Shown in pieces: positions 1 to 64,000 of a stretch of 64,000 nt of DNA. Below the pieces are notes generated by a model. The model ran no database searches, was not told where the DNA came from, and saw only the letters and a program-made list of their open reading frames with translations. The translations under genes were made by a program, and so were the position numbers. The first letter of the stretch is position 1; every line of letters starts with the position of its first letter. Origin of the DNA: Gimesia aquarii (GTDB lineage: Bacteria > Planctomycetota > Planctomycetia > Planctomycetales > Planctomycetaceae); contig NZ_CP037422.1 in NCBI RefSeq assembly GCF_007748175.1, forward strand, positions 3,602,020 through 3,666,019, in the 5' to 3' direction.

Positions 1-124
1 AATCAATTCCTTCCGAACGCTGGATGAACTCTCTGAAGAAGAATCGGTTATCATCCGTATCTCAGACGAAAAAACACAAGAAGAGAATTTATTCCGAACC
101 CCACAGGAACTGCAAAACAACTAG
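1..124 (+). CDS. 3' end of an unidentified protein (partial)
   Basis: An open frame enters from the left window edge (first complete codon at base 2) and runs about 40 codons to a TAG at 122-124. The encoded tail is acidic and hydrophilic, with segments such as DELSEEES and RISDEKTQEE, which reads like a normal protein C-terminus. It converges on the minus-strand gene ending at 141, leaving a 16-bp gap, which fits a real gene end. Function cannot be told from this piece. It could be a chance open frame, so confidence is moderate. Confidence 0.5.
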   Translation, partial: INSFRTLDELSEEESVIIRISDEKTQEENLFRTPQELQNN

Positions 125-140
125 CAAATTGCTACCCTGC

Positions 141-1718
141 TTATTTCCCTTCTCGTGCTTTAATCGCTTTTACTGCAGCAGCTGCATGAAATTTGAAGTT
201 CTGATTTTTGGTGCTGCGGGATATTTCGTCGATTTTTTTTAGGCTTTTTTCTGTCCCAATTTCCTTGAGTACACTGAAGACCCTGACCAAAGTCAATAAA
301 TTGGATGGATCAAGCTGGTCTAGTACGGCCTCCTCTGCCCCACTACCATAGGCAATCAATTTTTTCGACGCATTATGAGACTTAAGAGGCTCTTTCAATA
401 ATTTTGCGACAGCAAGAACCCCTTCGGTGGTCTGATGTTTTAGAATAGAATCCATGATGGCGTCTGCCCCCAAGATATTGACTTGAGATAACAATTCTAT
501 TAAAGCGGGAACGTCTTCTTTGGTGGACCAAACCACCAGTGCTTTCGACGCATCAGCAACGACAATGATGTCTCCACTCTTCAAAACTTTGATCAAGATT
601 TTTGAAATCTCAGGATTTTCTTGTGTTGGTTTGGATTCACTTAATTTTTTCAGCGCAGCCTTTCGCTTCAATACGTTTGTTGTTGCCAAATCCTGAAGAA
701 TGTTTTTAAGATCCGCATCGATATTTTCAGGGACCTCAAACTTACTGGCTTCCTTACGTTTCTTAATTTCCGCTTGATGCTTCTTTTGTAACTCTTTCTG
801 ATCAGCTCGATATTTCAACAGTTCGGCTTTAGTCATTTGTTTCGAAGAAATCGAGATTGGAATTTTATGCACGCTTGTTTCAGAACGACGAAATAGCTTG
901 TAGTTCATCGTCAGGCTTTTCACACCACCTTGCTTTTTATCAAACTGAATCGTACCTGTTCCCGCCAGTTCTACTTCAGGGCTACCATCAACCATCGCGA
1001 TTGTTCGATAAGAATGCTTGACTTCAATTGAAACTTCCTCTGCTGTCTGTCCAGTAATTTTATAATCAGTAGTTTGTTTGGCCCCCATTGTTTTTTCCAC
1101 ATTCGCGCCTCGTAATGTCAGTGGAATTCGATCTGAAGAAATAATCGAAATACTGGTTTTTTCACTTTCGGACCACTCAACATTACTCTCAGGAGAAAGC
1201 GGAATCAGATTAATTTCTGATAAATTACCTATCAGATAAGGGAGTGAGGAAGAACCTTTTATCGTATCAATTTCGCCGTATCGATTCATATTTAAAACAT
1301 GTGGTTCAAAAGATCTCATCATGTTATGGGTCAGGCCTGTAAACGGGGATCTGTGACGATGCAATCTCATGGGATGAATCAATAATCGTTTACTTTTGCT
1401 TTTCTTGGTAGAATTCAAACTCCCAGTACATCGTAGCGAAATACTATCTGAGTCTGACTTGATCACTTCATATTGTTCGACGCCACTTAATGTTTCCGTA
1501 TAGTCATCCAATGTGGCTATGATGTTGATCCGATAAGCAAAATGTTGTCCTTGTTCCCATGTGTATGTCAGCTTCGTTTTCTCTGCTGCGTAACCGGAAA
1601 TTTGCACAAGAAACACCAACATCGCCCCTAAAATGATCTCAGAAAGACGCCGAGTTATAAAGTGAAAGCCATCGCATCGAGAGGCAAACAAATCTCGCAA
1701 TTGAATTCCTGATAACAT
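141..1718 (-). CDS. secreted HEAT-repeat protein, unknown function
   Basis: 525 aa. A hydrophobic export segment lies at about residues 27-43 and ends in GYAA before a charged mature start, so secretion or lipid-free export to the periplasm is likely. Residues about 45-300 look beta-rich. A lysine/glutamate-rich stretch follows near 305-325, and the last 190 residues are alpha-helical repeats of HEAT/PBS-lyase type (for example SKILIKVLKSGDIIVVADAS). The ATG at 1718 has GGGAG six bases upstream, supporting this start. No enzyme motif is visible. Planctomycetes carry many exported HEAT proteins, usually of unknown role, and the neighbours give no further clue. Confidence 0.75.
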   Translation of the reverse strand: MLSGIQLRDLFASRCDGFHFITRRLSEIILGAMLVFLVQISGYAAEKTKLTYTWEQGQHFAYRINIIATLDDYTETLSGVEQYEVIKSDSDSISLRCTGSLNSTKKSKSKRLLIHPMRLHRHRSPFTGLTHNMMRSFEPHVLNMNRYGEIDTIKGSSSLPYLIGNLSEINLIPLSPESNVEWSESEKTSISIISSDRIPLTLRGANVEKTMGAKQTTDYKITGQTAEEVSIEVKHSYRTIAMVDGSPEVELAGTGTIQFDKKQGGVKSLTMNYKLFRRSETSVHKIPISISSKQMTKAELLKYRADQKELQKKHQAEIKKRKEASKFEVPENIDADLKNILQDLATTNVLKRKAALKKLSESKPTQENPEISKILIKVLKSGDIIVVADASKALVVWSTKEDVPALIELLSQVNILGADAIMDSILKHQTTEGVLAVAKLLKEPLKSHNASKKLIAYGSGAEEAVLDQLDPSNLLTLVRVFSVLKEIGTEKSLKKIDEISRSTKNQNFKFHAAAAVKAIKAREGK

Positions 1719-1854
1719 AAGAATCTCCCAGTGAAGGAATTAACGCGGACAGGTTCAGATATTCATTTCAATGTACACAATCGAACCTCAACCTGCACGA
1801 AAGAAATACAAAAAACTGGTTCGATTGTGAATCGCCCGTAAGCGTCATATCGGG

Positions 1855-4083
1855 TCAGTCTTTGAGCAACCAATCAACGGCAGCAATTTCTTTGTTTGCC
1901 GTTTTATTGAATATCTCGACTTTATTTAGCTGGTCGGCTGAGCGATACGTCGCCTGTACCAACTTGGGGACTGATGTGAAGTTACCGGCAATCCAGAGTG
2001 CCGCTGGCTGGCACAGAGACAATAAACCGTTGACATCACCATATTTCACTGCTCCAGGCCATAGTCTGAGATCACGAATGTTAGTAATCTCAGCAAAACG
2101 AAAGTCTCCAGGCCCGACAGCTAAGTGGTTGATGAGATTCGGAGAATGAGCACAAGCAGCAGCAGCACGGACTCCTGAAAAACCAAAACCGACCAGCGAA
2201 ATGGACTGAGGATTGCTTTCATGATGTTTCGCAAAAGACAGAACATTCAAAATGTCATGTACCTGTTTTGAAAATATGGGGTGATTATAACCCAATGTAA
2301 ATCCAGCAAATTCACGAGGATTCTTCACTACCGGCATTTCCGTGGGAGCAGGTTGCTTCTGATTAAAATCGCCTTGATAAAGTACATCGATTCCGGCAAC
2401 CGCTGTTCCCGCATCAATCAGCCGCTGAACGGGGGCCGTCGGTGTACCATTTTTTTCCAGTAAACCAGATTTCCCCTGATCGTGTAACCAGATCGCTACT
2501 TTATTGTTCCACTCCTGAGGCAGAAAGAAGAGAGCCGGAGTCGATTCACCATACTGTTTATTCTTGATAAGTGTCTGATATTGGCGATATCCCTGCTTCT
2601 CTTCTTCAGAAATATTGTCTGCTTCCAGATCATCAGCAGTTGGCAAGGACCGGCCTATCATCACATCGATCGCTCCTCCCACAATTTTTCGATATTTTGC
2701 AAGGGTTGCCCGATCACTGGGAGTCAGCTGTTTAATTTGATCTGCATTATTCCTGGCTAATGTATGTAAAATTTTGACTTCTGATTTCTCATCGCTGGGA
2801 GGTGCAGGATACTTTTTATCCCAGACGGATAGTTCTTCACGAGTCAATGGGATAAAGTCAGGCTCAATAATCGGCGACGTAAGCCCCAGCTTGAAATGTT
2901 GATTAAAGAACTCGTACATCATGGCGCGACTGACGTAGTTATAATTATGCGGGAATGGATAATATTTTCCGGCTACGTTTTCAGGCACCCCCATCATCTT
3001 GAAATGCTGTTTCAGCTCGGGCAAACCTTTGGTCTCGATTTCTTTGGTCCAGTCATTCGCTGCAGACATGCCGAGGGGACGAGGAGCCAGGAGTGCCGCA
3101 AACTCAATATTTCCTGTGTTAATTCGTAAGTAGCTCGCGTTTTCACAGGTACACCCCCCCTGCATCGCAGTTGAAACCATTACTGCCGGAAACGCAGCAG
3201 TAATGCGATCATCAATGGCAGCTAACACAAATGTTTGAGTTCCTCCACCACTGGCACCAGTAATACCAATGCGTTTCTTATCAACTTCTGCTAAAGAGCT
3301 CACCCAATCCAGCGCACGAATTGAATTGAGCGTTTGTAATCCGAGCGCATTGATCAATCGTAATTCCGCCTGCGCACTGAATAGGCCCCAGTTCTTTTCG
3401 CTCGACATCTCTGGCCGCTGTTTTGCGAAACGATGAATCAACTGGTAGCTCAGACAGAACCCATCGGCATATCCCAACATGTCATAATGGAATACCATAC
3501 ACCCCATACGAGCCAGTTGAACGCAACGTGCCTGAAGCGGATATCTGCCACCTACCTCGTATTTTTCTGCACCAGCTTTAATATCTGCCTGAACACGTTT
3601 TTCTCCACTGTCATAAAAGCGACCTTCCGCAAAATGCCCATGCGGAGATAAAATCATAGGGAAAGGCCCTTGTTTCCCTCTAGGGCGATATAAATTACCG
3701 GTCACAAACAAACCGGGAGAACTCTCAAAAAATACTTTTTCTACTGTGTAATCATCCCGGTCTACTTTGCCATGTAGCGTTGCCTTAATCTCTGTATTTT
3801 CGGGTTTCGGCCAGACACCAGCGGCCACCATTATTTGTCGCCTGACATATTCTGCCCGCTTTGTCCATGCTTCAGGTGACTCACTCGGATCAAATGGAAA
3901 GTACCCATTCAGGTCTTTTAACTCCTGCAGACGACTGTCGCTAAATCCTGGGACTTGGTCGTCAGCAAATAAACCTCTATTCCCAGAAGCGGAATCGAAC
4001 GCGCCTGCTGACAACAATGCTAATCCGATATTTTGTAAAGCCGCTCTACGATCTATTGATAAGTGGTCATCGTTCTGAAACAT
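1855..4083 (-). CDS. Tat-exported alpha/beta hydrolase (acetyl xylan esterase-like)
   Basis: 742 aa from the ATG at 4083. This start is preferred over the upstream ATG at 4173 because a GGGGGG purine run sits just before it and because it places a Tat-like signal at the N-terminus (DRRAALQNIG, then a hydrophobic stretch, residues 11-30). The hydrolase core carries the nucleophile motif GASGGG with Ser near residue 278, an oxyanion-type SPHGH at 146-150, and a candidate acid and histidine further on (AANDWT near 335; FPHNY near 370). This is the architecture of exported acetyl xylan esterase/dienelactone-hydrolase-like proteins common in planctomycetes, probably acting on acylated polysaccharide in the periplasm. 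A second hydrolase-like segment appears in the C-terminal third (VGFGFSGVRAAAA), suggesting a duplicated or extended fold. Exact substrate is unknown. Confidence 0.8.
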   Translation of the reverse strand: MFQNDDHLSIDRRAALQNIGLALLSAGAFDSASGNRGLFADDQVPGFSDSRLQELKDLNGYFPFDPSESPEAWTKRAEYVRRQIMVAAGVWPKPENTEIKATLHGKVDRDDYTVEKVFFESSPGLFVTGNLYRPRGKQGPFPMILSPHGHFAEGRFYDSGEKRVQADIKAGAEKYEVGGRYPLQARCVQLARMGCMVFHYDMLGYADGFCLSYQLIHRFAKQRPEMSSEKNWGLFSAQAELRLINALGLQTLNSIRALDWVSSLAEVDKKRIGITGASGGGTQTFVLAAIDDRITAAFPAVMVSTAMQGGCTCENASYLRINTGNIEFAALLAPRPLGMSAANDWTKEIETKGLPELKQHFKMMGVPENVAGKYYPFPHNYNYVSRAMMYEFFNQHFKLGLTSPIIEPDFIPLTREELSVWDKKYPAPPSDEKSEVKILHTLARNNADQIKQLTPSDRATLAKYRKIVGGAIDVMIGRSLPTADDLEADNISEEEKQGYRQYQTLIKNKQYGESTPALFFLPQEWNNKVAIWLHDQGKSGLLEKNGTPTAPVQRLIDAGTAVAGIDVLYQGDFNQKQPAPTEMPVVKNPREFAGFTLGYNHPIFSKQVHDILNVLSFAKHHESNPQSISLVGFGFSGVRAAAACAHSPNLINHLAVGPGDFRFAEITNIRDLRLWPGAVKYGDVNGLLSLCQPAALWIAGNFTSVPKLVQATYRSADQLNKVEIFNKTANKEIAAVDWLLKD

Positions 4084-4086
4084 CAT

Positions 4087-5013
4087 TCCCCCCTGCTTTC
4101 TTCTAAGTTGCATACTGTCAGATGATCCAAACCAGAGTCTCAGTCTACTTAAAGGTTCTTTCAATCTAACCACAATCCTTTTGTGTGTGCCAGCCTGAGA
4201 ACAAAATTTTGAGATTCTGGGAGTGCTTCTATGTGACTAGACCAAGTGGCCAGCCATAATCCCTTCATAAAAACAAGTGGGACGAAGTTCCTAATTCAAA
4301 GCATCACAGCAAATCAAACCCTAGTGAAAACAATCTCCTACTCTTGTTGAATTCATTAAACCTTCTCTCAGCGGTACTTAACTTTTGTTTTCTCTCGCTG
4401 ACTTTTAATTTTGTCTAAAAATTTTTTAATTTGCGAATTTTCTTTGTTAAGAAACTGCGTCAACTATACAACTTACTAGTGAGCACAACGTAATTGTGCA
4501 GACTTTCAGAGATAGACACGTATTTAAATGATGACTTGGCACTAATTTCTCGATTTGTTAATTCAGCGTCTTTGCAAGTGAGTCAACTCACCTAGAGTTC
4601 TCCTAGAAACTCTTTATGAACATTTTATCAAATATCCAGAAAAACATTATTATTTTATGAAGACGTGTTAGTAAAACCTAAGTTGATTATATTTATATAG
4701 TTACAGTTATTTAATTCAAAAGGTTTTGTTCAAACTATCTTGGTGTTTCCTTAAATTACATTATTTTTGATTGTCATACTTGCCCTGTAGACGACAGTAT
4801 ACTAAAATAAAAAACAGGTATAACACTCAGGTGGTTACATTAACATTTATAATAAAAAGGTGGCTCCTCTTTATATATTCCTGATGGTTAATATCTTTAT
4901 TTTGAAATCCTAATTAGTTTTCTTTTTAGGTAATACGTTTATGGATTCCTGTTTTGTTTCAGGAATGTCAACTTATTAGTTCACTTTTACTTTAAGAAAT
5001 GGGGTACTTTGTA
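4087..5013. other. long AT-rich intergenic region upstream of lexA
   Basis: About 0.9 kb separates the divergently transcribed esterase and lexA genes. It is strongly AT-rich, with no convincing ORF and no tRNA-like fold. Two small palindromic elements near lexA are notable: CTGT-N5-ACAG at 4785-4797, and a 7-bp inverted repeat at 4945-4966 that is listed separately. The region must hold both promoters, but I could not place -10/-35 hexamers with confidence. Confidence 0.6.
4945..4966. promoter_or_regulatory. inverted repeat upstream of lexA, candidate operator
   Basis: ATTCCTG and CAGGAAT form perfect 7-bp arms separated by 8 bases, ending about 47 bases before the chosen lexA ATG. LexA proteins normally repress their own gene through a short palindrome in this position, so autoregulation is a reasonable inference. 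The arms contain CTG/CAG as in proteobacterial SOS boxes, but the spacing is N8 rather than N10, and planctomycete LexA boxes are not something I can recognise. Confidence 0.35.
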
Positions 5014-5616
5014 ATGGCAGGCACCAAAGCAAACCTTACACAGCGACAACAAGAGATTTATGACTTCTTGAAAGACAAAATTATTAACCGAGGTTATGGA
5101 CCAACTGTCCGTGAAATCGGTGCTAATTTTGGCATCCGCTCTCCTAATGGCGTGATGTGCCACCTGAAGGCTCTCGAAAAGAAAGGACTCATTACCCGCG
5201 AGTCTCATATGTCACGAGCCATTCAGCTGTGTGATCACTCACAAAAACGAACGCGTCTTCCACTGGCAGGGCAAATTGCTGCAGGTAGCCCGGTTCTTGC
5301 CGTGCAGGATGATGAGCACATCGATTTCGGACCATTATTTGATCCAGATGATCAATTCTGCTTGAAAGTCAAAGGCGTCTCAATGATCGAAGATCAGATC
5401 GCCGATGGTGATTACGTTGTTGTTCACAAGCAAAACACTTGTAAAGAAGGCGACATTGTTGTTGCTTTAGTTGATGGCCAAGAAGCCACACTAAAACGTT
5501 ACTACTCTGAAGGTGACCGTATTCGTCTTGAACCAGCAAATTCCAGTATGCAACCTATTTACTCTAAAAACGTTGATATCCTTGGAGTTGTCACTGGCGT
5601 CATTCGAAAATACTAG
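5014..5616 (+). CDS. lexA: LexA repressor, SOS response regulator and self-cleaving protease
   Basis: 200 aa from the ATG at 5014; an in-frame ATG at 4999 would add five residues. The N-terminal winged helix (residues about 8-70, TQRQQEIYDFL...GYGPTVREIG) binds DNA. The C-terminal S24 peptidase domain has the Ala90-Gly91 cleavage site (QIAAGSP), the nucleophile Ser123 (GVSM) and the general base Lys161 (ATLKRY). All autocleavage residues are present, so RecA-stimulated self-cleavage should work. The length is typical. It is a lone gene closed by a terminator. The DNA-recognition helix differs from the E. coli one, so the operator sequence may differ. Confidence 0.95.
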   Translation: MAGTKANLTQRQQEIYDFLKDKIINRGYGPTVREIGANFGIRSPNGVMCHLKALEKKGLITRESHMSRAIQLCDHSQKRTRLPLAGQIAAGSPVLAVQDDEHIDFGPLFDPDDQFCLKVKGVSMIEDQIADGDYVVVHKQNTCKEGDIVVALVDGQEATLKRYYSEGDRIRLEPANSSMQPIYSKNVDILGVVTGVIRKY

Positions 5617-5680
5617 ACAGTCGCTTAGAAGACGCTACGGTTAATTCGAATTCAGTATGATCTATGTTTGGATATTTCCC

Positions 5681-5715
5681 AAAAACGCTCTGGTATCTTG
5701 CTAGGGCGTTTTTTT
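5681..5715. terminator. bidirectional rho-independent terminator between lexA and the response regulator
   Basis: AAAACGCTC pairs with GGGCGTTTT across a 13-base loop. It is followed by seven T on the plus strand and by a T run on the minus strand, so it can end both the lexA transcript and the convergent regulator transcript. Confidence 0.75.
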
Positions 5716-5733
5716 ATGCGCGAAAAAACCCAA

Positions 5734-7128
5734 TCAACCAGCGGCTCGAGTTTGATACTGATTCAACTTGTTATAAAGAGTTTTCAGAGCAATTCCCAAC
5801 TCAGCTGCACATTTGGGCTTGTCACCATCATGTTTATCGAGCACATGATAAATCACTTCCATCTCGATATCACGCAATGTTTTTCCCTGGGTGCCTTCTG
5901 TCCAATTCACCGATGAGGAACCAGTAAGAGGAATCACTGAGTTTTTAGTTAGATTGGACGGCAAATCGGCAGGCATAATCTGCACACCATCCCACAGAAT
6001 AACAGCATGCTCCAACGCATTGGCCAATTCGCGTACATTACCTTTCCAGTCATAATCCTGCAAAATCTCAATGGTTTCCGGTGCAAGAATATCTTTGGGA
6101 ATGGAATCTTTTTTCAAATGTCGTTTCAATAACACACGGGAAATTTCCGGGATGTCACCTTTACGCTCCCGTAGTGCTGGCAGACGAATCTCAAAGGTAT
6201 TTACACGAAAATATAAGTCTTCACGAAAAGTCCCCTCATTGACCATTTCCTGTAGATCCCGATTCGTCGCACAAACAATCCGGACATCGACATGAAATGT
6301 TTCGCTATCACCAACACGCCTCACTTCGCCTGATTCGAGAAAACGTAACAACTTGACCTGCATCGTTTTATCTAACTCACCTAGTTCATCTAAAAATAAC
6401 GTACCGCCATTGGCAATTTCGATTAAACCCTTACGAGGAGTATCTGCACCGGTGAATGCTCCTTTGCGGTGTCCGAATAGTTCACTCTCCACCAGGTTTT
6501 CAGGCAGAGCACCACAGTTGACAGGCACAAATGGCATCGATGCACGTGAACTCAAATCATGCACACGGCGCGCCACCAATTCCTTACCAGTTCCGGTTTC
6601 ACCCAGAACCAAAGCTGTGGAATCTGTGGGAGCAATTTTTTCGATCAGCTTTTTCACTTGTAACATTGGTGGCGTCTCGCCGACGATCTGGCAAGGCCCT
6701 TCTGCCAGTTTGAGTCGTGACTCAAGTGCATAATTCTTGTTCTGTAAAGAACGCTTATCGGCTACTTTCTGCAGGACAGTTGCAATATCGATTAACTTAC
6801 AAGGCTTAGGTAAAAAGTCATAGGCACCGCGGCGAATCGCCTGAATGGCTTCGTCAATACTTCCATGACCGGTACTAATAATAACCTCGGTCTCCGGAGA
6901 AACTTTATTAATGTGGTCCACCACATCCCAGCCACTGAGTCCGGGCATCCGTAAATCAACAATGGCTGCATCAAAGGTGATCTTGTCCAAAGCAACCAAA
7001 GCCGACTGACCGTCTTCACAAATGGTGACATCATGTCCCATACGCGGAAGCTCAATTCGCATCACTTCACGAATAGCTGCTTCATCATCGACAAATAAAA
7101 CCCGTAACTTATTGACCGAATTACTCAA
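5734..7128 (-). CDS. NtrC-family sigma-54-dependent response regulator
   Basis: 464 aa from a TTG at 7128. This start is chosen because GGAG lies six bases upstream and the receiver domain then begins within ten residues; the ATG at 7176 has no ribosome binding site. Domains: receiver (about 8-125, phospho-acceptor Asp58 in IVDLRMPG), AAA+ sigma-54 interaction domain with Walker A GETGTGKE, intact GAFTGA, Walker B GTLFLDE and arginine finger region FREDLYFR, and a C-terminal Fis-type helix-turn-helix (KPKCAAELGIALKTLYNKL). All catalytic parts are intact, so it should activate sigma-54 promoters when phosphorylated. The likely kinase is the next gene upstream. Its position after the flagellar cluster suggests, but does not prove, a motility role. 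Confidence 0.92.
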   Translation of the reverse strand: MSNSVNKLRVLFVDDEAAIREVMRIELPRMGHDVTICEDGQSALVALDKITFDAAIVDLRMPGLSGWDVVDHINKVSPETEVIISTGHGSIDEAIQAIRRGAYDFLPKPCKLIDIATVLQKVADKRSLQNKNYALESRLKLAEGPCQIVGETPPMLQVKKLIEKIAPTDSTALVLGETGTGKELVARRVHDLSSRASMPFVPVNCGALPENLVESELFGHRKGAFTGADTPRKGLIEIANGGTLFLDELGELDKTMQVKLLRFLESGEVRRVGDSETFHVDVRIVCATNRDLQEMVNEGTFREDLYFRVNTFEIRLPALRERKGDIPEISRVLLKRHLKKDSIPKDILAPETIEILQDYDWKGNVRELANALEHAVILWDGVQIMPADLPSNLTKNSVIPLTGSSSVNWTEGTQGKTLRDIEMEVIYHVLDKHDGDKPKCAAELGIALKTLYNKLNQYQTRAAG

Positions 7129-7518
7129 GTTGTGCTCCTTCTTCCCGCTTTGACATCCTGCCAAAGAGAAAGCCATTTAATAAATTTAATAACCGAATGG
7201 TATTCAGGAAGGAATAGGTGAAAGGTTCTGAAGAAATTCTGTTCGAATCATGCGAACTCATTTTTTTCTCCAGCATAGAAACTGATTAATGTAATTCCGG
7301 AACCGGGACTACATCCAAGACCTTTCTCTGCACAATGCGCGTGAAATAAGGAAGAGGAATTCTTAAAGCAATATGCTGTACAGAGAACATCCATTTTCTC
7401 CTGTATCGTTAACTTTGCGTGAATCAATCAGGGGGAGAGACGTGTAATATCATATTTTAAAAATCGTGGCAATCGGAGAATTTCAAAAACACGAAATTCG
7501 TAATATTTACCTAACTAT
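7129..7518. other. intergenic region between response regulator and histidine kinase
   Basis: 390 bp between two genes on the same strand. It contains no ORF I would trust and no clear terminator. The distance suggests the regulator has its own promoter here rather than strict co-transcription with the kinase. No sigma-54 -24/-12 element of the TGGCAC-N5-TTGC type was found on the minus strand. Confidence 0.5.
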
Positions 7519-9081
7519 TTATGCTGCCTTATTTTGTGCCTTTGATTTTTTAGGAAGTTCTACAAAAATTGTACTTCCCTGCCCCAGACCTTCACTTTCG
7601 ACTTCGATCTCCCCACCATGATCCTTAATAATTCGATGTGTGATCGACATCCCCAAACCAGTGCCAGTCCCATCAGCTCGTTGCGTAAAGAAAGGATCAA
7701 ACAGCCTTTCTTTGACTTCCTGTGTCATGCCACAGCCATCGTCCTTAAAAACCAGTGCCACGGAATCTACATTTTCGCGCACTCGAATCTCCAATGTCCC
7801 CCCTACATCCATCGATTCCAAGGCATTGGTCATAATATTAAGGATCACTTGTTTGATTTCTGCAGGATTGAATTCCGCGTTACATGGATTCTTATTAGTA
7901 AAAACGATATTCCGCCCTTTCAAACGTTTGATCAAACTGACCATTGAGCAAACTTCTTCAATCACAGCCACCAAATCATTGACACTCCTCTCTGAATTCT
8001 GGCCGCGTGAAAAATCGAGTAGCTTGGAAGTGATGTCCCTGCACCGCATCGCTTCTCGCTGAATTAAGCCGAGATATTGCTCAACAACTTGAATATCCGC
8101 TTCTTCACAATGCGGTTTTAAATCGACCATCCGCCCTTGCAGTGACTCAGAAGCCATCGAAATCGCAGAGAGAGGATTATTGATTTCGTGAGCGACACCA
8201 GCAGCCAAAACACCAATTCCTGCCAGCCTTTCTGAACGAACGAGTTGCTTACTGCGCTCTTCGACCTTGTGATTCAATTCATCCCGTTTTTCTTTAAATC
8301 GTACCGTCATATGGTTGAATGCTTCAGCCAACTCTGCCATCTCATCGTTGGATTTAATCACAAACTGATGGTCAAAATGCCCCTGGGCGACAATCCGGGC
8401 TCCTTCATGCAAATCCTGTATGGGAGAAAGTACTGTGCTGTAGCCATACCACATGAGGCAACCAAATGCGATAAAAACCACCAGACAAGTCACCCAGACT
8501 ATATTGTATCGGGAACGATAGACACTCGATGCACGCTTTAAGGCTGCTTTGTTCCCAGTGGGAACTTCATGAAGCTCCAGCAGCATGGACTCAAGATGCG
8601 CGATCTCGAAAATCATCTGCTGAGCCGTTTGATGCCTCTCTTGTGGATTTCCCAGATTGGCTTTTTTAAGCGAGAGTTTTTCCAAAACTCTCATACTGGC
8701 GCCATGTTCGCTAAGTTGTGATTTAACCCAGCCTTTCCAGAGCGCCACAGTTGGATCTGGTGGCAATTGATCTACTTTTTGCAGAAAGCTCTGGATTTCC
8801 GTTTCAACCTCATTCAACTGCTGTTCAAACTTTTGTTGGTAATGGGTACTAGCTTCAGCATGTGAATTCAGGATTTTCTGGAGAGGTTCATTAAGAGCCA
8901 CAACAGACATAATCAACCGATCACGGTCAGGCAGGCTATTCAGAGAATATTCAAAATCCTCGACGGTATCACGGTAAGATCGCAAACCGGAAACAGCCCC
9001 ATAAGCCAGCAGAATCAGCATAAAAAAGATGATCCCCAAGCCCAATCCCAATTTCCGTCGAATTGTTTGTGTAAAGAACAC
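7519..9081 (-). CDS. membrane-bound sensor histidine kinase
   Basis: 520 aa, GTG start with GGAGG five bases upstream. Transmembrane helices at about 12-31 and 195-214 enclose a mostly helical periplasmic sensor of about 165 residues. A HAMP linker (about 215-268) leads to HisKA with phospho-acceptor His298 in GVAHEINNPL, followed by an HATPase domain with N box (NIMTNALES), G1 (DDGCGM) and G2 (GTGTGLGMSI). The HEINNPL form is typical of NtrB-like kinases that pair with sigma-54 activators, which fits the NtrC-type regulator downstream on the same strand. The sensed signal is unknown. Confidence 0.92.
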   Translation of the reverse strand: MFFTQTIRRKLGLGLGIIFFMLILLAYGAVSGLRSYRDTVEDFEYSLNSLPDRDRLIMSVVALNEPLQKILNSHAEASTHYQQKFEQQLNEVETEIQSFLQKVDQLPPDPTVALWKGWVKSQLSEHGASMRVLEKLSLKKANLGNPQERHQTAQQMIFEIAHLESMLLELHEVPTGNKAALKRASSVYRSRYNIVWVTCLVVFIAFGCLMWYGYSTVLSPIQDLHEGARIVAQGHFDHQFVIKSNDEMAELAEAFNHMTVRFKEKRDELNHKVEERSKQLVRSERLAGIGVLAAGVAHEINNPLSAISMASESLQGRMVDLKPHCEEADIQVVEQYLGLIQREAMRCRDITSKLLDFSRGQNSERSVNDLVAVIEEVCSMVSLIKRLKGRNIVFTNKNPCNAEFNPAEIKQVILNIMTNALESMDVGGTLEIRVRENVDSVALVFKDDGCGMTQEVKERLFDPFFTQRADGTGTGLGMSITHRIIKDHGGEIEVESEGLGQGSTIFVELPKKSKAQNKAA

Positions 9082-9222
9082 ACTGACCTCCGTGTCACAA
9101 GTCCTTTAGAGTCCCCTGGAATAAGAATGGGATCATATCTGAATTGGCTTAGAAATCCAACGTTAAATTAGCAAACTTCCCCAAGTCGACAAAACCCTGA
9201 ATCGAGAGAGAATTCTAGTTAA

Positions 9223-10566
9223 TCATCCGCCCTCTCGAGATGACGGATTGGCTCCCTTTTTCCAGCGAGCCTGGTGGACCATTTCTTTTCGATAGGAATG
9301 TAAACCTGACATCAATATATCAATCGCACGGGAAAAATCGCGAAAGGCATTCAAATACTTTTTCTTTTCCAGTCCTTCCTTGGCTTCGTAGTAAATTTTA
9401 TTGTGAGCTGACCATTCAATGGTCCACTCTTCCTCCATCGCAGCGCGCTGCAACTCAGATTCCATTGTTGTCAAGTATTGCAAAAAGTCCGTATTAAATT
9501 TCAAACGTTCAGAACGATAGGGTTTCCATTCAACAGTTTTACTATGGTCCAGATATTCCTCATGCGAACTGGATTCTCGTTGCGAAAATAATTTTCGTAC
9601 CAGCAACACAACCAGAAGTGACATTCCTCCAAACGTCAGAAACTCCCCCCTGTCAAATTTTGTGAGTAGCCACATAACGATTCCCGTTGCAACCATGAGC
9701 GAAGCGACCCAGACACCTGCCAGCCACCACCATTCACTCCCGCTCTTCTCTGATTCAAATTCCGGCTCTGGTTCCGGGGGTGTTTCCTGTGAAAGATTGC
9801 CATCGGGAAGTTCTCCCACTCTCACCACAATCACTGAGATGTTATCTGAACCGCCTCTTAAATTTGCCAGATTGATCATCAGCCGGCAGGCATCGCTGGG
9901 TTCCAGATACTTAGCAATCATCCCTATTTCTTCATCTTTGAGATGGCTCGTCAATCCATCGCTACATAAGATGTATCGGTCACCTTCCATAACCGGATAA
10001 GGACCTTCAATATCGACTTTAACGACTGGCTCTGGACCTAACGAACGTGTAATTACATTACGAGGCTCATTTAAGTAAACTTCTTCGGGTTTCATTCTCC
10101 CCTGACGGATCAACTCCCACTGAAGACTATGATCGAAAGTGAGCTGATCAATGCGATTTTCACGAACGCGGTAAACACGACTGTCGCCCACATGACCGAT
10201 TACCGCTCCTTCTGGACAGAGACAAATTGAGCTGCAGGTCGTTCCCATTCGCATGAATTCGCGATTCGCCATTCCGCGTTCATTGATTGCCTGATTAGCA
10301 ACTTCAATGGCCGACTTCAACGACTTGGCAACAGGTCCCGGTTTATTTTTAAAGAAGGTATGCGGCACAGTCTCTGAAGCCATTTTACTCGCCAATTCTC
10401 CCACAGCATGTCCTCCCATGCCATCAGCGACAAGAAAGAAGTGGCCATGATCGCGCCAGCTCTCCTGATCTTTACAAATGCGAACAGAAATTGAATCTTC
10501 GTTATTCCTCCGTCGAAAGCCTACATCACTCTGCGATGCGAACTGAACCGGATGTTCCCAACGCAT
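9223..10566 (-). CDS. PP2C-family serine/threonine phosphatase with membrane anchor
   Basis: 447 aa, ATG preceded by AAGGAG. The N-terminal 255 residues form a PP2C domain with the metal-binding motifs: NNEDS (21-25), VADGMGGH (46-53), GHVGDSRVYR, CSDGL and GGSDNIS. Two hydrophobic segments around 278-305 and 315-335 anchor it in the membrane, followed by a cytoplasmic-looking helical tail of about 100 residues without a known domain. It should dephosphorylate Ser/Thr-phosphorylated proteins, but no cognate kinase is adjacent. It lies between flhB and the histidine kinase on the same strand, so it could belong to signalling at the end of the flagellar cluster. Confidence 0.9.
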   Translation of the reverse strand: MRWEHPVQFASQSDVGFRRRNNEDSISVRICKDQESWRDHGHFFLVADGMGGHAVGELASKMASETVPHTFFKNKPGPVAKSLKSAIEVANQAINERGMANREFMRMGTTCSSICLCPEGAVIGHVGDSRVYRVRENRIDQLTFDHSLQWELIRQGRMKPEEVYLNEPRNVITRSLGPEPVVKVDIEGPYPVMEGDRYILCSDGLTSHLKDEEIGMIAKYLEPSDACRLMINLANLRGGSDNISVIVVRVGELPDGNLSQETPPEPEPEFESEKSGSEWWWLAGVWVASLMVATGIVMWLLTKFDRGEFLTFGGMSLLVVLLVRKLFSQRESSSHEEYLDHSKTVEWKPYRSERLKFNTDFLQYLTTMESELQRAAMEEEWTIEWSAHNKIYYEAKEGLEKKKYLNAFRDFSRAIDILMSGLHSYRKEMVHQARWKKGANPSSREGG

Positions 10567-10676
10567 TGATTCTCCTTAAAACAAGTCATGAAACTGCAGA
10601 TTCTAACCTCTAATCGTACTACCTAATATCTTGGAAAGAAATGGGATCAAACACCAGAGCACACTATAAGAAAACT

Positions 10677-10744
10677 CGTTTTTGTTATTGAAATTTAACG
10701 AAAACGCTCTATTCAAAGTCCGATAGAACGGCTCACTTGAATAG
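10677..10744. terminator. two adjacent hairpins downstream of flhB, candidate terminator
   Basis: CGTTTTTGTTA (10677-10687) pairs with TAACGAAAACG (10696-10706) apart from one wobble. CTATTCAA (10709-10716) pairs perfectly with TTGAATAG (10737-10744). Read on the minus strand they follow the flhB stop by about 45-110 bases, and the second in that direction is followed by AGTTTTCTTAT. They probably mark the end of the flagellar transcript, though the T run is weak. Confidence 0.4.
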
Positions 10745-10789
10745 TAGTACTACGGTTGTATTTCTTGAGTGAATGAATTTACCTCAAGG

Positions 10790-11869
10790 CTATTTTTCCC
10801 CAGGCATCGTTTTACCGGTCAGATTGTAAACATAGGCCATGATCTCGACAAACACTTCATATAACTCAAAGGGAATTTCCTGACCGGGTTTAATATCACG
10901 ATACATCTGCCGTGCCAGTGCTTTGCGTTCGATAATTGGAATTCCATGCTCATTTGCAATTTTTCGAATCTGAAATGCGATTTCACCGGCCCCTTTGGCA
11001 ACCACAACCGGTGCAGGCATTGATTCAGGATCGTACTTGATCGCAACTGAAATATGTGTTGGATTAGTGATGACCACATCTGCGCTTTCTACTTTGGAAA
11101 GCTCTTGAGACATCGCCAGCTTCCGATGTGCCTCTTTACGTCGTTGACGAATTAGGGGATCACCTTCCATGGATTTCATCTCTTCGCGGAGTTCCTGCTT
11201 GCTCATCATCAGGTCTTTTTCATGCTTCCATTTCTGAAATGCGAAATCCAGTCCCCCTAAAATGATTAAGGCTAAAGCGAGCAGTACCCCCAACTCAACC
11301 GATGCAATAAAAATATCATGCATGATGGTTTCCGGAGCGGCTCCCATTAAAGCCAGAAAGTTAGGAAACATGATATAACTAAACCAGATTGCAATCAAAA
11401 CCAGCAAAAAAATCTTACCAAGACTGATGCCGAGTTTGACCAATCCACGAATGGAAAGAATGCGTTTGGCCCCCTCAATGGGATTGAGCCGCTCCCATTT
11501 GATTTGCAACACATCGGGGGAAACCATAAAACCGACTTGAACAATATTCAAGCAGATGGCAGAGATAAAGAGCGTCAACATAGCTCCTATTGTCCCACCT
11601 AAAAACAATTTGATCACCGCTTCGCAGCGTTCTATTAACATTGCGGGCTCCATTTGCAGCCACATTGGAGCAGTCAATGTAACCTCCATCAGGTCTTTCA
11701 TATTGCTGTTCATAGTGATGGCAAAAAAATAGAGAACAGCGGCAGCGGCCAACATCATGCCAGCCGCATTCAAGTCGGTGCTTTTCGCAATGTTCCCCTT
11801 CTCACGGGCTTCATTGCGCCGGTGATCTGTGGGCAGCTCGGTTTTTTCTCCTGAATCATTCTCTGCCAT
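10790..11869 (-). CDS. flhB: FlhB, flagellar export switch protein
   Basis: 359 aa, full length. The N-terminal membrane domain has four hydrophobic segments. The cytoplasmic domain contains the NPTH autocleavage site (VITNPTHISVAI) followed by the conserved FlhB C-terminal domain (KGAGEIAFQIRKIA; ERKALARQMY). Cleavage between Asn and Pro switches export from rod/hook to filament substrates. It lies 22 bp after fliR as the last gene of the flagellar run. flhA, often the next gene, is absent; a PP2C gene lies downstream instead. Confidence 0.95.
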   Translation of the reverse strand: MAENDSGEKTELPTDHRRNEAREKGNIAKSTDLNAAGMMLAAAAVLYFFAITMNSNMKDLMEVTLTAPMWLQMEPAMLIERCEAVIKLFLGGTIGAMLTLFISAICLNIVQVGFMVSPDVLQIKWERLNPIEGAKRILSIRGLVKLGISLGKIFLLVLIAIWFSYIMFPNFLALMGAAPETIMHDIFIASVELGVLLALALIILGGLDFAFQKWKHEKDLMMSKQELREEMKSMEGDPLIRQRRKEAHRKLAMSQELSKVESADVVITNPTHISVAIKYDPESMPAPVVVAKGAGEIAFQIRKIANEHGIPIIERKALARQMYRDIKPGQEIPFELYEVFVEIMAYVYNLTGKTMPGEK

Positions 11870-11891
11870 ATCAGTAGTGGCTCAATCTATA

Positions 11892-12881
11892 TTACATAAC
11901 CGTGCTACGACTTAATTGATCTATCGCCATCGGAACAGATTCGATCACGATGTCTGCGACTCCCGTTAAAGTAAATACGAGGACTGCCACACTCACTACC
12001 ACACGAATCGGAAAACCAATTACCAATACATTGATTTGTGGAACTGTGTGCCCCAGGTAGCCCATAGCCAAGGAAACTAGAGCACTAATTGCCAATAGAG
12101 GTGCAGCAACTTTCACCGACAACACTAATGATTGATGCATGATGTTCTGAAGCATATCTAGCGTATTGGTAGATACGATTCCCTCACCCACCGGAAATAT
12201 TTGAAACGTGTCAATCAAAGTCGAAAGCATTAATAGATGACCGTTAATCGGCTCCATGACTAAGAATATCGAAATCCCCACAAAATAAAGAAACTGACCG
12301 CTGAGTGAGGCGTTCATATCAAATCCGGGATTGAATACTTCTCCTAAAGCCATCCCCGCTTGTTGATCAGCCATCTGTCCCGCCATTTGCAGACTTAACA
12401 ATATTATGTAAACGCCCAAGCCCAGTGCAAAACCTAGCGTCAATTCTCCTAAAATCGACCAGATATAATCCAACAATGAAGCTGGCATGTTAACCACAAA
12501 TTTATAGTCATCGACAGTTAATTCCTGTATCCCCTGGCGTCCGGCATTGATAATCAAATTATCAAAGCGATCTTGTAGATGTTCTGGAACTTCATCTTTA
12601 CTCAGCCGCTGATTCTGATCTGCATCGAGCTCATAAAAACCAACAGCCACCTGATCATGCAATGTTGGTGTGATGAGAATCGAAAGACTGAGAATCAATA
12701 ATATGCGTATGTTCGTGGGAAAGATCGGCTGACCGAAAACGGGGCCGATAATCATCAAACCACTAATGCGAACCATCACCAAAGTAAAAGCATAAAACTG
12801 TAACATGGCCCACTGCAAAACCTGGGCTGGAGCCACTTGCAGTAGAGGATTCATCAAGTATTGATCGAGAAGTGCACTCAC
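11892..12881 (-). CDS. fliR: FliR, flagellar export gate protein, with an EF-hand-like insertion
   Basis: 329 aa against a usual length of about 260. GTG start. The N-terminal helices and the core (GLMIIGPVFG; QMAGQMADQQAGMALGEVFNP; VLVIGFPIRVVV) identify FliR, which forms the export gate with FliP and FliQ. The extra length is mostly one insertion at about residues 77-134, between the second hydrophobic segment and the helix starting LLDYIWSILGE. It contains a canonical EF-hand loop at residues 86-97 (DADQNQRLSKDE: D1, D3, N5, E12), a following helix with VPEHLQDRF, and a degenerate second EF-hand (INAGRQGIQELTVDDYKF). This resembles the paired EF-hands of planctomycete secreted proteins. 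Calcium binding is an inference. Confidence 0.93.
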   Translation of the reverse strand: MSALLDQYLMNPLLQVAPAQVLQWAMLQFYAFTLVMVRISGLMIIGPVFGQPIFPTNIRILLILSLSILITPTLHDQVAVGFYELDADQNQRLSKDEVPEHLQDRFDNLIINAGRQGIQELTVDDYKFVVNMPASLLDYIWSILGELTLGFALGLGVYIILLSLQMAGQMADQQAGMALGEVFNPGFDMNASLSGQFLYFVGISIFLVMEPINGHLLMLSTLIDTFQIFPVGEGIVSTNTLDMLQNIMHQSLVLSVKVAAPLLAISALVSLAMGYLGHTVPQINVLVIGFPIRVVVSVAVLVFTLTGVADIVIESVPMAIDQLSRSTVM

Positions 12882-12919
12882 TGGTTTCTCTTTTTCACAG
12901 TTTCAATGGCGGTAAGGAA

Positions 12920-13186
12920 TCAGAGGCGAGATGGAATATCTCTTATCAGATTTGTGCTGTATTCCACCATTAATGCAGTAACCCATGGCAATGTATAAAG
13001 AATCGCCAGTACCATCATCACAATTTTAGGAACAAAACTAATTGTTTGATCTTGAATCTGAGTGACTGCCTGTCCGATGCTGATGACTAATCCCACAACG
13101 ACGGCCGTCAACATCACCGGACCACTGACTTCCAGCATAATCAGCAATCCTTCACGTCCCAAATCCAATACCGTTGAAGTGTCCAT
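12920..13186 (-). CDS. fliQ: FliQ, flagellar export gate protein
   Basis: 88 aa, the usual FliQ size, with two long hydrophobic helices. The conserved segment VGLVISIGQAVTQIQDQTISFVP... is characteristic. It assembles with FliP and FliR in the core of the export gate at the MS ring. It is located between fliP and fliR, the common order. AGG lies eight bases before the ATG. Confidence 0.95.
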   Translation of the reverse strand: MDTSTVLDLGREGLLIMLEVSGPVMLTAVVVGLVISIGQAVTQIQDQTISFVPKIVMMVLAILYTLPWVTALMVEYSTNLIRDIPSRL

Positions 13187-13236
13187 ACTTTTTACCTGTC
13201 ATTTTGAATGATGTGAGCGCAACGGTAGCGCTGCAT

Positions 13237-14202
13237 TCAACCAACGATCCTGACGCTTTCCAGTAACATTCCTACGGTGAGCAGCCAACCATCGATTAAA
13301 ACAAACAAGAGGATTTTAAAAGGCAGCGAAATCAATACTGGAGGAAGCATCATCATCCCCATACTGATCAGGATAGAACTGATGACCATATCAATCACAA
13401 TAAAAGGCAGGTACAATTGAAAACCAATTAGGAAAGCTGTCTTTACTTCGCTCATCATATAGGCTGGTAATAAAACTGTCAGCGGCACTTCATCATAGTC
13501 TTTGGGCGGTTGATATTTTTCCGCCCCCGGAGTTCCGGGAATCGGCTGTTGATACTCCAAAAACATCCAAACCGTATCACTGTTTCCAGTCAACTCAATT
13601 TGATCGCTCATAAATTTCCGCAGAGGTGCAACGGTTTTTTGAAACGCATCTTCCAGAGAAACTGGCTTTTGTTGAGTTTGATTCGTATACGGGACAATTC
13701 CTTCTTCATATGCTTTTTCCCAAATGGGCGCCATCACCATAATTGTCAAAAACAGGCTAAGGGATGTGAGCACCTGATTTGGCGGTAACTGCTGCGTGCC
13801 CAATGCTTGCCGTAATAGCCCGAATACAATGACGAATCGAATAAAACTCGTTGTCATGATGAGAATGGAGGGCGCCAAACTCAGAACCGTCAATAATAAA
13901 AATACTTTCAGAGTCGAATTTAGCCCCTGAGGAGATGTCATCTCTTCGACATTAAAGATCTCAGGAACGCCGGATGGATTGTTTCCTGTGGACTGTTCTG
14001 CTAATGCAGATGGCCCCTGTGCTACTTGTGAATTCTGATTGGCGGCTCCTTGATTTGAGAGTGCCTGATTAACGGCTGTTGACTGAGCTTGCACTGATTC
14101 TGCAACCAGTGTCAGCAAAACTACCACAACACAAATTGCCGCTCGACAAAAAGGAGCAGTAAAAGCAATGGTCCTTATTTGCTGAAGCCACCTTCTAAGC
14201 AT
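13237..14202 (-). CDS. fliP: FliP, flagellar export gate protein
   Basis: 321 aa from the ATG at 14202, chosen over the ATG at 14223 because GGAG lies seven bases upstream of it. Its first codons overlap the end of fliO by 8 bp, which suggests translational coupling. A signal-type hydrophobic stretch (residues about 12-38, ending SVQAQS) is followed by a 45-residue Q/N/S-rich segment, then the FliP core: [44 protein letters not shown], and [21 protein letters not shown]. FliP normally has a cleaved signal peptide; the Q/N/S-rich stretch after it is longer than in E. coli. Confidence 0.95.
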
Positions 14203-15091
14203 GCCCGGACTCCGAACTCTCATTCAGAGATTGTCGAGAGGTATGTAGCAACTTCTGTTGCAGTCGAGAAACAGCGACATCGTAATCACCATGCTCTGGT
14301 GATCTGGAAGATTGTTCGGGTTCGGTACTTACCTTCTGTTTTAAACGGTCCACAGCTCGATCCGGCTTGTTTTGAGTCGACTGAAATAGTTTTAAAAATG
14401 TGGAATTTGAGCGTTCAGCCTGTTCACGTTCCCGACACATACCGGTTATGAGATCGACTTCGACTGGATCTAAAACTTCACTGAGCATTTCGAGACCGGC
14501 GGGCGAAGATCCTAAAATCAAAATTCGGGAACCGCAACGTACAAAATGAATCGTCTGACGTGCATCCAATGGCCTTTTTCCTAGAACTTCCATCACTTCG
14601 CGAGGTAAGTTTTTAGATGCCAGGGGAGAATGTTTCTTAAAAATTTTTGCACAGATCAGAATAATTGAAATTACGACAAATAACGCACCTAATGTTCCCC
14701 AAAGGGAGGGAGATCGTTTTTGTAAGCCATCCCTAACTTGACCATTTGTGTCCTGAGTTTGTCGATCTACAGGCGTAATCGGATTGGAACGTGATATGTT
14801 ATTGTTGACTCTTGTAGAATCAGCTTTGATATCTGTCATCCGTGATGATCGCGAGGCCACCGGCTGAATAGACTGGCTGGAAGTAGATTGAAGCTCTCCC
14901 CTTCCCTGGATTCTTTGTTCGACAACAGGCCGTGACCGAGGTTTATAAGCAGTCGTGTTATTTAAATTTGCTCGTGGCTGACGAAAGCCATTATTTCGCG
15001 CAGACGTACTCACTTCTCCTGACATTGCATTCGAAACACAATGCACACTACAGACTACTATCAGTCCAAATAAGTAGAAAAGTCGAATCAT
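14195..15091 (-). CDS. fliO: FliO-like flagellar export gate assembly protein
   Basis: 298 aa from the ATG at 15091, where AAGGA lies a few bases upstream and a hydrophobic export segment begins at once ([13 protein letters not shown]). The longer open frame would overlap fliN. Residues 25-135 are low-complexity and polar. A transmembrane helix follows ([23 protein letters not shown]), then a FliO-type domain ([31 protein letters not shown]). FliO helps FliP assemble. The position directly before fliP and the 8-bp overlap support the call. The sequence family is poorly conserved, so the name rests on both context and the C-terminal domain. Confidence 0.85.
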
Positions 15092-15152
15092 CAAATCCTT
15101 TTCGTCGTCAATCGTATTGATAAACAGGTAATTCTGTTTTCCTGACTCGCTC

Positions 15153-15875
15153 TTACAATTCCGGTGAAATAATCTCGGCAACTCGCACACAGAAATTATC
15201 ATTTAGAACCAAAACTTCACCCCGGGCGATAATTCGGCCATTAACCAAAATATCCACGGGATCACCAGCCAATTTATCTAATGGGACAACAACCCCTTCT
15301 TTCATTTTTAATACTTCTTCGATTAATAGCTCTGTTCTGCCTAGCTCAATGCACAGGTCCAGCTCAACATTTTGCAATGAAGATAGCGCCATTGCCTCTT
15401 CAGGACTACTAGCCATCGACTCAAAGTTTGGAAATTCAAATTCCTTGGTCCCTCCCAGATCCGCGGGGATTCCACTTCCGGGTCCCAAATTTGGAGATAT
15501 CGCTGCTGCCAGATTTGCTTCTGCCTGATTCAATAATGCTTCGGTTTCTTCGTGCGAAGAAATTGGCATGCCTGATTGATCAGCAGGTGGAGATGCGTGC
15601 TCATCAAAAAGTGATCCAATATCATCATTATTAACAACTTGACTTTCTGTTGATTCAGCCTCATTAGCCTTTGCCTCAGAGCCACCATCCTCTGATGCGG
15701 CTCCTTGGAGCAATTTTTCGATATCAGAAGGATCAAGAAGATCACTCGTTGCACTCTCAGGTTCTTCTTTAGGAGTCTCTGCCGCGGCATCATCCGAAGT
15801 CGTACCTTCCTCCTTCGCATTTAACAGTTTTTCGATTTCAGAGGGATCTAAAAGATCATCATTCTCTTCAGCCAC
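15153..15875 (-). CDS. fliN: FliN, flagellar switch protein with extended N-terminus carrying repeated FliM-like motifs
   Basis: 240 aa; E. coli FliN is about 137. GTG start with AAGG seven bases upstream. The C-terminal 80 residues are a SpoA/FliN domain ([35 protein letters not shown]). The N-terminal 155 residues are acidic and disordered-looking. They hold two near-identical motifs, [12 protein letters not shown] (8-19) and [12 protein letters not shown] (46-57), plus a third weaker one, EETEALLN (109-116). These resemble the EIDALLN peptide by which FliM and FliY bind phospho-CheY. fliM, normally between fliL and fliN, is missing here, so this FliN may carry the CheY-docking role; that is an inference. 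Confidence 0.9.
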
Positions 15876-15903
15876 GATTGCGCCTTGATTTCTTAACCAT
15901 GCA

Positions 15904-16449
15904 TTATTGTGTCATTGTGCGGTATTCACTGATTACGATTTCAGTAACATAACTTTTCTTGAGAACTTTATTAATCGCCTCTTTCATCATGCGCTTCATC
16001 GTACCCAGTTGAGGATCATTAAGATCCGATAAACTCGATTTTCGAACCACTTGAATGACAGCTTGTTTGACACGTGCTTTACTCTTTTCTTTGACCATGC
16101 CACCAAAGTCTGATGCTGCTCCCTCACCAACCAGAGCCACAAGGTTAAATGTAACATGAATTGTTGCCCCTGGTTCAGCGATGTTGTTCGTCACACTGAA
16201 ATTATCAATGGGGACTTCTGCTGTATCGGTCTGTTCTTCAGCAAGCGGTTCATCTGGAAGCTCACTGGGTTGTTCTGGTGCCAGCAGCCAATAGGAAAGA
16301 CCGATCTGGAGAGTAATTACAAGCAGCAGTAGCCCGCCCACCTTCAACAACTTTGCTTTTGAGTTATTACCTGAGACAACCGTCTCTTCGGTGGACGCAT
16401 CTGCTTCCGAATCGACACCAGGATCTTCTGTTTCGGTGTCTGTTGCCAC
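15904..16449 (-). CDS. fliL: FliL-like flagellar basal body protein
   Basis: 181 aa from a GTG at 16449, chosen because AAGGAGG lies about seven bases upstream; the longer reading to 16581 has no such site. An acidic cytoplasmic N-terminus of about 40 residues leads to one transmembrane helix ([19 protein letters not shown]). A periplasmic domain follows with the FliL pattern near the C-terminus ([31 protein letters not shown]). FliL surrounds the stator and stabilises motor torque. It lies between motB and fliN. Sequence conservation in this family is low, but size, topology and context all fit. Confidence 0.85.
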
Positions 16450-16609
16450 GAGTCTCCTCCTTGAACTCTCGCACTTTGTTTGAGTAAAGACAAATCCTTT
16501 GTCTTGTAAACACGTCGCTGCGTACGAACGTTTTATTTCACAGGCACTGATATTTGAAACCAAATGAAACAACAATTTCATTTAGTAGGGTCAAATGTAT
16601 CGTTCTTAA

Positions 16610-17338
16610 TTAACGATTGCCTGTCTTTGGAGAGACTGTATACTCATCAATCAAAAATACGTCAACCCGACGATTCAAGTATTGTTCTTCTGGATTTCGT
16701 GTGATGGTCTGTGGCTCTGCATCACCTGATGAACTGACGATTAGTCTTTCAGGAGCAATTCCCTTAGATTCCAGGTACTCAGCAACATTTTTTGCTCGAT
16801 AAAACGATAGCTCCTGAGAATCTCGGAATTTTGAGTCCTTTGGGAGAGGTTCAGGAGAAGCATGCCCACGGACAACAAGACGATTTGGCCTGGGTGCGAG
16901 AATCTCTGCAATGATATCCAGCTTGCGCTTAATTTCAGGGTTTAATTCAGCAGAAAACCTCCCAAAACTAGCACCGCCTCCCAACGTTACTTCCGTTCCG
17001 CTGTTGATGCGCTCTACTGTTTTGTTAGGCCCGCCACCACCAGCAGATTTTTCTTTGCCGGCTTTAGTCCCCCCATCAGAACTTGATCCCTTAGAAGCCG
17101 GCTTTTTCTGATTGCTGGTAGGTTCCAAATTTTTCCCTGGTACAGCAGCAGTACCGGGATCTGAACCAAAGCGCTCCCGCAAAGAATCCAGCATGGCGCG
17201 CACGCTTCCTTCATCGGTACGAATTTCACTCATCGAAACCAACATGATGAAAAATGTCAACAAGAGAGACATCATATCACCATAGGTGACTACCCATTCT
17301 GGAACGCCTGGAGGTCCATCATCTTCCGGCATCGCCAT
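16610..17338 (-). CDS. motB: MotB, stator protein with OmpA-type peptidoglycan-binding domain
   Basis: 242 aa, ATG with GGAG nine bases upstream. A short cytoplasmic start leads to the single transmembrane helix (VTYGDMMSLLLTFFIMLVSM), which contains the conserved proton-binding Asp (Tyr-Gly-Asp-Met). A glycine/serine/lysine-rich linker follows (about 60-105). The OmpA/MotB domain has RGHASPEPLP and NRRVDVFL. It anchors the stator to peptidoglycan, consistent with planctomycetes having a peptidoglycan wall. It is paired with motA just upstream. Confidence 0.95.
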   Translation of the reverse strand: MAMPEDDGPPGVPEWVVTYGDMMSLLLTFFIMLVSMSEIRTDEGSVRAMLDSLRERFGSDPGTAAVPGKNLEPTSNQKKPASKGSSSDGGTKAGKEKSAGGGGPNKTVERINSGTEVTLGGGASFGRFSAELNPEIKRKLDIIAEILAPRPNRLVVRGHASPEPLPKDSKFRDSQELSFYRAKNVAEYLESKGIAPERLIVSSSGDAEPQTITRNPEEQYLNRRVDVFLIDEYTVSPKTGNR

Positions 17339-17400
17339 CTGAGAACACTCCTTTTGTCATACAAGAAATCACGACGGTTCCATATATTGTAAGTACGGCA

Positions 17401-18183
17401 TCACGCTGCAGCCTGGCTATCTTTACCAACTCGTTGATCGATAGGAAGGAACGTATTCAATTTCTGCTCGATCACTCGAGGATTATCTCCTTCCTGAATG
17501 GCGATCAGGCCTTTTATGATCACTTCCCTCACCTGAAATTCCTGCTTACTATAATAAGCCAGCTTGTCAGCAAAGGGCAGAAAAAACAGATTGGAAACAA
17601 CAGCACCATATAGCGTCGTAATTAACGCTACGGCCATACCTGGGCCAATGGCTTCAGGATCGTCCATATTCCCCAACATGATGATCAAACCCATTAATGT
17701 ACCAATCATTCCAAAGGCTGGTGCATAACGGCCCACGGTATCCATCAGAGATTTTCCATTTTTATGTCTGCCCGCAACAGCCTCCATCTCCGTTCTTAGA
17801 ATTTGCTCCATCAATTCCACATCAGTACCATCGACGGCCATCTGGACTCCCAACAAAATAAAGGGATCCTGAATCTCTTCTGTTTTGGCTTCCAAAGCTA
17901 ATATACCATCACGACGCGCAATTTCAGCAAATTCCACGATTTGCAGAATGACAGGCCCCAAAGCTTGTTGATTAGGGAAAAATATTTTCTTGACAACTTT
18001 TGGAAAAATAAGCATCGCCGCGCCGGGAAACGCAATAAACGAGGCGGCAATAGCCCCCCCGACGACAACAGCAGCAGAGGGAATATCAATAAAGGCTGCA
18101 AAGCTTGAACCAGGTGCAATTGCAATTGCCAGTAAGAGCAATGCAATTCCTGCCACAAGTCCACCAGCAGTTGCCTTATCCAT
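17401..18183 (-). CDS. motA: MotA, stator proton channel protein
   Basis: 260 aa, with four hydrophobic segments. Conserved features include GMIGTLMGLIIMLGNMDDP, GMAVALITTLYGAVVSNLFFLPFADKL and the cytoplasmic loop with charged residues that contacts FliG. With MotB it forms the ion-driven stator. The TLMGL and TTLYGA segments are typical of the MotA/PomA family; whether H+ or Na+ is used cannot be decided from the sequence. It lies 62 bp before motB. Confidence 0.95.
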   Translation of the reverse strand: MDKATAGGLVAGIALLLLAIAIAPGSSFAAFIDIPSAAVVVGGAIAASFIAFPGAAMLIFPKVVKKIFFPNQQALGPVILQIVEFAEIARRDGILALEAKTEEIQDPFILLGVQMAVDGTDVELMEQILRTEMEAVAGRHKNGKSLMDTVGRYAPAFGMIGTLMGLIIMLGNMDDPEAIGPGMAVALITTLYGAVVSNLFFLPFADKLAYYSKQEFQVREVIIKGLIAIQEGDNPRVIEQKLNTFLPIDQRVGKDSQAAA

Positions 18184-18273
18184 TTCTACGAAAATTCCTG
18201 AAGAATGATGGCTGTCGGGTAATCTTGAATAAACAACGCTTTAAAAGCCATTGGTCCCAGTCATAAATTGCAT

Positions 18274-18468
18274 TCAAAGGCCAGGTACAAGGCGAATTGC
18301 TCTCGAATAGGCAATCGAGCGTTTGACTACTTCTTCGACACTTTCTTTTACTATCAACCGATCATCCGATGTCAGAGTAATAAAAGTGTCTGGCCTGCTT
18401 TCGACATACTGGATCAAGTTTGCATTGATCACTAATTCCTCACCATTTAGCTTGGTCAATTTGATCAT
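18274..18468 (-). CDS. flbD: FlbD, small flagellar protein
   Basis: 64 aa, ATG preceded by AAGGAGG. The sequence MIKLTKLNGEELVINANLIQ and the central DTFITLTSDDRLIVKES match the short FlbD family found beside flgE and motA in many non-enteric bacteria. Its molecular role is not well established in the family. It lies between flgE and motA, its usual position. This is not the unrelated Caulobacter response regulator of the same name. Confidence 0.9.
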   Translation of the reverse strand: MIKLTKLNGEELVINANLIQYVESRPDTFITLTSDDRLIVKESVEEVVKRSIAYSRAIRLVPGL

Positions 18469-18534
18469 GCTGCCATCCTCCTTAGCACAGCAATATCTTT
18501 GTTCAAATCACAAGGAATCATCATGACGCTCTTG

Positions 18535-20226
18535 CTATCGTCCCAGAACCAGAAGCTCGTCTACCAATTGTTGCACCGAACTGATCACTCTGGCATTTCC
18601 TCGATAGTTAGTCGAAGCCACAATCAGGTCTACCAGGTTCCGTCCGACGTCTGTATTAGACAATTCAATGGAACCAGCACGAATGGTACCTGCACCAAAG
18701 TTACCAGGAGTCACCAGGAACGGAGGACCAGAACTGACCCCTTCTTGGAATGTTGAGTTTCCTGATTCCAATAAGCCTTGCGGATTCGCAAAACGTGCTA
18801 ATGTTACTTGCCCTAAAGTACGAATGATGCCGTTATCAAAGACACCATTAATGATTCCGGTTTCATCAATCACAAAACTGGAGAGTGTTCCCGGATCTGA
18901 ACCATCTTGCAAGTCTAACTTTAAAGTACTACCAGCAGACTGAGAGGAAATACCAGAAATGTTAGACAGATCAATATTCACATCCATTTCATCTGCCGCT
19001 GATGAGACTCGACTCACTCCGAATGTGGTTGGCGAATAGTTGGTCACATTTCCTTTACTATCAAAGGTAATCGTTCCATTAGAAACCGCGATATCACCAT
19101 CATTATCATCAGCACTTTCGAGGAAATAACGAAAGACCGTATTATTAGACGTACGAGATTCCAGAACACTCGTCATTTTCATGGTAACCGGCTCGCCTAG
19201 AGAGTCAAAAATTACAAAGTCAGTAATGGCACTTTCACCATTGGCAGTCTGAGATTTCGTAAATGGTAAAGCGACAGTGGCACCATTCGAAGTTAAATTA
19301 CCGATGGTCACTGTAATGTCATTTACATCTCCGGCGTTACCGACAATCTGAAACGCGCCTCCCCCCGTGATGGTCACTCCTGGTTGACCTCCAGTACCAC
19401 CATCATTGGGAATGGCACCTCCACTTTGAATACCTAATGTTGAATCTAAAAAGGTAGCAAAATCTGCGGCAGTTGTACCTGCCCCCACCACCAATGTTAA
19501 CGGATCAAGGGCTCTTCCCCCTTTGCTGGGCGTAAATTCGAGTGTCTCACCTAGTGTAAACAAGGGAGTTCCGATACTGGCCTCTACGTCCGTCAATAAT
19601 GTAGCCCCCGTAATGGCAGCATTCGCATTACCGGCATCTGTGAGGGCTCCGGTCGCTAATACTGACCCCAGTGTTCCGATGGTTCCTGTAGGTAAGAGAG
19701 CGCCACCGATCTCTACATTTCTGGTGGCCTGAGCAACGTTTAAATCTCCGAGAGGCACTTCAATATCTGTAAGAGTGGTAGTCACCAGATTGAAATCTTC
19801 ATCAACACCGTATCCCTGAACCCGGAAACCACTCTGATTCGTCAGCAAACTCGAACTGTTCAATTCAAAGTTACCATTTCGTGAATAAGCCTGACCATCG
19901 GAACCTTCCAGAATGAAGAAACCATCACCTTGAATAGCTAAGTCTGAAGGACTGGTACTATTGGTCACACTTCCCTGAGTGAAGTCCTTTCGAATCGAAG
20001 CACTTAAAGCCCCCAATCCAATCTGACGAGGGTTCGTACCACCATTTGTACTTGTGGGACGTGATCCCACGCTCAAAGTTCGCGACAATTGAGTGGTAAA
20101 GAGCACATTAGATGCTTTGAAGCCGTTTGTTCCGGCATTAGCAATATTGTTTCCTAACACATCGATGCTTGTTTCATTAAGAGACAAACCACCGAGCGAT
20201 GTATTTAATGCAGATGTCAATCCCAT
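18535..20226 (-). CDS. flgE: FlgE, flagellar hook protein
   Basis: 563 aa, longer than the 400-residue enteric hook protein. The N-terminus (LNTSLGGLSLNETSIDVLGNNIANAGTNGFK, split over residues 6-36) is the rod/hook/filament-family signature. The C-terminus (LSNTDVGRNLVDLIVASTNYRGNARVI) carries the matching coiled-coil segment. The middle third (about 170-330) is glycine/threonine/alanine-rich and probably forms the exposed hook domains. Secreted through the flagellar apparatus without a signal peptide. It follows flgD, which caps the growing hook. FlgF or FlgG are alternatives, but size and neighbours favour FlgE. Confidence 0.93.
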   Translation of the reverse strand: MGLTSALNTSLGGLSLNETSIDVLGNNIANAGTNGFKASNVLFTTQLSRTLSVGSRPTSTNGGTNPRQIGLGALSASIRKDFTQGSVTNSTSPSDLAIQGDGFFILEGSDGQAYSRNGNFELNSSSLLTNQSGFRVQGYGVDEDFNLVTTTLTDIEVPLGDLNVAQATRNVEIGGALLPTGTIGTLGSVLATGALTDAGNANAAITGATLLTDVEASIGTPLFTLGETLEFTPSKGGRALDPLTLVVGAGTTAADFATFLDSTLGIQSGGAIPNDGGTGGQPGVTITGGGAFQIVGNAGDVNDITVTIGNLTSNGATVALPFTKSQTANGESAITDFVIFDSLGEPVTMKMTSVLESRTSNNTVFRYFLESADDNDGDIAVSNGTITFDSKGNVTNYSPTTFGVSRVSSAADEMDVNIDLSNISGISSQSAGSTLKLDLQDGSDPGTLSSFVIDETGIINGVFDNGIIRTLGQVTLARFANPQGLLESGNSTFQEGVSSGPPFLVTPGNFGAGTIRAGSIELSNTDVGRNLVDLIVASTNYRGNARVISSVQQLVDELLVLGR

Positions 20227-20415
20227 GACTACTCCTTGGTCGAATCAACCAGGTTAAAAACCTAATCCTTTGGTTCTAATCGCGCAGCATCAGCCAAAAC
20301 TGTGCTACAGCTCTACTTTATCTATCGTCTAAACTAAGTCTGATCATGTTCTATTTTTTGTGTTTTTGATTACGTTTACTTTAGCTCATAGTGAAACATG
20401 GCTATAAAATTGGAA

Positions 20416-20847
20416 TCAAGCCGCACTTGCAGGCTCTTGAACACTCGTAATTGCGGAGACGGGAAGTTCAGTATCCCCTACTGCTACATAGGCTTTACCA
20501 TCTCGCACGAAAGCACGGTCAACAATTCCAGCTATAGCAGGCTGATCATCTGCCTGTCCCTCTATTTCTTTACCAATGAGACCAGCCGCCTGGGTGAGAC
20601 TTTGCCCGAGTGTGATTTCCGTAAGAGTATCTGACAATTCGACATTGGACTGTAATTCTCGCATACTGGAGAGCTGAGCCAATAACTGTTCATTGCCTAA
20701 AGGTTCGGTCGGATCCTGGTTTTGCAACTCAGTGATTAATAGCTTCAAGAAATCTTCCGCTGTAAGACCACTAAATCCGGTATCCTCTTTATCAACAACG
20801 TTGACTGTTGTTGCACTATTTGTACCACCGACTCCATCCACAGCCAT
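20416..20847 (-). CDS. flgD: FlgD, hook assembly capping protein
   Basis: 143 aa, ATG preceded by AAGGGGTG. The conserved segment FLKLLITELQNQDPTEPLGN followed by LLAQLSSMRELQSN is diagnostic for FlgD. The C-terminal domain is shorter than in enteric FlgD (about 230 aa), so the immunoglobulin/tudor-like hook-cap part is reduced to about 50 residues. It lies between fliK and flgE, as in many bacteria. Confidence 0.93.
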   Translation of the reverse strand: MAVDGVGGTNSATTVNVVDKEDTGFSGLTAEDFLKLLITELQNQDPTEPLGNEQLLAQLSSMRELQSNVELSDTLTEITLGQSLTQAAGLIGKEIEGQADDQPAIAGIVDRAFVRDGKAYVAVGDTELPVSAITSVQEPASAA

Positions 20848-20877
20848 CTTATCACCCCTTTATATCCCTAAATTTAT

Positions 20878-22785
20878 TTAGATTTGTACATCGATTTCTT
20901 CTACGCTCTCCGACTCGACTCCTTGTGAACGCACAACTTGTGGGCTATTTTGCTCTACTATCTCAGCATCTTCACGCGTCACAGACTCATCCGTCTGAGC
21001 CTGCTCTTCTTGCCACTGATCAGATTCCTCTGAGTTCTCAGAGAACTGATTGGCATCAAAATCATTCCCTGTTTGAGATTGCGCATCCGAATTTGAAGAA
21101 CGCTGATCTTCGCTCGCATCTGTATTGATATGTACATCGATACGATCAATAGAAACCCCAGTTTTTGCTAACGCCTCTTTCAACTGAGCGATGTTGTCAT
21201 TGATCACTTTTTGTGCATGATTGTTTTGCACTTCCAACTTCGCCAGGTATTCACCATTTTTCAATGAAACTTCTATTTGTAGTGTTCCTAATTCAGGAGG
21301 GCTGAGACGAATTTTGAGTTGCTGTCCCGTGGATTGTGACTGTCGGATTGAGCTACTTATTCGCTCCACTAATTGCTCAACCTGATTCGCATCTACGGTT
21401 GGCCCTACAGAAGCCGCAGCTTGATTTCCAGTCACAGTAGCAGTCTGATTAAGCCCTATCTGTTGTGGAACGGGCTGGTTATTTTCATTTGTTGTAGCGG
21501 GTTCCTGTGAAATGGAGCCGACTTTTGTAGCATCTGTTTGAGCTCGGCTTTGGATTTCTAAACCTGGATTTAGATTCTGACTTCCCTGGACCGTGGCCAC
21601 TTCTTCAGTTTGTTGTTCTCCACCTTCAGAGTCATGGGGCGTTTTTTCATTCACAATTTTTGTGATATCGGTTTGTTCTGAATTTACTTCGGGTTGAACT
21701 TGCTCAATTACTGTTTCAGAGATCGTTTGAATCGACTCATTATCTAACGTTAACTCTCCTTGGCCAGATTCTTCCGCAGCGGATTCCGATTGCTCTTGAT
21801 TCTTGGAACGAAGATAACGTTGTTGCAAGACCGCTTGTATATTGACTTCACTCTCTTCCGTAGAACCTGGAGAATGATCCGAATGTTGCGCTTCAAATTC
21901 TTCAATAGCTGCTTTTAATTCTTCTGTAATTTGAATTCCAAGAAATTCTTCTGAGTTTAACAGAGCATTTGCTTCAGCAACTGCCTCATCATCTTCAGTC
22001 AATGCCTGCAGCGTGTCAACTTTCTGTGAGGCAGAATTCAACTCATTTGTTTCGTCTGTTTGTAGTTGTTGATTGATCTCAGTTTGGGAAGTATCAACGA
22101 CCTGTTTCTGTAGAAGGTCGGCCAGTCCTTCCGGAATGGGTAATGGCTCTAATGAACCGGTTTCTGTCACTTCAGTCTGCAGACTAAGATCAGTTTGATC
22201 TTCAGCAAATTGGAAATTGGCGGGGGGTTGAAGCTCGCCATCACCAATTGTAACTTCCTGAGCCAATTGATCTTCGGTTTGAGTGGCGAATGTTGATTCG
22301 AATAGTGAGTAAACTTGCCCCTTTGCTTCGTTTTCGGGCAATTTTACTTCTTGTAGTGTATTGAGGTCATTTTCTTCAATCGACTCAACTGATTTTGAGT
22401 TCTCTTTCGACTGGGATTCCTGAGCCGTTTGTGTAGACTCTGATGTTGACTTTGATTCCTGATAGGCTTCGACATTACTATCTCGACGGCTCTCTCGCTG
22501 TTGCACTTGACCTTCACGATAATCAGCACTCGATCTGGAATGAGAGTCTGTTTTTGAAGATTTTTTTTGATCTGATTGGAAATCAATGGATCTCGACTCT
22601 GGTCCCTGTTTTCGATCGACTGTCGAATCCGATTGTTTCTTAGATAAAGATTCGCTTAACTGTCTGCGATAACTAGAATCTGCACTGCGAGATGATCCCG
22701 GATTAATCTCGAGATTTTTTTTCCCGTATTGACTTAAATCAGGTGCTTGCAGGTCGAGAATAGAAATCTTTTGAGAATTAGACAT
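20878..22785 (-). CDS. fliK: FliK, hook-length control protein
   Basis: 635 aa. Residues 1-500 are low-complexity, rich in Q, E, S, T and N, as expected of the flexible ruler part of FliK. The C-terminal domain (about 510-585) has the family core RLSPPELGTLQIEVSLKNG, LAKLEVQNNHAQKVINDNIAQ... and the segment IDRIDVHI, which switches FlhB specificity. The long ruler could correspond to a long hook, and the hook protein here is also larger than usual. The tail after 590 is again acidic and Q-rich. Confidence 0.88.
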   Translation of the reverse strand: MSNSQKISILDLQAPDLSQYGKKNLEINPGSSRSADSSYRRQLSESLSKKQSDSTVDRKQGPESRSIDFQSDQKKSSKTDSHSRSSADYREGQVQQRESRRDSNVEAYQESKSTSESTQTAQESQSKENSKSVESIEENDLNTLQEVKLPENEAKGQVYSLFESTFATQTEDQLAQEVTIGDGELQPPANFQFAEDQTDLSLQTEVTETGSLEPLPIPEGLADLLQKQVVDTSQTEINQQLQTDETNELNSASQKVDTLQALTEDDEAVAEANALLNSEEFLGIQITEELKAAIEEFEAQHSDHSPGSTEESEVNIQAVLQQRYLRSKNQEQSESAAEESGQGELTLDNESIQTISETVIEQVQPEVNSEQTDITKIVNEKTPHDSEGGEQQTEEVATVQGSQNLNPGLEIQSRAQTDATKVGSISQEPATTNENNQPVPQQIGLNQTATVTGNQAAASVGPTVDANQVEQLVERISSSIRQSQSTGQQLKIRLSPPELGTLQIEVSLKNGEYLAKLEVQNNHAQKVINDNIAQLKEALAKTGVSIDRIDVHINTDASEDQRSSNSDAQSQTGNDFDANQFSENSEESDQWQEEQAQTDESVTREDAEIVEQNSPQVVRSQGVESESVEEIDVQI

Positions 22786-22985
22786 TTCTCAGTACCTCAG
22801 ATAAGAAAATGATTCTGTTTACAATCGCTTCGCATACTTTTTAGGAGTGCGCAGTGAAGATCACAGTTAGTTTCGACTGTTTCATCAGTATCATTTTCGT
22901 CAGAATGAGGTATCAGACATCACGTAAGAATACGTAAAATAAACCAATTTTAGCGAAAAATTGTATTAGGCTTGCGTGGAAAACC

Positions 22986-23636
22986 TCAATTGTTTTCCGA
23001 AAGCTTCCCGAGTGTCTCTTCAGAAAGGTTGCGGAACCGTTCATCCTGCGAAATTTGTTTAAAAATCTCTTTTCCACGTTTTATGACCAGAGGATCGGGC
23101 ATCACCAGGAATTCTTTTAATAGCTTCGCAATAAACTTCCCATCCATGCCTTTTAGAAGCTCAATATTTTCTTCGGTAGAGAGCTGCATTAAATATTGAA
23201 CAGCATCACCGGGAGGTAGTGCAACAAGGACACTCTGAGTTTTTTTAGTAGCAGTGCTCTTGCTTTGTTCTTTCATGAGTTTTAGTTCCTCTTCGAACTC
23301 TTTCTTCGCTTCTTCAAAATTAAGACGATCTTTTTTTAGCGAATCCGAAGACTGAGTGATGGAACTTTTTAACATCTCAATTTCATCTTCGCGTGATGCC
23401 AATTCTAAAATGCGCATCTCACGCTTCAATGTAATCTCGTCGCGTGATGGCGACATGGGAACATCTTCTATAATCGCTACATCATCCAACGACTGCCCTG
23501 TAACGATCAGACGGATATCTTTCATAGAATCTGCTGTAAGATGCCCTCTAAACCACAAAAAACCTATGCCCAGTAATTCTGACATAATGGTCGCTACACA
23601 AAACACACTGACAATAATGGCTAAAGAACGGATCAT
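22986..23636 (-). CDS. MotE/FlbB-like flagellar protein with coiled coil
   Basis: 216 aa. One N-terminal transmembrane helix (IIVSVFCVATIMSELLGIGF), a coiled coil at about 75-125, and a C-terminal domain with alternating motifs LPPGDAVQYLMQLSTEE and LLKGMDGKFIAKLLKEF. The last part matches the MgtE-N-like repeat of MotE/FlbB proteins, which act as stator-associated scaffolds or chaperones. Its ATG overlaps the fliJ stop (ATGA), so translation is probably coupled. The position between fliJ and fliK is typical for motE in several phyla. No firm family match can be proven by eye. Confidence 0.65.
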   Translation of the reverse strand: MIRSLAIIVSVFCVATIMSELLGIGFLWFRGHLTADSMKDIRLIVTGQSLDDVAIIEDVPMSPSRDEITLKREMRILELASREDEIEMLKSSITQSSDSLKKDRLNFEEAKKEFEEELKLMKEQSKSTATKKTQSVLVALPPGDAVQYLMQLSTEENIELLKGMDGKFIAKLLKEFLVMPDPLVIKRGKEIFKQISQDERFRNLSEETLGKLSENN

Positions 23637-24085
23637 CTTAAAACCCTCATTTGTTGAGTTGCTGCCCAGGTTTCTTCCAGCTCAAATGATTCTCTCTTGT
23701 TTTGCTCATAAAGAAACTGCTCACGATGCTTATCAGACAGCTTTTCCATTGCTTTCACTTCCTGCTCGGCACTTGCAAGTGCCTGTCGGCAGGCGTGAAT
23801 CTGTTTTTCTACAATCTTACGATTTGCTATGAGCGTCTGAATCTGAGCCTGTAGTTGTCCGGCATAAAATCGCAGGCTGCTAGTACCATCAATGTCAACG
23901 GCACCTTTTGATTGACGTATTCGTATCTCCTGAAACTGTTTTGTCCTCAATTCCTCTAAATTCCGCTTTTGTTGTTTTAAACGTTGATCTGTCTGTATTA
24001 CCTCTCCCAGTAACTGGCGGCATAAACCTCGTTTATGACATCGCATTTTGAGGACGGACTCAAATTGAAACTGAAATTTTTTCAT
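23633..24085 (-). CDS. fliJ: FliJ, export chaperone and ATPase stalk
   Basis: 150 aa, nearly all charged alpha-helix. The N-terminus MKKFQFQFESVLKMRCHKR is the FliJ hallmark, and the protein forms an antiparallel coiled coil like the gamma subunit of F-type ATPases. It inserts into the FliI hexamer and cycles export chaperones. It follows fliI by 54 bp and its stop overlaps the next start. Confidence 0.9.
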   Translation of the reverse strand: MKKFQFQFESVLKMRCHKRGLCRQLLGEVIQTDQRLKQQKRNLEELRTKQFQEIRIRQSKGAVDIDGTSSLRFYAGQLQAQIQTLIANRKIVEKQIHACRQALASAEQEVKAMEKLSDKHREQFLYEQNKRESFELEETWAATQQMRVLR

Positions 24086-24139
24086 ACTGAACTCGTTATC
24101 GCATCTCGATTAACAAAATAGGGAAAGGATAAATCTCAC

Positions 24140-25510
24140 CTATTTTGTATTTCTAACTGTCTCAACTTCCTGCTCGCTTTCAGAGTCATGGCTTATTGAC
24201 GCGAGTTGTCGCGAGCGAGCTAGTAAATTTTCAAGCCCCTTCGCCGCGTCTTCATAATTTGAATTTTCTGTGCTTCCCTGTTTCAAATATTCATTCCAGA
24301 GTGGCTTTAATCGAATTGCAAGATCGACTTCAGGGTTTGAACCCGCTTGATAAGCACCAATCGAAATCAAATCTTCCGACTGTTGATAAGCGGCCATTAG
24401 TTTCTTGATCACCGCAGCCGATTCTTGATGTTCAGAACCGGTAATATCATTCATAGAACGACTGATACTTTGTAATACATCAATAGCGGGCCAATGAGAT
24501 TCATGCGCCAGCTTTCGAGAAAGCATGATGTGCCCATCCAGAATACCTCGAACCGTATCTGAAATCGGTTCGTTGGCATCGTCGGCTTCAACGAGAACCG
24601 TATAGAAACCAGTAATACTACCTGAATTAGTGCGACCACTACGTTCAAGTAGCTTGGGCAGGAGGGAAAACACGCTTGGTGGATACCCTCTTGTTGCCGG
24701 TGGTTCTCCAGCAGCCAACCCAATTTCTCGTTGCGCTAACGCATAACGTGTGACACTATCCATCATCAGGAGTACATCCTGTCCCTGGTCACGGAAGAAC
24801 TCGGCAATCGCGGTTGCCAGATGTGCTGCACGAAGTCGAATGAGTGCAGGCTCATCACTGGTTGCCACAATGACAACGCTACGCGCCAATCCTTCAGGTC
24901 CAAGATCACGATCCAGAAACTCACGTACTTCGCGGCCCCGTTCGCCTACTAGACACACAACATTGATGTCGGCCGAACTTTGCCTGGCCATTTGCCCCAT
25001 CAATGTACTTTTACCAACACCACTACCAGCAAAAATTCCCAGACGTTGCCCTTTTCCGCATGTTAAGAACCCATCAATGGTTCTGATACCTGTACTCAAG
25101 GGAGAGTCAATCCGTGGACGTTCCAATGGAGAAATTGGTTTCGCTTTCAGGTTTGCACGATGCGATAGCATTGCCTGATTTTTTCCATCAATACAACGTC
25201 CCCGACCGTCCAATACTCTTCCAAGTATCCCCTCTCCCACTGCGACGGCAGGTACCGATTGAATCAATGAAACCCGATCCCCTCGACGAATTCCCGTTAA
25301 CTCTTCATAAGGCAGTAATAAAGTTTCCTCATCCTGAAATCCAACTACTTCCGCTTCGACAGGTCGACCGTTTTCTCTATCAATAGCACAGACTGCTCCC
25401 AAAGGCGCCGGGAACCCTGAAACAGAAGTGGTTAAACCTACAATTCGGGTGACCCGGCCTGTAAGACGAAAAGGTACTACCTGTTTTATTTGTTGAGAGA
25501 CATCAAACAT
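24140..25510 (-). CDS. fliI: FliI, flagellum-specific export ATPase
   Basis: 456 aa, standard length. Walker A AGSGVGKST at 161-169, Walker B region VLLMMDSVTRYALAQREIGL and the signature GEPPATRGYPPSVF identify FliI. It powers unfolding and delivery of flagellar substrates at the membrane. It sits between fliH (its regulator) and fliJ (its stalk). It was preferred over an F1 beta subunit because of the ATRGYPPSVF motif and context. Confidence 0.96.
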   Translation of the reverse strand: MFDVSQQIKQVVPFRLTGRVTRIVGLTTSVSGFPAPLGAVCAIDRENGRPVEAEVVGFQDEETLLLPYEELTGIRRGDRVSLIQSVPAVAVGEGILGRVLDGRGRCIDGKNQAMLSHRANLKAKPISPLERPRIDSPLSTGIRTIDGFLTCGKGQRLGIFAGSGVGKSTLMGQMARQSSADINVVCLVGERGREVREFLDRDLGPEGLARSVVIVATSDEPALIRLRAAHLATAIAEFFRDQGQDVLLMMDSVTRYALAQREIGLAAGEPPATRGYPPSVFSLLPKLLERSGRTNSGSITGFYTVLVEADDANEPISDTVRGILDGHIMLSRKLAHESHWPAIDVLQSISRSMNDITGSEHQESAAVIKKLMAAYQQSEDLISIGAYQAGSNPEVDLAIRLKPLWNEYLKQGSTENSNYEDAAKGLENLLARSRQLASISHDSESEQEVETVRNTK

Positions 25511-25525
25511 AGATTTCAGTTAGTC

Positions 25526-26239
25526 CTAATTTTGGATAATTAACTCTTGAGAAATCCTCTCCAATTGAGCTTCAATGGTAGCATCAATGGTTCCATGTTG
25601 TGTCTCAATAAAACACCCCCCAGAAGAAATCGATTCATCCTCAATCACTTCACAGGACTGACATCCAGTAAGATTGGTAATAAATGCTTTCGTACCCTCC
25701 CCAAGTTGAGCAACATCAGAAGGATTCATATGAAATCTGATATGCTGCGTACCTGATGCCAGCTTGAGAGCCTCACTCATCATTACATTCACAGATTCGG
25801 GATGGGACTTGAGTTCGTGGCGAATAAGTTTTTCGGCAATGCAAAGGCAAATATCAACAGCCATAGCGTCCCATGTTTTACGCCAGTTTACCTGCTCATT
25901 CTGTAGCCCCTCAACAGCGGCCTGCATTGCAGGATAAATCGTCCCCAGCCTCTCCTCAACACTCCGGCTGGCTATCTCTTCAGATCGGGATTGAATTGAT
26001 GCTTCCACTTCATGTTGAGCTTCCTCAAGACCTTGTTGTTTACCTGCAAGAAATGCCTCTTGTTTAATCTGTTCCGCTTCTTGATGCGCATCGATAATCA
26101 TCTGACGTGTCTGATTACGTACATTTAGAATATACTCTTCACAACGTTTTTCAATGTCATTAAAATTATAAGCAATTTTCGAACCCAACGACCGAAATGC
26201 TTCAGCCTTCAGTAATTTTGCCGTTTCCAGTTCCACCAT
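25526..26239 (-). CDS. fliH: FliH, negative regulator of the export ATPase
   Basis: 237 aa from the ATG at 26239, which gives the protein a normal FliH start (MVELETAKLLKAEAF) and removes a 48-residue extension that would overlap fliG. The ribosome binding site is weak. A long helix rich in Q/E (about 40-110, HQEAEQIKQEAFLAGKQQGL) carries the GxxxG-like spacing of FliH. The C-terminal domain (ICLCIAEKLIRHEL; PSDVAQL; CEVIEDESISSGGCFIET) matches the FliH/V-ATPase E-subunit family. It binds FliI and the C ring. Confidence 0.88.
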   Translation of the reverse strand: MVELETAKLLKAEAFRSLGSKIAYNFNDIEKRCEEYILNVRNQTRQMIIDAHQEAEQIKQEAFLAGKQQGLEEAQHEVEASIQSRSEEIASRSVEERLGTIYPAMQAAVEGLQNEQVNWRKTWDAMAVDICLCIAEKLIRHELKSHPESVNVMMSEALKLASGTQHIRFHMNPSDVAQLGEGTKAFITNLTGCQSCEVIEDESISSGGCFIETQHGTIDATIEAQLERISQELIIQN

Positions 26240-26327
26240 GCTGACAACTTTGATTAATAAAAAAATTTTGAGTTCTAATCTCAGCGAGATTACGTTTCTT
26301 TCATACGAAATCACTGCTGACAGTGAC

Positions 26328-27335
26328 CTATGTGATATACTGTTCGCTCTCATTTCCGGCGGCGACTTCAATCTCACCTGCATCTTCTAATCGCCGCACA
26401 CTATCAACAATTTGTTGTTGTACTGCTTCAACGTCACTGACTTTAATCGGTCCTAGATATTCCATTTCTTCCCGAAGCATATCTGCTGCTCGTTGTGACA
26501 GATTACTGAGAACTTTCTGTTTAATTTCATCAGAAGCACCTTTGAGTGCGATCGCCCACTGATTGGTATCCACTTCTTTCAACAAGGCTTGAATTGCTTT
26601 ACCATCCAGTTTGATTAGATCATCAAAGACAAACATCAAACGCCGAATCTCATCAGCCAGATCCGGTGTGTCCTGATCCATACTTTCCAAAATCCCCTTA
26701 TTCGTCATTCGATCAGTTACGTTCAGAATTTCTGCCACAAGCTCAACACCACCTGCTTTTTCCATTCCTTGACTGAACGTGTTTTTCATGCGATGCTCGA
26801 GACTCTTTTCCACATCACGAATTACTTCTGGACTGGTTTGTTCCATGTTTGCGATCCGTTTAATCACATCCATCTGTTTATTAGAGGGTAGTCCAGCCAG
26901 AACTTCAGCAGCCAAATTACTTGATAAGTGCGACATAATCATGGCGATTGTCTGAGGATGTTCTTCTATGATGAACGTCAATAGATTCGCTGCACCAGAT
27001 TTCTGTAAAAACCCAAACGGAACTGAGTTCATGGTCTGATTGATACTGTCGAGAATTGAGCCCGCACCTTCTTTGCCTAATGACTGTTCAAGAAGTTCAT
27101 TGACTGCATCCAACCCACCTCGTTCCATATTGGTTTGTTCACTACGCAACGCTGTGAATTCATTCAATACACTCGTTTGCTGTTCTTTAGAAACATCTTG
27201 CATGCTGGCTATCATCATAGTGACTTTTTCGACATCTTCCTTGGGCATTAAGCTGAGTACCTCAGCAGCAAGCGCTTTATCCAAGCTCAATAACAAAGTC
27301 GCTGCTTTTTGTAATTCATCCATTTTCTCGTCCAA
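26328..27335 (-). CDS. fliG: FliG, motor switch protein
   Basis: 335 aa, standard length. Conserved signatures are the EHPQTIA motif in the middle domain and the C-terminal torque region (LIKLDGKAIQALLKEVD; WAIALKGASDEIKQKVLSNL; SQRAADMLREEMEYLGP). The charged residues that contact MotA are in this last segment. FliG joins the MS ring to FliM/FliN and receives torque. It lies between fliF and fliH in the usual order. Confidence 0.96.
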   Translation of the reverse strand: MDEKMDELQKAATLLLSLDKALAAEVLSLMPKEDVEKVTMMIASMQDVSKEQQTSVLNEFTALRSEQTNMERGGLDAVNELLEQSLGKEGAGSILDSINQTMNSVPFGFLQKSGAANLLTFIIEEHPQTIAMIMSHLSSNLAAEVLAGLPSNKQMDVIKRIANMEQTSPEVIRDVEKSLEHRMKNTFSQGMEKAGGVELVAEILNVTDRMTNKGILESMDQDTPDLADEIRRLMFVFDDLIKLDGKAIQALLKEVDTNQWAIALKGASDEIKQKVLSNLSQRAADMLREEMEYLGPIKVSDVEAVQQQIVDSVRRLEDAGEIEVAAGNESEQYIT

Positions 27336-27379
27336 AGTTTAATTGAGTTACCAACTCGAATTTCAAATCTACTTTTGCA

Positions 27380-28996
27380 TTATGTTTTCGACTGAATCCA
27401 TTTGCTTAATACAATTGCTGCGACTTCTGGATTATCTCGTACCAGGAGTTGAACTTCATCACGTTGTGTGGGCTCAGCGGTCGGTTTATCTTCTTCCTCT
27501 TCTTGCGGAGAATGTGCTGCCAATTCTGCGAGAGGATTAACTAAGTCTTGATCAACTTCTTTCACTTGAGGCATACTTTTATTGAGCATCCACAGTGCCC
27601 AGATCGCAAATAATCCCAAACCAATCGTACTTCCCCATTGGCTCATAAATTCGCCAACACTCTCTGTAATGGGTAACGCGACTTCTGGAACATCAGGATC
27701 AACACGTACATAGGAAGTAATACTAACGGCATCAACCGCTGATTGTGAGGGAATGAGTTTTTGCACCTGCTTTTGGATACTTACCTCAACTTCTGTTTTA
27801 ATAGCATCTGTTGCCTGTTTGAATGCGGCAATATCAGCTTCAGCTTCTCCTTTTTTTGTACCACGTTTAACAGCAACCGCTTCGTAATAGTCCTCTGGTA
27901 TAGAAACAGAGACTTGCACAGTACTGGGCATGGCTGCCACAAATTCTTTCTCAGTCCAGGTGAAAGATGGGGCGGTAATCGATTCGTTATTCGTTTCAGT
28001 GACTTTTTCATTTTTTTCATTACCACGAGCGACAGCTAGAGAATTAGGCTGATTGGAGCGTGCACCTGGTTCTGACTTAACCGGTTTAGAACTGATACTA
28101 CGTTCGCTAGACTGCTCTTTTGACTGCAAGGTCACTTTGGCATCAGTACTGATTTCCTGCTTTCGCTCAACATATCGTTTCAGATTCTCAACATCGACGT
28201 TCACATTCACTAAGACGTCAGGAATGTATGACAGAGAATCATGTATTTTATCCTGATAGTTTTTGGTATGTTTATTGACCCACGTAATGAATTGGCTATC
28301 GAAGGCATTATTTTTATCTTCCGTTGTGTAAGATGTCCCCGTCGATTGATCAAATACCGTTACTGAATCAGCGGTTAAATCAGGAACCATCGTAGAAACG
28401 GCTGCACGCAGGCTCGTAATTAGTACTGGCGTCAAGTCTCTACCGGGACGGGGTTTGACCATGACTGTGGCAGTTACTTCAGGGGTAGTATTATTCCAGC
28501 GTAATCGCTTCTTGGAGCGAGCCCACATCACGCTCGCGTCTTCTATCGCTGGAATGGCTCGAATCATTCGACGCAACTGGTTTCCCAGTGCAATATCACG
28601 CATGACCTGCAGTTGGTCCTTGCTGACAAACATACTTGATTTTTCAAACTGTTCCTGCCATTCTGAAGCCCAGTCAGTCGGTAATCCGCCCCCTTCAATT
28701 AATGCGGCATTGTAGCGCGGGACTTCATTTTGAGGGACCATGATTCTCTGGCCTTTACGATTAAAATCAGTCAGGCCAGCCCGTAACAGAACTTCCTCTG
28801 CATGAATCACTTCCTGAGTCGTAAAGTCTTTTCCGAGCGAAAGAGAGACATAGCTGGAATTGTTATCTCGAAAAAAGAGCACTCCAAATGCAATCATCAT
28901 CAATAATGGAACTGCCAGCAAAATAGCACGCTGGCTGCCAGACATTGACTGGAGTAATTCGTTAAACTGTTGATATACTTTTTTTATCGTATCCAT
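27380..28996 (-). CDS. fliF: FliF, MS-ring protein
   Basis: 538 aa. Transmembrane helices lie near residues 22-42 (AILLAVPLLMMIAFGVLFF) and 455-476 (STIGLGLFAIWALWMLNKS), flanking a large periplasmic part with the ring-building motifs (SLGKDFTTQEVIHAEEVLLRAG; NQLRRMIRAIPAIEDASVMWA). A charged Q/N/K/S-rich loop at about 280-345 corresponds to the variable beta-collar region. The C-terminal tail (LLVRDNPEVAAIVLSKWI) binds FliG. It starts the basal body and export gate. Confidence 0.95.
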   Translation of the reverse strand: MDTIKKVYQQFNELLQSMSGSQRAILLAVPLLMMIAFGVLFFRDNNSSYVSLSLGKDFTTQEVIHAEEVLLRAGLTDFNRKGQRIMVPQNEVPRYNAALIEGGGLPTDWASEWQEQFEKSSMFVSKDQLQVMRDIALGNQLRRMIRAIPAIEDASVMWARSKKRLRWNNTTPEVTATVMVKPRPGRDLTPVLITSLRAAVSTMVPDLTADSVTVFDQSTGTSYTTEDKNNAFDSQFITWVNKHTKNYQDKIHDSLSYIPDVLVNVNVDVENLKRYVERKQEISTDAKVTLQSKEQSSERSISSKPVKSEPGARSNQPNSLAVARGNEKNEKVTETNNESITAPSFTWTEKEFVAAMPSTVQVSVSIPEDYYEAVAVKRGTKKGEAEADIAAFKQATDAIKTEVEVSIQKQVQKLIPSQSAVDAVSITSYVRVDPDVPEVALPITESVGEFMSQWGSTIGLGLFAIWALWMLNKSMPQVKEVDQDLVNPLAELAAHSPQEEEEDKPTAEPTQRDEVQLLVRDNPEVAAIVLSKWIQSKT

Positions 28997-29061
28997 ACCG
29001 TGCGACCAATCGACCGATCCGTGTCAAAATGGTTTAATAACTAACTGAGTCTATTTTCAAT

Positions 29062-29376
29062 CTACATTTGCATCCGCTGAATCTCATTATAAGCTTCCAG
29101 AAGCTTATTCCGCATCTGCACCATCATTCGCAGAGCAAGATCTGCTTTCTTAATCGAAGAGAAGACTTCCGCCTGTGTAATGTCTTCCCCTAACAATCCC
29201 CGTTCAATCGATTGCTGAGATTGCGCCTGAATCTGATTCACATTTTCCAAAGACTGAAGCATCATATCTTTAAAGGAAACGTCGCTTGCAACGCTATTTG
29301 CAGTATTATCATTGAATCCCACCGGCGGAATTCCGGGTGAAAACATATTGCTTATTTGGTTTATGGAATCAGTCAT
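29062..29376 (-). CDS. fliE: FliE, MS ring-rod junction protein
   Basis: 104 aa. The conserved C-terminal half (FKDMMLQSLENVNQIQAQS; ADLALRMMVQMRNKLLEAYNEIQRMQM, split by a short loop) is diagnostic. FliE is the first exported rod protein and joins the MS ring to FlgB. It lies between flgC and fliF in the widespread flgB-flgC-fliE-fliF order. Confidence 0.95.
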   Translation of the reverse strand: MTDSINQISNMFSPGIPPVGFNDNTANSVASDVSFKDMMLQSLENVNQIQAQSQQSIERGLLGEDITQAEVFSSIKKADLALRMMVQMRNKLLEAYNEIQRMQM

Positions 29377-29437
29377 TCTGCTCCCTTCCCTGAGATCAGA
29401 TGAAATTTGAAATTACTTATTATCGGAAATCTGGAAA

Positions 29438-29851
29438 TCATGCCAGAATTCGCAACGAAGTAGTAAACATTTCTTTTGTAATATCCATGGCAGAAATATT
29501 CGCTTCATAGGCACGACCCGCTTCCAATGCATTCACGAATTCTGTCGTAACATCAATATTGGGATACGTCACCATACCATCCTGATCTGCATGAGGATGT
29601 CCTGGAGTGTATGTTTTTCGCAATTCGCTGTCTGTATCAATTTCGACCTTATATTTGACCCCAACACCTGATGGCTCCTGCCCCAGGCTTTCTGTATCTG
29701 CCTGAAAAGTAACTAATCTTCGGTAAAAAGGAGATTCTCCACTATTAGGATCATGAGATACATTCACAGAGGCAATGTTACCAGCAATGGTATTCATCCG
29801 CTGTCGCTGAGCCACCAGACCACTCGAACTGATGTCAATTCCCTTAAACAT
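29438..29851 (-). CDS. flgC: FlgC, proximal rod protein
   Basis: 137 aa from the ATG at 29851, which has AGGA six bases upstream and the standard FlgC beginning (MFKGIDISSSGLVAQRQRMN); the longer frame to 29899 is not needed. The C-terminus (VDVTTEFVNALEAGRAYEANISAM, approximate) matches rod proteins. Exported by the flagellar system. Confidence 0.94.
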   Translation of the reverse strand: MFKGIDISSSGLVAQRQRMNTIAGNIASVNVSHDPNSGESPFYRRLVTFQADTESLGQEPSGVGVKYKVEIDTDSELRKTYTPGHPHADQDGMVTYPNIDVTTEFVNALEAGRAYEANISAMDITKEMFTTSLRILA

Positions 29852-29905
29852 AACATGTCCTTTACTGCTATTTAACTTATCTATTTTTTGTGTTTTCAAT
29901 CAAAA

Positions 29906-30370
29906 CTAGGGGCGTTCCGAAATCACTGTCATCAACTGATTCATCTGCGCCATCATAACTTCAACAGCGAATTGCTGCATTAGCGAGTTTTTTGTCATTC
30001 GCATGACTTGTGACTCCATGCTCCGGTTATTGGCGTCTTGAAATGTCAAATTTTGAGGAGAGGCTTCCTGCGCTTCAAATAAACTTTTGGGAAATAAGTT
30101 TTCTAGTTGTGATTTAACTGATTGGTTATTTGCTAAAGAAACTGGCATCCCTAAAGATTGCTGAGCTGTAGGCCTTGGTACATGATCTTTCAACTGAACC
30201 GCCTCACGTAATGCCTGCTGGAAATCTTTAACAGGTAAATCGCGCATTTTATAAGATGGTGTGTCAATATTGGCAATATTTCCTGCAAGAACTTCCTGCC
30301 TACGTTCTGCGAACGCGGCCATTTTTTCCAATAAAGGCAACGAATTCGAATTCAGAATTTGATCTATCAT
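29906..30370 (-). CDS. flgB: FlgB, proximal rod protein
   Basis: 154 aa from the ATG at 30370, preceded by AAGGTG; a GTG nine bases upstream is possible. The motif RRQEVLAGNIANIDTPSYKM is the rod-family N-terminal signature. The C-terminus (ESQVMRMTKNSLMQQFAVEVM) is also typical. It is the first structural gene after the regulator at 30410-31861. Confidence 0.94.
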   Translation of the reverse strand: MIDQILNSNSLPLLEKMAAFAERRQEVLAGNIANIDTPSYKMRDLPVKDFQQALREAVQLKDHVPRPTAQQSLGMPVSLANNQSVKSQLENLFPKSLFEAQEASPQNLTFQDANNRSMESQVMRMTKNSLMQQFAVEVMMAQMNQLMTVISERP

Positions 30371-30409
30371 AAAATTCACCTTACAAAATAATTAACACAC
30401 CACTGTCAG

Positions 30410-31861
30410 TCACGCAGCTCGTTTGACCGTAAACCTTCGTTTCGAATCTGGGCCTCCCCGAGGTGGGTATCCGTAAGATCTCAACTTTCCCGAAAGTGTT
30501 CGTAGACCAATCTCCAGCATTTGTGCCGTATGTTCACGATTTCCTCCACAACGGGCAAAAGTACTTTCTATGAGCTTCTGCTCCATCTCTCGTAAAGTCA
30601 TCCCAACCAGAGAATCTGTATTTGATATCATCTCTGTACCAATCCAAGGTGATAAACTTGAGGCATCCAGGCGAGGACTACCGTCAACCAGATTCACATG
30701 GCGAATCAGGTTTCGTAATTCCTGGACATCCCCAGTCCAATCATGTTTCTTTAACATTTCCAAACCATCTAATGTTAATAGTTTGGGAGCCATACCTTCT
30801 GCCTTAGCAACTTCACTAATGATATGCTCTGCCAATAATGCCAAGTCTTCTTTACGATCATTCAACCGGGGAACAGAAATTGTTGATTCTGAGAGGATCG
30901 CTGCCAATTTTTTCTTAAATTGATTTTGCGATACCAGATCTTTGAGTGAAACATGACTCGTGGAAATGATTCGACAATTTACATTTTTTTGCTGTTTTTC
31001 TTCTGATGAAAGGTATGTTTCGTTTTCAAAAATCTTCAACAATATACCTTGAACAGGTAATGAAGCCAGATCTACCTGATCGAGAATCAAAGTTCCTCCC
31101 TCTGCCTGTTCAATGCGTCCTGGATTCCAAACGGGTTCGTCCGAATAACTGCTATCTTCATGTGAATAAAAACCAATCAGTTCCCGTTCCACATTTTCTG
31201 TAGTCAGAGTATTACAATTCACTTTAATGAGTGGGTGAGAATCGATGAACATGGAATCGTGAATGATCTCAGCAACCAGAGATAGCTCTGAACCTGGTAC
31301 GCCTTGCACTAATACCGGACATTTCAGATGAACGATGTCTGCAATACGATCCCGTAATGTCTGTACAACCTGACTATAGCCAATGAGCCGGCGACTGGAG
31401 CGTTCATTTAATTCTGAAATCAAGTCAGTACATTCTTTTGATAATCGAGCATATTTGATAGCAGAGTCGAGTAGCCGCCTGATACTATCAACGGAATCCT
31501 GAGGTTTCAGCTCTGCAAATGGAACGATAGATTCATGGAAAATCGTTTGACCTGATTTCAAAACCTCTTTTTGAGTTTCATTGGTTAATGCTGGAAAATA
31601 AAATAGCACAGGAATCAAACTCTGCTGCTTCTTATGATCAACCGCGAATGTAAACTCCGATGTTATCTTTTGATCAAGCAATACACAAATATCCGCTCCG
31701 GAACGTAGCGGTGATTGTGAAAAATTGGCTTCTGCTAAAGGGATTACGGTATACCCTAAATTTGAAAACTGGGTACACACCTCTAGCCGACGAATACGAT
31801 CCTGGGAAACAACCTGAATCACTCCACCTAATGCGGAATTATGTTTTTGTTTTATATTCAT
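30410..31861 (-). CDS. degenerate sigma-54-activator-like regulator (pseudo-ATPase) at the head of the flagellar genes
   Basis: 483 aa. The layout follows FleQ/NtrC proteins: an N-terminal receiver-like domain (about 1-140) without an acidic phosphorylation pocket that I can identify, a central AAA+ domain (about 158-400), and a C-terminal Fis-type helix-turn-helix (GGNREHTAQMLEIGLRTLSGKL). The AAA+ catalytic parts are lost. Walker A reads GVPGSELS (187-194) where GETGTGKE is expected. The GAFTGA loop is replaced by an acidic/serine stretch (232-243). Walker B ends in DQ rather than DE (261-262). FREDLYYRL is FKKKLAAIL, so both arginine fingers are gone. It probably cannot hydrolyse ATP or open sigma-54 complexes, and may act as a DNA-binding repressor or partner. 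It sits 40 bp before flgB. Confidence 0.85.
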   Translation of the reverse strand: MNIKQKHNSALGGVIQVVSQDRIRRLEVCTQFSNLGYTVIPLAEANFSQSPLRSGADICVLLDQKITSEFTFAVDHKKQQSLIPVLFYFPALTNETQKEVLKSGQTIFHESIVPFAELKPQDSVDSIRRLLDSAIKYARLSKECTDLISELNERSSRRLIGYSQVVQTLRDRIADIVHLKCPVLVQGVPGSELSLVAEIIHDSMFIDSHPLIKVNCNTLTTENVERELIGFYSHEDSSYSDEPVWNPGRIEQAEGGTLILDQVDLASLPVQGILLKIFENETYLSSEEKQQKNVNCRIISTSHVSLKDLVSQNQFKKKLAAILSESTISVPRLNDRKEDLALLAEHIISEVAKAEGMAPKLLTLDGLEMLKKHDWTGDVQELRNLIRHVNLVDGSPRLDASSLSPWIGTEMISNTDSLVGMTLREMEQKLIESTFARCGGNREHTAQMLEIGLRTLSGKLRSYGYPPRGGPDSKRRFTVKRAA

Positions 31862-31918
31862 TATTCAAAACCCATCTAATTGAAAGGTAAATGTGATTTG
31901 TATTCAAAATAGATCAAG

Positions 31919-32356
31919 CTATTGATCAATATTTAGGTGGCGATGAGTGACCGGTGCCAAACTGTCCCGATAGGCTTCACCAACTCTCTCTCCCTGATTT
32001 AATGACTGAATCTGGTGATTCGTACGGTTACGTCGATCTACCATGCACTGGGTACTTGTGTCTTCATTCTTTAATAACTTTGCAAGAATCTCTTCAGACT
32101 CCTGTAATATTTGTTCGCATGCTTCGCGTTGATCAGCTGACAACAAATCTCGCTCACTCCTCCATTTTTCCCAAAGCTTAGGCAATTGTCTGGTGTATTG
32201 ATCCAGTTGTCCAAACAACCTTTGTTTTTGCCCTAAAACGTCCAGCAAGCCGGAATAGTCATCCTGGTCAATCAAACTTTGCTGCTTAAACGAAAGCTTT
32301 AGCAATCTTTTTGAATATTCCAAGCGAACAGAAAATAGTTTGGGATAATCGATCAT
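31919..32356 (-). CDS. FlgN-like flagellar chaperone candidate
   Basis: 145 aa, largely charged helix. It has the FlgN-style pattern of a short residue-spaced heptad segment (YSKRLLKLSFKQQSLIDQDD, LLDVLGQKQRLFGQLDQY). FlgN chaperones hook-filament junction proteins. The identification rests on size, helical character and its place just before the flagellar regulator. The C-terminal 30 residues are not typical. No ribosome binding site is evident before the ATG. Confidence 0.5.
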   Translation of the reverse strand: MIDYPKLFSVRLEYSKRLLKLSFKQQSLIDQDDYSGLLDVLGQKQRLFGQLDQYTRQLPKLWEKWRSERDLLSADQREACEQILQESEEILAKLLKNEDTSTQCMVDRRNRTNHQIQSLNQGERVGEAYRDSLAPVTHRHLNIDQ

Positions 32357-32464
32357 TTTTAGGGAGGTTAAAAAACTAGATTTAATTTAGGTTAAACAAA
32401 ACCAGGAACACGCCACACGGCAAATAATAATTCCTGAATGGATTTCTATTTTGCTGTTACAACA

Positions 32465-35068
32465 TTAAACACCACTACCTGTCTGAATTTGGTTCGGACG
32501 ATTATCAGAGTTGCGTAGTTCTCGTGACCAATCCAACCAGCGGTTCCACTCTTCGCGTCCCAAATTCGTTGCCCTGGACTCAAAGACTTTATCCGGCATC
32601 TGCTTCAAAATAATTTTTGCCTGTTCCAGCATACTTTTGGCCTCATTTTTTTTCCCCAAACTTTCATAACACCCTGACATTTTCATGTACGCAATCAGAA
32701 CTTCTGTACTTTGAGGATATCGGTTAACGGCATCATGATAAGATTTGATTGCGTCCTCGTACTTTTCCGTCAAGTACAATAAATGCGCAGTACCAAAGCA
32801 GGTTGACTTCAACAATCTTTTTCCCAAAGAATCCAGGCGATCTTCGCTTTCCAGTTTTCGCAGATCACGATTTAATTCTTTGAGTTGTTGAATGGCCATA
32901 TTCAAAAATTCAAACTGTTTTTTTTTCAACTCTTGTCGTGCATTATCTGTTTTTGCATGTTTCATTTCCTGAAACGGTTGATCTGCCAAATTTTGAAGAG
33001 ATCTCGCTAATAGAAAACGTGCTTCATACACTTTCTCTGATTCAGGGTAACGATCGACATATTCTCGTAGCCGCTTCGTTGCTTCTTCATGAAAAGCAAT
33101 CTTTGCTGATTCTTTTCGTTTCTGATCAGTCTGTGGTTCGTTTTTGACTTCTTCTTTCTGAGACTCTGCAATCTTTCCACGATGAAAATTTAGTTTGCCT
33201 AAAGAGAATAATGAATCCTGCCACTGCTTCGCTTTCGGCGTCAAATTGCTTGATTCCAATATTTCTTTCCAGATAGAGGCAGCCTGATCAAGATCATCTT
33301 TCTCAAGATAAGAGACCCCCATCAAATATTTTGCTTCAAATGCTGCGACATCGGTCGGATACCCGATAATCACTCGCTCAAAGTGATCGATCGCCTCATC
33401 AAGCTGATCAAGCTCGAGTAAGATTTCACCACGCCGAACAAGAGCCTGTGGCATTTTTTTACTTGGATTTGTATTGATAAATCGAGTGAGCACTTTTAAT
33501 GCTGTTTCAAAGTCCTGACTTTTATGGAAGTGCTCAGCAGAAATCGATAAAATTTCTCCATAACGATCAGAGGTAGTCAAAAGTCGGGCAAGCTCATAAT
33601 AAGCTTTACCACTTTGTTTCCAACGTTCATTCAACTCAGGCTGCAAACTTAGCTGTTGACTCACTGAAGATTCATCAAAAACGCGTTCCAAATATTCTGC
33701 CCAGCGACGATTTGCATTCGCTGCTAATTCTTTCGCTTGAACTTCCGATAACAAGGGTGGTAGATAATCTGACAATTGAATGGCGGCATTAAAATAGGTC
33801 ACGCCATTTTTAATATTTTTTTCATCAACCCAATCATTCCAGGCATCGAGCACATAAGTCTGAACCCGATCCAGACCAATCCAACGATTACGAAATTCTT
33901 CAGGACTCTTAATTGAACGTAGTGCAGCACGATAGGCAATGAGTGCTTCTTCCGTTCTACCATTCTTTCGTAACAGTTCAGCAAGATGTAAATAAGCAGC
34001 CAGACCTTCATGAGTTCCGGCATAACGATGAGTTGTTTGTTCATATAAATCGATGGCGGCGACTGTATCATTCAACGATTCAGCACACAATCCCATCAAA
34101 TATGAGGCCTGTCGGGAAAACTTTCGCTCTAAACCCAGATTGTCTTTCACAGGCGCCAGCATACTTAAAGCCTCTTGATACTTTTCTTCTGCCATAAGCG
34201 TTTGTGCCTGAAAGACGATTGTTACCTGATTCACAGATTCTCTCTGTTTCACTTTTGACAAAACCTGCTGGGCCTGCTCATTCTTGCCCTGTGCCAGAAA
34301 AATCTGTGCCCTTTGTAAATACAATCGATCCCGTGTCAATGAAGCCAAATCTTTAAGCTTGAGAGCTTCCGTATTTAACTCGAATGCTTTCTTTAAAACA
34401 GTATCCGCTTTATGATCAAGATAGATATCTGTTAGTAACATTGAGGCCTTCAATTTTCCAGGCGGATGTGTCTCAACAGCTTCTTCTAAAAGTGGGCGTG
34501 AACTTTTCATAGAACCCAATAAATAAGAACATGTTCCCAGCGCGTAACTCCATTGTGGACGATACTCTTGGTCAATCGCTCTTCTCTCAGCTTCTTTAAG
34601 ATAACGGCTAGCGATCAAATACTGATGTTCCTGTGATTCTCCGGTAAGTCCTTCTGCATTTTCAAAGGCAACGATCCCAAAAATAAAATACAAAGCTCCT
34701 GGAAAATCAGGATCCTGGTAATCCTGTTTCTTCAAATCGTATGCTATTTTCTGAGCTTGAATCCGGGTATTATTATCTTTTGCCGATTTCAAGATATCTA
34801 ATGCTTCAGCTAAAATTTCTTTGGGCGTTTTTTCTGGTTCGCCACTAATTGCCAAACAGTAAAGAGATAGCAAAACCAGCACAGAGCCAGTAATTCCCAA
34901 AGGCTTCCAATGAGCTCGAGCAATTTTTGTAACTTTGTCACGTAATGAAAGCTCTTCGGTTTCTGCACCTTCTACAGCAGTTTCTTCAGCACCGTCTGCC
35001 CGTGATTCTTTCACCGCAACGTCAGCAACCTCGTCTGATTCTGTTTGATTATTGTTTTCTTCTGCCAT
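32465..35068 (-). CDS. large membrane-anchored TPR protein
   Basis: 867 aa. An acidic cytoplasmic N-terminus of about 50 residues, one transmembrane helix (PLGITGSVLVLLSLYCLAIS), then about 780 residues of tetratricopeptide-type helical repeats (for example YLMGVSYLEKDDLDQAASIW and IAYMKMSGCYESLGKKNEAK). TPR arrays usually bind partner proteins; here the repeats would be periplasmic. It lies between ftsI and the flagellar genes, all on one strand, so it could serve division or the envelope, but nothing links it firmly to either. No enzyme motif seen. Confidence 0.8.
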   Translation of the reverse strand: MAEENNNQTESDEVADVAVKESRADGAEETAVEGAETEELSLRDKVTKIARAHWKPLGITGSVLVLLSLYCLAISGEPEKTPKEILAEALDILKSAKDNNTRIQAQKIAYDLKKQDYQDPDFPGALYFIFGIVAFENAEGLTGESQEHQYLIASRYLKEAERRAIDQEYRPQWSYALGTCSYLLGSMKSSRPLLEEAVETHPPGKLKASMLLTDIYLDHKADTVLKKAFELNTEALKLKDLASLTRDRLYLQRAQIFLAQGKNEQAQQVLSKVKQRESVNQVTIVFQAQTLMAEEKYQEALSMLAPVKDNLGLERKFSRQASYLMGLCAESLNDTVAAIDLYEQTTHRYAGTHEGLAAYLHLAELLRKNGRTEEALIAYRAALRSIKSPEEFRNRWIGLDRVQTYVLDAWNDWVDEKNIKNGVTYFNAAIQLSDYLPPLLSEVQAKELAANANRRWAEYLERVFDESSVSQQLSLQPELNERWKQSGKAYYELARLLTTSDRYGEILSISAEHFHKSQDFETALKVLTRFINTNPSKKMPQALVRRGEILLELDQLDEAIDHFERVIIGYPTDVAAFEAKYLMGVSYLEKDDLDQAASIWKEILESSNLTPKAKQWQDSLFSLGKLNFHRGKIAESQKEEVKNEPQTDQKRKESAKIAFHEEATKRLREYVDRYPESEKVYEARFLLARSLQNLADQPFQEMKHAKTDNARQELKKKQFEFLNMAIQQLKELNRDLRKLESEDRLDSLGKRLLKSTCFGTAHLLYLTEKYEDAIKSYHDAVNRYPQSTEVLIAYMKMSGCYESLGKKNEAKSMLEQAKIILKQMPDKVFESRATNLGREEWNRWLDWSRELRNSDNRPNQIQTGSGV

Positions 35069-35417
35069 GACTTAGTAGCCCATCTTGTAGACGGGAGATT
35101 CGTTACACTGAATTGTCAGTTGAAGTGAAAAGCTTAGATTTGTATTGGAATTGGTATTCAGAAATAGTGATAGAATGATCGCGATCACAAACAGAATTCC
35201 AGTGAAATGGAATGATTGTCACGCAATTGCAGAATCAAAATTGAGAGTCTTTTTGTGTGAATGTAAAGAAGTGAAAATGAGAGACGTGAATCTTGAGTCT
35301 TAATACAAAAAAAGTTGTTTTTTTGTCAATATCGATTCAAGCTTATGAGTCACCACAGCTACTCATCACCAGAAATAGCACAGAATAGGAAACATAGGAA
35401 AATAATTTTAACAACAA
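35069..35417. other. AT-rich intergenic region with an A/T hairpin
   Basis: 349 bp between ftsI and the TPR gene on the same strand. A perfect 9-bp A/T inverted repeat (35305-35313 with 35318-35326, loop GTTG) lies about 90 bases after the ftsI stop and could act as a weak terminator. No ORF or promoter was convincing otherwise. Confidence 0.45.
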
Positions 35418-37214
35418 TCAACGCAACATATTGCGAAGCCCACCCGCAGCCTGTTTGCCATGCTGTCGATAATTCCTATCAAAGGGAACTCTCAGATAAA
35501 TTAATGTCTGCTTTAGAATCTCTGCAGCTGGAGGGCCTGCAATGGTCCCACCATAATGGTTTGGCCCGACTGAGGGTTCATTTACCACAACCAGTACCAG
35601 TATCTGGGGATCATGTGCTGGCGCACCACAGATAAAAGAGCTCACATGTAACTGGGATGAGTACTTACCAGTTTTGGGATCAGGTTTTTGCGCAGTTCCC
35701 GTCTTCCCAAACACAGCATACTCTTCTAGCATCGCTTTTCGCCCGGTTCCCCGCCTGACAGTTTCTAGCATCGGCACTCTAACCAGCCAGTCAGCAACTT
35801 CTGATGAGACGATGGGAGTCGAAACCAAAGGTCGGACTTGTTCAGGTTCTTCATCAGAACGGGGAAAATGATTGTGATCGATCTGATCTCGAATCAAGCG
35901 AGGACTTAGCAGTTTCCCTTGATTGGCGAGAGCCACATGAGCAGAAATTAGCTGAATTGGAGTCACTGCAATCTCCTGGCCCATTGGGATGGAACCGGTC
36001 GAATAGATATTCCATTCTTTCAAAGGTCTGACGATCCCATTTAATTCACCAGGTAACTGAATCCCCGTTTTCTGACCGAAACTAAACGCTTTGACTGCTT
36101 CGAACAAACCGGGATTAGTCAGTCGCTCGCCAATTTTCGCCATCCCAATATTACTTGACTTAACCAGAATATCGGTGACACTCAACATTCCATAACTGTG
36201 ATGATCGTGAAGCACTCTCTTACTCATGCGATACTCACCATTTTCACAATCAAACTCTTCCTCTTTTTCTAAGATCCCTTTCTCAAGTGCTGCCGCTACA
36301 ATAAAGGGTTTCAAGGTCGAACCTGGTTCATAAATAGATGCAATTGCCGTATTTTTCCAGGCAGACTCAGAAATGTTCTCAGGATGATTCAAATCAAAGG
36401 TCGGTACAGAAGCCATGGCCAGTACTTCACCCGTTTTGACCCCCATCACTATGGCACACGCACTTTTGGGCTGCCATTCCTTAACAATTGCTTGCAATTG
36501 TCGCTCGGTATATAGCTGAATGATCGAATCCAAAGTCGTCACCAAACTTTCTCCATTACGCGCTGCTACTCGAGAATCATTGCGAACTTCAATCACACGC
36601 CCATGTGCATCGCGAATCTGAAACCGATAACCATCTTGACCACATATCATGTGATCAAAAGCCTCTTCAATGCCCCCCTGTCCTTTTCCATCAATATCCC
36701 GTAGTCCCAGAACATGTGCGGCTAAAGCACCTTGAGGATATTTTCTACGATATTCCTGTCGAAAGCCCCAGACATCATCAGAGAGACTGAGCGATCTAAT
36801 GTCTTGTAGTTCCTGATCGGTTAAACGTCTTTTAACCCAAAGAAAGAGCTTATTCCGATTCTGTTTTAGCCGGTTGAGAAAATGCGTTTCATCAAGGTCA
36901 AGCAACTTGCAGATCTGTGCAACATCGTTCTGATTTTCTAGACGTTGCGGAATAACAAATAAACTGCTTGTCACAATCGTTGTTGCCAACAGCCGTCCAT
37001 TCCTGTCAAGGAGATCCCCTGGCCTGGCGGGTATTTTTTCTTTATAAACCTGCTGTCGTACAACAACAGAAGCAAACTGACGGTGCCCGATATATTGAAG
37101 ATAAATGAGCCGCCCGGAAATCACGATCCATGCCAATACCACGAGGATCACAAGGCTCCAGGTTCGCCAACTTATATGTCGATCAAACTTTGTGGAACTC
37201 AAAACACTTCTCAC
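35418..37214 (-). CDS. ftsI: FtsI-type penicillin-binding transpeptidase
   Basis: 598 aa, GTG start. One transmembrane helix near residues 19-36, a PBP dimerisation domain, then a transpeptidase domain with all active-site motifs: SxxK as STLK at 299-302, SxN as SSN in VKSSNIGM, and KTG in FGKTGTAQKP. There is no PASTA domain, which fits a division-type class B PBP. It cross-links septal peptidoglycan outside the inner membrane. The context after rsmH and an ftsL-like gene supports FtsI over PBP2, although planctomycetes divide without FtsZ. Confidence 0.93.
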   Translation of the reverse strand: MRSVLSSTKFDRHISWRTWSLVILVVLAWIVISGRLIYLQYIGHRQFASVVVRQQVYKEKIPARPGDLLDRNGRLLATTIVTSSLFVIPQRLENQNDVAQICKLLDLDETHFLNRLKQNRNKLFLWVKRRLTDQELQDIRSLSLSDDVWGFRQEYRRKYPQGALAAHVLGLRDIDGKGQGGIEEAFDHMICGQDGYRFQIRDAHGRVIEVRNDSRVAARNGESLVTTLDSIIQLYTERQLQAIVKEWQPKSACAIVMGVKTGEVLAMASVPTFDLNHPENISESAWKNTAIASIYEPGSTLKPFIVAAALEKGILEKEEEFDCENGEYRMSKRVLHDHHSYGMLSVTDILVKSSNIGMAKIGERLTNPGLFEAVKAFSFGQKTGIQLPGELNGIVRPLKEWNIYSTGSIPMGQEIAVTPIQLISAHVALANQGKLLSPRLIRDQIDHNHFPRSDEEPEQVRPLVSTPIVSSEVADWLVRVPMLETVRRGTGRKAMLEEYAVFGKTGTAQKPDPKTGKYSSQLHVSSFICGAPAHDPQILVLVVVNEPSVGPNHYGGTIAGPPAAEILKQTLIYLRVPFDRNYRQHGKQAAGGLRNMLR

Positions 37215-37314
37215 TTTCAGTAATGATCGTTCAAATAAGATTCCGTGCCTGAAGCCAGTTTTCTCGAACCAGATTCAAATGAACCACAATTCGCGGTGAC
37301 GAAGTTCGCTCACA

Positions 37315-37671
37315 TTATTTTTCAACCACTTTTGAGGAACGATTCAAATGCCATTGTAGTAAAGGCATTTCACGTCGATTCGTTGATGAAGGATGTTGAG
37401 TGGATTGCACGTCAAGTTCACCTCGCTCGATAGAATTCAAGACCTGTCCGGGAGAACCGGCCTGTTGAGTAGCCAGTTTCATTTTCGCATGGACATCGAC
37501 TAACACATCCAATTGATAATGTTGACGACTGACTCGGCGTTTAAGCTCCAAACTCTCTTTTTCAAGCGCAATTCCGATCAGCGATATCGCAACCGCTAAC
37601 AAGATTGCACTTCCGAAACGGAATAACATCGACTTCAGCCTTTCCAAGCCAGCCGATTGATGATCAATCAA
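37315..37671 (-). CDS. FtsL-like division protein candidate
   Basis: 118 aa with one transmembrane helix (FGSAILLAVAISLIGIAL) followed by a helical, coiled-coil-like segment (LELKRRVSRQHYQLDVLVDV), then a polar tail. Size, topology and the position immediately before ftsI match FtsL, whose sequence is too variable for a motif-based call. The function would be to recruit and stabilise FtsI at the septum. Confidence comes mainly from context. Confidence 0.6.
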   Translation of the reverse strand: MIDHQSAGLERLKSMLFRFGSAILLAVAISLIGIALEKESLELKRRVSRQHYQLDVLVDVHAKMKLATQQAGSPGQVLNSIERGELDVQSTQHPSSTNRREMPLLQWHLNRSSKVVEK

Positions 37672-37726
37672 TTCACCACTGGTTTAGACTCTGATGAAAA
37701 AAGACGAACACATGTGTCTAATTTCA

Positions 37727-39619
37727 CTATCGGCTGGATGTGTTTCCAGGAACAAGACTGACTCGGCTGGCGTCATAAGGGAGCTGTAATTCGGTGCCAA
37801 TTTTTAGCTTATTTGGGTTCTGCAGTTTTTGACGATTGATCTGGTAAATCTGAAACCAGCGAGAAGAACGTCCGAGATGTCTCTGTGAAATATCGGTTAA
37901 TGTATCATTACTCCCCACACGATACATCGGACGTCCATCTTGACTGATAAAAAAGCCAGATGGCTTGCTTGATTTCCGCACTGCCCCTGTTCCGGAAAAC
38001 TTACTGGCAATAGTCTGTGTCGATTTGTGCCGCGATTGATATCGAGCATCAATCGCCGTTCGATCCGGGGCAATCAGTTTCGTACCTGGCCTCATTTTTT
38101 GTGGATCACTCACCCGATTTTTGTTGATCTCTGCCAGTAGTTGAAAATAACGGCCGGTACCATACAATTTCTTAGAGATCGTCCAGAAATTCTCGCCGTG
38201 TTGTACTGTGTATTCACCGCGTGAATTCATGACAGGCTCTTGTTGGAATGACTCTTCCTGTAAAGCACCAAATTCCTGAATGGAATTGTCGCTAGTTGGT
38301 GCAGAACGATCAAACAGCCCCTGAGCCTGGGGCGCTTGTTGTTCTGTCATGGCCCCTGGATTGTGAAATGTACTAGTATCAATTGCCGCTGACGGATTTT
38401 TCACCGTCGTGACACTCTCTGCCTGTTGTGCTGAAAATTCTTCCGGACGAAAATTACCAAAACGGCCTTCACCCTGATTCGCAGAGTCTGCATTGAATTC
38501 TGAAACTTCTGGCTGTTCGAATTCCTGATTGAATGACTGCTCATTTTGAGCCATTGATGATTGGGGTTTACCCTGCGAAAATTCGGCAGCATCAAACTCG
38601 CCTGCTTCAGCTGGTGTGGAAATGTCTGTGATATTGATCTTCGCTGTATTGTCAGAAAATTCTTCCGGGTTTTGCATCTGAGCTGAATTTAATTCATTTG
38701 CGGGATCAAAGTTTTCAAACTCATTCTCTGCAGACTGCTGTGGTTCTGCCTGCATAGTTTGTCCTTGCTGTGCTAATCCACCAAATGGATCTTCTTCTGC
38801 TTGAAATGCATTGGTAGTTACCTCTGCTGATTGATCGAACTCATTACCAGAAGGCTGTTCTCTCAATCCCGAATTTCCTGCCACTGGATCGGGTGGCAAT
38901 CCGGTTTGTGATTCCAGATTGAAATCGTTAGATTGCTGAGCTGTCTGTGTTGGCTGTTGAGCAAACTGATTCTCTTGTGAAAATGGGTTTTGTTGCTCTG
39001 CTCCAAATTCCTGTTGAGAATTATCAAAAGTAGCGGGCTCAGACTGATTCTGCATGCCCGCCTGAAATTCATTTTGAGTGGGATTTTCAAATTCATTATT
39101 CGAATTTGACGAGGAATCAAACTGCTGGAATCCATTATCTGTCTGATTCATTGCAAATTCAGAAGACTGTTGAGGTTCAGTCTGATTTTCGAATGTGTTT
39201 TGGGAAAACTGATCCGTACCTTGTGCCCCAGATTGCTGCATCGCAAAAGAATTATCCTGATCCTGCCCTTCCAGTGGAGTAGAAAATCCCGAATTGCTTC
39301 CATTCGAACCAAAACCATTCGACTGATCGACAACCTGATCAGAAGAGGAAGGCTGCAAATTCCCCTCTCCAAAAGGATCTACTTCTTGATTCGGATCTGC
39401 TTCTGGCAACTTCTCCTTGGACTCAACCTCTGCAGGATTATTCACAGCGAGATCTTCCTGCGGTCGATTAATTTTCTGATAAACGACTAAACCAAAGGCA
39501 CTCAGCAAGATAAAAATCAGACAAAGTCCCACTTTGGTTTCAATGGCAATCCCAGACTTAGGTTTTTCAATTCCCCAGTCTTCTTCGGCTGTCTTTTCTG
39601 CTTTTTTTTCTTCAGTCAT
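37727..39619 (-). CDS. membrane LysM protein with long Q/N/S/F-rich linker
   Basis: 630 aa. A charged cytoplasmic start, one transmembrane helix at about 29-50 (VGLCLIFILLSAFGLVVYQ), about 400 residues of low complexity dominated by Q, N, S, E and regularly spaced F, then two C-terminal LysM domains (YTVQHGENFWTISKKLYG about 468; MYRVGSNDTLTDISQRHLG about 566). LysM domains bind peptidoglycan glycans. The linker composition is prion-like, with aromatic residues spaced by polar ones. Lying between rsmH and the ftsL-like gene, the protein may be part of the planctomycete division machinery; no such protein is part of the classical dcw set, so this is an inference. Confidence 0.85.
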   Translation of the reverse strand: MTEEKKAEKTAEEDWGIEKPKSGIAIETKVGLCLIFILLSAFGLVVYQKINRPQEDLAVNNPAEVESKEKLPEADPNQEVDPFGEGNLQPSSSDQVVDQSNGFGSNGSNSGFSTPLEGQDQDNSFAMQQSGAQGTDQFSQNTFENQTEPQQSSEFAMNQTDNGFQQFDSSSNSNNEFENPTQNEFQAGMQNQSEPATFDNSQQEFGAEQQNPFSQENQFAQQPTQTAQQSNDFNLESQTGLPPDPVAGNSGLREQPSGNEFDQSAEVTTNAFQAEEDPFGGLAQQGQTMQAEPQQSAENEFENFDPANELNSAQMQNPEEFSDNTAKINITDISTPAEAGEFDAAEFSQGKPQSSMAQNEQSFNQEFEQPEVSEFNADSANQGEGRFGNFRPEEFSAQQAESVTTVKNPSAAIDTSTFHNPGAMTEQQAPQAQGLFDRSAPTSDNSIQEFGALQEESFQQEPVMNSRGEYTVQHGENFWTISKKLYGTGRYFQLLAEINKNRVSDPQKMRPGTKLIAPDRTAIDARYQSRHKSTQTIASKFSGTGAVRKSSKPSGFFISQDGRPMYRVGSNDTLTDISQRHLGRSSRWFQIYQINRQKLQNPNKLKIGTELQLPYDASRVSLVPGNTSSR

Positions 39620-39710
39620 GGCACTGAACCAATTCCAATAAAACGTAAAAAATGTCTTCTTCAGACCAATAGAAAACTATTTGCCTGCCAACTAAACTTA
39701 GTAGTGAAAA

Positions 39711-40631
39711 TTATGTCTTGATCGCAACCCTTAACTTCGCAGTACGACACCGTGGATTGACACGCTGTTCTGCCTGAGTTGCAACAATGGGCTTCTGTGT
39801 CAAGCTCTTCCAGATAGCTTGGTTCTTAAAAGCCTGCTTGACTAATCGGTCTTCCAGCGAATGAAAGCTGATAATCGCAGCTCGTCCTCCTGGTTTCAGA
39901 ACCTGTGGTAAAACCGTTTCCAACATGGTTTGTAATTGTTCGAGTTCCTTGTTTGCTGCTATCCGTAATGCCTGAAATACACGTGTCGCCGGATTTTTCC
40001 TTGCTGAAGTCAATGCCTTATGCGGGACCGCTTCATGAACGGCTTTTGTCAAATCTACTGCCATCCTGATCGGTGCTGATTTCCTCTGCTTGACAATCTG
40101 AGCCGCTATTCTGTGACTGAAACGCTCCTCACCATAAACTTCGAATACTTCAATCAATTCTGATTCTGAAAGTGTTTCCAGAAGTTTCCAGGCTGGAACT
40201 CCTGACCTGGTATCGAACCGTAAATCTAATTCTCCTGACGACTCAAATCCAAAACCACGCTCGACATCTCCTAATTGATCTGAAGACAATCCCAAATCTA
40301 ACAGAATTCGATCAATATACTTCAGTTGCAGTTCATCCAAGACTCTAGATAGCTCTGCATAACTCGCCTGTTTGAGATGCCACTGCCCAACTGATGATTT
40401 TTCTAACTGTAATTTTTCTTTTGCAAAATTGAGCATCATCTCATCACGATCCAGACCAATTAAGATTCCTTCTGTACCAATTTTTCTCAATATGTGTTGA
40501 CTATGGCCTCCAGCTCCTACCGTTCCGTCAACAACGACCAGCCCGGGAGATAAATCAAGTTGCTCAATAACCTCACGTAACAGAACCGGTATATGAATCG
40601 TCTTCTTCTGATCACCGGACATGCGTGACAT
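39711..40631 (-). CDS. rsmH: RsmH, 16S rRNA m4C1402 methyltransferase
   Basis: 306 aa, standard length. The SAM-binding motif VVDGTVGAGGHSQHIL, the segment ILLDLGLSSDQL and the C-terminal FHSLEDRLVKQAF and NPRCRTAKLRV are diagnostic (formerly MraW). It methylates C1402 of 16S rRNA at the decoding centre. It follows mraZ in the conserved dcw order, but 612 bp of non-coding sequence intervenes instead of the usual short gap. Confidence 0.96.
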   Translation of the reverse strand: MSRMSGDQKKTIHIPVLLREVIEQLDLSPGLVVVDGTVGAGGHSQHILRKIGTEGILIGLDRDEMMLNFAKEKLQLEKSSVGQWHLKQASYAELSRVLDELQLKYIDRILLDLGLSSDQLGDVERGFGFESSGELDLRFDTRSGVPAWKLLETLSESELIEVFEVYGEERFSHRIAAQIVKQRKSAPIRMAVDLTKAVHEAVPHKALTSARKNPATRVFQALRIAANKELEQLQTMLETVLPQVLKPGGRAAIISFHSLEDRLVKQAFKNQAIWKSLTQKPIVATQAEQRVNPRCRTAKLRVAIKT

Positions 40632-40986
40632 TCACTTGGTAATAGTTTTAAATAAAAATGACCTAAATCGTACGGCAGCCAGACAGGCAATCATTGTGCG
40701 ATTGATATTAGCTCTTTGATTTGATTGTAAAGATAGGGGGTAGAGACTTTTGAAATGAAACTCTGAGAGATTGTTTGCTTAAGAGTTAGGTTGAAGAACC
40801 AGCTTGAATTTTAAGCCTGAGAAGTCTAGAAAAATCTCGTTTTTTTGACAAGATCAGTTAAAGATTTTTGAAAAGCAATTGCGCAAAAGTGCTAAGTCGT
40901 CTGATAGAAAGCAATTGAATCAATCTGATTTTATAAGTTTTCAGCAAACAGTGAGAAAATTCCGTTTGCTCGCTAACTTTCTTTGC

Positions 40987-41162
40987 TCAAGGAGGGAACC
41001 CTGAAGCCATCCGTCTCAAGTAGCTTCCTTTCTACTTAAGTGCGGAGACGAACGACCGGTGGCCCAACCGAAGTATTCTGAGCACACACAGGTGAATTCC
41101 ATTTCACCTTCAATCCGCGAAGCCCGGTAGCCAGCGGAAGAGTTCCATTATTTCCTCCTTGA
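40987..41162 (-). ncRNA. strongly structured RNA-like element between mraZ and rsmH, family unknown
   Basis: A multi-branched fold is closed by two stacked helices: TCAAGGAG 40987-40994 with 41155-41162, and GGAAC 40995-40999 with 41142-41146, leaving an 8-base bulge. Inside are four hairpins. Hairpin 1 is a two-part one: CGTCTC+AAGTAG at 41012-41023 with 41032-41037 and 41045-41050. Hairpin 2 is CGGT/ACCG (41057-41070). Hairpin 3 is AGGTGAA/TTCACCT (41090-41109). Hairpin 4 is TCCGC/GCGGA (41114-41138). The strand is uncertain because the fold is symmetric in pairing; minus is preferred since the flanking mraZ-rsmH genes run that way and a leader ORF lies inside it. It does not match RNase P, SRP, tmRNA, 6S or common riboswitch signatures that I know. 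Confidence 0.55.
41110..41148 (-). CDS. possible 12-codon leader peptide inside the structured element
   Basis: ATG at 41148 is preceded by AAGGAGG at seven-base distance, the strongest ribosome binding site in this region. It encodes MELFRWLPGFAD and then TGA. The ribosome binding site lies in the closing stem of the structured element, so folding would hide it. Such an arrangement recalls leader-peptide attenuation or translational control ahead of rsmH. The peptide has no repeated amino acid. Chance occurrence is possible. Confidence 0.4.
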   Translation of the reverse strand: MELFRWLPGFAD

Positions 41163-41243
41163 ACAATACTGTTTTTTATTTGGTTGCTAAACTGCGCTTA
41201 CTACTGGAAGACATTGATTAAACGCTCCATCTCTGCTCGATTT

Positions 41244-41699
41244 CTACCAGGGCATTTGACCAAAGGCTTGAGAGGCCATCTCATCAAAATGAGGTCCATG
41301 ATCTTTAAGATAGGTTTCCCAACGCTCTGTACTCCAAATTTCTGCATGATCTTGAACTCCAATCAATATCACTTCCTGTTTTGCTTCCAAGCTAGCCAGA
41401 TTAGCCAAACGTTCCGGAATACAAATGCGTCCCTGAGCGTCCACTTCCACTTTCTCAGCCCTCGAATAATACAATCGAAGATAGCGGGCTGCCTCCGGGA
41501 CGTTATTGGAATACTCTTTTAAACGTTGTGCTTGCTGTTCAAATCCCTTCTCAGAAAAAAGCAACAAAGATGTTTCCGTGCCTGGTGCAATATAAACCTG
41601 TGTAAATTGTTTGTTAACAAGTTCTTCTTTGATTCGCTTGGGGATTGCCAAACGACGTTTTCCGTCCAGAGTCTTGTTGAATGTTCCAGTTAACGCCAT
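41244..41699 (-). CDS. mraZ: MraZ, transcriptional regulator of the dcw cluster
   Basis: 151 aa from the ATG at 41699, giving the family start MALTGTFNKTLDGKRRLAIP; the ATG at 41729 would add ten atypical residues. Two AbrB-like halves are visible with the conserved DGKRRLAIP and DAQGRICIPERL motifs. MraZ is a dodecameric DNA-binding protein that represses its own operon through TGGG-type repeats. Four TGG boxes at 10-bp spacing overlap the start (see separate entry). Confidence 0.94.
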   Translation of the reverse strand: MALTGTFNKTLDGKRRLAIPKRIKEELVNKQFTQVYIAPGTETSLLLFSEKGFEQQAQRLKEYSNNVPEAARYLRLYYSRAEKVEVDAQGRICIPERLANLASLEAKQEVILIGVQDHAEIWSTERWETYLKDHGPHFDEMASQAFGQMPW

Positions 41700-41728
41700 T
41701 GATCCCCACTTGCCACCATTATTCACCA
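41696..41728 (-). promoter_or_regulatory. MraZ-type operator: four TGG boxes at 10-bp period
   Basis: On the minus strand TGGTG, TGGTG, TGGGG and TGGCG begin at 41728, 41718, 41708 and 41698, each followed by a 5-base spacer. E. coli MraZ recognises TGGGN repeats separated by 5 bases, so the layout fits exactly. They cover the region just before and at the chosen start codon. The last box contains the ATGG of the start and may be coincidental. Confidence 0.6.
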
Positions 41729-41899
41729 CAGAGTGATGAATTTATCAGCCAGATCGGAATCGTCAAGCATGATTGATTCGTTGAGTAGAAAACAAAGAAC
41801 TCGAAATGACCTAGATACTTATCACGATTGGAATTGTGATTTTTTAGTTTTTTATATTTTATTGATTTGAATCAAATTTGATGCTCGATTTTCGTCAAT

Positions 41900-43021
41900 T
41901 CAGCGATGCTTTATCAGTAGGTTCTCGTAAATCTGGTCATATTTCTGGGCTATTGCTTCCCATGTAAATTCTTTTTTGACAATAATTTGCGCATTTCTGG
42001 CCATCTCGAGAAACATTGCAGGTTCATGACTGAAGTCTCGTAATGCCTGTTGAATCTCAGCAGAACTACCCTGAGCTACTAGAACACCCTGTTTACCATG
42101 TTGTATTAATTCAGAAACGCCGTCCACATCCGTTGAAATGACAGGCAAACCAGAGGCCATCGCCTCAAGAACCACATTTGGCATCCCTTCCCATAACGAT
42201 GGAAGTACCAAACAACTGGCTGCCTTCATCAATTGAGGAATCTGAGACTGCCAACCAGCAAAATGAATCCGTGAAGCACACGGCAATTGGTACGATTGTT
42301 GTTCCAATTTAGCTTTCAACGGCCCCTCACCAACAAATAGGAGATGAAAATCGGGAGCCTGCTCCGCAAAGCAAGTAAATGCAGTCAGAAGATCGTTGGG
42401 GGCCTTCTGAGGATCTAATCTCCCCACGAACAGAATCACCTTCGCACCGGCAGGAATGCCCCACGGGCTCAAATCTATCGCTTCTGCGCTATCAAACAAT
42501 TCGAAATCTACGCCATTAGGAATTACCTTCACTTTAGATTTTGAAAGCTTACCCTGCCGAATAGAAAACTGTGCCACCGATTGACTGACACAGACATTCA
42601 AATCTACAAGACCGTTAGTCCAACGATCCAAAAAGAGGTGACCATTCTGTCGTTTTTCTGAAACACGAATGCCAGAAACGACATGCCGTATTCCTGAAAT
42701 GCGCGCAGCAAGTCGACCGGCTAAATTGGCATGAAATAAAAATGTTTGGAGTAAAACTGGTTTCTGTGCTTTGAACTTTTTTGCCAGTCGCCAGATAATG
42801 CGAGCATCCCAAGGCGAATGAGCGTGTAAGACCTCTATGGGAATGTCCGCCAATTGGAGTTCATCAGCCAGTGGTCCCGTGCCTGTCAGAGAATAAACAA
42901 CGGGAGACCATTTTTCACGATTCAAGCGTTTTACAATCTGAACGAGCGCACGTTCCGCTCCACCAGGCTGTAGCCCGGTAATACAAAAAGCTATCGGAGT
43001 GGGAAAGACATCGTCAGACAA
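41900..43021 (-). CDS. family 4 (GT-B) glycosyltransferase
   Basis: 373 aa. TTG start with AGAGG about eight bases upstream; no in-frame ATG lies near. The N-terminal GT-B half starts with GLQPGGAERALVQIV; the C-terminal half has the hinge IPNGVDFELFD, the VGRLDPQKAP motif and the E-x7-E nucleotide-sugar site in LWEGMPNVVLEAMASGLP. It transfers a sugar from an activated donor, probably in cell-surface glycan synthesis. The donor and acceptor cannot be told from sequence. It is a single gene next to mraZ, which may simply be by chance. Confidence 0.9.
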   Translation of the reverse strand: MSDDVFPTPIAFCITGLQPGGAERALVQIVKRLNREKWSPVVYSLTGTGPLADELQLADIPIEVLHAHSPWDARIIWRLAKKFKAQKPVLLQTFLFHANLAGRLAARISGIRHVVSGIRVSEKRQNGHLFLDRWTNGLVDLNVCVSQSVAQFSIRQGKLSKSKVKVIPNGVDFELFDSAEAIDLSPWGIPAGAKVILFVGRLDPQKAPNDLLTAFTCFAEQAPDFHLLFVGEGPLKAKLEQQSYQLPCASRIHFAGWQSQIPQLMKAASCLVLPSLWEGMPNVVLEAMASGLPVISTDVDGVSELIQHGKQGVLVAQGSSAEIQQALRDFSHEPAMFLEMARNAQIIVKKEFTWEAIAQKYDQIYENLLIKHR

Positions 43022-43258
43022 CTATTTTTCCTCTTTAGGAAACAAAAGGTCAGCATACGACTGATAGAGTCAGTCATAACCTGAATTCCATTGTTCGAAG
43101 GCTGAAATTGCCGACAAGCTTAGATTTCGAAATTGTGCTCAATATGCTAAGAGAAAATAAAAATCTTCGTTAAAATCCGCCATTTTCAACGGTTTCCAAT
43201 AAATTTTAGCAAACAAAATTAATCCCTCTTTAAATTAATCCCTTCAGAAACTTGCTTC

Positions 43259-44314
43259 ATGACCGAATTAAACACATTTGACTACGAGCTTCCTCCGGAA
43301 TTAATCGCCACCCAACCGACACAGCAGCGAGATCAATCTCGGATGTTAGTAGTAGACCGCCAAGCAAATACCATTATCCATAGCTCGATTTCTAAACTAC
43401 CCCTATATTTAAATTCTGATGACTGTCTGGTCTTGAATGATACGCGTGTGCTCTCAGCCCGGATATTTGGTGTCAGAAAATCAACGGGTGGTAAATGGGA
43501 AGGCCTCTATCTGGGATCTGATGAATCAGGCCAGTGGAAATTGATGAGTAAAACAAGAGGCAAGCTGATTTCGGGAGAGACTATTGATTTGGTACCTGCC
43601 CATCCAAGGCAGGAACAAAAGCAAATCTCACTTCAAATGCAAAGCAAGGATGCAGAGGGTTACTGGACTGCCGCAGTTCAATCAGATGAAGACCATCATA
43701 CCATATTGGAACACTTTGGGACGATGCCTTTGCCTCCCTATATGCGACGTGAGCTGGCAACGGATATCGACTGGGAGCGCTATCAAACCGTTTATGCCAA
43801 CCAACCCGGCGCAGTGGCAGCGCCAACAGCAGGTCTGCACTTCACTCCTGACCTATTGAATGAGTGTATGCAAAAAGGAATTCAGATTGCGAAAGTCACG
43901 TTGCACGTTGGTATTGGAACATTTAAACCAATCTTGGTGCAAACATTGGATCAACACAAGATGCATTCTGAATGGTGCGAGTTATCGGAAGAGTCTGCCG
44001 TATTGTTAAACGAAACCCGACAAAAGGGAGGTCGAATCGTTTCCGTGGGGACAACAAGTGTCCGTACCCTCGAAACAGTAGCACAACAGGGCTCGCTCAA
44101 TGCCTGGCGAGGAGAGACAGACATCTTCATCTATCCACCATATCAGTTTCAAGCCGTCGATTGTCTGCTGACCAATTTTCATTTGCCAAAATCAACTTTA
44201 TTAGTTCTGGTAAGCGCCTTTGCTGGTACTGAATTAATACGCGAAGCCTACGAAAAAGCAGTCGAAGAACAATATCGTTTCTTTAGCTATGGCGATGCCA
44301 TGTTGATTTTATAG
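43259..44314 (+). CDS. queA: QueA, tRNA preQ1-34 S-adenosylmethionine ribosyltransferase-isomerase
   Basis: 351 aa, standard length. Conserved blocks: FDYELPPELIATQPTQQRDQ, LVLNDTRVLSARIFG, YANQPGAVAAPTAGLHFT, VTLHVGIGTFKPI, and TNFHLPKSTLLVLVSAFAG. It converts 7-aminomethyl-7-deazaguanine to epoxyqueuosine in tRNA. Divergent from the glycosyltransferase and convergent with the large cytochrome gene. Confidence 0.97.
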   Translation: MTELNTFDYELPPELIATQPTQQRDQSRMLVVDRQANTIIHSSISKLPLYLNSDDCLVLNDTRVLSARIFGVRKSTGGKWEGLYLGSDESGQWKLMSKTRGKLISGETIDLVPAHPRQEQKQISLQMQSKDAEGYWTAAVQSDEDHHTILEHFGTMPLPPYMRRELATDIDWERYQTVYANQPGAVAAPTAGLHFTPDLLNECMQKGIQIAKVTLHVGIGTFKPILVQTLDQHKMHSEWCELSEESAVLLNETRQKGGRIVSVGTTSVRTLETVAQQGSLNAWRGETDIFIYPPYQFQAVDCLLTNFHLPKSTLLVLVSAFAGTELIREAYEKAVEEQYRFFSYGDAMLIL

Positions 44315-44327
44315 CCCGTCTTGGAAA

Positions 44328-47300
44328 TTATTGAGGTTTGGCTATTTCTTTGGGAACCTGGCCATCCAAATAACGCCAGTTCTTAATAAATGAAATCAAA
44401 TCTGCCATCTGCTGTGGATTGATAGTCTTCTCCAATCCGACAGGCATTAAAGAAAGTCCACTAGATTTCATTTCTTCAATTTCTTCCTTGAGTACAGTAA
44501 CCATTTTCCCTTCAGGCTGCTTTAACGTAATCGAAGCACCACTATCAGAAGAAATAATTCCAGTATGAACGACTCCATCAATGGTAATGATCGTATAACT
44601 AAAGAAATTGGCATCGATGGCACGATTGGGATCCAGAATATTTGTGAGAAGATACTCTGGTGTTTTCGAGCGTGAATCACCAATATCAGGTGCGACATTC
44701 ACACCGATCTCTCCAATTTTGTGGCAGGTCACACAGTTCTTGACAAACACCTGCTTTCCATGCAATGGATTCGCCTTCAATTTCAGAGAGGCCTGATAAG
44801 CGGCAAGTACTTTTTGGCGGTCTGCTGGAATAGCGGCAGCAAATAGTGCAGCCGCTCGCTTCTTGATTTTTGGATCACGATGTCGCTTCAATCGTGTTGA
44901 ACGTGAAGGGCCCAACTCTGAAATCTTGATCTCTCCCTTCTCGATCGCATCCAGCAGTAAATTAGTTCGACCTTGATTTGCCAGCATCGCATCCAGAATG
45001 GCTCGTCTCATGCCGGGTGTCTGTTTTGCATATCCATCCATCAAAACGGCGCCTATCTGATCGTCGGCGTACGGACTGATTGCCCCAATCGCTGCGATCT
45101 TAACAGCCTGTGATGGATGATCTTGAATCAGGGAAAGCAGTGTTTTGCCATTCATGTCAAACCCCACGAATTGTAATACAGCAATCGCATTCAGTTTTTG
45201 AGTCAATGGAGTTTTGGAATCAGCTGCAATATCGACTATCTTCTGAAAGAAATCCCTCAACTTCTTCTGATCATCAGCGGATAACTGTTTTTGATACTGT
45301 GCGATTGATTTTCCACGACGTCTGAGGCTAGTCCCTAATCCTTCAATGCCCGCAATTTGAAGTTCTAATTGCTGACCGGAATCCAAGCCCGCAATCAATG
45401 AAAGCGTCTCTTGAATTTCTTCCGCTTTCAAACGGGGTCCGATGGCAGCCGTCATTTCTCGAACCGCATCATTGATACCTGAGTTTTTCGAGGCGGCATT
45501 CAACTGACTAAGGAAAGATTCAAGCACCGTCACCGCAGAATCAGAGGCAGAAGAGAGTACGGCAGCGCGTGTCCAGGAATCATTGGCTCCCTTGAGCATT
45601 AATTTTGCTAACTGATCAACTATCGCCCGGTTTTCCTTGGCTTCTCCCAGACTGATTGCCAACTGAAAACGCAACCGGGCATCGGCGGAATCAACAAGTG
45701 AGAGCACCTTTTCTTTCAACTTCGGATCTTGAGACAATCGCGGTTCACTCAAACGAATGGCTTGTTCTTTAACACGTTGAGATGAATCTTTTAATGCCGT
45801 CTTCAAAACAGATGCGTTTAGTCTTCCCAAACCTTCCAAAGCCCATAATGCATGAATACGTGCATGCTCAGACTTTCCTTCAGATATAAGTTTTTCCAAT
45901 AAAGGCTGGATTGCAGGATCTTGACGTTCAAAGATTAACCGCGATGCGGTCTCCCGTTGCCATGCATCTCTTGAAGATAGTGCCGCCGCCAACTGTTCAA
46001 GAGTCGCATCTTTCAAGGCGGTATATGCACCTTTATTAATCTTAGCTCCTTTAGGAACGATGCGATAAATCCGGCCACGATCAATTCCATCATTCAAATC
46101 GGAACGCTTTTTCAATTCCACAGGCATGAACTGAGGATGCTCGATTACCGCACGATACATATCACAGAGATACAAAGCCCCATCGGGGCCATTTGCCATG
46201 TTCACAGGACGAAACCACTCATCGCGGCTGGCAAGGAACTCAACCTGATCACGACCATATTTTGAATCATAAGTTGCGCCCTGGGGTGTCATTACATCGC
46301 GGTGAACCAAATTTGCTGTCGGTTCACAAGTGAAACTATTGCCATAAAATCCTTTTGGAAACAAACCTCCACGATAAATGGTCACACCACAGGCGGCGGT
46401 GAATTGCCCGGCGTGGAGTGTCGAGGTCGTCCAGGTACGACTGATGGCGTAAACTCTAGACGTTTCTGCACTCGGTGAAACATCATGAAAAACCGACTTC
46501 ACTGCCAGATATGGATTTCGTTTAAGATAACGATTTTCAAGGACGATATGCTTATTCGGATTTCGATTAGAACAAACGAATCGATTACCGTAATCATCAA
46601 ATGTTAAACCAAATTGGCCAATTCCAGAAATCGATTCATAATGCCCGCTCAGAGGTTGAAAGCGGAAATCAAGCCCGTTAATAGGGACTTGTTTCGCTTC
46701 TTTTTTCCACTGTGGATGTGTGGCAATTACGGAACCACCTCGAAGGCCATTCGCTATATAAATGTGATTATCTAAACCCAACGTGGGATGGTTTGCACGA
46801 AGTTGAGAGTTTTCTTCTTTGAATCCAGTAAACCAGGTTTCAACAATATCGGCTTTATCATCACCAGTGGTATCTTTCATGAATTGTACTTTACCTGCCA
46901 GGGTTACAATCAATCCCCCCTTCCAGGGTTGAATTCCTGTGGCAAATAACAACTTGTCCGCAAAGACCTTTGCAGTCTCGTAATAACCATCATCATTCTT
47001 GTCGCGCAATAACTTAATCCGGCTTTTAGGATCTTCCCCTGGTTGAGGCCCATGGGGGTAGTCTGTCATTTCAACAACCCACAATGATCCTGACTCATCA
47101 AATGCAACCGCCACGGGGTTGATCACCTGGGGTTCAGCCGCTACCACCTGCATTTCGAAATCAGGGTGAACCACAGTCTGTTTGAGCGACTCCTCGGGAG
47201 ATAATGGTGATTTCGGTACCTGACTCACCTGATCTGCGGCAGACATGAACTGGCTTCCTACACTAATCGCCAAAATCAAACAGCCCACTTGCATCCCGTA

Positions 47301-47375
47301 AGATTTTACTCTCGAAATTATCTGATCCCGTCTTAATAAACGTTGTGCTAACGTAAAAATTTTGGCTCGTTTCAT
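44328..47375 (-). CDS. PVC-type CxxCH cytochrome protein with beta-propeller and HEAT repeats
   Basis: 1015 aa. A hydrophobic signal-like segment lies at about residues 30-47 (QVGCLILAISVGSQFMSAA). Residues about 60-450 form the propeller-like domain of PVC membrane-bound dehydrogenase proteins (HPDFEMQVVAAEPQVINPVA; DESGSLWVVEMTDYP; NGPDGALYLCDMYRAVIEHP). The middle (460-830) is HEAT-like. The C-terminal domain contains one heme c motif, CVTCH, with a downstream Met-rich part (SLMPVGLEKTINPQQMADLISFI). It probably takes part in a periplasmic sugar or alcohol oxidation, with electrons passed to the heme; the substrate is unknown. Proteins of this kind are abundant in Planctomycetota. Confidence 0.88.
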   Translation of the reverse strand: MKRAKIFTLAQRLLRRDQIISRVKSYGMQVGCLILAISVGSQFMSAADQVSQVPKSPLSPEESLKQTVVHPDFEMQVVAAEPQVINPVAVAFDESGSLWVVEMTDYPHGPQPGEDPKSRIKLLRDKNDDGYYETAKVFADKLLFATGIQPWKGGLIVTLAGKVQFMKDTTGDDKADIVETWFTGFKEENSQLRANHPTLGLDNHIYIANGLRGGSVIATHPQWKKEAKQVPINGLDFRFQPLSGHYESISGIGQFGLTFDDYGNRFVCSNRNPNKHIVLENRYLKRNPYLAVKSVFHDVSPSAETSRVYAISRTWTTSTLHAGQFTAACGVTIYRGGLFPKGFYGNSFTCEPTANLVHRDVMTPQGATYDSKYGRDQVEFLASRDEWFRPVNMANGPDGALYLCDMYRAVIEHPQFMPVELKKRSDLNDGIDRGRIYRIVPKGAKINKGAYTALKDATLEQLAAALSSRDAWQRETASRLIFERQDPAIQPLLEKLISEGKSEHARIHALWALEGLGRLNASVLKTALKDSSQRVKEQAIRLSEPRLSQDPKLKEKVLSLVDSADARLRFQLAISLGEAKENRAIVDQLAKLMLKGANDSWTRAAVLSSASDSAVTVLESFLSQLNAASKNSGINDAVREMTAAIGPRLKAEEIQETLSLIAGLDSGQQLELQIAGIEGLGTSLRRRGKSIAQYQKQLSADDQKKLRDFFQKIVDIAADSKTPLTQKLNAIAVLQFVGFDMNGKTLLSLIQDHPSQAVKIAAIGAISPYADDQIGAVLMDGYAKQTPGMRRAILDAMLANQGRTNLLLDAIEKGEIKISELGPSRSTRLKRHRDPKIKKRAAALFAAAIPADRQKVLAAYQASLKLKANPLHGKQVFVKNCVTCHKIGEIGVNVAPDIGDSRSKTPEYLLTNILDPNRAIDANFFSYTIITIDGVVHTGIISSDSGASITLKQPEGKMVTVLKEEIEEMKSSGLSLMPVGLEKTINPQQMADLISFIKNWRYLDGQVPKEIAKPQ

Positions 47376-47737
47376 CTTGAATCACCGTATCAATTACAAA
47401 CTAAATACTTATTTAAACTACGAAATCATATAAACAGTAATAGATCCATCGTACCTGACATGTTAAGGATTCTCTATCTCCCCCAAAGCATGTTTTATTG
47501 GAATCTATCGAATTTATAAACAATATTAACGTTTAGAGTAGGCCAGAGCGATCACCATTGGCAAACTGTTTAAAAAAATCCATGTATACATCATCTATTT
47601 GGGGAATTCCCGGGCTCAGCAGCTTATATGGGTTTTATGTTCTCTACAAAATCGTTTACCCTGATCTATCACAAAATGTGTTTGAGAATCATAACTGAAC
47701 CCCCATTAGAATTATTTTTTATCTATTAAAGTATAAT
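47376..47737. other. intergenic region between divergent genes
   Basis: 362 bp between divergently transcribed genes, AT-rich, presumably holding both promoters. A 10-bp palindrome (GGGAATTCCC at 47602-47611) is the only distinctive element and may be chance. No ORF or RNA seen. Confidence 0.5.
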
Positions 47738-48214
47738 ATGCAGTCTACCAGCCTGGTTTTAATACGATTCTGCCTCTCAGCCTGGGTTGGAGCAGCAGTC
47801 ATCTTTGTCATTACAGGAGTTCAAGACGTCACCTATCAACCGTTTGACTCTCTGACGAGAGATCAACTCATCTCTCTGCACTTCCCCGTTTATTATACGA
47901 TGGCATGGATCTTATTAGGGGGAACATTTCTGGGTTGTTTGGGAATACGAAATAAAGAGTTGATCTCTCCCGGTAGGGCAAATCTCATTTTCTGCCTGGT
48001 GGTGATTATTCTAGGAATGAGTCTGGTTGATTATATCTGGATCTACTCTCCCTTAGAAACGATGATCACTCCCCCCGGAAATCCACGCCCAGCTAACTTT
48101 CGCGTGTACCACCAAGCCTCAAAATATGTTAACAGCATCAACATATTGCTGAGCCTGATTGCTGCAGTTTTAATCAATCTTCCTGTGAAACCTCAAAGAC
48201 CAATCGAATCCTAG
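47738..48214 (+). CDS. small membrane protein, four helices (DUF4149/TMEM205-like?)
   Basis: 158 aa with four hydrophobic segments: about 7-25 (LIRFCLSAWVGAAVIFVITG), 48-68, 80-102 and 132-150. A polar loop between helices 3 and 4 contains NPRPANFRVYHQASKYVNSI. The spacing and the YH..S...N pattern before the last helix resemble DUF4149/TMEM205-type proteins, but the match is weak by eye. No enzyme residues. It is convergent with hemA, with 9 bp between them. Confidence 0.65.
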   Translation: MQSTSLVLIRFCLSAWVGAAVIFVITGVQDVTYQPFDSLTRDQLISLHFPVYYTMAWILLGGTFLGCLGIRNKELISPGRANLIFCLVVIILGMSLVDYIWIYSPLETMITPPGNPRPANFRVYHQASKYVNSINILLSLIAAVLINLPVKPQRPIES

Positions 48215-48223
48215 TACGAATTC

Positions 48224-49504
48224 TTAGTCTCGAATGTGGAATAACTGTTTCAGCGCGTCAAGTAAACCATGCGGGGTCCCTTCCCTCGCTTCATGTCTTA
48301 GCACTTCCAGAGGGGGATGTAAAAGTTTATTCACGATTTGTTCGATGGAACGTTCAATTAATTCTTGATCTTTTTCATCCAGATGCGATAGTTTTCCGAA
48401 TAGCTTTTCAACTTCCTGCTCGCGCACGTCGTGCCATTGTTCTCTGAGCTGTTTAATAATCGGACCTGTGGCCCGATGATAGACCCCGTGCATGAACCGT
48501 TCTGTTTCTTCGTCAATGATTTCCAGCGCTTTTTCCACTTCTTGTTGTCGTGCTCGGCGATTTTCTTCGCACGTCGCTTCTAAATCATCGATATCATAAA
48601 GAAAGATATCATCGTTGAGTTCGCCCACAGCAGGCTCGAAATCGCGAGGCGCCCCCAGATCGAGTATGAAAAACGTTTTATTCCCTGCTTTCTGTAAAAC
48701 GCGTTCGAAGCAGGCCACATCAACAATCGGCTCGGTGGCGCCGGTCGTGCTGACAATTACATCAGCCTCGGCAAGATAGTCTTCCAATTGCTCACAAGGC
48801 CTTGCCTCGCCACCAACTTTCATCGCCAGCTTTTGCGCATTTTCAAAACTGCGATTGACAACAATAATGCGTTCTACACCTTCATCTTTTAAATAGGTCA
48901 GCGTCTCTTCTGCCATTTCGCCGGCACCGATAATTAAAACCGTTTTGTCATCGAAGTATTCAAAAATTCCCTTTCCAAACGTTCCGACAGCGACACTAGC
49001 AATCGAAACTCGCCCTTCAGCAAGTTGAGTTTCAGTCCGTACACGGGCAGAAACGCGAATTGCCTGCTGGAATAATGCATGTGTTAACGGACCGCATAAG
49101 GCATTTTGAGTGGCGCGTTGATACGCTTCCTTAACCTGATTGACAATCTGTGGCTCGCCTAACACCATACTGTCGAGACTTGAAGCAACCTGAAACAGGT
49201 GCCTTACCGCATCCGGACCTGTTCTCTCAAGAAAATCTTCAAAAAAATCGCTGACTGGAACCTGGTGAAATTCGGAAAAGAATTTTGCCAGGTCCTGATG
49301 AGAGGGTCCTGTCTCAGACTCCTGACTGACAGTGTAAAGTTCAACACGATTACAGGTTGAAATCACCACCATTTCCGTATCGGGATAAGATTTTTTCAGC
49401 TCAGAATAGGCGCTATCCAGCTGTTCGTTCGAAGAAAAAGCCAGTTTCTCGCGAATATCCAATCTTGCTGTTTGATGATTACAATAGACCACTTGCAGGT
49501 TCAC
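48224..49504 (-). CDS. hemA: HemA, glutamyl-tRNA reductase
   Basis: 426 aa from the GTG at 49504, preceded by AGGA at seven bases and overlapping the stop of the upstream gene as GTGA. Catalytic Cys51 lies in VISTCNRVELY; MVLGEPQIVNQVKEAY and the Rossmann motif LIIGAGEMAEETL are intact. It reduces glutamyl-tRNA to glutamate-1-semialdehyde, the first step of tetrapyrrole synthesis by the C5 route. Overlap with a hemX/ccsA-like gene suggests translational coupling of heme supply and cytochrome maturation. Confidence 0.96.
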   Translation of the reverse strand: MNLQVVYCNHQTARLDIREKLAFSSNEQLDSAYSELKKSYPDTEMVVISTCNRVELYTVSQESETGPSHQDLAKFFSEFHQVPVSDFFEDFLERTGPDAVRHLFQVASSLDSMVLGEPQIVNQVKEAYQRATQNALCGPLTHALFQQAIRVSARVRTETQLAEGRVSIASVAVGTFGKGIFEYFDDKTVLIIGAGEMAEETLTYLKDEGVERIIVVNRSFENAQKLAMKVGGEARPCEQLEDYLAEADVIVSTTGATEPIVDVACFERVLQKAGNKTFFILDLGAPRDFEPAVGELNDDIFLYDIDDLEATCEENRRARQQEVEKALEIIDEETERFMHGVYHRATGPIIKQLREQWHDVREQEVEKLFGKLSHLDEKDQELIERSIEQIVNKLLHPPLEVLRHEAREGTPHGLLDALKQLFHIRD

Positions 49505-50409
49505 GAAACGATCCTTCCTGCAGTTGATCTCTGAGATTCCCATAACGGAGATGAATATTGCGAGTGCCAGGAATCGAAATCCAGTATGCGAGCATTCGTC
49601 AATATCTGAATACCAATGACAGTCAAGAGTAGCAATCCACCGGTCCAGATAGTTAATTGCGCAATATGTTTTTGATTAGGCCGTTTTGTTCTGAGGATGA
49701 AAATCACACTGATCATCATGATCACCCACACGATTTCATAAACGATAATTACCGGATCGAAAAAGGAGATCGAATGCGGTCCTTTTTGCACATAGACCCC
49801 CAAACCAATCCCGATTCCCATACCGACAGTTAAAAGTGGAGCAGAGATCATCAAGGCCCAGCGATTCAAACGTGCCAATTTTGAAAGACTGGGAAGGTTG
49901 AAACCTTCTGAAAAATTCTGTTTCTGCTTTAATCGACGGTGTTGAATCAGGTACATGGCGCTGATCACAAAACAAAGTACAATTCCCACGCCCCCTAAGA
50001 CTAGTAAGGAGGCATGCAACATTGCCCAGGATTGAATGGCTGGTTCGACCAGCATATTTTTGGCGTTATCCACAAAGTAGGATGCAATTACTAAAGCTAG
50101 AACCAGAGGAAACAGAAACAAACCAATAGCGAGTTCTTTATCGACTAGATTAACGAACAGGAAGATCGCCACTAATAGCCATGAAAACACAATTAACCAA
50201 TCGTGTGATGAACTTAATAATGGTGGTAACTGTGTCTCTCGAGAGCGATTAAAGATGTAGGCAGTCTGTGCTACCAAACCCGCGAGGGAAGACAAAAAGA
50301 TCAAAGGTCGAAAATACCTGTTTTTTTTACGCTTGAATCTAGCCACTTCCAACCCGAAAGCGACCAGATAACTGGCCATAAAACAGAAAACCGTCACGTT
50401 CGACAACAT
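49501..50409 (-). CDS. HemX/CcsA-like cytochrome c assembly membrane protein
   Basis: 302 aa with about eight hydrophobic helices. The segments WLIVFSWLLVAIFLFV, QSWAMLHASLLVLGGVGIVL and VWVIMMISVIFILRT match the CcsA/HemX family, which handles heme in cytochrome c biogenesis or modulates HemA. I do not see the full tryptophan-rich WWD signature of true CcsA, so HemX is the better name. It directly precedes hemA, the classical hemX-hemA order of Gram-positive bacteria, with a 4-bp overlap. Confidence 0.8.
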   Translation of the reverse strand: MLSNVTVFCFMASYLVAFGLEVARFKRKKNRYFRPLIFLSSLAGLVAQTAYIFNRSRETQLPPLLSSSHDWLIVFSWLLVAIFLFVNLVDKELAIGLFLFPLVLALVIASYFVDNAKNMLVEPAIQSWAMLHASLLVLGGVGIVLCFVISAMYLIQHRRLKQKQNFSEGFNLPSLSKLARLNRWALMISAPLLTVGMGIGIGLGVYVQKGPHSISFFDPVIIVYEIVWVIMMISVIFILRTKRPNQKHIAQLTIWTGGLLLLTVIGIQILTNARILDFDSWHSQYSSPLWESQRSTAGRIVS

Positions 50410-50521
50410 AGTAGATACTTTAATTAATACGACCGAAGCAAAAATAGAATCATCCTATTCATTACTGATGGATATCAGAATGGCTATCTATTATAGGCCT
50501 GTTCAGCAAGTTTAGGGCAAG

Positions 50522-51562
50522 TCATCTTGCCTCAGATTCTAATTCGTACTCAGATATTTTTTTATGAAGTGTATTCCGGTTAATTCCTAAACGGGTGGCG
50601 GTTTTCGTCTGAACACCTTGACAAGATCGTAAAACCTGCAAAATCAACTCTTTTTCCACTTGAGAAACAACCTGAGCATGCACATTGGTTGAGGATTCAC
50701 CTACATCCTGTAATTGCAAATTCACTAGTTCACGACACAAAGATTCGGGGTCTTGTGTTTTGGAAGGTAGTGAACGAGGAACCGCTTTCCCTGTGACATG
50801 TCCTGGTAATAAATCGAGGGATGGCCCCTCTTCTCCCGATAGCACAATTAGACGTTCCACATAATTTTGCAGTTCTCTGACATTTCCTGGCCAGGCATAA
50901 TTCTTAAAAGTCGACAAAACCTCCTCCGAAAAATGAGGTAATGCAACTTTTTCTACAGCTGAAAACTGTTTTGCAAAAAAGTGTATCAATTCCGGAATAT
51001 CATCAGCACGATCTCGTAATGGGGGCAAGTCAATTGGGATGACATTCAGACGATAATATAAATCCTCGCGAAATCGTCCTGCTTCAATTTCATCCATTAG
51101 ATCACGATTCGTTGCCGCAACAATTCGACAGTCTACTTGAATTGATCGTGTATCCCCTACTCTCTCAAATTCATGCTCCTGCAGCACTCGTAATAATTTC
51201 ACCTGCAAAGTAAAGCTCACAGAATTGATTTCATCGAGAAAAATCGTTCCACCATGTGCCGCTTCGAAACGACCAGTCCGATTTTCTACAGCACTAGTGA
51301 AAGCACCTTTAATATGCCCAAAGAGTTCACTTTCCAGTAGACTTTCGCTCAACGCACCACAGTTCACTCGGATGAAAGGTCCTGTGGCACGAGGACTTAA
51401 CTCGTGAACTGCCCTGGCAATTAATTCTTTTCCTGTCCCCGTTTCACCCGTTAATAATACTGTGGATGATGTACTGGCAGCACGACGAGTCAAACGATAT
51501 ACATTTCGCATAGCCGGGCTATTGCCGACCATGTCTTCTAATATGGGGCGATCGTCTTCCAT
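50522..51562 (-). CDS. sigma-54-dependent activator without receiver domain
   Basis: 346 aa. There is no N-terminal sensor; the AAA+ domain begins almost at once. Walker A GETGTGKE, Walker [19 protein letters not shown] with arginine fingers, and a Fis-type HTH ([18 protein letters not shown]) are present. The sigma-54 contact loop reads GAFTSA instead of GAFTGA, a one-residue change at position 5. The missing sensor means control must come from a partner or from expression level. It lies between the heme genes and panD, with no evident functional link to either. Confidence 0.9.
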
Positions 51563-51887
51563 TCGTTGTATCAGAAAATCCTATGTATCCGCAGGGAAAC
51601 AATTTAGAGCACTCAATAAACGAGCAAAAGTGTGTCAGATAAACTCGTTGAGGTTAGCTTAAAAGAGCAAACTTGGACTGAGTCCCGGCTAATCTAGCAT
51701 GAAAACATTGCACCTACATGCACAAAAAGGTGGCGAACGCTCTACTATGATATTCTGTAACAAGGGACTTAGGAAGAGGCAGACTTACATTTTTTGATAA
51801 ACAATAACCAATGCTTACTTCATTCGGTATATTTAGATAAGGCTGCTAGCAAAATCAGCAAATCAGCTTAAAATTAATGCTATCCAC
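51563..51887. other. intergenic region between panD and the sigma-54 activator
   Basis: 325 bp with the flanking genes on the same strand. No ORF, tRNA or clear terminator was seen. It presumably holds the promoter of the activator gene. Confidence 0.5.
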
Positions 51888-52268
51888 TCATTTGGAACCA
51901 AAAGCAATGGGCATCTCTGCTGGAACAGGATGATTTTGTCCATCTACCAGAACCACTTTCGGCTGGTGTTTACCAGACTCCTTGACTTTGTACTCGGCGT
52001 AGCTGGCGATAATGACTAAATCTTGAGGCTGAACTAAGTGAGCAGCAGCACCATTGATACAAATCACACCTGAACCAGACTCGCCTGAAATCGCATACGT
52101 GGTTAGACGAGTTCCGGAAGTGATATTATAAATTTGTACCTGCTCATACTCTACGATGTCAGCAGCATCCATCAGTTCCTGATCAATGGTAACACTTCCA
52201 TTGTATTCCAGATTGGCCTCAGTAACCGTAGCGCGATGGATTTTTGACTTAAGTAAAACGCGTTTCAT
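51888..52268 (-). CDS. panD: PanD, aspartate 1-decarboxylase
   Basis: 126 aa from the second of two adjacent ATG codons, equal to the E. coli length. The self-cleavage site Gly24-Ser25 (EYNGSVTID) generates the pyruvoyl cofactor, and Lys9, Tyr58-like and the [17 protein letters not shown] segment are conserved. It makes beta-alanine for pantothenate and coenzyme A. A single gene; panB and panC are not adjacent. Confidence 0.96.
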
Positions 52269-52401
52269 CATTCAAACCTGAAAGAAGATGGACTTCTTTT
52301 TGCCTGTATAGACAGACTCTTCGATTATAATTCTCGGCGTATACTAACCAGAGATCTTATTGATAAGCAAGAGTGTATTCATTTGACCACACAGCAAAAC
52401 C

Positions 52402-55400
52402 TTAAGACTGCAATGGTGCAATCTCAATCACTTGACTTTCGTTGGTATTATACTCTTGTCTTTTAACCGAGTCATCAATTTTTCGGTCCCAAGGCTCATC
52501 AGGACTTGCTCCCATGAACCGTGCATAGAGGTAATAATAGGTGGGAATTAAGAAAAGAACCAGACCTGTTGCTAATATCAATCCGAAAATGAGACTGGCG
52601 GCCATCGGAATCAGGATCTGTGCCTGAAATGAAGTCTCTTTGAGTATCGGCGCCAATCCAACAATTGTCGTCATTGATGTCAATAACACAGGTCGAAAAC
52701 GACGACGCCCCGCATCAATTAATGCATCCTTTAAAGGAAGTCCATCTGCAATGCGGTGATTGATGAAATCGATCAGTACGATTGAATCGTTGACTACCAC
52801 ACCTGTCAAAGCAACCAGGCCGAATAAGGAAAACAGTGTCAATTCCATACCTAGTAGCGCATGTCCAAAGACGGCACCGATCACTCCAAAAGGAATGATC
52901 CCGAGAACAATGAGAGGTTGAACATAAGAACGAAATTCTATTGTCAATAACGCAAACATTGACGCCAGAGCAATAAGAAGACCGATGATCAAACTATCCA
53001 CTGATTCGTCTGTTTGCTCTTGCTGCCCTTCCCAGCGTACACGCACATCAGGATATTTCGCCATCAACTGATCCATAAAGCCTCCCGGCTTTTTCAATGA
53101 CTTGACGATTTCGCTGGCGTTCCCTTTTTTCTCATTCAAATCTGAAGATACAGTGATAGAGCGTTGTTGATCGATCCGGTTGATCTCCGAGTAACCTCGT
53201 TTCACGGTTACTTCAGCTAATTCTGTTAAAGGTCGTTCCGCACCGTCTCCGGTCCGAATTCGAATGTCATCAAACCCCATCAACGATCGTCGTTCTTCTT
53301 CCGGATAACGGACCATTAACTTCACTTCGTGTCGACCACGTTGCAGCCGCATTACTTCTTCACCGTAATAGGTTGCCCGCACAGTCTCTGCCACATCCGC
53401 CAATGGAACTCCCATAGCGCGTGCTTTGTCTTTGATTTTAATTTGAAACTCCCACTTTCCGGGACTGGAGTCATCGTTAATATCTTTGACCCCCGGATAT
53501 TTCGCAAGTTCCTGCTTTGCTTCTTCGACGGCGGCTTCTAGTTCATCCAGATGTTCTCCATTTGCCAATAGCTTAAATTCTATCGGCTTGCCGCCAGGTC
53601 CCATCGAGGGAGATTTAAAAGTGAGACGATCCACACCAGGAATTTCACCCACTTTTTCTCTCCAGAGATCAAGAATCTCTTCACTACCAAGAGTCCGTTC
53701 GTGGGCTTCTACAATCTCAACACTGACCTTGCCAACATGACTGCCTTCCACAGATCCACCAACAGCACCGCCAGATTCGTCTCTAGTCCCAAAACCAATA
53801 TTTCTACGGACCAACTTGATCAAAGAATTTCCATGCTGCTTTTGGTAATCTCGATTGAACTCTTCAAATGTCTTTTGAATATGAAGTGTTGCGTCTCCTG
53901 TTACTGCTTGAGGAGTTCCATCAGGAAATTCAACAGTCGCTTCAATCATGCGATAATCAGTTTTGGGAAAGATATTAAACGGAGCGAACCCCCCTAAAAT
54001 CAGTCCAGCAGACACTAACATCAGCGCTCCTGCTACCGCTAAAGCTGAAGAGGGGTAATTCAATGCCGATCTTAAGACAGGTGTGTAACACCGATCAATG
54101 AACGAGTTTAACTTTTGCCCAACATAGCTAACTTTCTTTTCTGTACTCAATTTTCCATGCGCTAAATGACAAGGGAGAATAAAAATACTTTCTAAAAGGG
54201 AAATCACCAACATCGCTATTACGGCAATTGGCATTACTGCTATAAATTTTCCCATGATTCCTGAAACGAACAATAAAGGCATAAATGCGATCACTGTTGT
54301 TGTCACAGACGCACAAACTGAAGGCAATACTTCAGTCGCCCCATCAATGGCGGCCTTCAGCTTTGATTTACCCATCTGACGATGCTCATAGATATTTTCC
54401 CCGACAACAATCGCGTCATCAACGACGATCCCCAGTGCCATTAAGAACGCAAACATGGAAAGCATATTTAACGTTTGCCCAGTATAATAAAGCACAATAC
54501 AGGCACCAAACATCGAAATTGGAATGCCGAGAGCAACCCAGAAGGCGAGACGAAATTCCAGAAAGATAGCCAGTGTAATAAAAACCAGAAGCAGCCCCTG
54601 CAATCCGTTACGACTTAATAATTGCATACGATCACGTACGTCAACCGATTGATCTTTCCACAGTTTCAATGAATAACCTGGAGGTAAATTGGCAGTTTTT
54701 ACATAGTCACGAACTTCTTCGACTATTGCCAGCAGATCTTCCTGAGCAGTTCGTTCTACAGCAACTGACAAAGCAGGTTTTCCATTGATTTCACTGACCA
54801 TGGTTGTATCAGCAAATTCATCTTGAACACGTCCCAAATCGCCAACCGTTAAGACAACTCCCCCTTCTTCAGTTACTAGTGGTATTTTCTCGATTTCACT
54901 TCCGATTAGGTGTTTATTCTTTCCGCGCAGTAACAGAACCTGTGAGTCGGTAATCAACTTTCCGCCAGGTAGTTCCAGATTTTCTCTGCGAACAGTCCGC
55001 GCCACATCTTTCAGATTAAGTCCGTATTTTCTGAGCGTCGCTTCAGGAATTTCAATATCTATCTGATAATCACGAGCGCCTGCAATGTTTGCCTGCGAGA
55101 CTGACTTTAATTGTAATAACTCGTCTCGAATTTGCTCGGTAACAGCACGTAGCTCCCAGCCACTGTCCTCACCTTCGTTATCAGGGCCAATAACGGCTAC
55201 TTCAATCGCTACCTGCCTGAACGTAACTTGCTGGATTTCCGGATCTTCAGCTAGTTCAGGAAAACTGGGAATACGATCAATTTCAGACCGAACCTCGTTT
55301 AACACTTTCTGGACATCAGGTACATCAGCCCGTAATTCTAGAACCAATGATCCTGAACCTTCGTTGGCAATCGAGGTCATCTTTTTGATACCATCAATCG

Positions 55401-55620
55401 AGCGGACAGCTTCTTCCATTTTCTGGCAGATACCCTCTTCGACTTCATCAGGACTTGCTCCTGGATAAGGAACGGATACCAGAATAATTTCCAGTTCAAA
55501 CTCCGGAAAGACTTCACGGCGCATGAACATTAATGAGACAAGCCCTACCCCCAAAACGGTAACCATCAAAGTATTCATTGCAGGCGAGTTATTGATCGCC
55601 CATTTGATGATTGACCTCAT
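52402..55620 (-). CDS. RND-family inner-membrane efflux pump
   Basis: 1072 aa with the twofold RND layout: helix 1 at about 12-30, a large periplasmic loop, helices around 340-500, a second loop and helices around 870-1040. The proton-relay helix has LGIVVDDAIVVGENIYEHR with paired Asp. The AcrB-like class uses proton import to extrude compounds. Its ATG overlaps the adaptor stop (ATGA). No outer-membrane TolC gene is adjacent. Substrate is unknown; heavy-metal CzcA is less likely than HAE1 because the sequence resembles MexF/AcrB-type pumps, but this is not certain. Confidence 0.9.
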   Translation of the reverse strand: MRSIIKWAINNSPAMNTLMVTVLGVGLVSLMFMRREVFPEFELEIILVSVPYPGASPDEVEEGICQKMEEAVRSIDGIKKMTSIANEGSGSLVLELRADVPDVQKVLNEVRSEIDRIPSFPELAEDPEIQQVTFRQVAIEVAVIGPDNEGEDSGWELRAVTEQIRDELLQLKSVSQANIAGARDYQIDIEIPEATLRKYGLNLKDVARTVRRENLELPGGKLITDSQVLLLRGKNKHLIGSEIEKIPLVTEEGGVVLTVGDLGRVQDEFADTTMVSEINGKPALSVAVERTAQEDLLAIVEEVRDYVKTANLPPGYSLKLWKDQSVDVRDRMQLLSRNGLQGLLLVFITLAIFLEFRLAFWVALGIPISMFGACIVLYYTGQTLNMLSMFAFLMALGIVVDDAIVVGENIYEHRQMGKSKLKAAIDGATEVLPSVCASVTTTVIAFMPLLFVSGIMGKFIAVMPIAVIAMLVISLLESIFILPCHLAHGKLSTEKKVSYVGQKLNSFIDRCYTPVLRSALNYPSSALAVAGALMLVSAGLILGGFAPFNIFPKTDYRMIEATVEFPDGTPQAVTGDATLHIQKTFEEFNRDYQKQHGNSLIKLVRRNIGFGTRDESGGAVGGSVEGSHVGKVSVEIVEAHERTLGSEEILDLWREKVGEIPGVDRLTFKSPSMGPGGKPIEFKLLANGEHLDELEAAVEEAKQELAKYPGVKDINDDSSPGKWEFQIKIKDKARAMGVPLADVAETVRATYYGEEVMRLQRGRHEVKLMVRYPEEERRSLMGFDDIRIRTGDGAERPLTELAEVTVKRGYSEINRIDQQRSITVSSDLNEKKGNASEIVKSLKKPGGFMDQLMAKYPDVRVRWEGQQEQTDESVDSLIIGLLIALASMFALLTIEFRSYVQPLIVLGIIPFGVIGAVFGHALLGMELTLFSLFGLVALTGVVVNDSIVLIDFINHRIADGLPLKDALIDAGRRRFRPVLLTSMTTIVGLAPILKETSFQAQILIPMAASLIFGLILATGLVLFLIPTYYYLYARFMGASPDEPWDRKIDDSVKRQEYNTNESQVIEIAPLQS

Positions 55621-57059
55621 TCAACCTCTCCTTTACGAACCAGCATACCTTCATTCGCAACACTCAGTGGGGATGTAACAACTTGGTCCCCCGGCCTTAA
55701 CCCGGAAGCTCCCAGTTCAACCAGCAATTGGTTAGCGCTCGTATCCACAACGCGGATCTTTTCCGCATGCAGTTTTCCTTCTCTAATAACCCAGACCAGA
55801 TTGCCCGGGCGAATTGCTGTTTCAGGAATTTTCAATAAAGAAACATTTCCTTTAAGGGGAATTTCAATGGAGACATACATGCCACGTGTTAAAGGAGGCG
55901 CACCAACAATCTTACTTGCCGGTTGGCCATTTACCAAAATTTGAGATGGTTTGGGATCTGAAACGACAATACGACAGGGAACAGTCCTCGTTTTTTCATC
56001 CAGGCCAATCCCATCATAGCGAGAGAGTTTGCCTTTCCAGATAAATTTTCGACCTCCCAATTCATAAGTGACGTTAACGGGAAGCTGAGGAAGTTGATAG
56101 CCTAAATCATGTCGGTTACCCTGAGATTCCGCTGAGGATAACTGACCTTTTTTTGCCGATTGAGCGGCATGCTGCCAGAGTTGGTATAACTCTTCCATTC
56201 GCAGGTTCGAGCGTACTTCCACAGCAGAAGTATCTTCAATTGTAACTAATGGATCGCCCGCTTTAACATAACCATCTTTTTCGACAGAGTCTTCTACAAT
56301 AACACCATTAATGGGAGAATAAATGTGCGTACGACTCAGGTCCAGTTTCGCTCTGGCCAGTTGAACTCCCACCAGATCACGGGCGTGTTCCATTCGTTTT
56401 CGGCGTGACTTGAGTAGATCTGTCTGGTTGGTTAATTTTTGTAGCGAATTACGAGCTGAAAGTTCTGTCCGTTTGGCTTCATCATATTCAGAGTCTGAAA
56501 CGACATTTTTCGTACGTAGTTTTTCGACGCGATTCAGATGAGTTTTCTGTAGGAGCACCTCTTCATGCGCCAAGTCAATCATCGCTTTTTCATTATCGAT
56601 TTCGACTTCTAATTCATCGATGGCATTCTGTGCCTGAGCAAGTTCCTGAGTCAGACGCTTTACTTCCAGTTCATAGTTCTCAGGATCGATTTGAATTAGT
56701 AAATTTTGTGTATTTGCATCTTGTCGTTCGGTTGCCTTGCGAACAATATTTCCAACTTTACAGCCATTCTGAGTGTAAATCACTTTCCCAGAAACTTCTG
56801 CTGCGAGTTTGACCTCTCTGGAAGGTACAACAACCCCATCAACGGTAATCGTGATTCCTTTATCAGAAAAATCGATGGTTTCAGTCGAAACCAATGGCGC
56901 CAAACTGGCAAGTGTATTTTCACTTTTCTCAGGCTCTTTTTTCATCGCCATGAGGACAACCAGACTTCCACCACCAAGGGCGATAATGACCACTGGTAAC
57001 AGAATGTGTTTAAGCTTGTTGAATAAACTTCTTGATTTTTGAGTTTTCAAATCTGACAT
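55617..57059 (-). CDS. RND periplasmic adaptor (membrane fusion protein)
   Basis: 480 aa from the ATG at 57059. One N-terminal transmembrane helix (HILLPVVIIALGGGSLVVLM), a lipoyl half-domain (VSGKVIYTQNGCKVGNIV), a long coiled coil at about 130-210, the second lipoyl half (LDLSRTHIYSPINGVIVED) and a beta-barrel region at the C-terminus. It bridges the RND pump and an outer-membrane channel. The gene overlaps the pump by 4 bp and follows tetR on the same strand, with a hairpin just upstream. Confidence 0.92.
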   Translation of the reverse strand: MSDLKTQKSRSLFNKLKHILLPVVIIALGGGSLVVLMAMKKEPEKSENTLASLAPLVSTETIDFSDKGITITVDGVVVPSREVKLAAEVSGKVIYTQNGCKVGNIVRKATERQDANTQNLLIQIDPENYELEVKRLTQELAQAQNAIDELEVEIDNEKAMIDLAHEEVLLQKTHLNRVEKLRTKNVVSDSEYDEAKRTELSARNSLQKLTNQTDLLKSRRKRMEHARDLVGVQLARAKLDLSRTHIYSPINGVIVEDSVEKDGYVKAGDPLVTIEDTSAVEVRSNLRMEELYQLWQHAAQSAKKGQLSSAESQGNRHDLGYQLPQLPVNVTYELGGRKFIWKGKLSRYDGIGLDEKTRTVPCRIVVSDPKPSQILVNGQPASKIVGAPPLTRGMYVSIEIPLKGNVSLLKIPETAIRPGNLVWVIREGKLHAEKIRVVDTSANQLLVELGASGLRPGDQVVTSPLSVANEGMLVRKGEVE

Positions 57060-57089
57060 GACCATTTTCTATATTGAAACGCATCACAG

Positions 57090-57118
57090 TGGTAATTGAC
57101 GGAATGAGTCAATTACCA
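57090..57118. promoter_or_regulatory. 11-bp perfect inverted repeat before the adaptor gene
   Basis: TGGTAATTGAC (57090-57100) and GTCAATTACCA (57108-57118) flank a 7-base loop, ending about 30 bases upstream of the adaptor start. There is no T run, so it is unlikely to be a terminator. It is a candidate operator for the upstream TetR or another regulator. Confidence 0.45.
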
Positions 57119-57258
57119 TTTGTGAATTCAAGTAGATGTGTATTATTTCGAAAAGGATGATGCCAAGGCGATCATCTCAAAACAACCTGCTAAAATTTCA
57201 AAAAGCTTTTCTTAGAAATTTTTTTATTTTTATTTACTCTATTTTCGTTTGATAAGAT

Positions 57259-57921
57259 TCAGATTTTATGAACGGTTGAAGAAGATTCCATTTCGGAAAG
57301 AGCCATTTCCTGTTTCAAATTTTTGATTGCTGCAAGAGAAAACTGTAGAACGTGTTCAATTAAACATTCGACATCGTAATGAGCGGTTTTTTCTTCATTG
57401 CCTAGCATCAATGTCACCAGACTTTCAGAGACACGGTAAAACTGGCATTGAGCAGCGATACTGAAAACACACTGCATACGACGATACTCAGGGACTTCTT
57501 CGCCCAGCATCTCCTGCAATATGGAATCTGCAATATTTACAAAAGGACGAAAGTGTTCTTGAATAAGATGCTCGCAGGCCTTGGTTGGCTCCAATACCTC
57601 ACGCATTATCAAATGATTACTCCAGGAATCCGTTCCTAACATCCTCATCACCAATGTAGTGACCCAGTCTCGAAGTTTTTGTTCGGGAGAAGTGTCAGAG
57701 GACCACTCTGGAAGCGGTGCACGAGAAATCCCCATCTCTTTTGCGAGACGGATCACTTCCAGATAAAGTTGTTCTTTATCTCCAAAGTAATAATTCACGC
57801 TAGCAAGATTCACGTCTGCTTTCTGACAGATTTCGCGCACAGTCGCTTTTTCAAACCCCTTTTCTGAAAAAACGGGTCCTGCTACTTCAAGTAATTTGTC
57901 ACGAACATTAAATGATGACAT
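57259..57921 (-). CDS. TetR-family repressor of the RND efflux genes
   Basis: 220 aa from the ATG at 57921; the longer frame to 57972 is not needed. The HTH (FEKATVREICQKADVNLASVN, DVNLASVNYYFGDKEQLY) is typical TetR, and the rest is the helical ligand-binding domain (about 60-215). It belongs to the CerR/YbiH-like group by the C-terminal form, which is a tentative reading. It lies 193 bp before the adaptor gene on the same strand and probably represses itself and the pump, releasing DNA upon binding of a transported compound. Confidence 0.88.
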   Translation of the reverse strand: MSSFNVRDKLLEVAGPVFSEKGFEKATVREICQKADVNLASVNYYFGDKEQLYLEVIRLAKEMGISRAPLPEWSSDTSPEQKLRDWVTTLVMRMLGTDSWSNHLIMREVLEPTKACEHLIQEHFRPFVNIADSILQEMLGEEVPEYRRMQCVFSIAAQCQFYRVSESLVTLMLGNEEKTAHYDVECLIEHVLQFSLAAIKNLKQEMALSEMESSSTVHKI

Positions 57922-57998
57922 ATAGAAAGTTCCATCTCTTTTTAGCGCATGAGACTCAACTTGACCACACAATCTAAATCGATAAAGAATGATATTTA

Positions 57999-58037
57999 AA
58001 ACACTGTTTCAAACAATTGTATTAAACAAGCGTTTAA
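57999..58037. promoter_or_regulatory. candidate TetR operators upstream of tetR
   Basis: A perfect palindrome TTAAAC-N4-GTTTAA lies at 58022-58037, and a related AAAC-N3-GTTT at 57999-58009, with a further GTTT-C-AAAC at 58006-58014. TetR regulators often bind such AAAC/GTTT palindromes before their own gene. They lie 78-116 bases upstream of the chosen tetR start. Confidence 0.5.
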
Positions 58038-58186
58038 AATCAATTGCAATTTTTAAAATGCAACTTATCTCAAATCAAAATATACACATATGACGATTTC
58101 TAAAAAGCTTAAAGAGAGAAAATTTGCGAGACACTCTGAATTCGAATGCGGAAGACGAATATTGAAAAAATGTCGATTCCCGCTTT

Positions 58187-58591
58187 TTAGCCAGTCAGCC
58201 GCTCAGGGCCATCTTCCCGAATCGAAAAGTGTTGAAAACCACTCGCATCTAGGCGCTGCCTTAAGAGTTCTTTCCAGAGCGGTTCTCGGAGACCATTCAA
58301 TACACCATATAAGACCGTACCGATCGTTAAGCTGGCAACTTCGACCACGCTCATCGGAAGCGAAAACTGCTTTAGGTCTGCGAAGATCTCATCCGCACTA
58401 CAGTATTCGCCAAATTTATGGCCGGAGTACATAAACTCTACACCAGAGAAGTCTTTGCTCCATTCATAATCGAATGGACCAAACTCCTTCCTGCGATGAA
58501 GAACCCAAAAACAGGTTCCATCAAAGCGAATACTGTGAGTACCTCTCAAAACTTCTAATCCTGCAACAAATTGAATGATTCTGAGTCTCAT
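58187..58591 (-). CDS. conserved-looking protein of unknown function
   Basis: 134 aa, soluble, no signal peptide. It has mixed alpha/beta character with aromatic motifs such as FGPFDYEWSKDFSGVEF and FGEYCSADEIFADLKQFSL. The regular, globular composition suggests a real gene rather than a chance frame, and the competing plus-strand frame at 58090-58434 looks unnatural. No family is recognised. It is divergent from the CCA-type gene downstream (257 bp gap). Confidence 0.6.
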   Translation of the reverse strand: MRLRIIQFVAGLEVLRGTHSIRFDGTCFWVLHRRKEFGPFDYEWSKDFSGVEFMYSGHKFGEYCSADEIFADLKQFSLPMSVVEVASLTIGTVLYGVLNGLREPLWKELLRQRLDASGFQHFSIREDGPERLTG

Positions 58592-58848
58592 TGAAAAATG
58601 ACTCTATTGTTCTTGAAGAACTAAACCGAACGATCAATCATACGGAATCGACTCATTTTTGCGAAGTCCGTTTTATGAACCCCTGCTCCACTTTTCTGTC
58701 CCTACAAACCTCTGATTTAAACGGTATCCATAAGAGACCCGGCAATATATAACAAAAAAAGACGATCATAAGTCGATAACTCACCAGAACTTGCTATTAT
58801 TAAACACATACTCAAAAAAGTCGTGCGCATTTAATCAATCCAAGATCC

Positions 58849-60117
58849 ATGAAACAAACTGAACCATACAAGGTCGCGTTGGACATTGTCCGCAAATTAC
58901 GGAATGCAGGTTACCAAGCCCTGTGGGCGGGAGGCTGTGTTCGCGACCTGCTACTGGGGAAAAAACCACAGGATTACGATGTCGCAACCAATGCTCTACC
59001 AGATGAAGTTCGTAATTTGTTTGGGAAACGGCAAACTTTAGCCGTAGGCGCCAGTTTTGGCGTCATTATCGTCCGCGGTCCACATTCAGACTGTGATGTT
59101 GAAGTAGCTACGTTTCGTAGTGAAGGCCCCTATCTTGATGGGCGGCGTCCAGAACACGTGACGTTTACAACAGCTGAAGAAGATGCCCACCGTCGTGACT
59201 TTACCATCAACGGCATGTTTTATGATCCCCTAACTGAATCAGTCTATGATTACGTGGGAGGACAATCTGACCTTAATCAACAAATCATTCGTGCCATTGG
59301 AAATCCGCTGAAACGGATGCAGGAAGATAAACTTCGGTTGCTACGCGCGATTCGTTTTGCTTCCACACTTCAGTTTCGTCTGGATCAGGTCACATTTGAA
59401 GCAATTCAAACAATGGCGAATGAAATCTGTGTAGTGAGCCCGGAACGGATTTCCGGTGAATTAAGAAAAATGCTGCTTCACCCCAATCGCAGTTATGCAA
59501 TAGAACTTGTTCAGAGTTCCGAATTGTTAAAATCAATTATTCCTGAATTAGCTCCCTTATGGGAAGATTCAGAAAAACAGCCCTTGTGGGACCAAACGCT
59601 TCTTCGTCTGAAAGGTCTCACACTCATCAATTTTGAGTTGTCATTCGCTACCTTATTGTTGGATTTGCCTCACGAAGATAGCACCCATCAGCTCGATATC
59701 ATTCATGATATTTGCAAACGACTTCGCTTTTCCAATCATGAAACCTCTCTGATTTATTGGTTGATTCAGCATCGAAACAGTCTGGAAAGCGCCCCATCAT
59801 TCAAGCTCTCACGACTCAAACGACTTTTGGCTCATAAAAATTGTCCCTACCTGATTGAACTGGTCAAAGCGGATCTTACTTCTCAAAAACAACCTCTGGA
59901 CGACCTTGAATTTTGTTGTCAGTATCGAGATCATACACCCACCGAAGTTTTGAATCCTCCTCCGCTCATCACAGGTAATGACTTGATCGAGTTTGGAATC
60001 AAATCAGGTCCTGAATTCAAGGAACTACTCACTAAAATTCAAGATGCGCAGCTAGATGAAATCATTCATACAAAAGAGGAAGCCTTTGCCCTGCTTTCCC
60101 GATTGCACCGGGACTAA
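58849..60117 (+). CDS. tRNA nucleotidyltransferase / poly(A) polymerase family protein
   Basis: 422 aa. The class II nucleotidyltransferase head has GGCVRDLLLGKKPQDYDVAT with the two catalytic Asp residues (DYD) and RRDFTINGMFYDP. The neck domain (DKLRLLRAIRFASTLQF) is present. There is no HD phosphohydrolase domain. It adds CCA or a poly(A) tail to RNA 3' ends; the two activities cannot be told apart by eye. It forms a likely operon with the oxidoreductase 47 bp downstream. Confidence 0.9.
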   Translation: MKQTEPYKVALDIVRKLRNAGYQALWAGGCVRDLLLGKKPQDYDVATNALPDEVRNLFGKRQTLAVGASFGVIIVRGPHSDCDVEVATFRSEGPYLDGRRPEHVTFTTAEEDAHRRDFTINGMFYDPLTESVYDYVGGQSDLNQQIIRAIGNPLKRMQEDKLRLLRAIRFASTLQFRLDQVTFEAIQTMANEICVVSPERISGELRKMLLHPNRSYAIELVQSSELLKSIIPELAPLWEDSEKQPLWDQTLLRLKGLTLINFELSFATLLLDLPHEDSTHQLDIIHDICKRLRFSNHETSLIYWLIQHRNSLESAPSFKLSRLKRLLAHKNCPYLIELVKADLTSQKQPLDDLEFCCQYRDHTPTEVLNPPPLITGNDLIEFGIKSGPEFKELLTKIQDAQLDEIIHTKEEAFALLSRLHRD

Positions 60118-60164
60118 ACGAGCATTCTACTAATTCAAATCAACATCACACTAAAGGCGTATTT

Positions 60165-61268
60165 ATGACAGACTCCATTCGTATCGGCATTATTGGTGCT
60201 GGTGCCGTCTCTGATTATCACCATGTCCCCGGCATCGATCTCGATCCGCGAGCAGAACTGGCTGCGATTTGTGATCCTAACTCAGAACTACTGGCACAGC
60301 GCCAATCCGATTGGGGAAAAACCAAAGCCTCTACCAAGTATGAAGAAATTGCTGAAGATCCTGAAATCGACGCGGTCATCATCGCCACTCCCAACTTTAC
60401 ACATCATGAAATCGCAATGGCTTGCATTCGAGGGGGAAAACATGTGATGTGTGAAAAGCCCTTAGGATTAAATTATACAGAATCGGCTGAAATGTATCGG
60501 GCCGCTCGCGATGCCAACCTGCGACATATGACGGCATTCACATATCGCTTTGCCCCTTCCATGCGTTATGTGAAACATCTTGTGGAATCAGGAGCACTGG
60601 GGACTCCCCGTCACTTCCGTAGCCAACGCTTTCTCGATTGGCCTGAGTCAAGTTGGGGCTGGCGACAAAGTAAAAAGTTAGCCGGAGCAGGTGACCTGTT
60701 TGATATGACTATTCACCGCATCGACTTTGCCCAGGATTTACTTGGTCCGATTAAAAGCATTTGTGGTGCAGTTGCGCAATTTGTTCCGCGAGACAAAACT
60801 GCAGAAGGTCAACCTTGCGAACCATCTGAAGTTGATGACTGGTCTTCCTTAATAGGACAATTCGAAAATGGTGCAGTTGGAGTCTGGGAAGGGAGTACGT
60901 TAATGAAAGGCTATCACAATGATGGTTTTGGTTATGAATGGGCAGAAGTAAATGGCTCCGAAGGTTCCGCCGCCTATCAATTGACAGACCCCAATAACAT
61001 CTTGATCGGTAAGCCTGGACAAACAATGGAAAAACTTCCGGTACCGGATGAATTTCTGGTTATTGAAGGCAGTCCACGCAAGCCACATGAGGGTGTACCC
61101 AGTACCGTATTCCGTTACGATTTGGCCTACGAATTTGTATCAGCCATTGTGGAAGAACGGGACGCCATCCCTGGATTTGATCATGGGGCTTCAGCTCAAC
61201 TTGTCGCTGACTCCGTACTGGAATCGTTTGAGAAACGCACATGGATCGACATTCAATGCGATTTATAA
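60165..61268 (+). CDS. Gfo/Idh/MocA-family NAD(P)-dependent oxidoreductase
   Basis: 367 aa, ATG preceded by AAAGG. The N-terminal Rossmann fold (IGIIGAGAVSDYHHVPGI), the EKPLGLN motif with the catalytic-region Lys97-Pro98, and the C-terminal Gfo/Idh/MocA domain (AGDLFDMTIHRIDFAQDLLG) are clear. It oxidises or reduces a sugar or inositol-type substrate; the specific compound is unknown. No Tat signal, so the enzyme is cytoplasmic, unlike many planctomycete relatives. It converges on the next gene with a gap of 3 bp. Confidence 0.92.
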   Translation: MTDSIRIGIIGAGAVSDYHHVPGIDLDPRAELAAICDPNSELLAQRQSDWGKTKASTKYEEIAEDPEIDAVIIATPNFTHHEIAMACIRGGKHVMCEKPLGLNYTESAEMYRAARDANLRHMTAFTYRFAPSMRYVKHLVESGALGTPRHFRSQRFLDWPESSWGWRQSKKLAGAGDLFDMTIHRIDFAQDLLGPIKSICGAVAQFVPRDKTAEGQPCEPSEVDDWSSLIGQFENGAVGVWEGSTLMKGYHNDGFGYEWAEVNGSEGSAAYQLTDPNNILIGKPGQTMEKLPVPDEFLVIEGSPRKPHEGVPSTVFRYDLAYEFVSAIVEERDAIPGFDHGASAQLVADSVLESFEKRTWIDIQCDL

Positions 61269-61271
61269 GTT

Positions 61272-62366
61272 TCAGAATGTGAGTTGATAGCGAATCATCC
61301 CCGTGGGAGAGATGTCATAATTGCCGTTGTTCGATAAATATTCCAGCTTACGATTAAACACATAACCAATTTCAAACTGGCTCACCATTCCATTGGTATG
61401 CTTTGTCTCGATTCCGCCAATCAATCTTAGATCGTTGTATGTCACAACGTCATCAACTGCCGTTCCTGCGCGACGAATCGCCCACGAACCACCCCCAAAT
61501 TCACCAGCTACATACAACCAACGTTCTCGCGCCTCACTCTTCTCGATACGATAAGTGAACTTGGGTTTTGGAAAAATAAGCTCTAGACGTGATCCTTCAC
61601 TAAACCACATGATCATACCGGCAGCAGGTAATAATTTGAGATCTTCACGATCGATATAAACCACCCCAAACACAAACTGTTTGGAACGAGAGTGCATATA
61701 ATAGGCGAGCCCTCTTCCGGTAATTCTGAGAGAATCAGTCGTCACGTTTTTAAAGTCGCTATAAACCCCAGGTGCTACTTCGAGTTCATATGACCATTTC
61801 TCGTTGAATTTATTGAACCAACGAAAGGCAACCGAGGTATCGTAGACCCTGGCTGGTAAATCAGTTCGTACAGGACCATCCAGATAATGCACGCCAAACC
61901 GGGGTGTGATGGTGAATCCTTCATAACGAGGTAGTTCCAAAGCTTCGGATAAACTCAGGCTGAAAATTCCTAAATCATCACCTGTACCAGGTAACCAGGT
62001 CACATTAGCCGTGGCACGTTTATGAGAAATTAATGGCACAAACGTTTCGCATTCGAGACATTCATCTTCCGACTCACTCCAGGAATCATCGGATTCCAAT
62101 AATTGGGGAGGAATTCCTAACGCCTCACGAGCTTCAGCATCTAAAACTTCGGGAACTTGAGGCGACTGGCTGATTTGCTTGATATCCTGATCACGCGGTG
62201 CAAATATCGTTTGGTGACGACGATAAGACTCACGATTTGTTGCTTTCTTTGCTCCCAACTCAGAAAGTCGTCCCTGAGCATAAGCAAAACGACCAGTCAT
62301 ACTGCTCAATACAACCACTGATGTAACTATCAGGAGAAAAACAGCCCTCAAAGACTGAAATGGCAT
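61272..62366 (-). CDS. secreted beta-rich protein, possible outer-membrane barrel
   Basis: 364 aa from the ATG at 62366, preceded by GGAAGA at seven bases; a TTG at 62381 would add five residues. A signal peptide (LRAVFLLIVTSVVVLSSM) ends near FAYAQG. Residues 110-125 have CLECETF. The last 250 residues are made of short amphipathic beta strands with aromatic residues (FGVHYLDGPVRTD; WSYELEVAPGVYSDF; FEIGYVFNRKLEYL), ending in a hydrophobic strand and terminal Phe (MIRYQLTF), as in outer-membrane beta-barrels. Function is unknown. Confidence 0.75.
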   Translation of the reverse strand: MPFQSLRAVFLLIVTSVVVLSSMTGRFAYAQGRLSELGAKKATNRESYRRHQTIFAPRDQDIKQISQSPQVPEVLDAEAREALGIPPQLLESDDSWSESEDECLECETFVPLISHKRATANVTWLPGTGDDLGIFSLSLSEALELPRYEGFTITPRFGVHYLDGPVRTDLPARVYDTSVAFRWFNKFNEKWSYELEVAPGVYSDFKNVTTDSLRITGRGLAYYMHSRSKQFVFGVVYIDREDLKLLPAAGMIMWFSEGSRLELIFPKPKFTYRIEKSEARERWLYVAGEFGGGSWAIRRAGTAVDDVVTYNDLRLIGGIETKHTNGMVSQFEIGYVFNRKLEYLSNNGNYDISPTGMIRYQLTF

Positions 62367-62681
62367 AACTGAGTCTTCCAAATGAATAATGAAGTAGGTA
62401 TGTAGATTCTATCTGGTGGAGTTCACCCACCATGGGCAGATGTCAGAATTAATTAATGGGGAGAGGTCAAAAGAATAGAGAGATGTAGAGGCAAGAAATA
62501 TCAAGGAAACACAAATGGGTCAACCCGAATCCAGAGCATACGCTTCTCTTAAGGACTCTGAAAAATGCCCTGCTCTGATCGTTGCCCCCTGTTTCAATAG
62601 ATGTTAAAATCAGCTAACGAAGACAGAACATATACATAAGACCAATACCATACTTTCATTTTTACCAGGAATACACAAGAA
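62367..62681. other. intergenic region before the DUF6800-like gene
   Basis: 315 bp between divergent genes. One short hairpin (TGGTGG 62414-62419 with CCACCA 62427-62432) lies in the leader of the minus-strand gene. The rest shows nothing clear; the promoter of the small plus-strand gene should lie near its right end. Confidence 0.45.
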
Positions 62682-62852
62682 ATGGGACGTGTTGAAAAGG
62701 GGCGCGAACTGGCCCAACGTCGAATCCGGAAGCATAAACTGAAACAACTTCGGGAAAAATTCGCCAAGGCAAAAGACTCTGCGGAAAAAGAAGCGATCAA
62801 AGAAAAAGTTCGCAAAATCAGCCCTTTTGTTGTATTAGAAGAATCTGCCTGA
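62682..62852 (+). CDS. small basic protein, DUF6800-like
   Basis: 56 aa, very basic and helical (MGRVEKGRELAQRRIRKHKL, KFAKAKDSAEKEAIKEKVRK), ending KISPFVVLEESA. This pattern (Gly-Arg-x-x-Lys, Arg/Lys-rich helix, charged helix, ISPF tail) matches the DUF6800 family of short planctomycete proteins as I remember it. No function is known. AGGA lies upstream at a somewhat long distance. A terminator follows directly, so it is a single-gene unit. Confidence 0.75.
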   Translation: MGRVEKGRELAQRRIRKHKLKQLREKFAKAKDSAEKEAIKEKVRKISPFVVLEESA

Positions 62853-62882
62853 GATCCCTTCTTATAATCGATCATTGAAGTA

Positions 62883-62916
62883 GACGCTCGTTTTATTGAA
62901 GTGAGCGTCATTTTTT
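62883..62916 (+). terminator. rho-independent terminator after the DUF6800-like gene
   Basis: GACGCTC (62883-62889) pairs perfectly with GAGCGTC (62903-62909), followed by a run of six T. It also shows that the VOC gene start at 62901 suggested by the longest frame cannot be right. Confidence 0.75.
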
Positions 62917-62939
62917 CTTGCGCTGAGGGGATCATTGAA

Positions 62940-63326
62940 ATGGCAGACTTCAATTCAACTCACAACCGAGCTGTCTGGTTCGATATACCCGTGGCTGACC
63001 TTGATCGAGCTGCAGCATTTTATTCAGCAGTTCTTTCCGTAAAAGTTCATTGCGAACAATTCAATGAAACTCGATTCGGCGTTTTGGATCATGAACAAGG
63101 CAATGGTGCTTGTCTGATCCTTGATGAATCGGCAATCTCTGCTGACAAAGGGATCCTGGTTTATATGAATGTCGATCATCGCATTCGGGATGCAGTAACA
63201 CAGGCCGAAGCCAAGGGAGGAAAAGTGATCGAACCGATTCACTCTATTGGTCCGCACGGCTTTCGAGCCCTCATTCTCGATAGCGAAGGAAATCGTCTTG
63301 CGTTACATTCTAATACTGACGAATAA
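62940..63326 (+). CDS. VOC-superfamily (glyoxalase-like) protein
   Basis: 128 aa from the ATG at 62940. The first copy of the beta-alpha-beta-beta-beta module starts VWFDIPVADLDRAAAFYSAVL, and the second starts ILVYMNVDHRIRDAVTQAEAKG and ends GFRALILDSEGNRLALHS. The Glu/His pattern of a metal-binding VOC site is only partly visible. Proteins of this type serve as glyoxalases, dioxygenases, or resistance proteins; the specific role is unknown. Confidence 0.85.
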   Translation: MADFNSTHNRAVWFDIPVADLDRAAAFYSAVLSVKVHCEQFNETRFGVLDHEQGNGACLILDESAISADKGILVYMNVDHRIRDAVTQAEAKGGKVIEPIHSIGPHGFRALILDSEGNRLALHSNTDE

Positions 63327-63328
63327 AG

Positions 63329-63353
63329 TTGTGGCTTAAGAGACTCACCACAA
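63329..63353. terminator. hairpin between the convergent VOC and clpB genes
   Basis: TTGTGG (63329-63334) pairs with CCACAA (63348-63353) across a 13-base loop. It lies between two converging genes. T runs are weak on both strands, so terminator activity is uncertain. Confidence 0.35.
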
Positions 63354-63392
63354 AACGACGATTCAAATAATAATCGAACTGATCATGAACCG

Positions 63393-64000
63393 TTACTTTT
63401 CAGAGAACAGGTACAATCCTTCATGAGCATTCACATAGATTGTGGCACCTTCTGAAAATTCTCCCGACAGTAACTTATTCGCAAGTTCATTTTGGATATT
63501 CTGCTGAATCGTACGCTTTAAAGGACGCGCTCCATACGTGGGGTCATAACCTTCTTCCGCTAACAAATCTTTAGCGGCATCAGACACATCCAATGTATAC
63601 CCATTCTCTTCCACTAAAGCGGCTAAATTCTTTAATTGTAATTCCACAATCTGGCGAATTTCTTCACGTCCGAGCGGATGGAAGACAATCGCTTCATCAA
63701 TTCGATTTAAAAATTCAGGTAGAAACTCGCGCTGCAGTGCATCCATCACACGGTTATGGATCAACTGCTCATCCTCCTTACCAGATAAATCCATAATCGT
63801 CTGACTGCCAATGTTAGACGTCATCACAACAATTGTATTTGAGAAATCTACAGTTCGCCCATGGCTATCTGTCAATCGTCCATCATCGAGTAATTGCAAG
63901 AGAATGTTAAACACATCACGGTGGGCCTTCTCTACTTCATCCAACAAGATGACAGAATAAGGCTGGCGTCGTACCGCTTCCGTCAATCGCCCCCCCTCTT
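63393..64000 (-). CDS. clpB: ClpB disaggregase, C-terminal part (cut by window edge)
   Basis: About 200 C-terminal residues are present; the open frame continues beyond base 64000. It covers the second AAA+ domain: [20 protein letters not shown], Walker [10 protein letters not shown], sensor 1 VVMTSNIGS, arginine finger region [10 protein letters not shown], and sensor 2 GARPLKR. ClpB with DnaK dissolves protein aggregates under heat stress. The second-domain sequence fits ClpB rather than ClpA/ClpC ([20 protein letters not shown]). Confidence 0.95.

Follow-up and report, generated by a model that had tools for sequence, protein, structure and literature searches.

According to excerpts from structural studies, the export gate complex of the flagellum sits above the inner membrane (PMC6593402), and how the outer end of the gate opens is a current question (PMC12403130). 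In the closed periplasmic gate of Salmonella, the R-loop of FliR (residues 55-68) projects into the pore, clashes with the first FliE and is proposed to block premature secretion; FliE docks on FliP and FliR, and the mature N-terminus of FliP makes the beta-cap (PMC12403130). Parts of FliP and FliR are structurally alike, residues 64-100 and 173-245 of FliP matching residues 18-55 and 71-155 of FliR (PMC8239009).

Here we analyzed the FliR encoded in a 64,000-nucleotide stretch of the Gimesia aquarii genome (7.2 Mb, one contig), hereafter called the window. Few parts of flagella and injectisomes are as conserved as the FliPQR gate, and a metal-binding module in its core would be the first that we know of. 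Searches of titles and abstract openings in the open-licence literature gave, among the matches listed, neither such a core-gate module nor a report of a FliR with an EF-hand domain. The EF-hand FliR described below is a FliR variant that was not found in these literature listings.

The fliR gene and the position of its insert

The window contains fliP, fliQ, fliR and flhB in succession on the minus strand (Table 1). The product of fliR belongs to the FliR/Bac_export_1 family, as indicated by its PF01311 score of 155.2 bits (cut-off 27.8) and by its neighbors FliP, FliQ and FlhB. Its best NCBIfam match is TIGR01400 (fliR; E 1.1e-40), despite a score of 139.9 bits that is below the cut-off of 168.6, and its best PDB matches are FliR as well, including a solved chain of 264 aa. 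The FliQ-like C-terminal half was recognized by a weak PF01313 match (residues 246-309, E 0.02, 15.2 bits against a cut-off of 25), and the alignment with the solved FliR extends to residue 320 of the window FliR and thereby covers this half. Six FliR loci of Gimesia and other Planctomycetaceae/Planctomycetota assemblies are 83-91% identical to the window FliR. In addition, the FliP of the window has 109 residues ahead of its Pfam domain, which exceeds the needs of a signal peptide; given the role of the Salmonella FliP N-terminus in the beta-cap, the FliP side of the gate tip may likewise be larger.

Table 1 Features of the export-gate region in the window (position 1 is the first nucleotide of the window)
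Feature	Coordinates	Strand	Basis or remark
flhB, downstream partner	10790..11869	minus	PF01312 E 1.2e-111
fliR, export-gate protein with insert	11892..12881	minus	GTG start, 329 aa; PF01311 E 2.7e-45
EF-hand-type insert, FliR residues 76-134, between TM2 and TM3 (R-loop position)	12480..12656	minus	alignments
Second-hand end ELTVDDYKF, residues 120-128, without Ca2+ ligands	12498..12524	minus	relatives' inserts
Stretch after the loop, VPEHLQDRFDNLIINAG, residues 98-114, putative exit helix	12540..12590	minus	P99 nearly invariant
EF-hand loop DADQNQRLSKDE, FliR residues 86-97	12591..12626	minus	strict motif
fliQ, upstream partner	12920..13186	minus	PF01313 E 7.2e-26
fliP, upstream partner	13237..14223	minus	PF00813 E 5.6e-72
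FliE domain, the genome's one FliE match	29065..29304 (G000:C1:3631084-3631323)	minus	PF02049 E 5.6e-20

An earlier note on this DNA had judged FliR to be about 60 residues longer than usual, in agreement with the insert of about 58 residues that we found between TM2 and TM3. The alignment with the solved Salmonella-type chain breaks at residue 75 of the window FliR and resumes at residue 136, the corresponding break on the solved chain running from residue 59 to 67 with the single sequence and from 64 to 68 with the profile. On the side of the profile, which was made from 57 long relatives, the break against the same chain runs from position 80 to 137. As aligned, the insert falls at the R-loop, i.e. 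the TM2-TM3 position, which appears to fit the gating idea of the earlier note better than that note knew, and by analogy with the Salmonella structure the putative site should face the periplasm. Of the interval 12455-12653 given earlier for the EF-hand pair, one end lies within a few residues of the insert found here, but the other reaches about 8 residues too far.

Occurrence, conservation and kinship of the EF-hand motif

A FliR match was obtained in 141 of the 170 genomes of the family (Planctomycetaceae), and the search of the order spanned the same 170 genomes. Among the matches listed, the FliR places read comprised 30 loci, the window's own gene, 80 places and 39 further ones. The 117 loci of the first set were reduced to 110 distinct sequences by merging seven loci with identical sequences; 57 of these, the window's own included, have a long TM2-TM3 segment and 53 a short one. 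The strict EF motif, defined as D-x-[DN]-x-[DN]-x-x-hydrophobic-x-x-x-E, is present in 54/57 long FliR (all but L093, L106 and L116) and in 0/53 short ones. With two of the 39 further loci (L224 and L225), the strict loop occurs in 56 distinct FliR from 27 genus codes (29 labels, two of them counted with the window's genus) of one planctomycete family. The locus L232, which is cut by a contig end, and its genome G070 do not enter the counts of EF hands and FliE.

Outside the family, the motif was found in 0/63 fetched FliR of the class, and among the matches listed in the class and phylum samples no FliR place exceeded 741 bases, compared with about 850 for EF-bearing FliR. In the samples searched, the EF insert is confined to one FliR lineage. 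In the trees, which were built without the insert columns and most Gimesia rows and have weak inner support, the EF clade excludes several EF-less lineages, which may therefore never have gained the domain. An insert that was absent or random in close relatives had been named earlier as evidence against an EF hand; in those relatives the insert is present with its EF motif kept, and the reading was not refuted.

Two FliR of the same genus code are related, L004 (G101) and L030 (G102). The latter has the EF hand and FliE and flagellin in its genome; the only possible trace of it in L004 is a short stretch (LGFDRLAAG), and searches of G101 gave neither FliE nor flagellin. Four EF-less FliR of the same family (L194, L195, L204 and L205) carry unrelated long TM2-TM3 loops, with 73-94 residues in the compared segment; the same segment has 44-59 residues in the 63 class loci.

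In the window FliR the strict motif is matched by residues 86-97. The PROSITE EF-hand pattern, in the form used here, also fits this loop, including its Gln at position 6, which that form allows. Shuffling rarely produced either motif: the strict motif was found in 38/38 diverse inserts versus 59/76000 shuffled inserts, and this form of the PROSITE pattern in 36/57 long FliR versus 207/200000 shuffles of the window insert. A chance origin of the motif was rejected on these grounds. In EF hands position 6 is usually Gly, which occurs in 21/38 inserts and 24/56 sequences but is Gln in the window; because this Gly is often missing, the Ca2+ affinity may be low. The second hand of the window FliR lacks ligand positions 1, 3 and 5, and the second half of the insert keeps, in 38/38 inserts, a hydrophobic residue followed five positions on by an aromatic residue or Leu, as would be expected of a ligand-less partner hand. 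The earlier description of a full EF-hand loop with a decayed second hand in FliR is supported. The Pfam EF-hand models gave no match on the window FliR at E up to 10, a range in which most matches above about 0.1 are lost to the HMMER filters. The best of these models, EF-hand_6, matched 17/57 long FliR weakly (best E 0.0034), and none of them was listed for the 53 short FliR. The EF identity of the window copy, as read from sequence, rests on the motif and on the family of relatives. In dockerin-type loops position 12 is Asp, and a loop of this type was rejected because position 12 is Glu in 38/38 inserts.

Outside the window's genus, the 38 diverse inserts are 17-42% identical to the window's. 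In their alignment, which was made blind to the motif, the invariant columns are limited to EF positions 1 and 12 (0 bits of entropy each), and positions 5 (0.74), 8 (0.79) and 3 (0.83) are nearly fixed. Positions 2, 4, 6, 7, 9, 10 and 11 have 2.0-3.2 bits; positions 2, 4, 7, 10 and 11 are free, and positions 6 and 9 are also variable, the latter, usually an indirect ligand, having 2.49 bits. Correspondingly, at least 90% of the 57 rows of the long-FliR alignment agree at D86, E97 and P99, among other columns. Within the genus (16 sequences), pN/pS was 0.044 for the five ligand positions, 0.241 for six other loop positions, 0.213 across the insert and 0.109 across the whole protein, values that are meaningful only as a contrast since silent change is near saturation in the genus. 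Relative to silent change, amino-acid change at the ligand positions is about 1/5 of that at the six other loop positions. These data indicate that purifying selection acts on the ligand positions.

When compared with the PDB, the insert profile retrieved 455 sequences at E up to 1, of which the 60 listed are EF-hand proteins by name, and in the three alignments examined the EF-hand loops are in register with the insert. The best chain was 2m7n with a whole-chain E of 6.1e-12, a value that sums four hands (single-stretch E-values 0.23 to 36), and calmodulins reached about 1e-6, also for whole chains. In the window's own genome the profile found, after FliR, one protein with several EF hands of the same layout (E 3.1e-8, 4.8e-7 and 5.1e-7), and then others. 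The resemblance to secreted planctomycete EF-hand proteins that had been stated earlier was thereby recovered from the genome itself, the secretion of these proteins being judged from their N-termini. The profile matches support the view that the insert was recruited from the EF-hand repertoire of the genome or shares a common origin with it. The profile also found L186, with a C-terminal EF-hand pair at G000:C1:968003-968131; it is HlyD-like by the look of its sequence and represents another envelope protein carrying an EF-hand module.

FliE, flagellin and second FliR lineages

FliE was looked for in 44 plus 35 chosen genomes, and the counts are limited to those whose FliR groups with the main flagellar lineage of the trees. 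A FliE match was obtained in 33/33 EF-bearing versus 14/45 EF-less main-lineage genomes (Fisher 6e-11, with kinship ignored), and flagellin in 33/33 versus 16/45 (4/13 and 12/32). Twelve of the 14 EF-less genomes with FliE carry a further FliR that belongs to the short clade. When these 12 are set aside, which credits their FliE to the other system by assumption, two EF-less genomes with FliE remain, G086 and G115. Both combine FliE and flagellin with a single, insert-less FliR match, indicating that a planctomycete flagellum can do without it. Among phylogenetically independent pairs (44 genomes), EF hand and FliE occur together in about 3/3 supported pairs and in none the opposite way (sign test p 0.25). 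The link to a working flagellum is consistent in these pairs but may reflect descent.

Neither FliE nor flagellin was found in 29/45 EF-less main-lineage genomes (for example G103, G106, G109-G112, G114, G136, G137, G141, G143, G145, G146, G148, G101, G084, G052 and G163), which may have an export gate but no flagellum, or may be incompletely assembled.

FliE lies 16.7-18.2 kb from the EF-bearing FliR in 8/9 genomes and 31 kb from it in the ninth, these nine having been chosen because the two genes are close on one contig. The distance is about 554 and 133 kb in G089 and G091, respectively, each of them a single-contig genome, and in many other genomes FliE and the EF-bearing FliR are on different contigs.

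Many Planctomycetaceae genomes also carry a short-loop FliR of another lineage (L013, L015, L017-L019, L021, L023, L024, L026-L028, L057, L062, L074 and others). In three genomes, G107, G088 and G060, FliE and a short FliR share a contig and are 5-7 kb apart; in G107 and G088 this contig also encodes flagellin. Owing to this closeness to FliE, the short FliR of these three genomes looks more like a component of a second type of flagellar system than of an injectisome, and the assignment of the short-loop clade as a whole to non-flagellar secretion was rejected. Within this material L002 scores above the SctT cut-off, and L003 and L012 group with it; these three may serve non-flagellar secretion.

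Possible roles of the insert in the export gate

We favor, with a probability of about 0.5, a reading in which a putative single Ca2+ site would fold an enlarged R-loop and hold it as a cap at the gate exit, in a mainly structural role. An EF-hand pair resembling those of secreted proteins of these bacteria would have been inserted into the R-loop of the FliR of Planctomycetaceae, where TM2 and TM3 are joined at the periplasmic exit of the channel formed by FliPQR. The first hand keeps all Ca2+ ligand positions, and the second keeps only the hydrophobic and aromatic positions that could pack against the first. With the loop presumably facing the periplasm, Ca2+, which is plentiful outside the cytoplasm, would fill the single site, so that the loop would fold only once it is across the membrane. 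The rigid module might then act as a lid or collar beside the beta-cap and hold the R-loop until FliE and the rod dock. The site would mainly provide folding and stability of the gate tip and not a reversible switch; a constantly filled structural site seems likelier than a switch because periplasmic Ca2+ should follow the level outside.

A single active hand lacking a known target helix is more typical of structural sites, and injectisomes that respond to Ca2+ exist. The two facts pull in opposite directions when a regulatory role is considered, in which Ca2+ would move the R-loop between a plugged and an open state and external Ca2+ would set rod/hook export or FliE docking. Besides the known Ca2+-responding systems, the strong constraint on the ligand positions speaks for such a gate, as does the frequent loss of Gly6 if it means a low-affinity site tuned to millimolar Ca2+, and the insert sits in the very loop proposed to block premature secretion in Salmonella (PMC12403130). 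However, marine periplasmic Ca2+ should be steady and high, which would keep the site filled, and we regard this regulatory role as rather unlikely. Similarly doubtful is a calcium lock, in which the R-loop, as an EF-hand lobe unfolded in the low-calcium cytoplasm, would shut over the pore upon binding outside Ca2+ until FliE displaced the lobe, so that calcium would license the start of the flagellum. A comparably tentative standing is given to the possibility that the EF-hand pair binds FliE, the MS-ring collar or a lineage-specific periplasmic protein, with Ca2+ only maintaining the fold. The presence of FliE in all EF-bearing genomes and in a minority of EF-less ones, most of which have a second FliR, is in its favor, as is the spacing of 16.7-18.2 kb between the two genes in most of the genomes picked for closeness. 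It is weakened by the ordinary length of the window's FliE, whose open frame has 116 aa, by the large distances or different contigs found elsewhere, and by G086 and G115, which have FliE without the insert. The estimates for the structural cap, the calcium-responsive gate and the docking module overlap.

Two further explanations were considered. The loop might simply accept inserts, the EF hand being a neutral remnant, as could be suggested by the other long loops of the four EF-less FliR of the family and by the three long FliR that lack the motif. The invariance of D1 and E12 in 38 diverse inserts and the low pN/pS at the ligand positions make such a tolerated passenger very improbable. The insert lies where FliP has residues 100-173 in its structurally alike half (PMC8239009), and it might accordingly be a leftover or copy of the FliP periplasmic domain instead of an EF hand. 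This hardly deserves consideration and was rejected, since a comparison of the insert profile with the window FliP (one sequence) showed no similarity (probability 0.2 of 100, 4 columns), while EF-hand proteins match the inserts at the E-value given above.

A family with a putative metal-site module in the supposed blocking loop would offer a natural variant of the gate in which this loop can be followed, removed or titrated with an ion. The insert shares with the EF-hand proteins L182, L189 and L186 of the same genome the layout LDxNxDGxxxxDE(V/L)P followed by a second hand, but those proteins keep the ligands in both hands and carry several copies or a C-terminal pair. With calmodulin, the Entamoeba CaBP 2m7n and calerythrin it has in common the 12-residue loop with D1, [DN]3, [DN]5, a hydrophobic position 8 and E12, as well as a hydrophobic and an aromatic position in the half that follows. 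In contrast to them, the second hand of the FliR insert is ligand-less, Gly6 is often gone, and the module forms part of a membrane protein in the export gate. The R-plug of FliR (residues 106-120 in Salmonella) is likewise a part of FliR that seals the channel (PMC8239009), but it is a different loop inside the channel, and the insert lies outside it. A further close counterpart is Salmonella FliR itself (PDB 9k29, 6r69 and 8wkk), a member of the same family with a loop at the same TM2-TM3 position, which is short there and about 58 residues longer, with an EF-hand loop, here.
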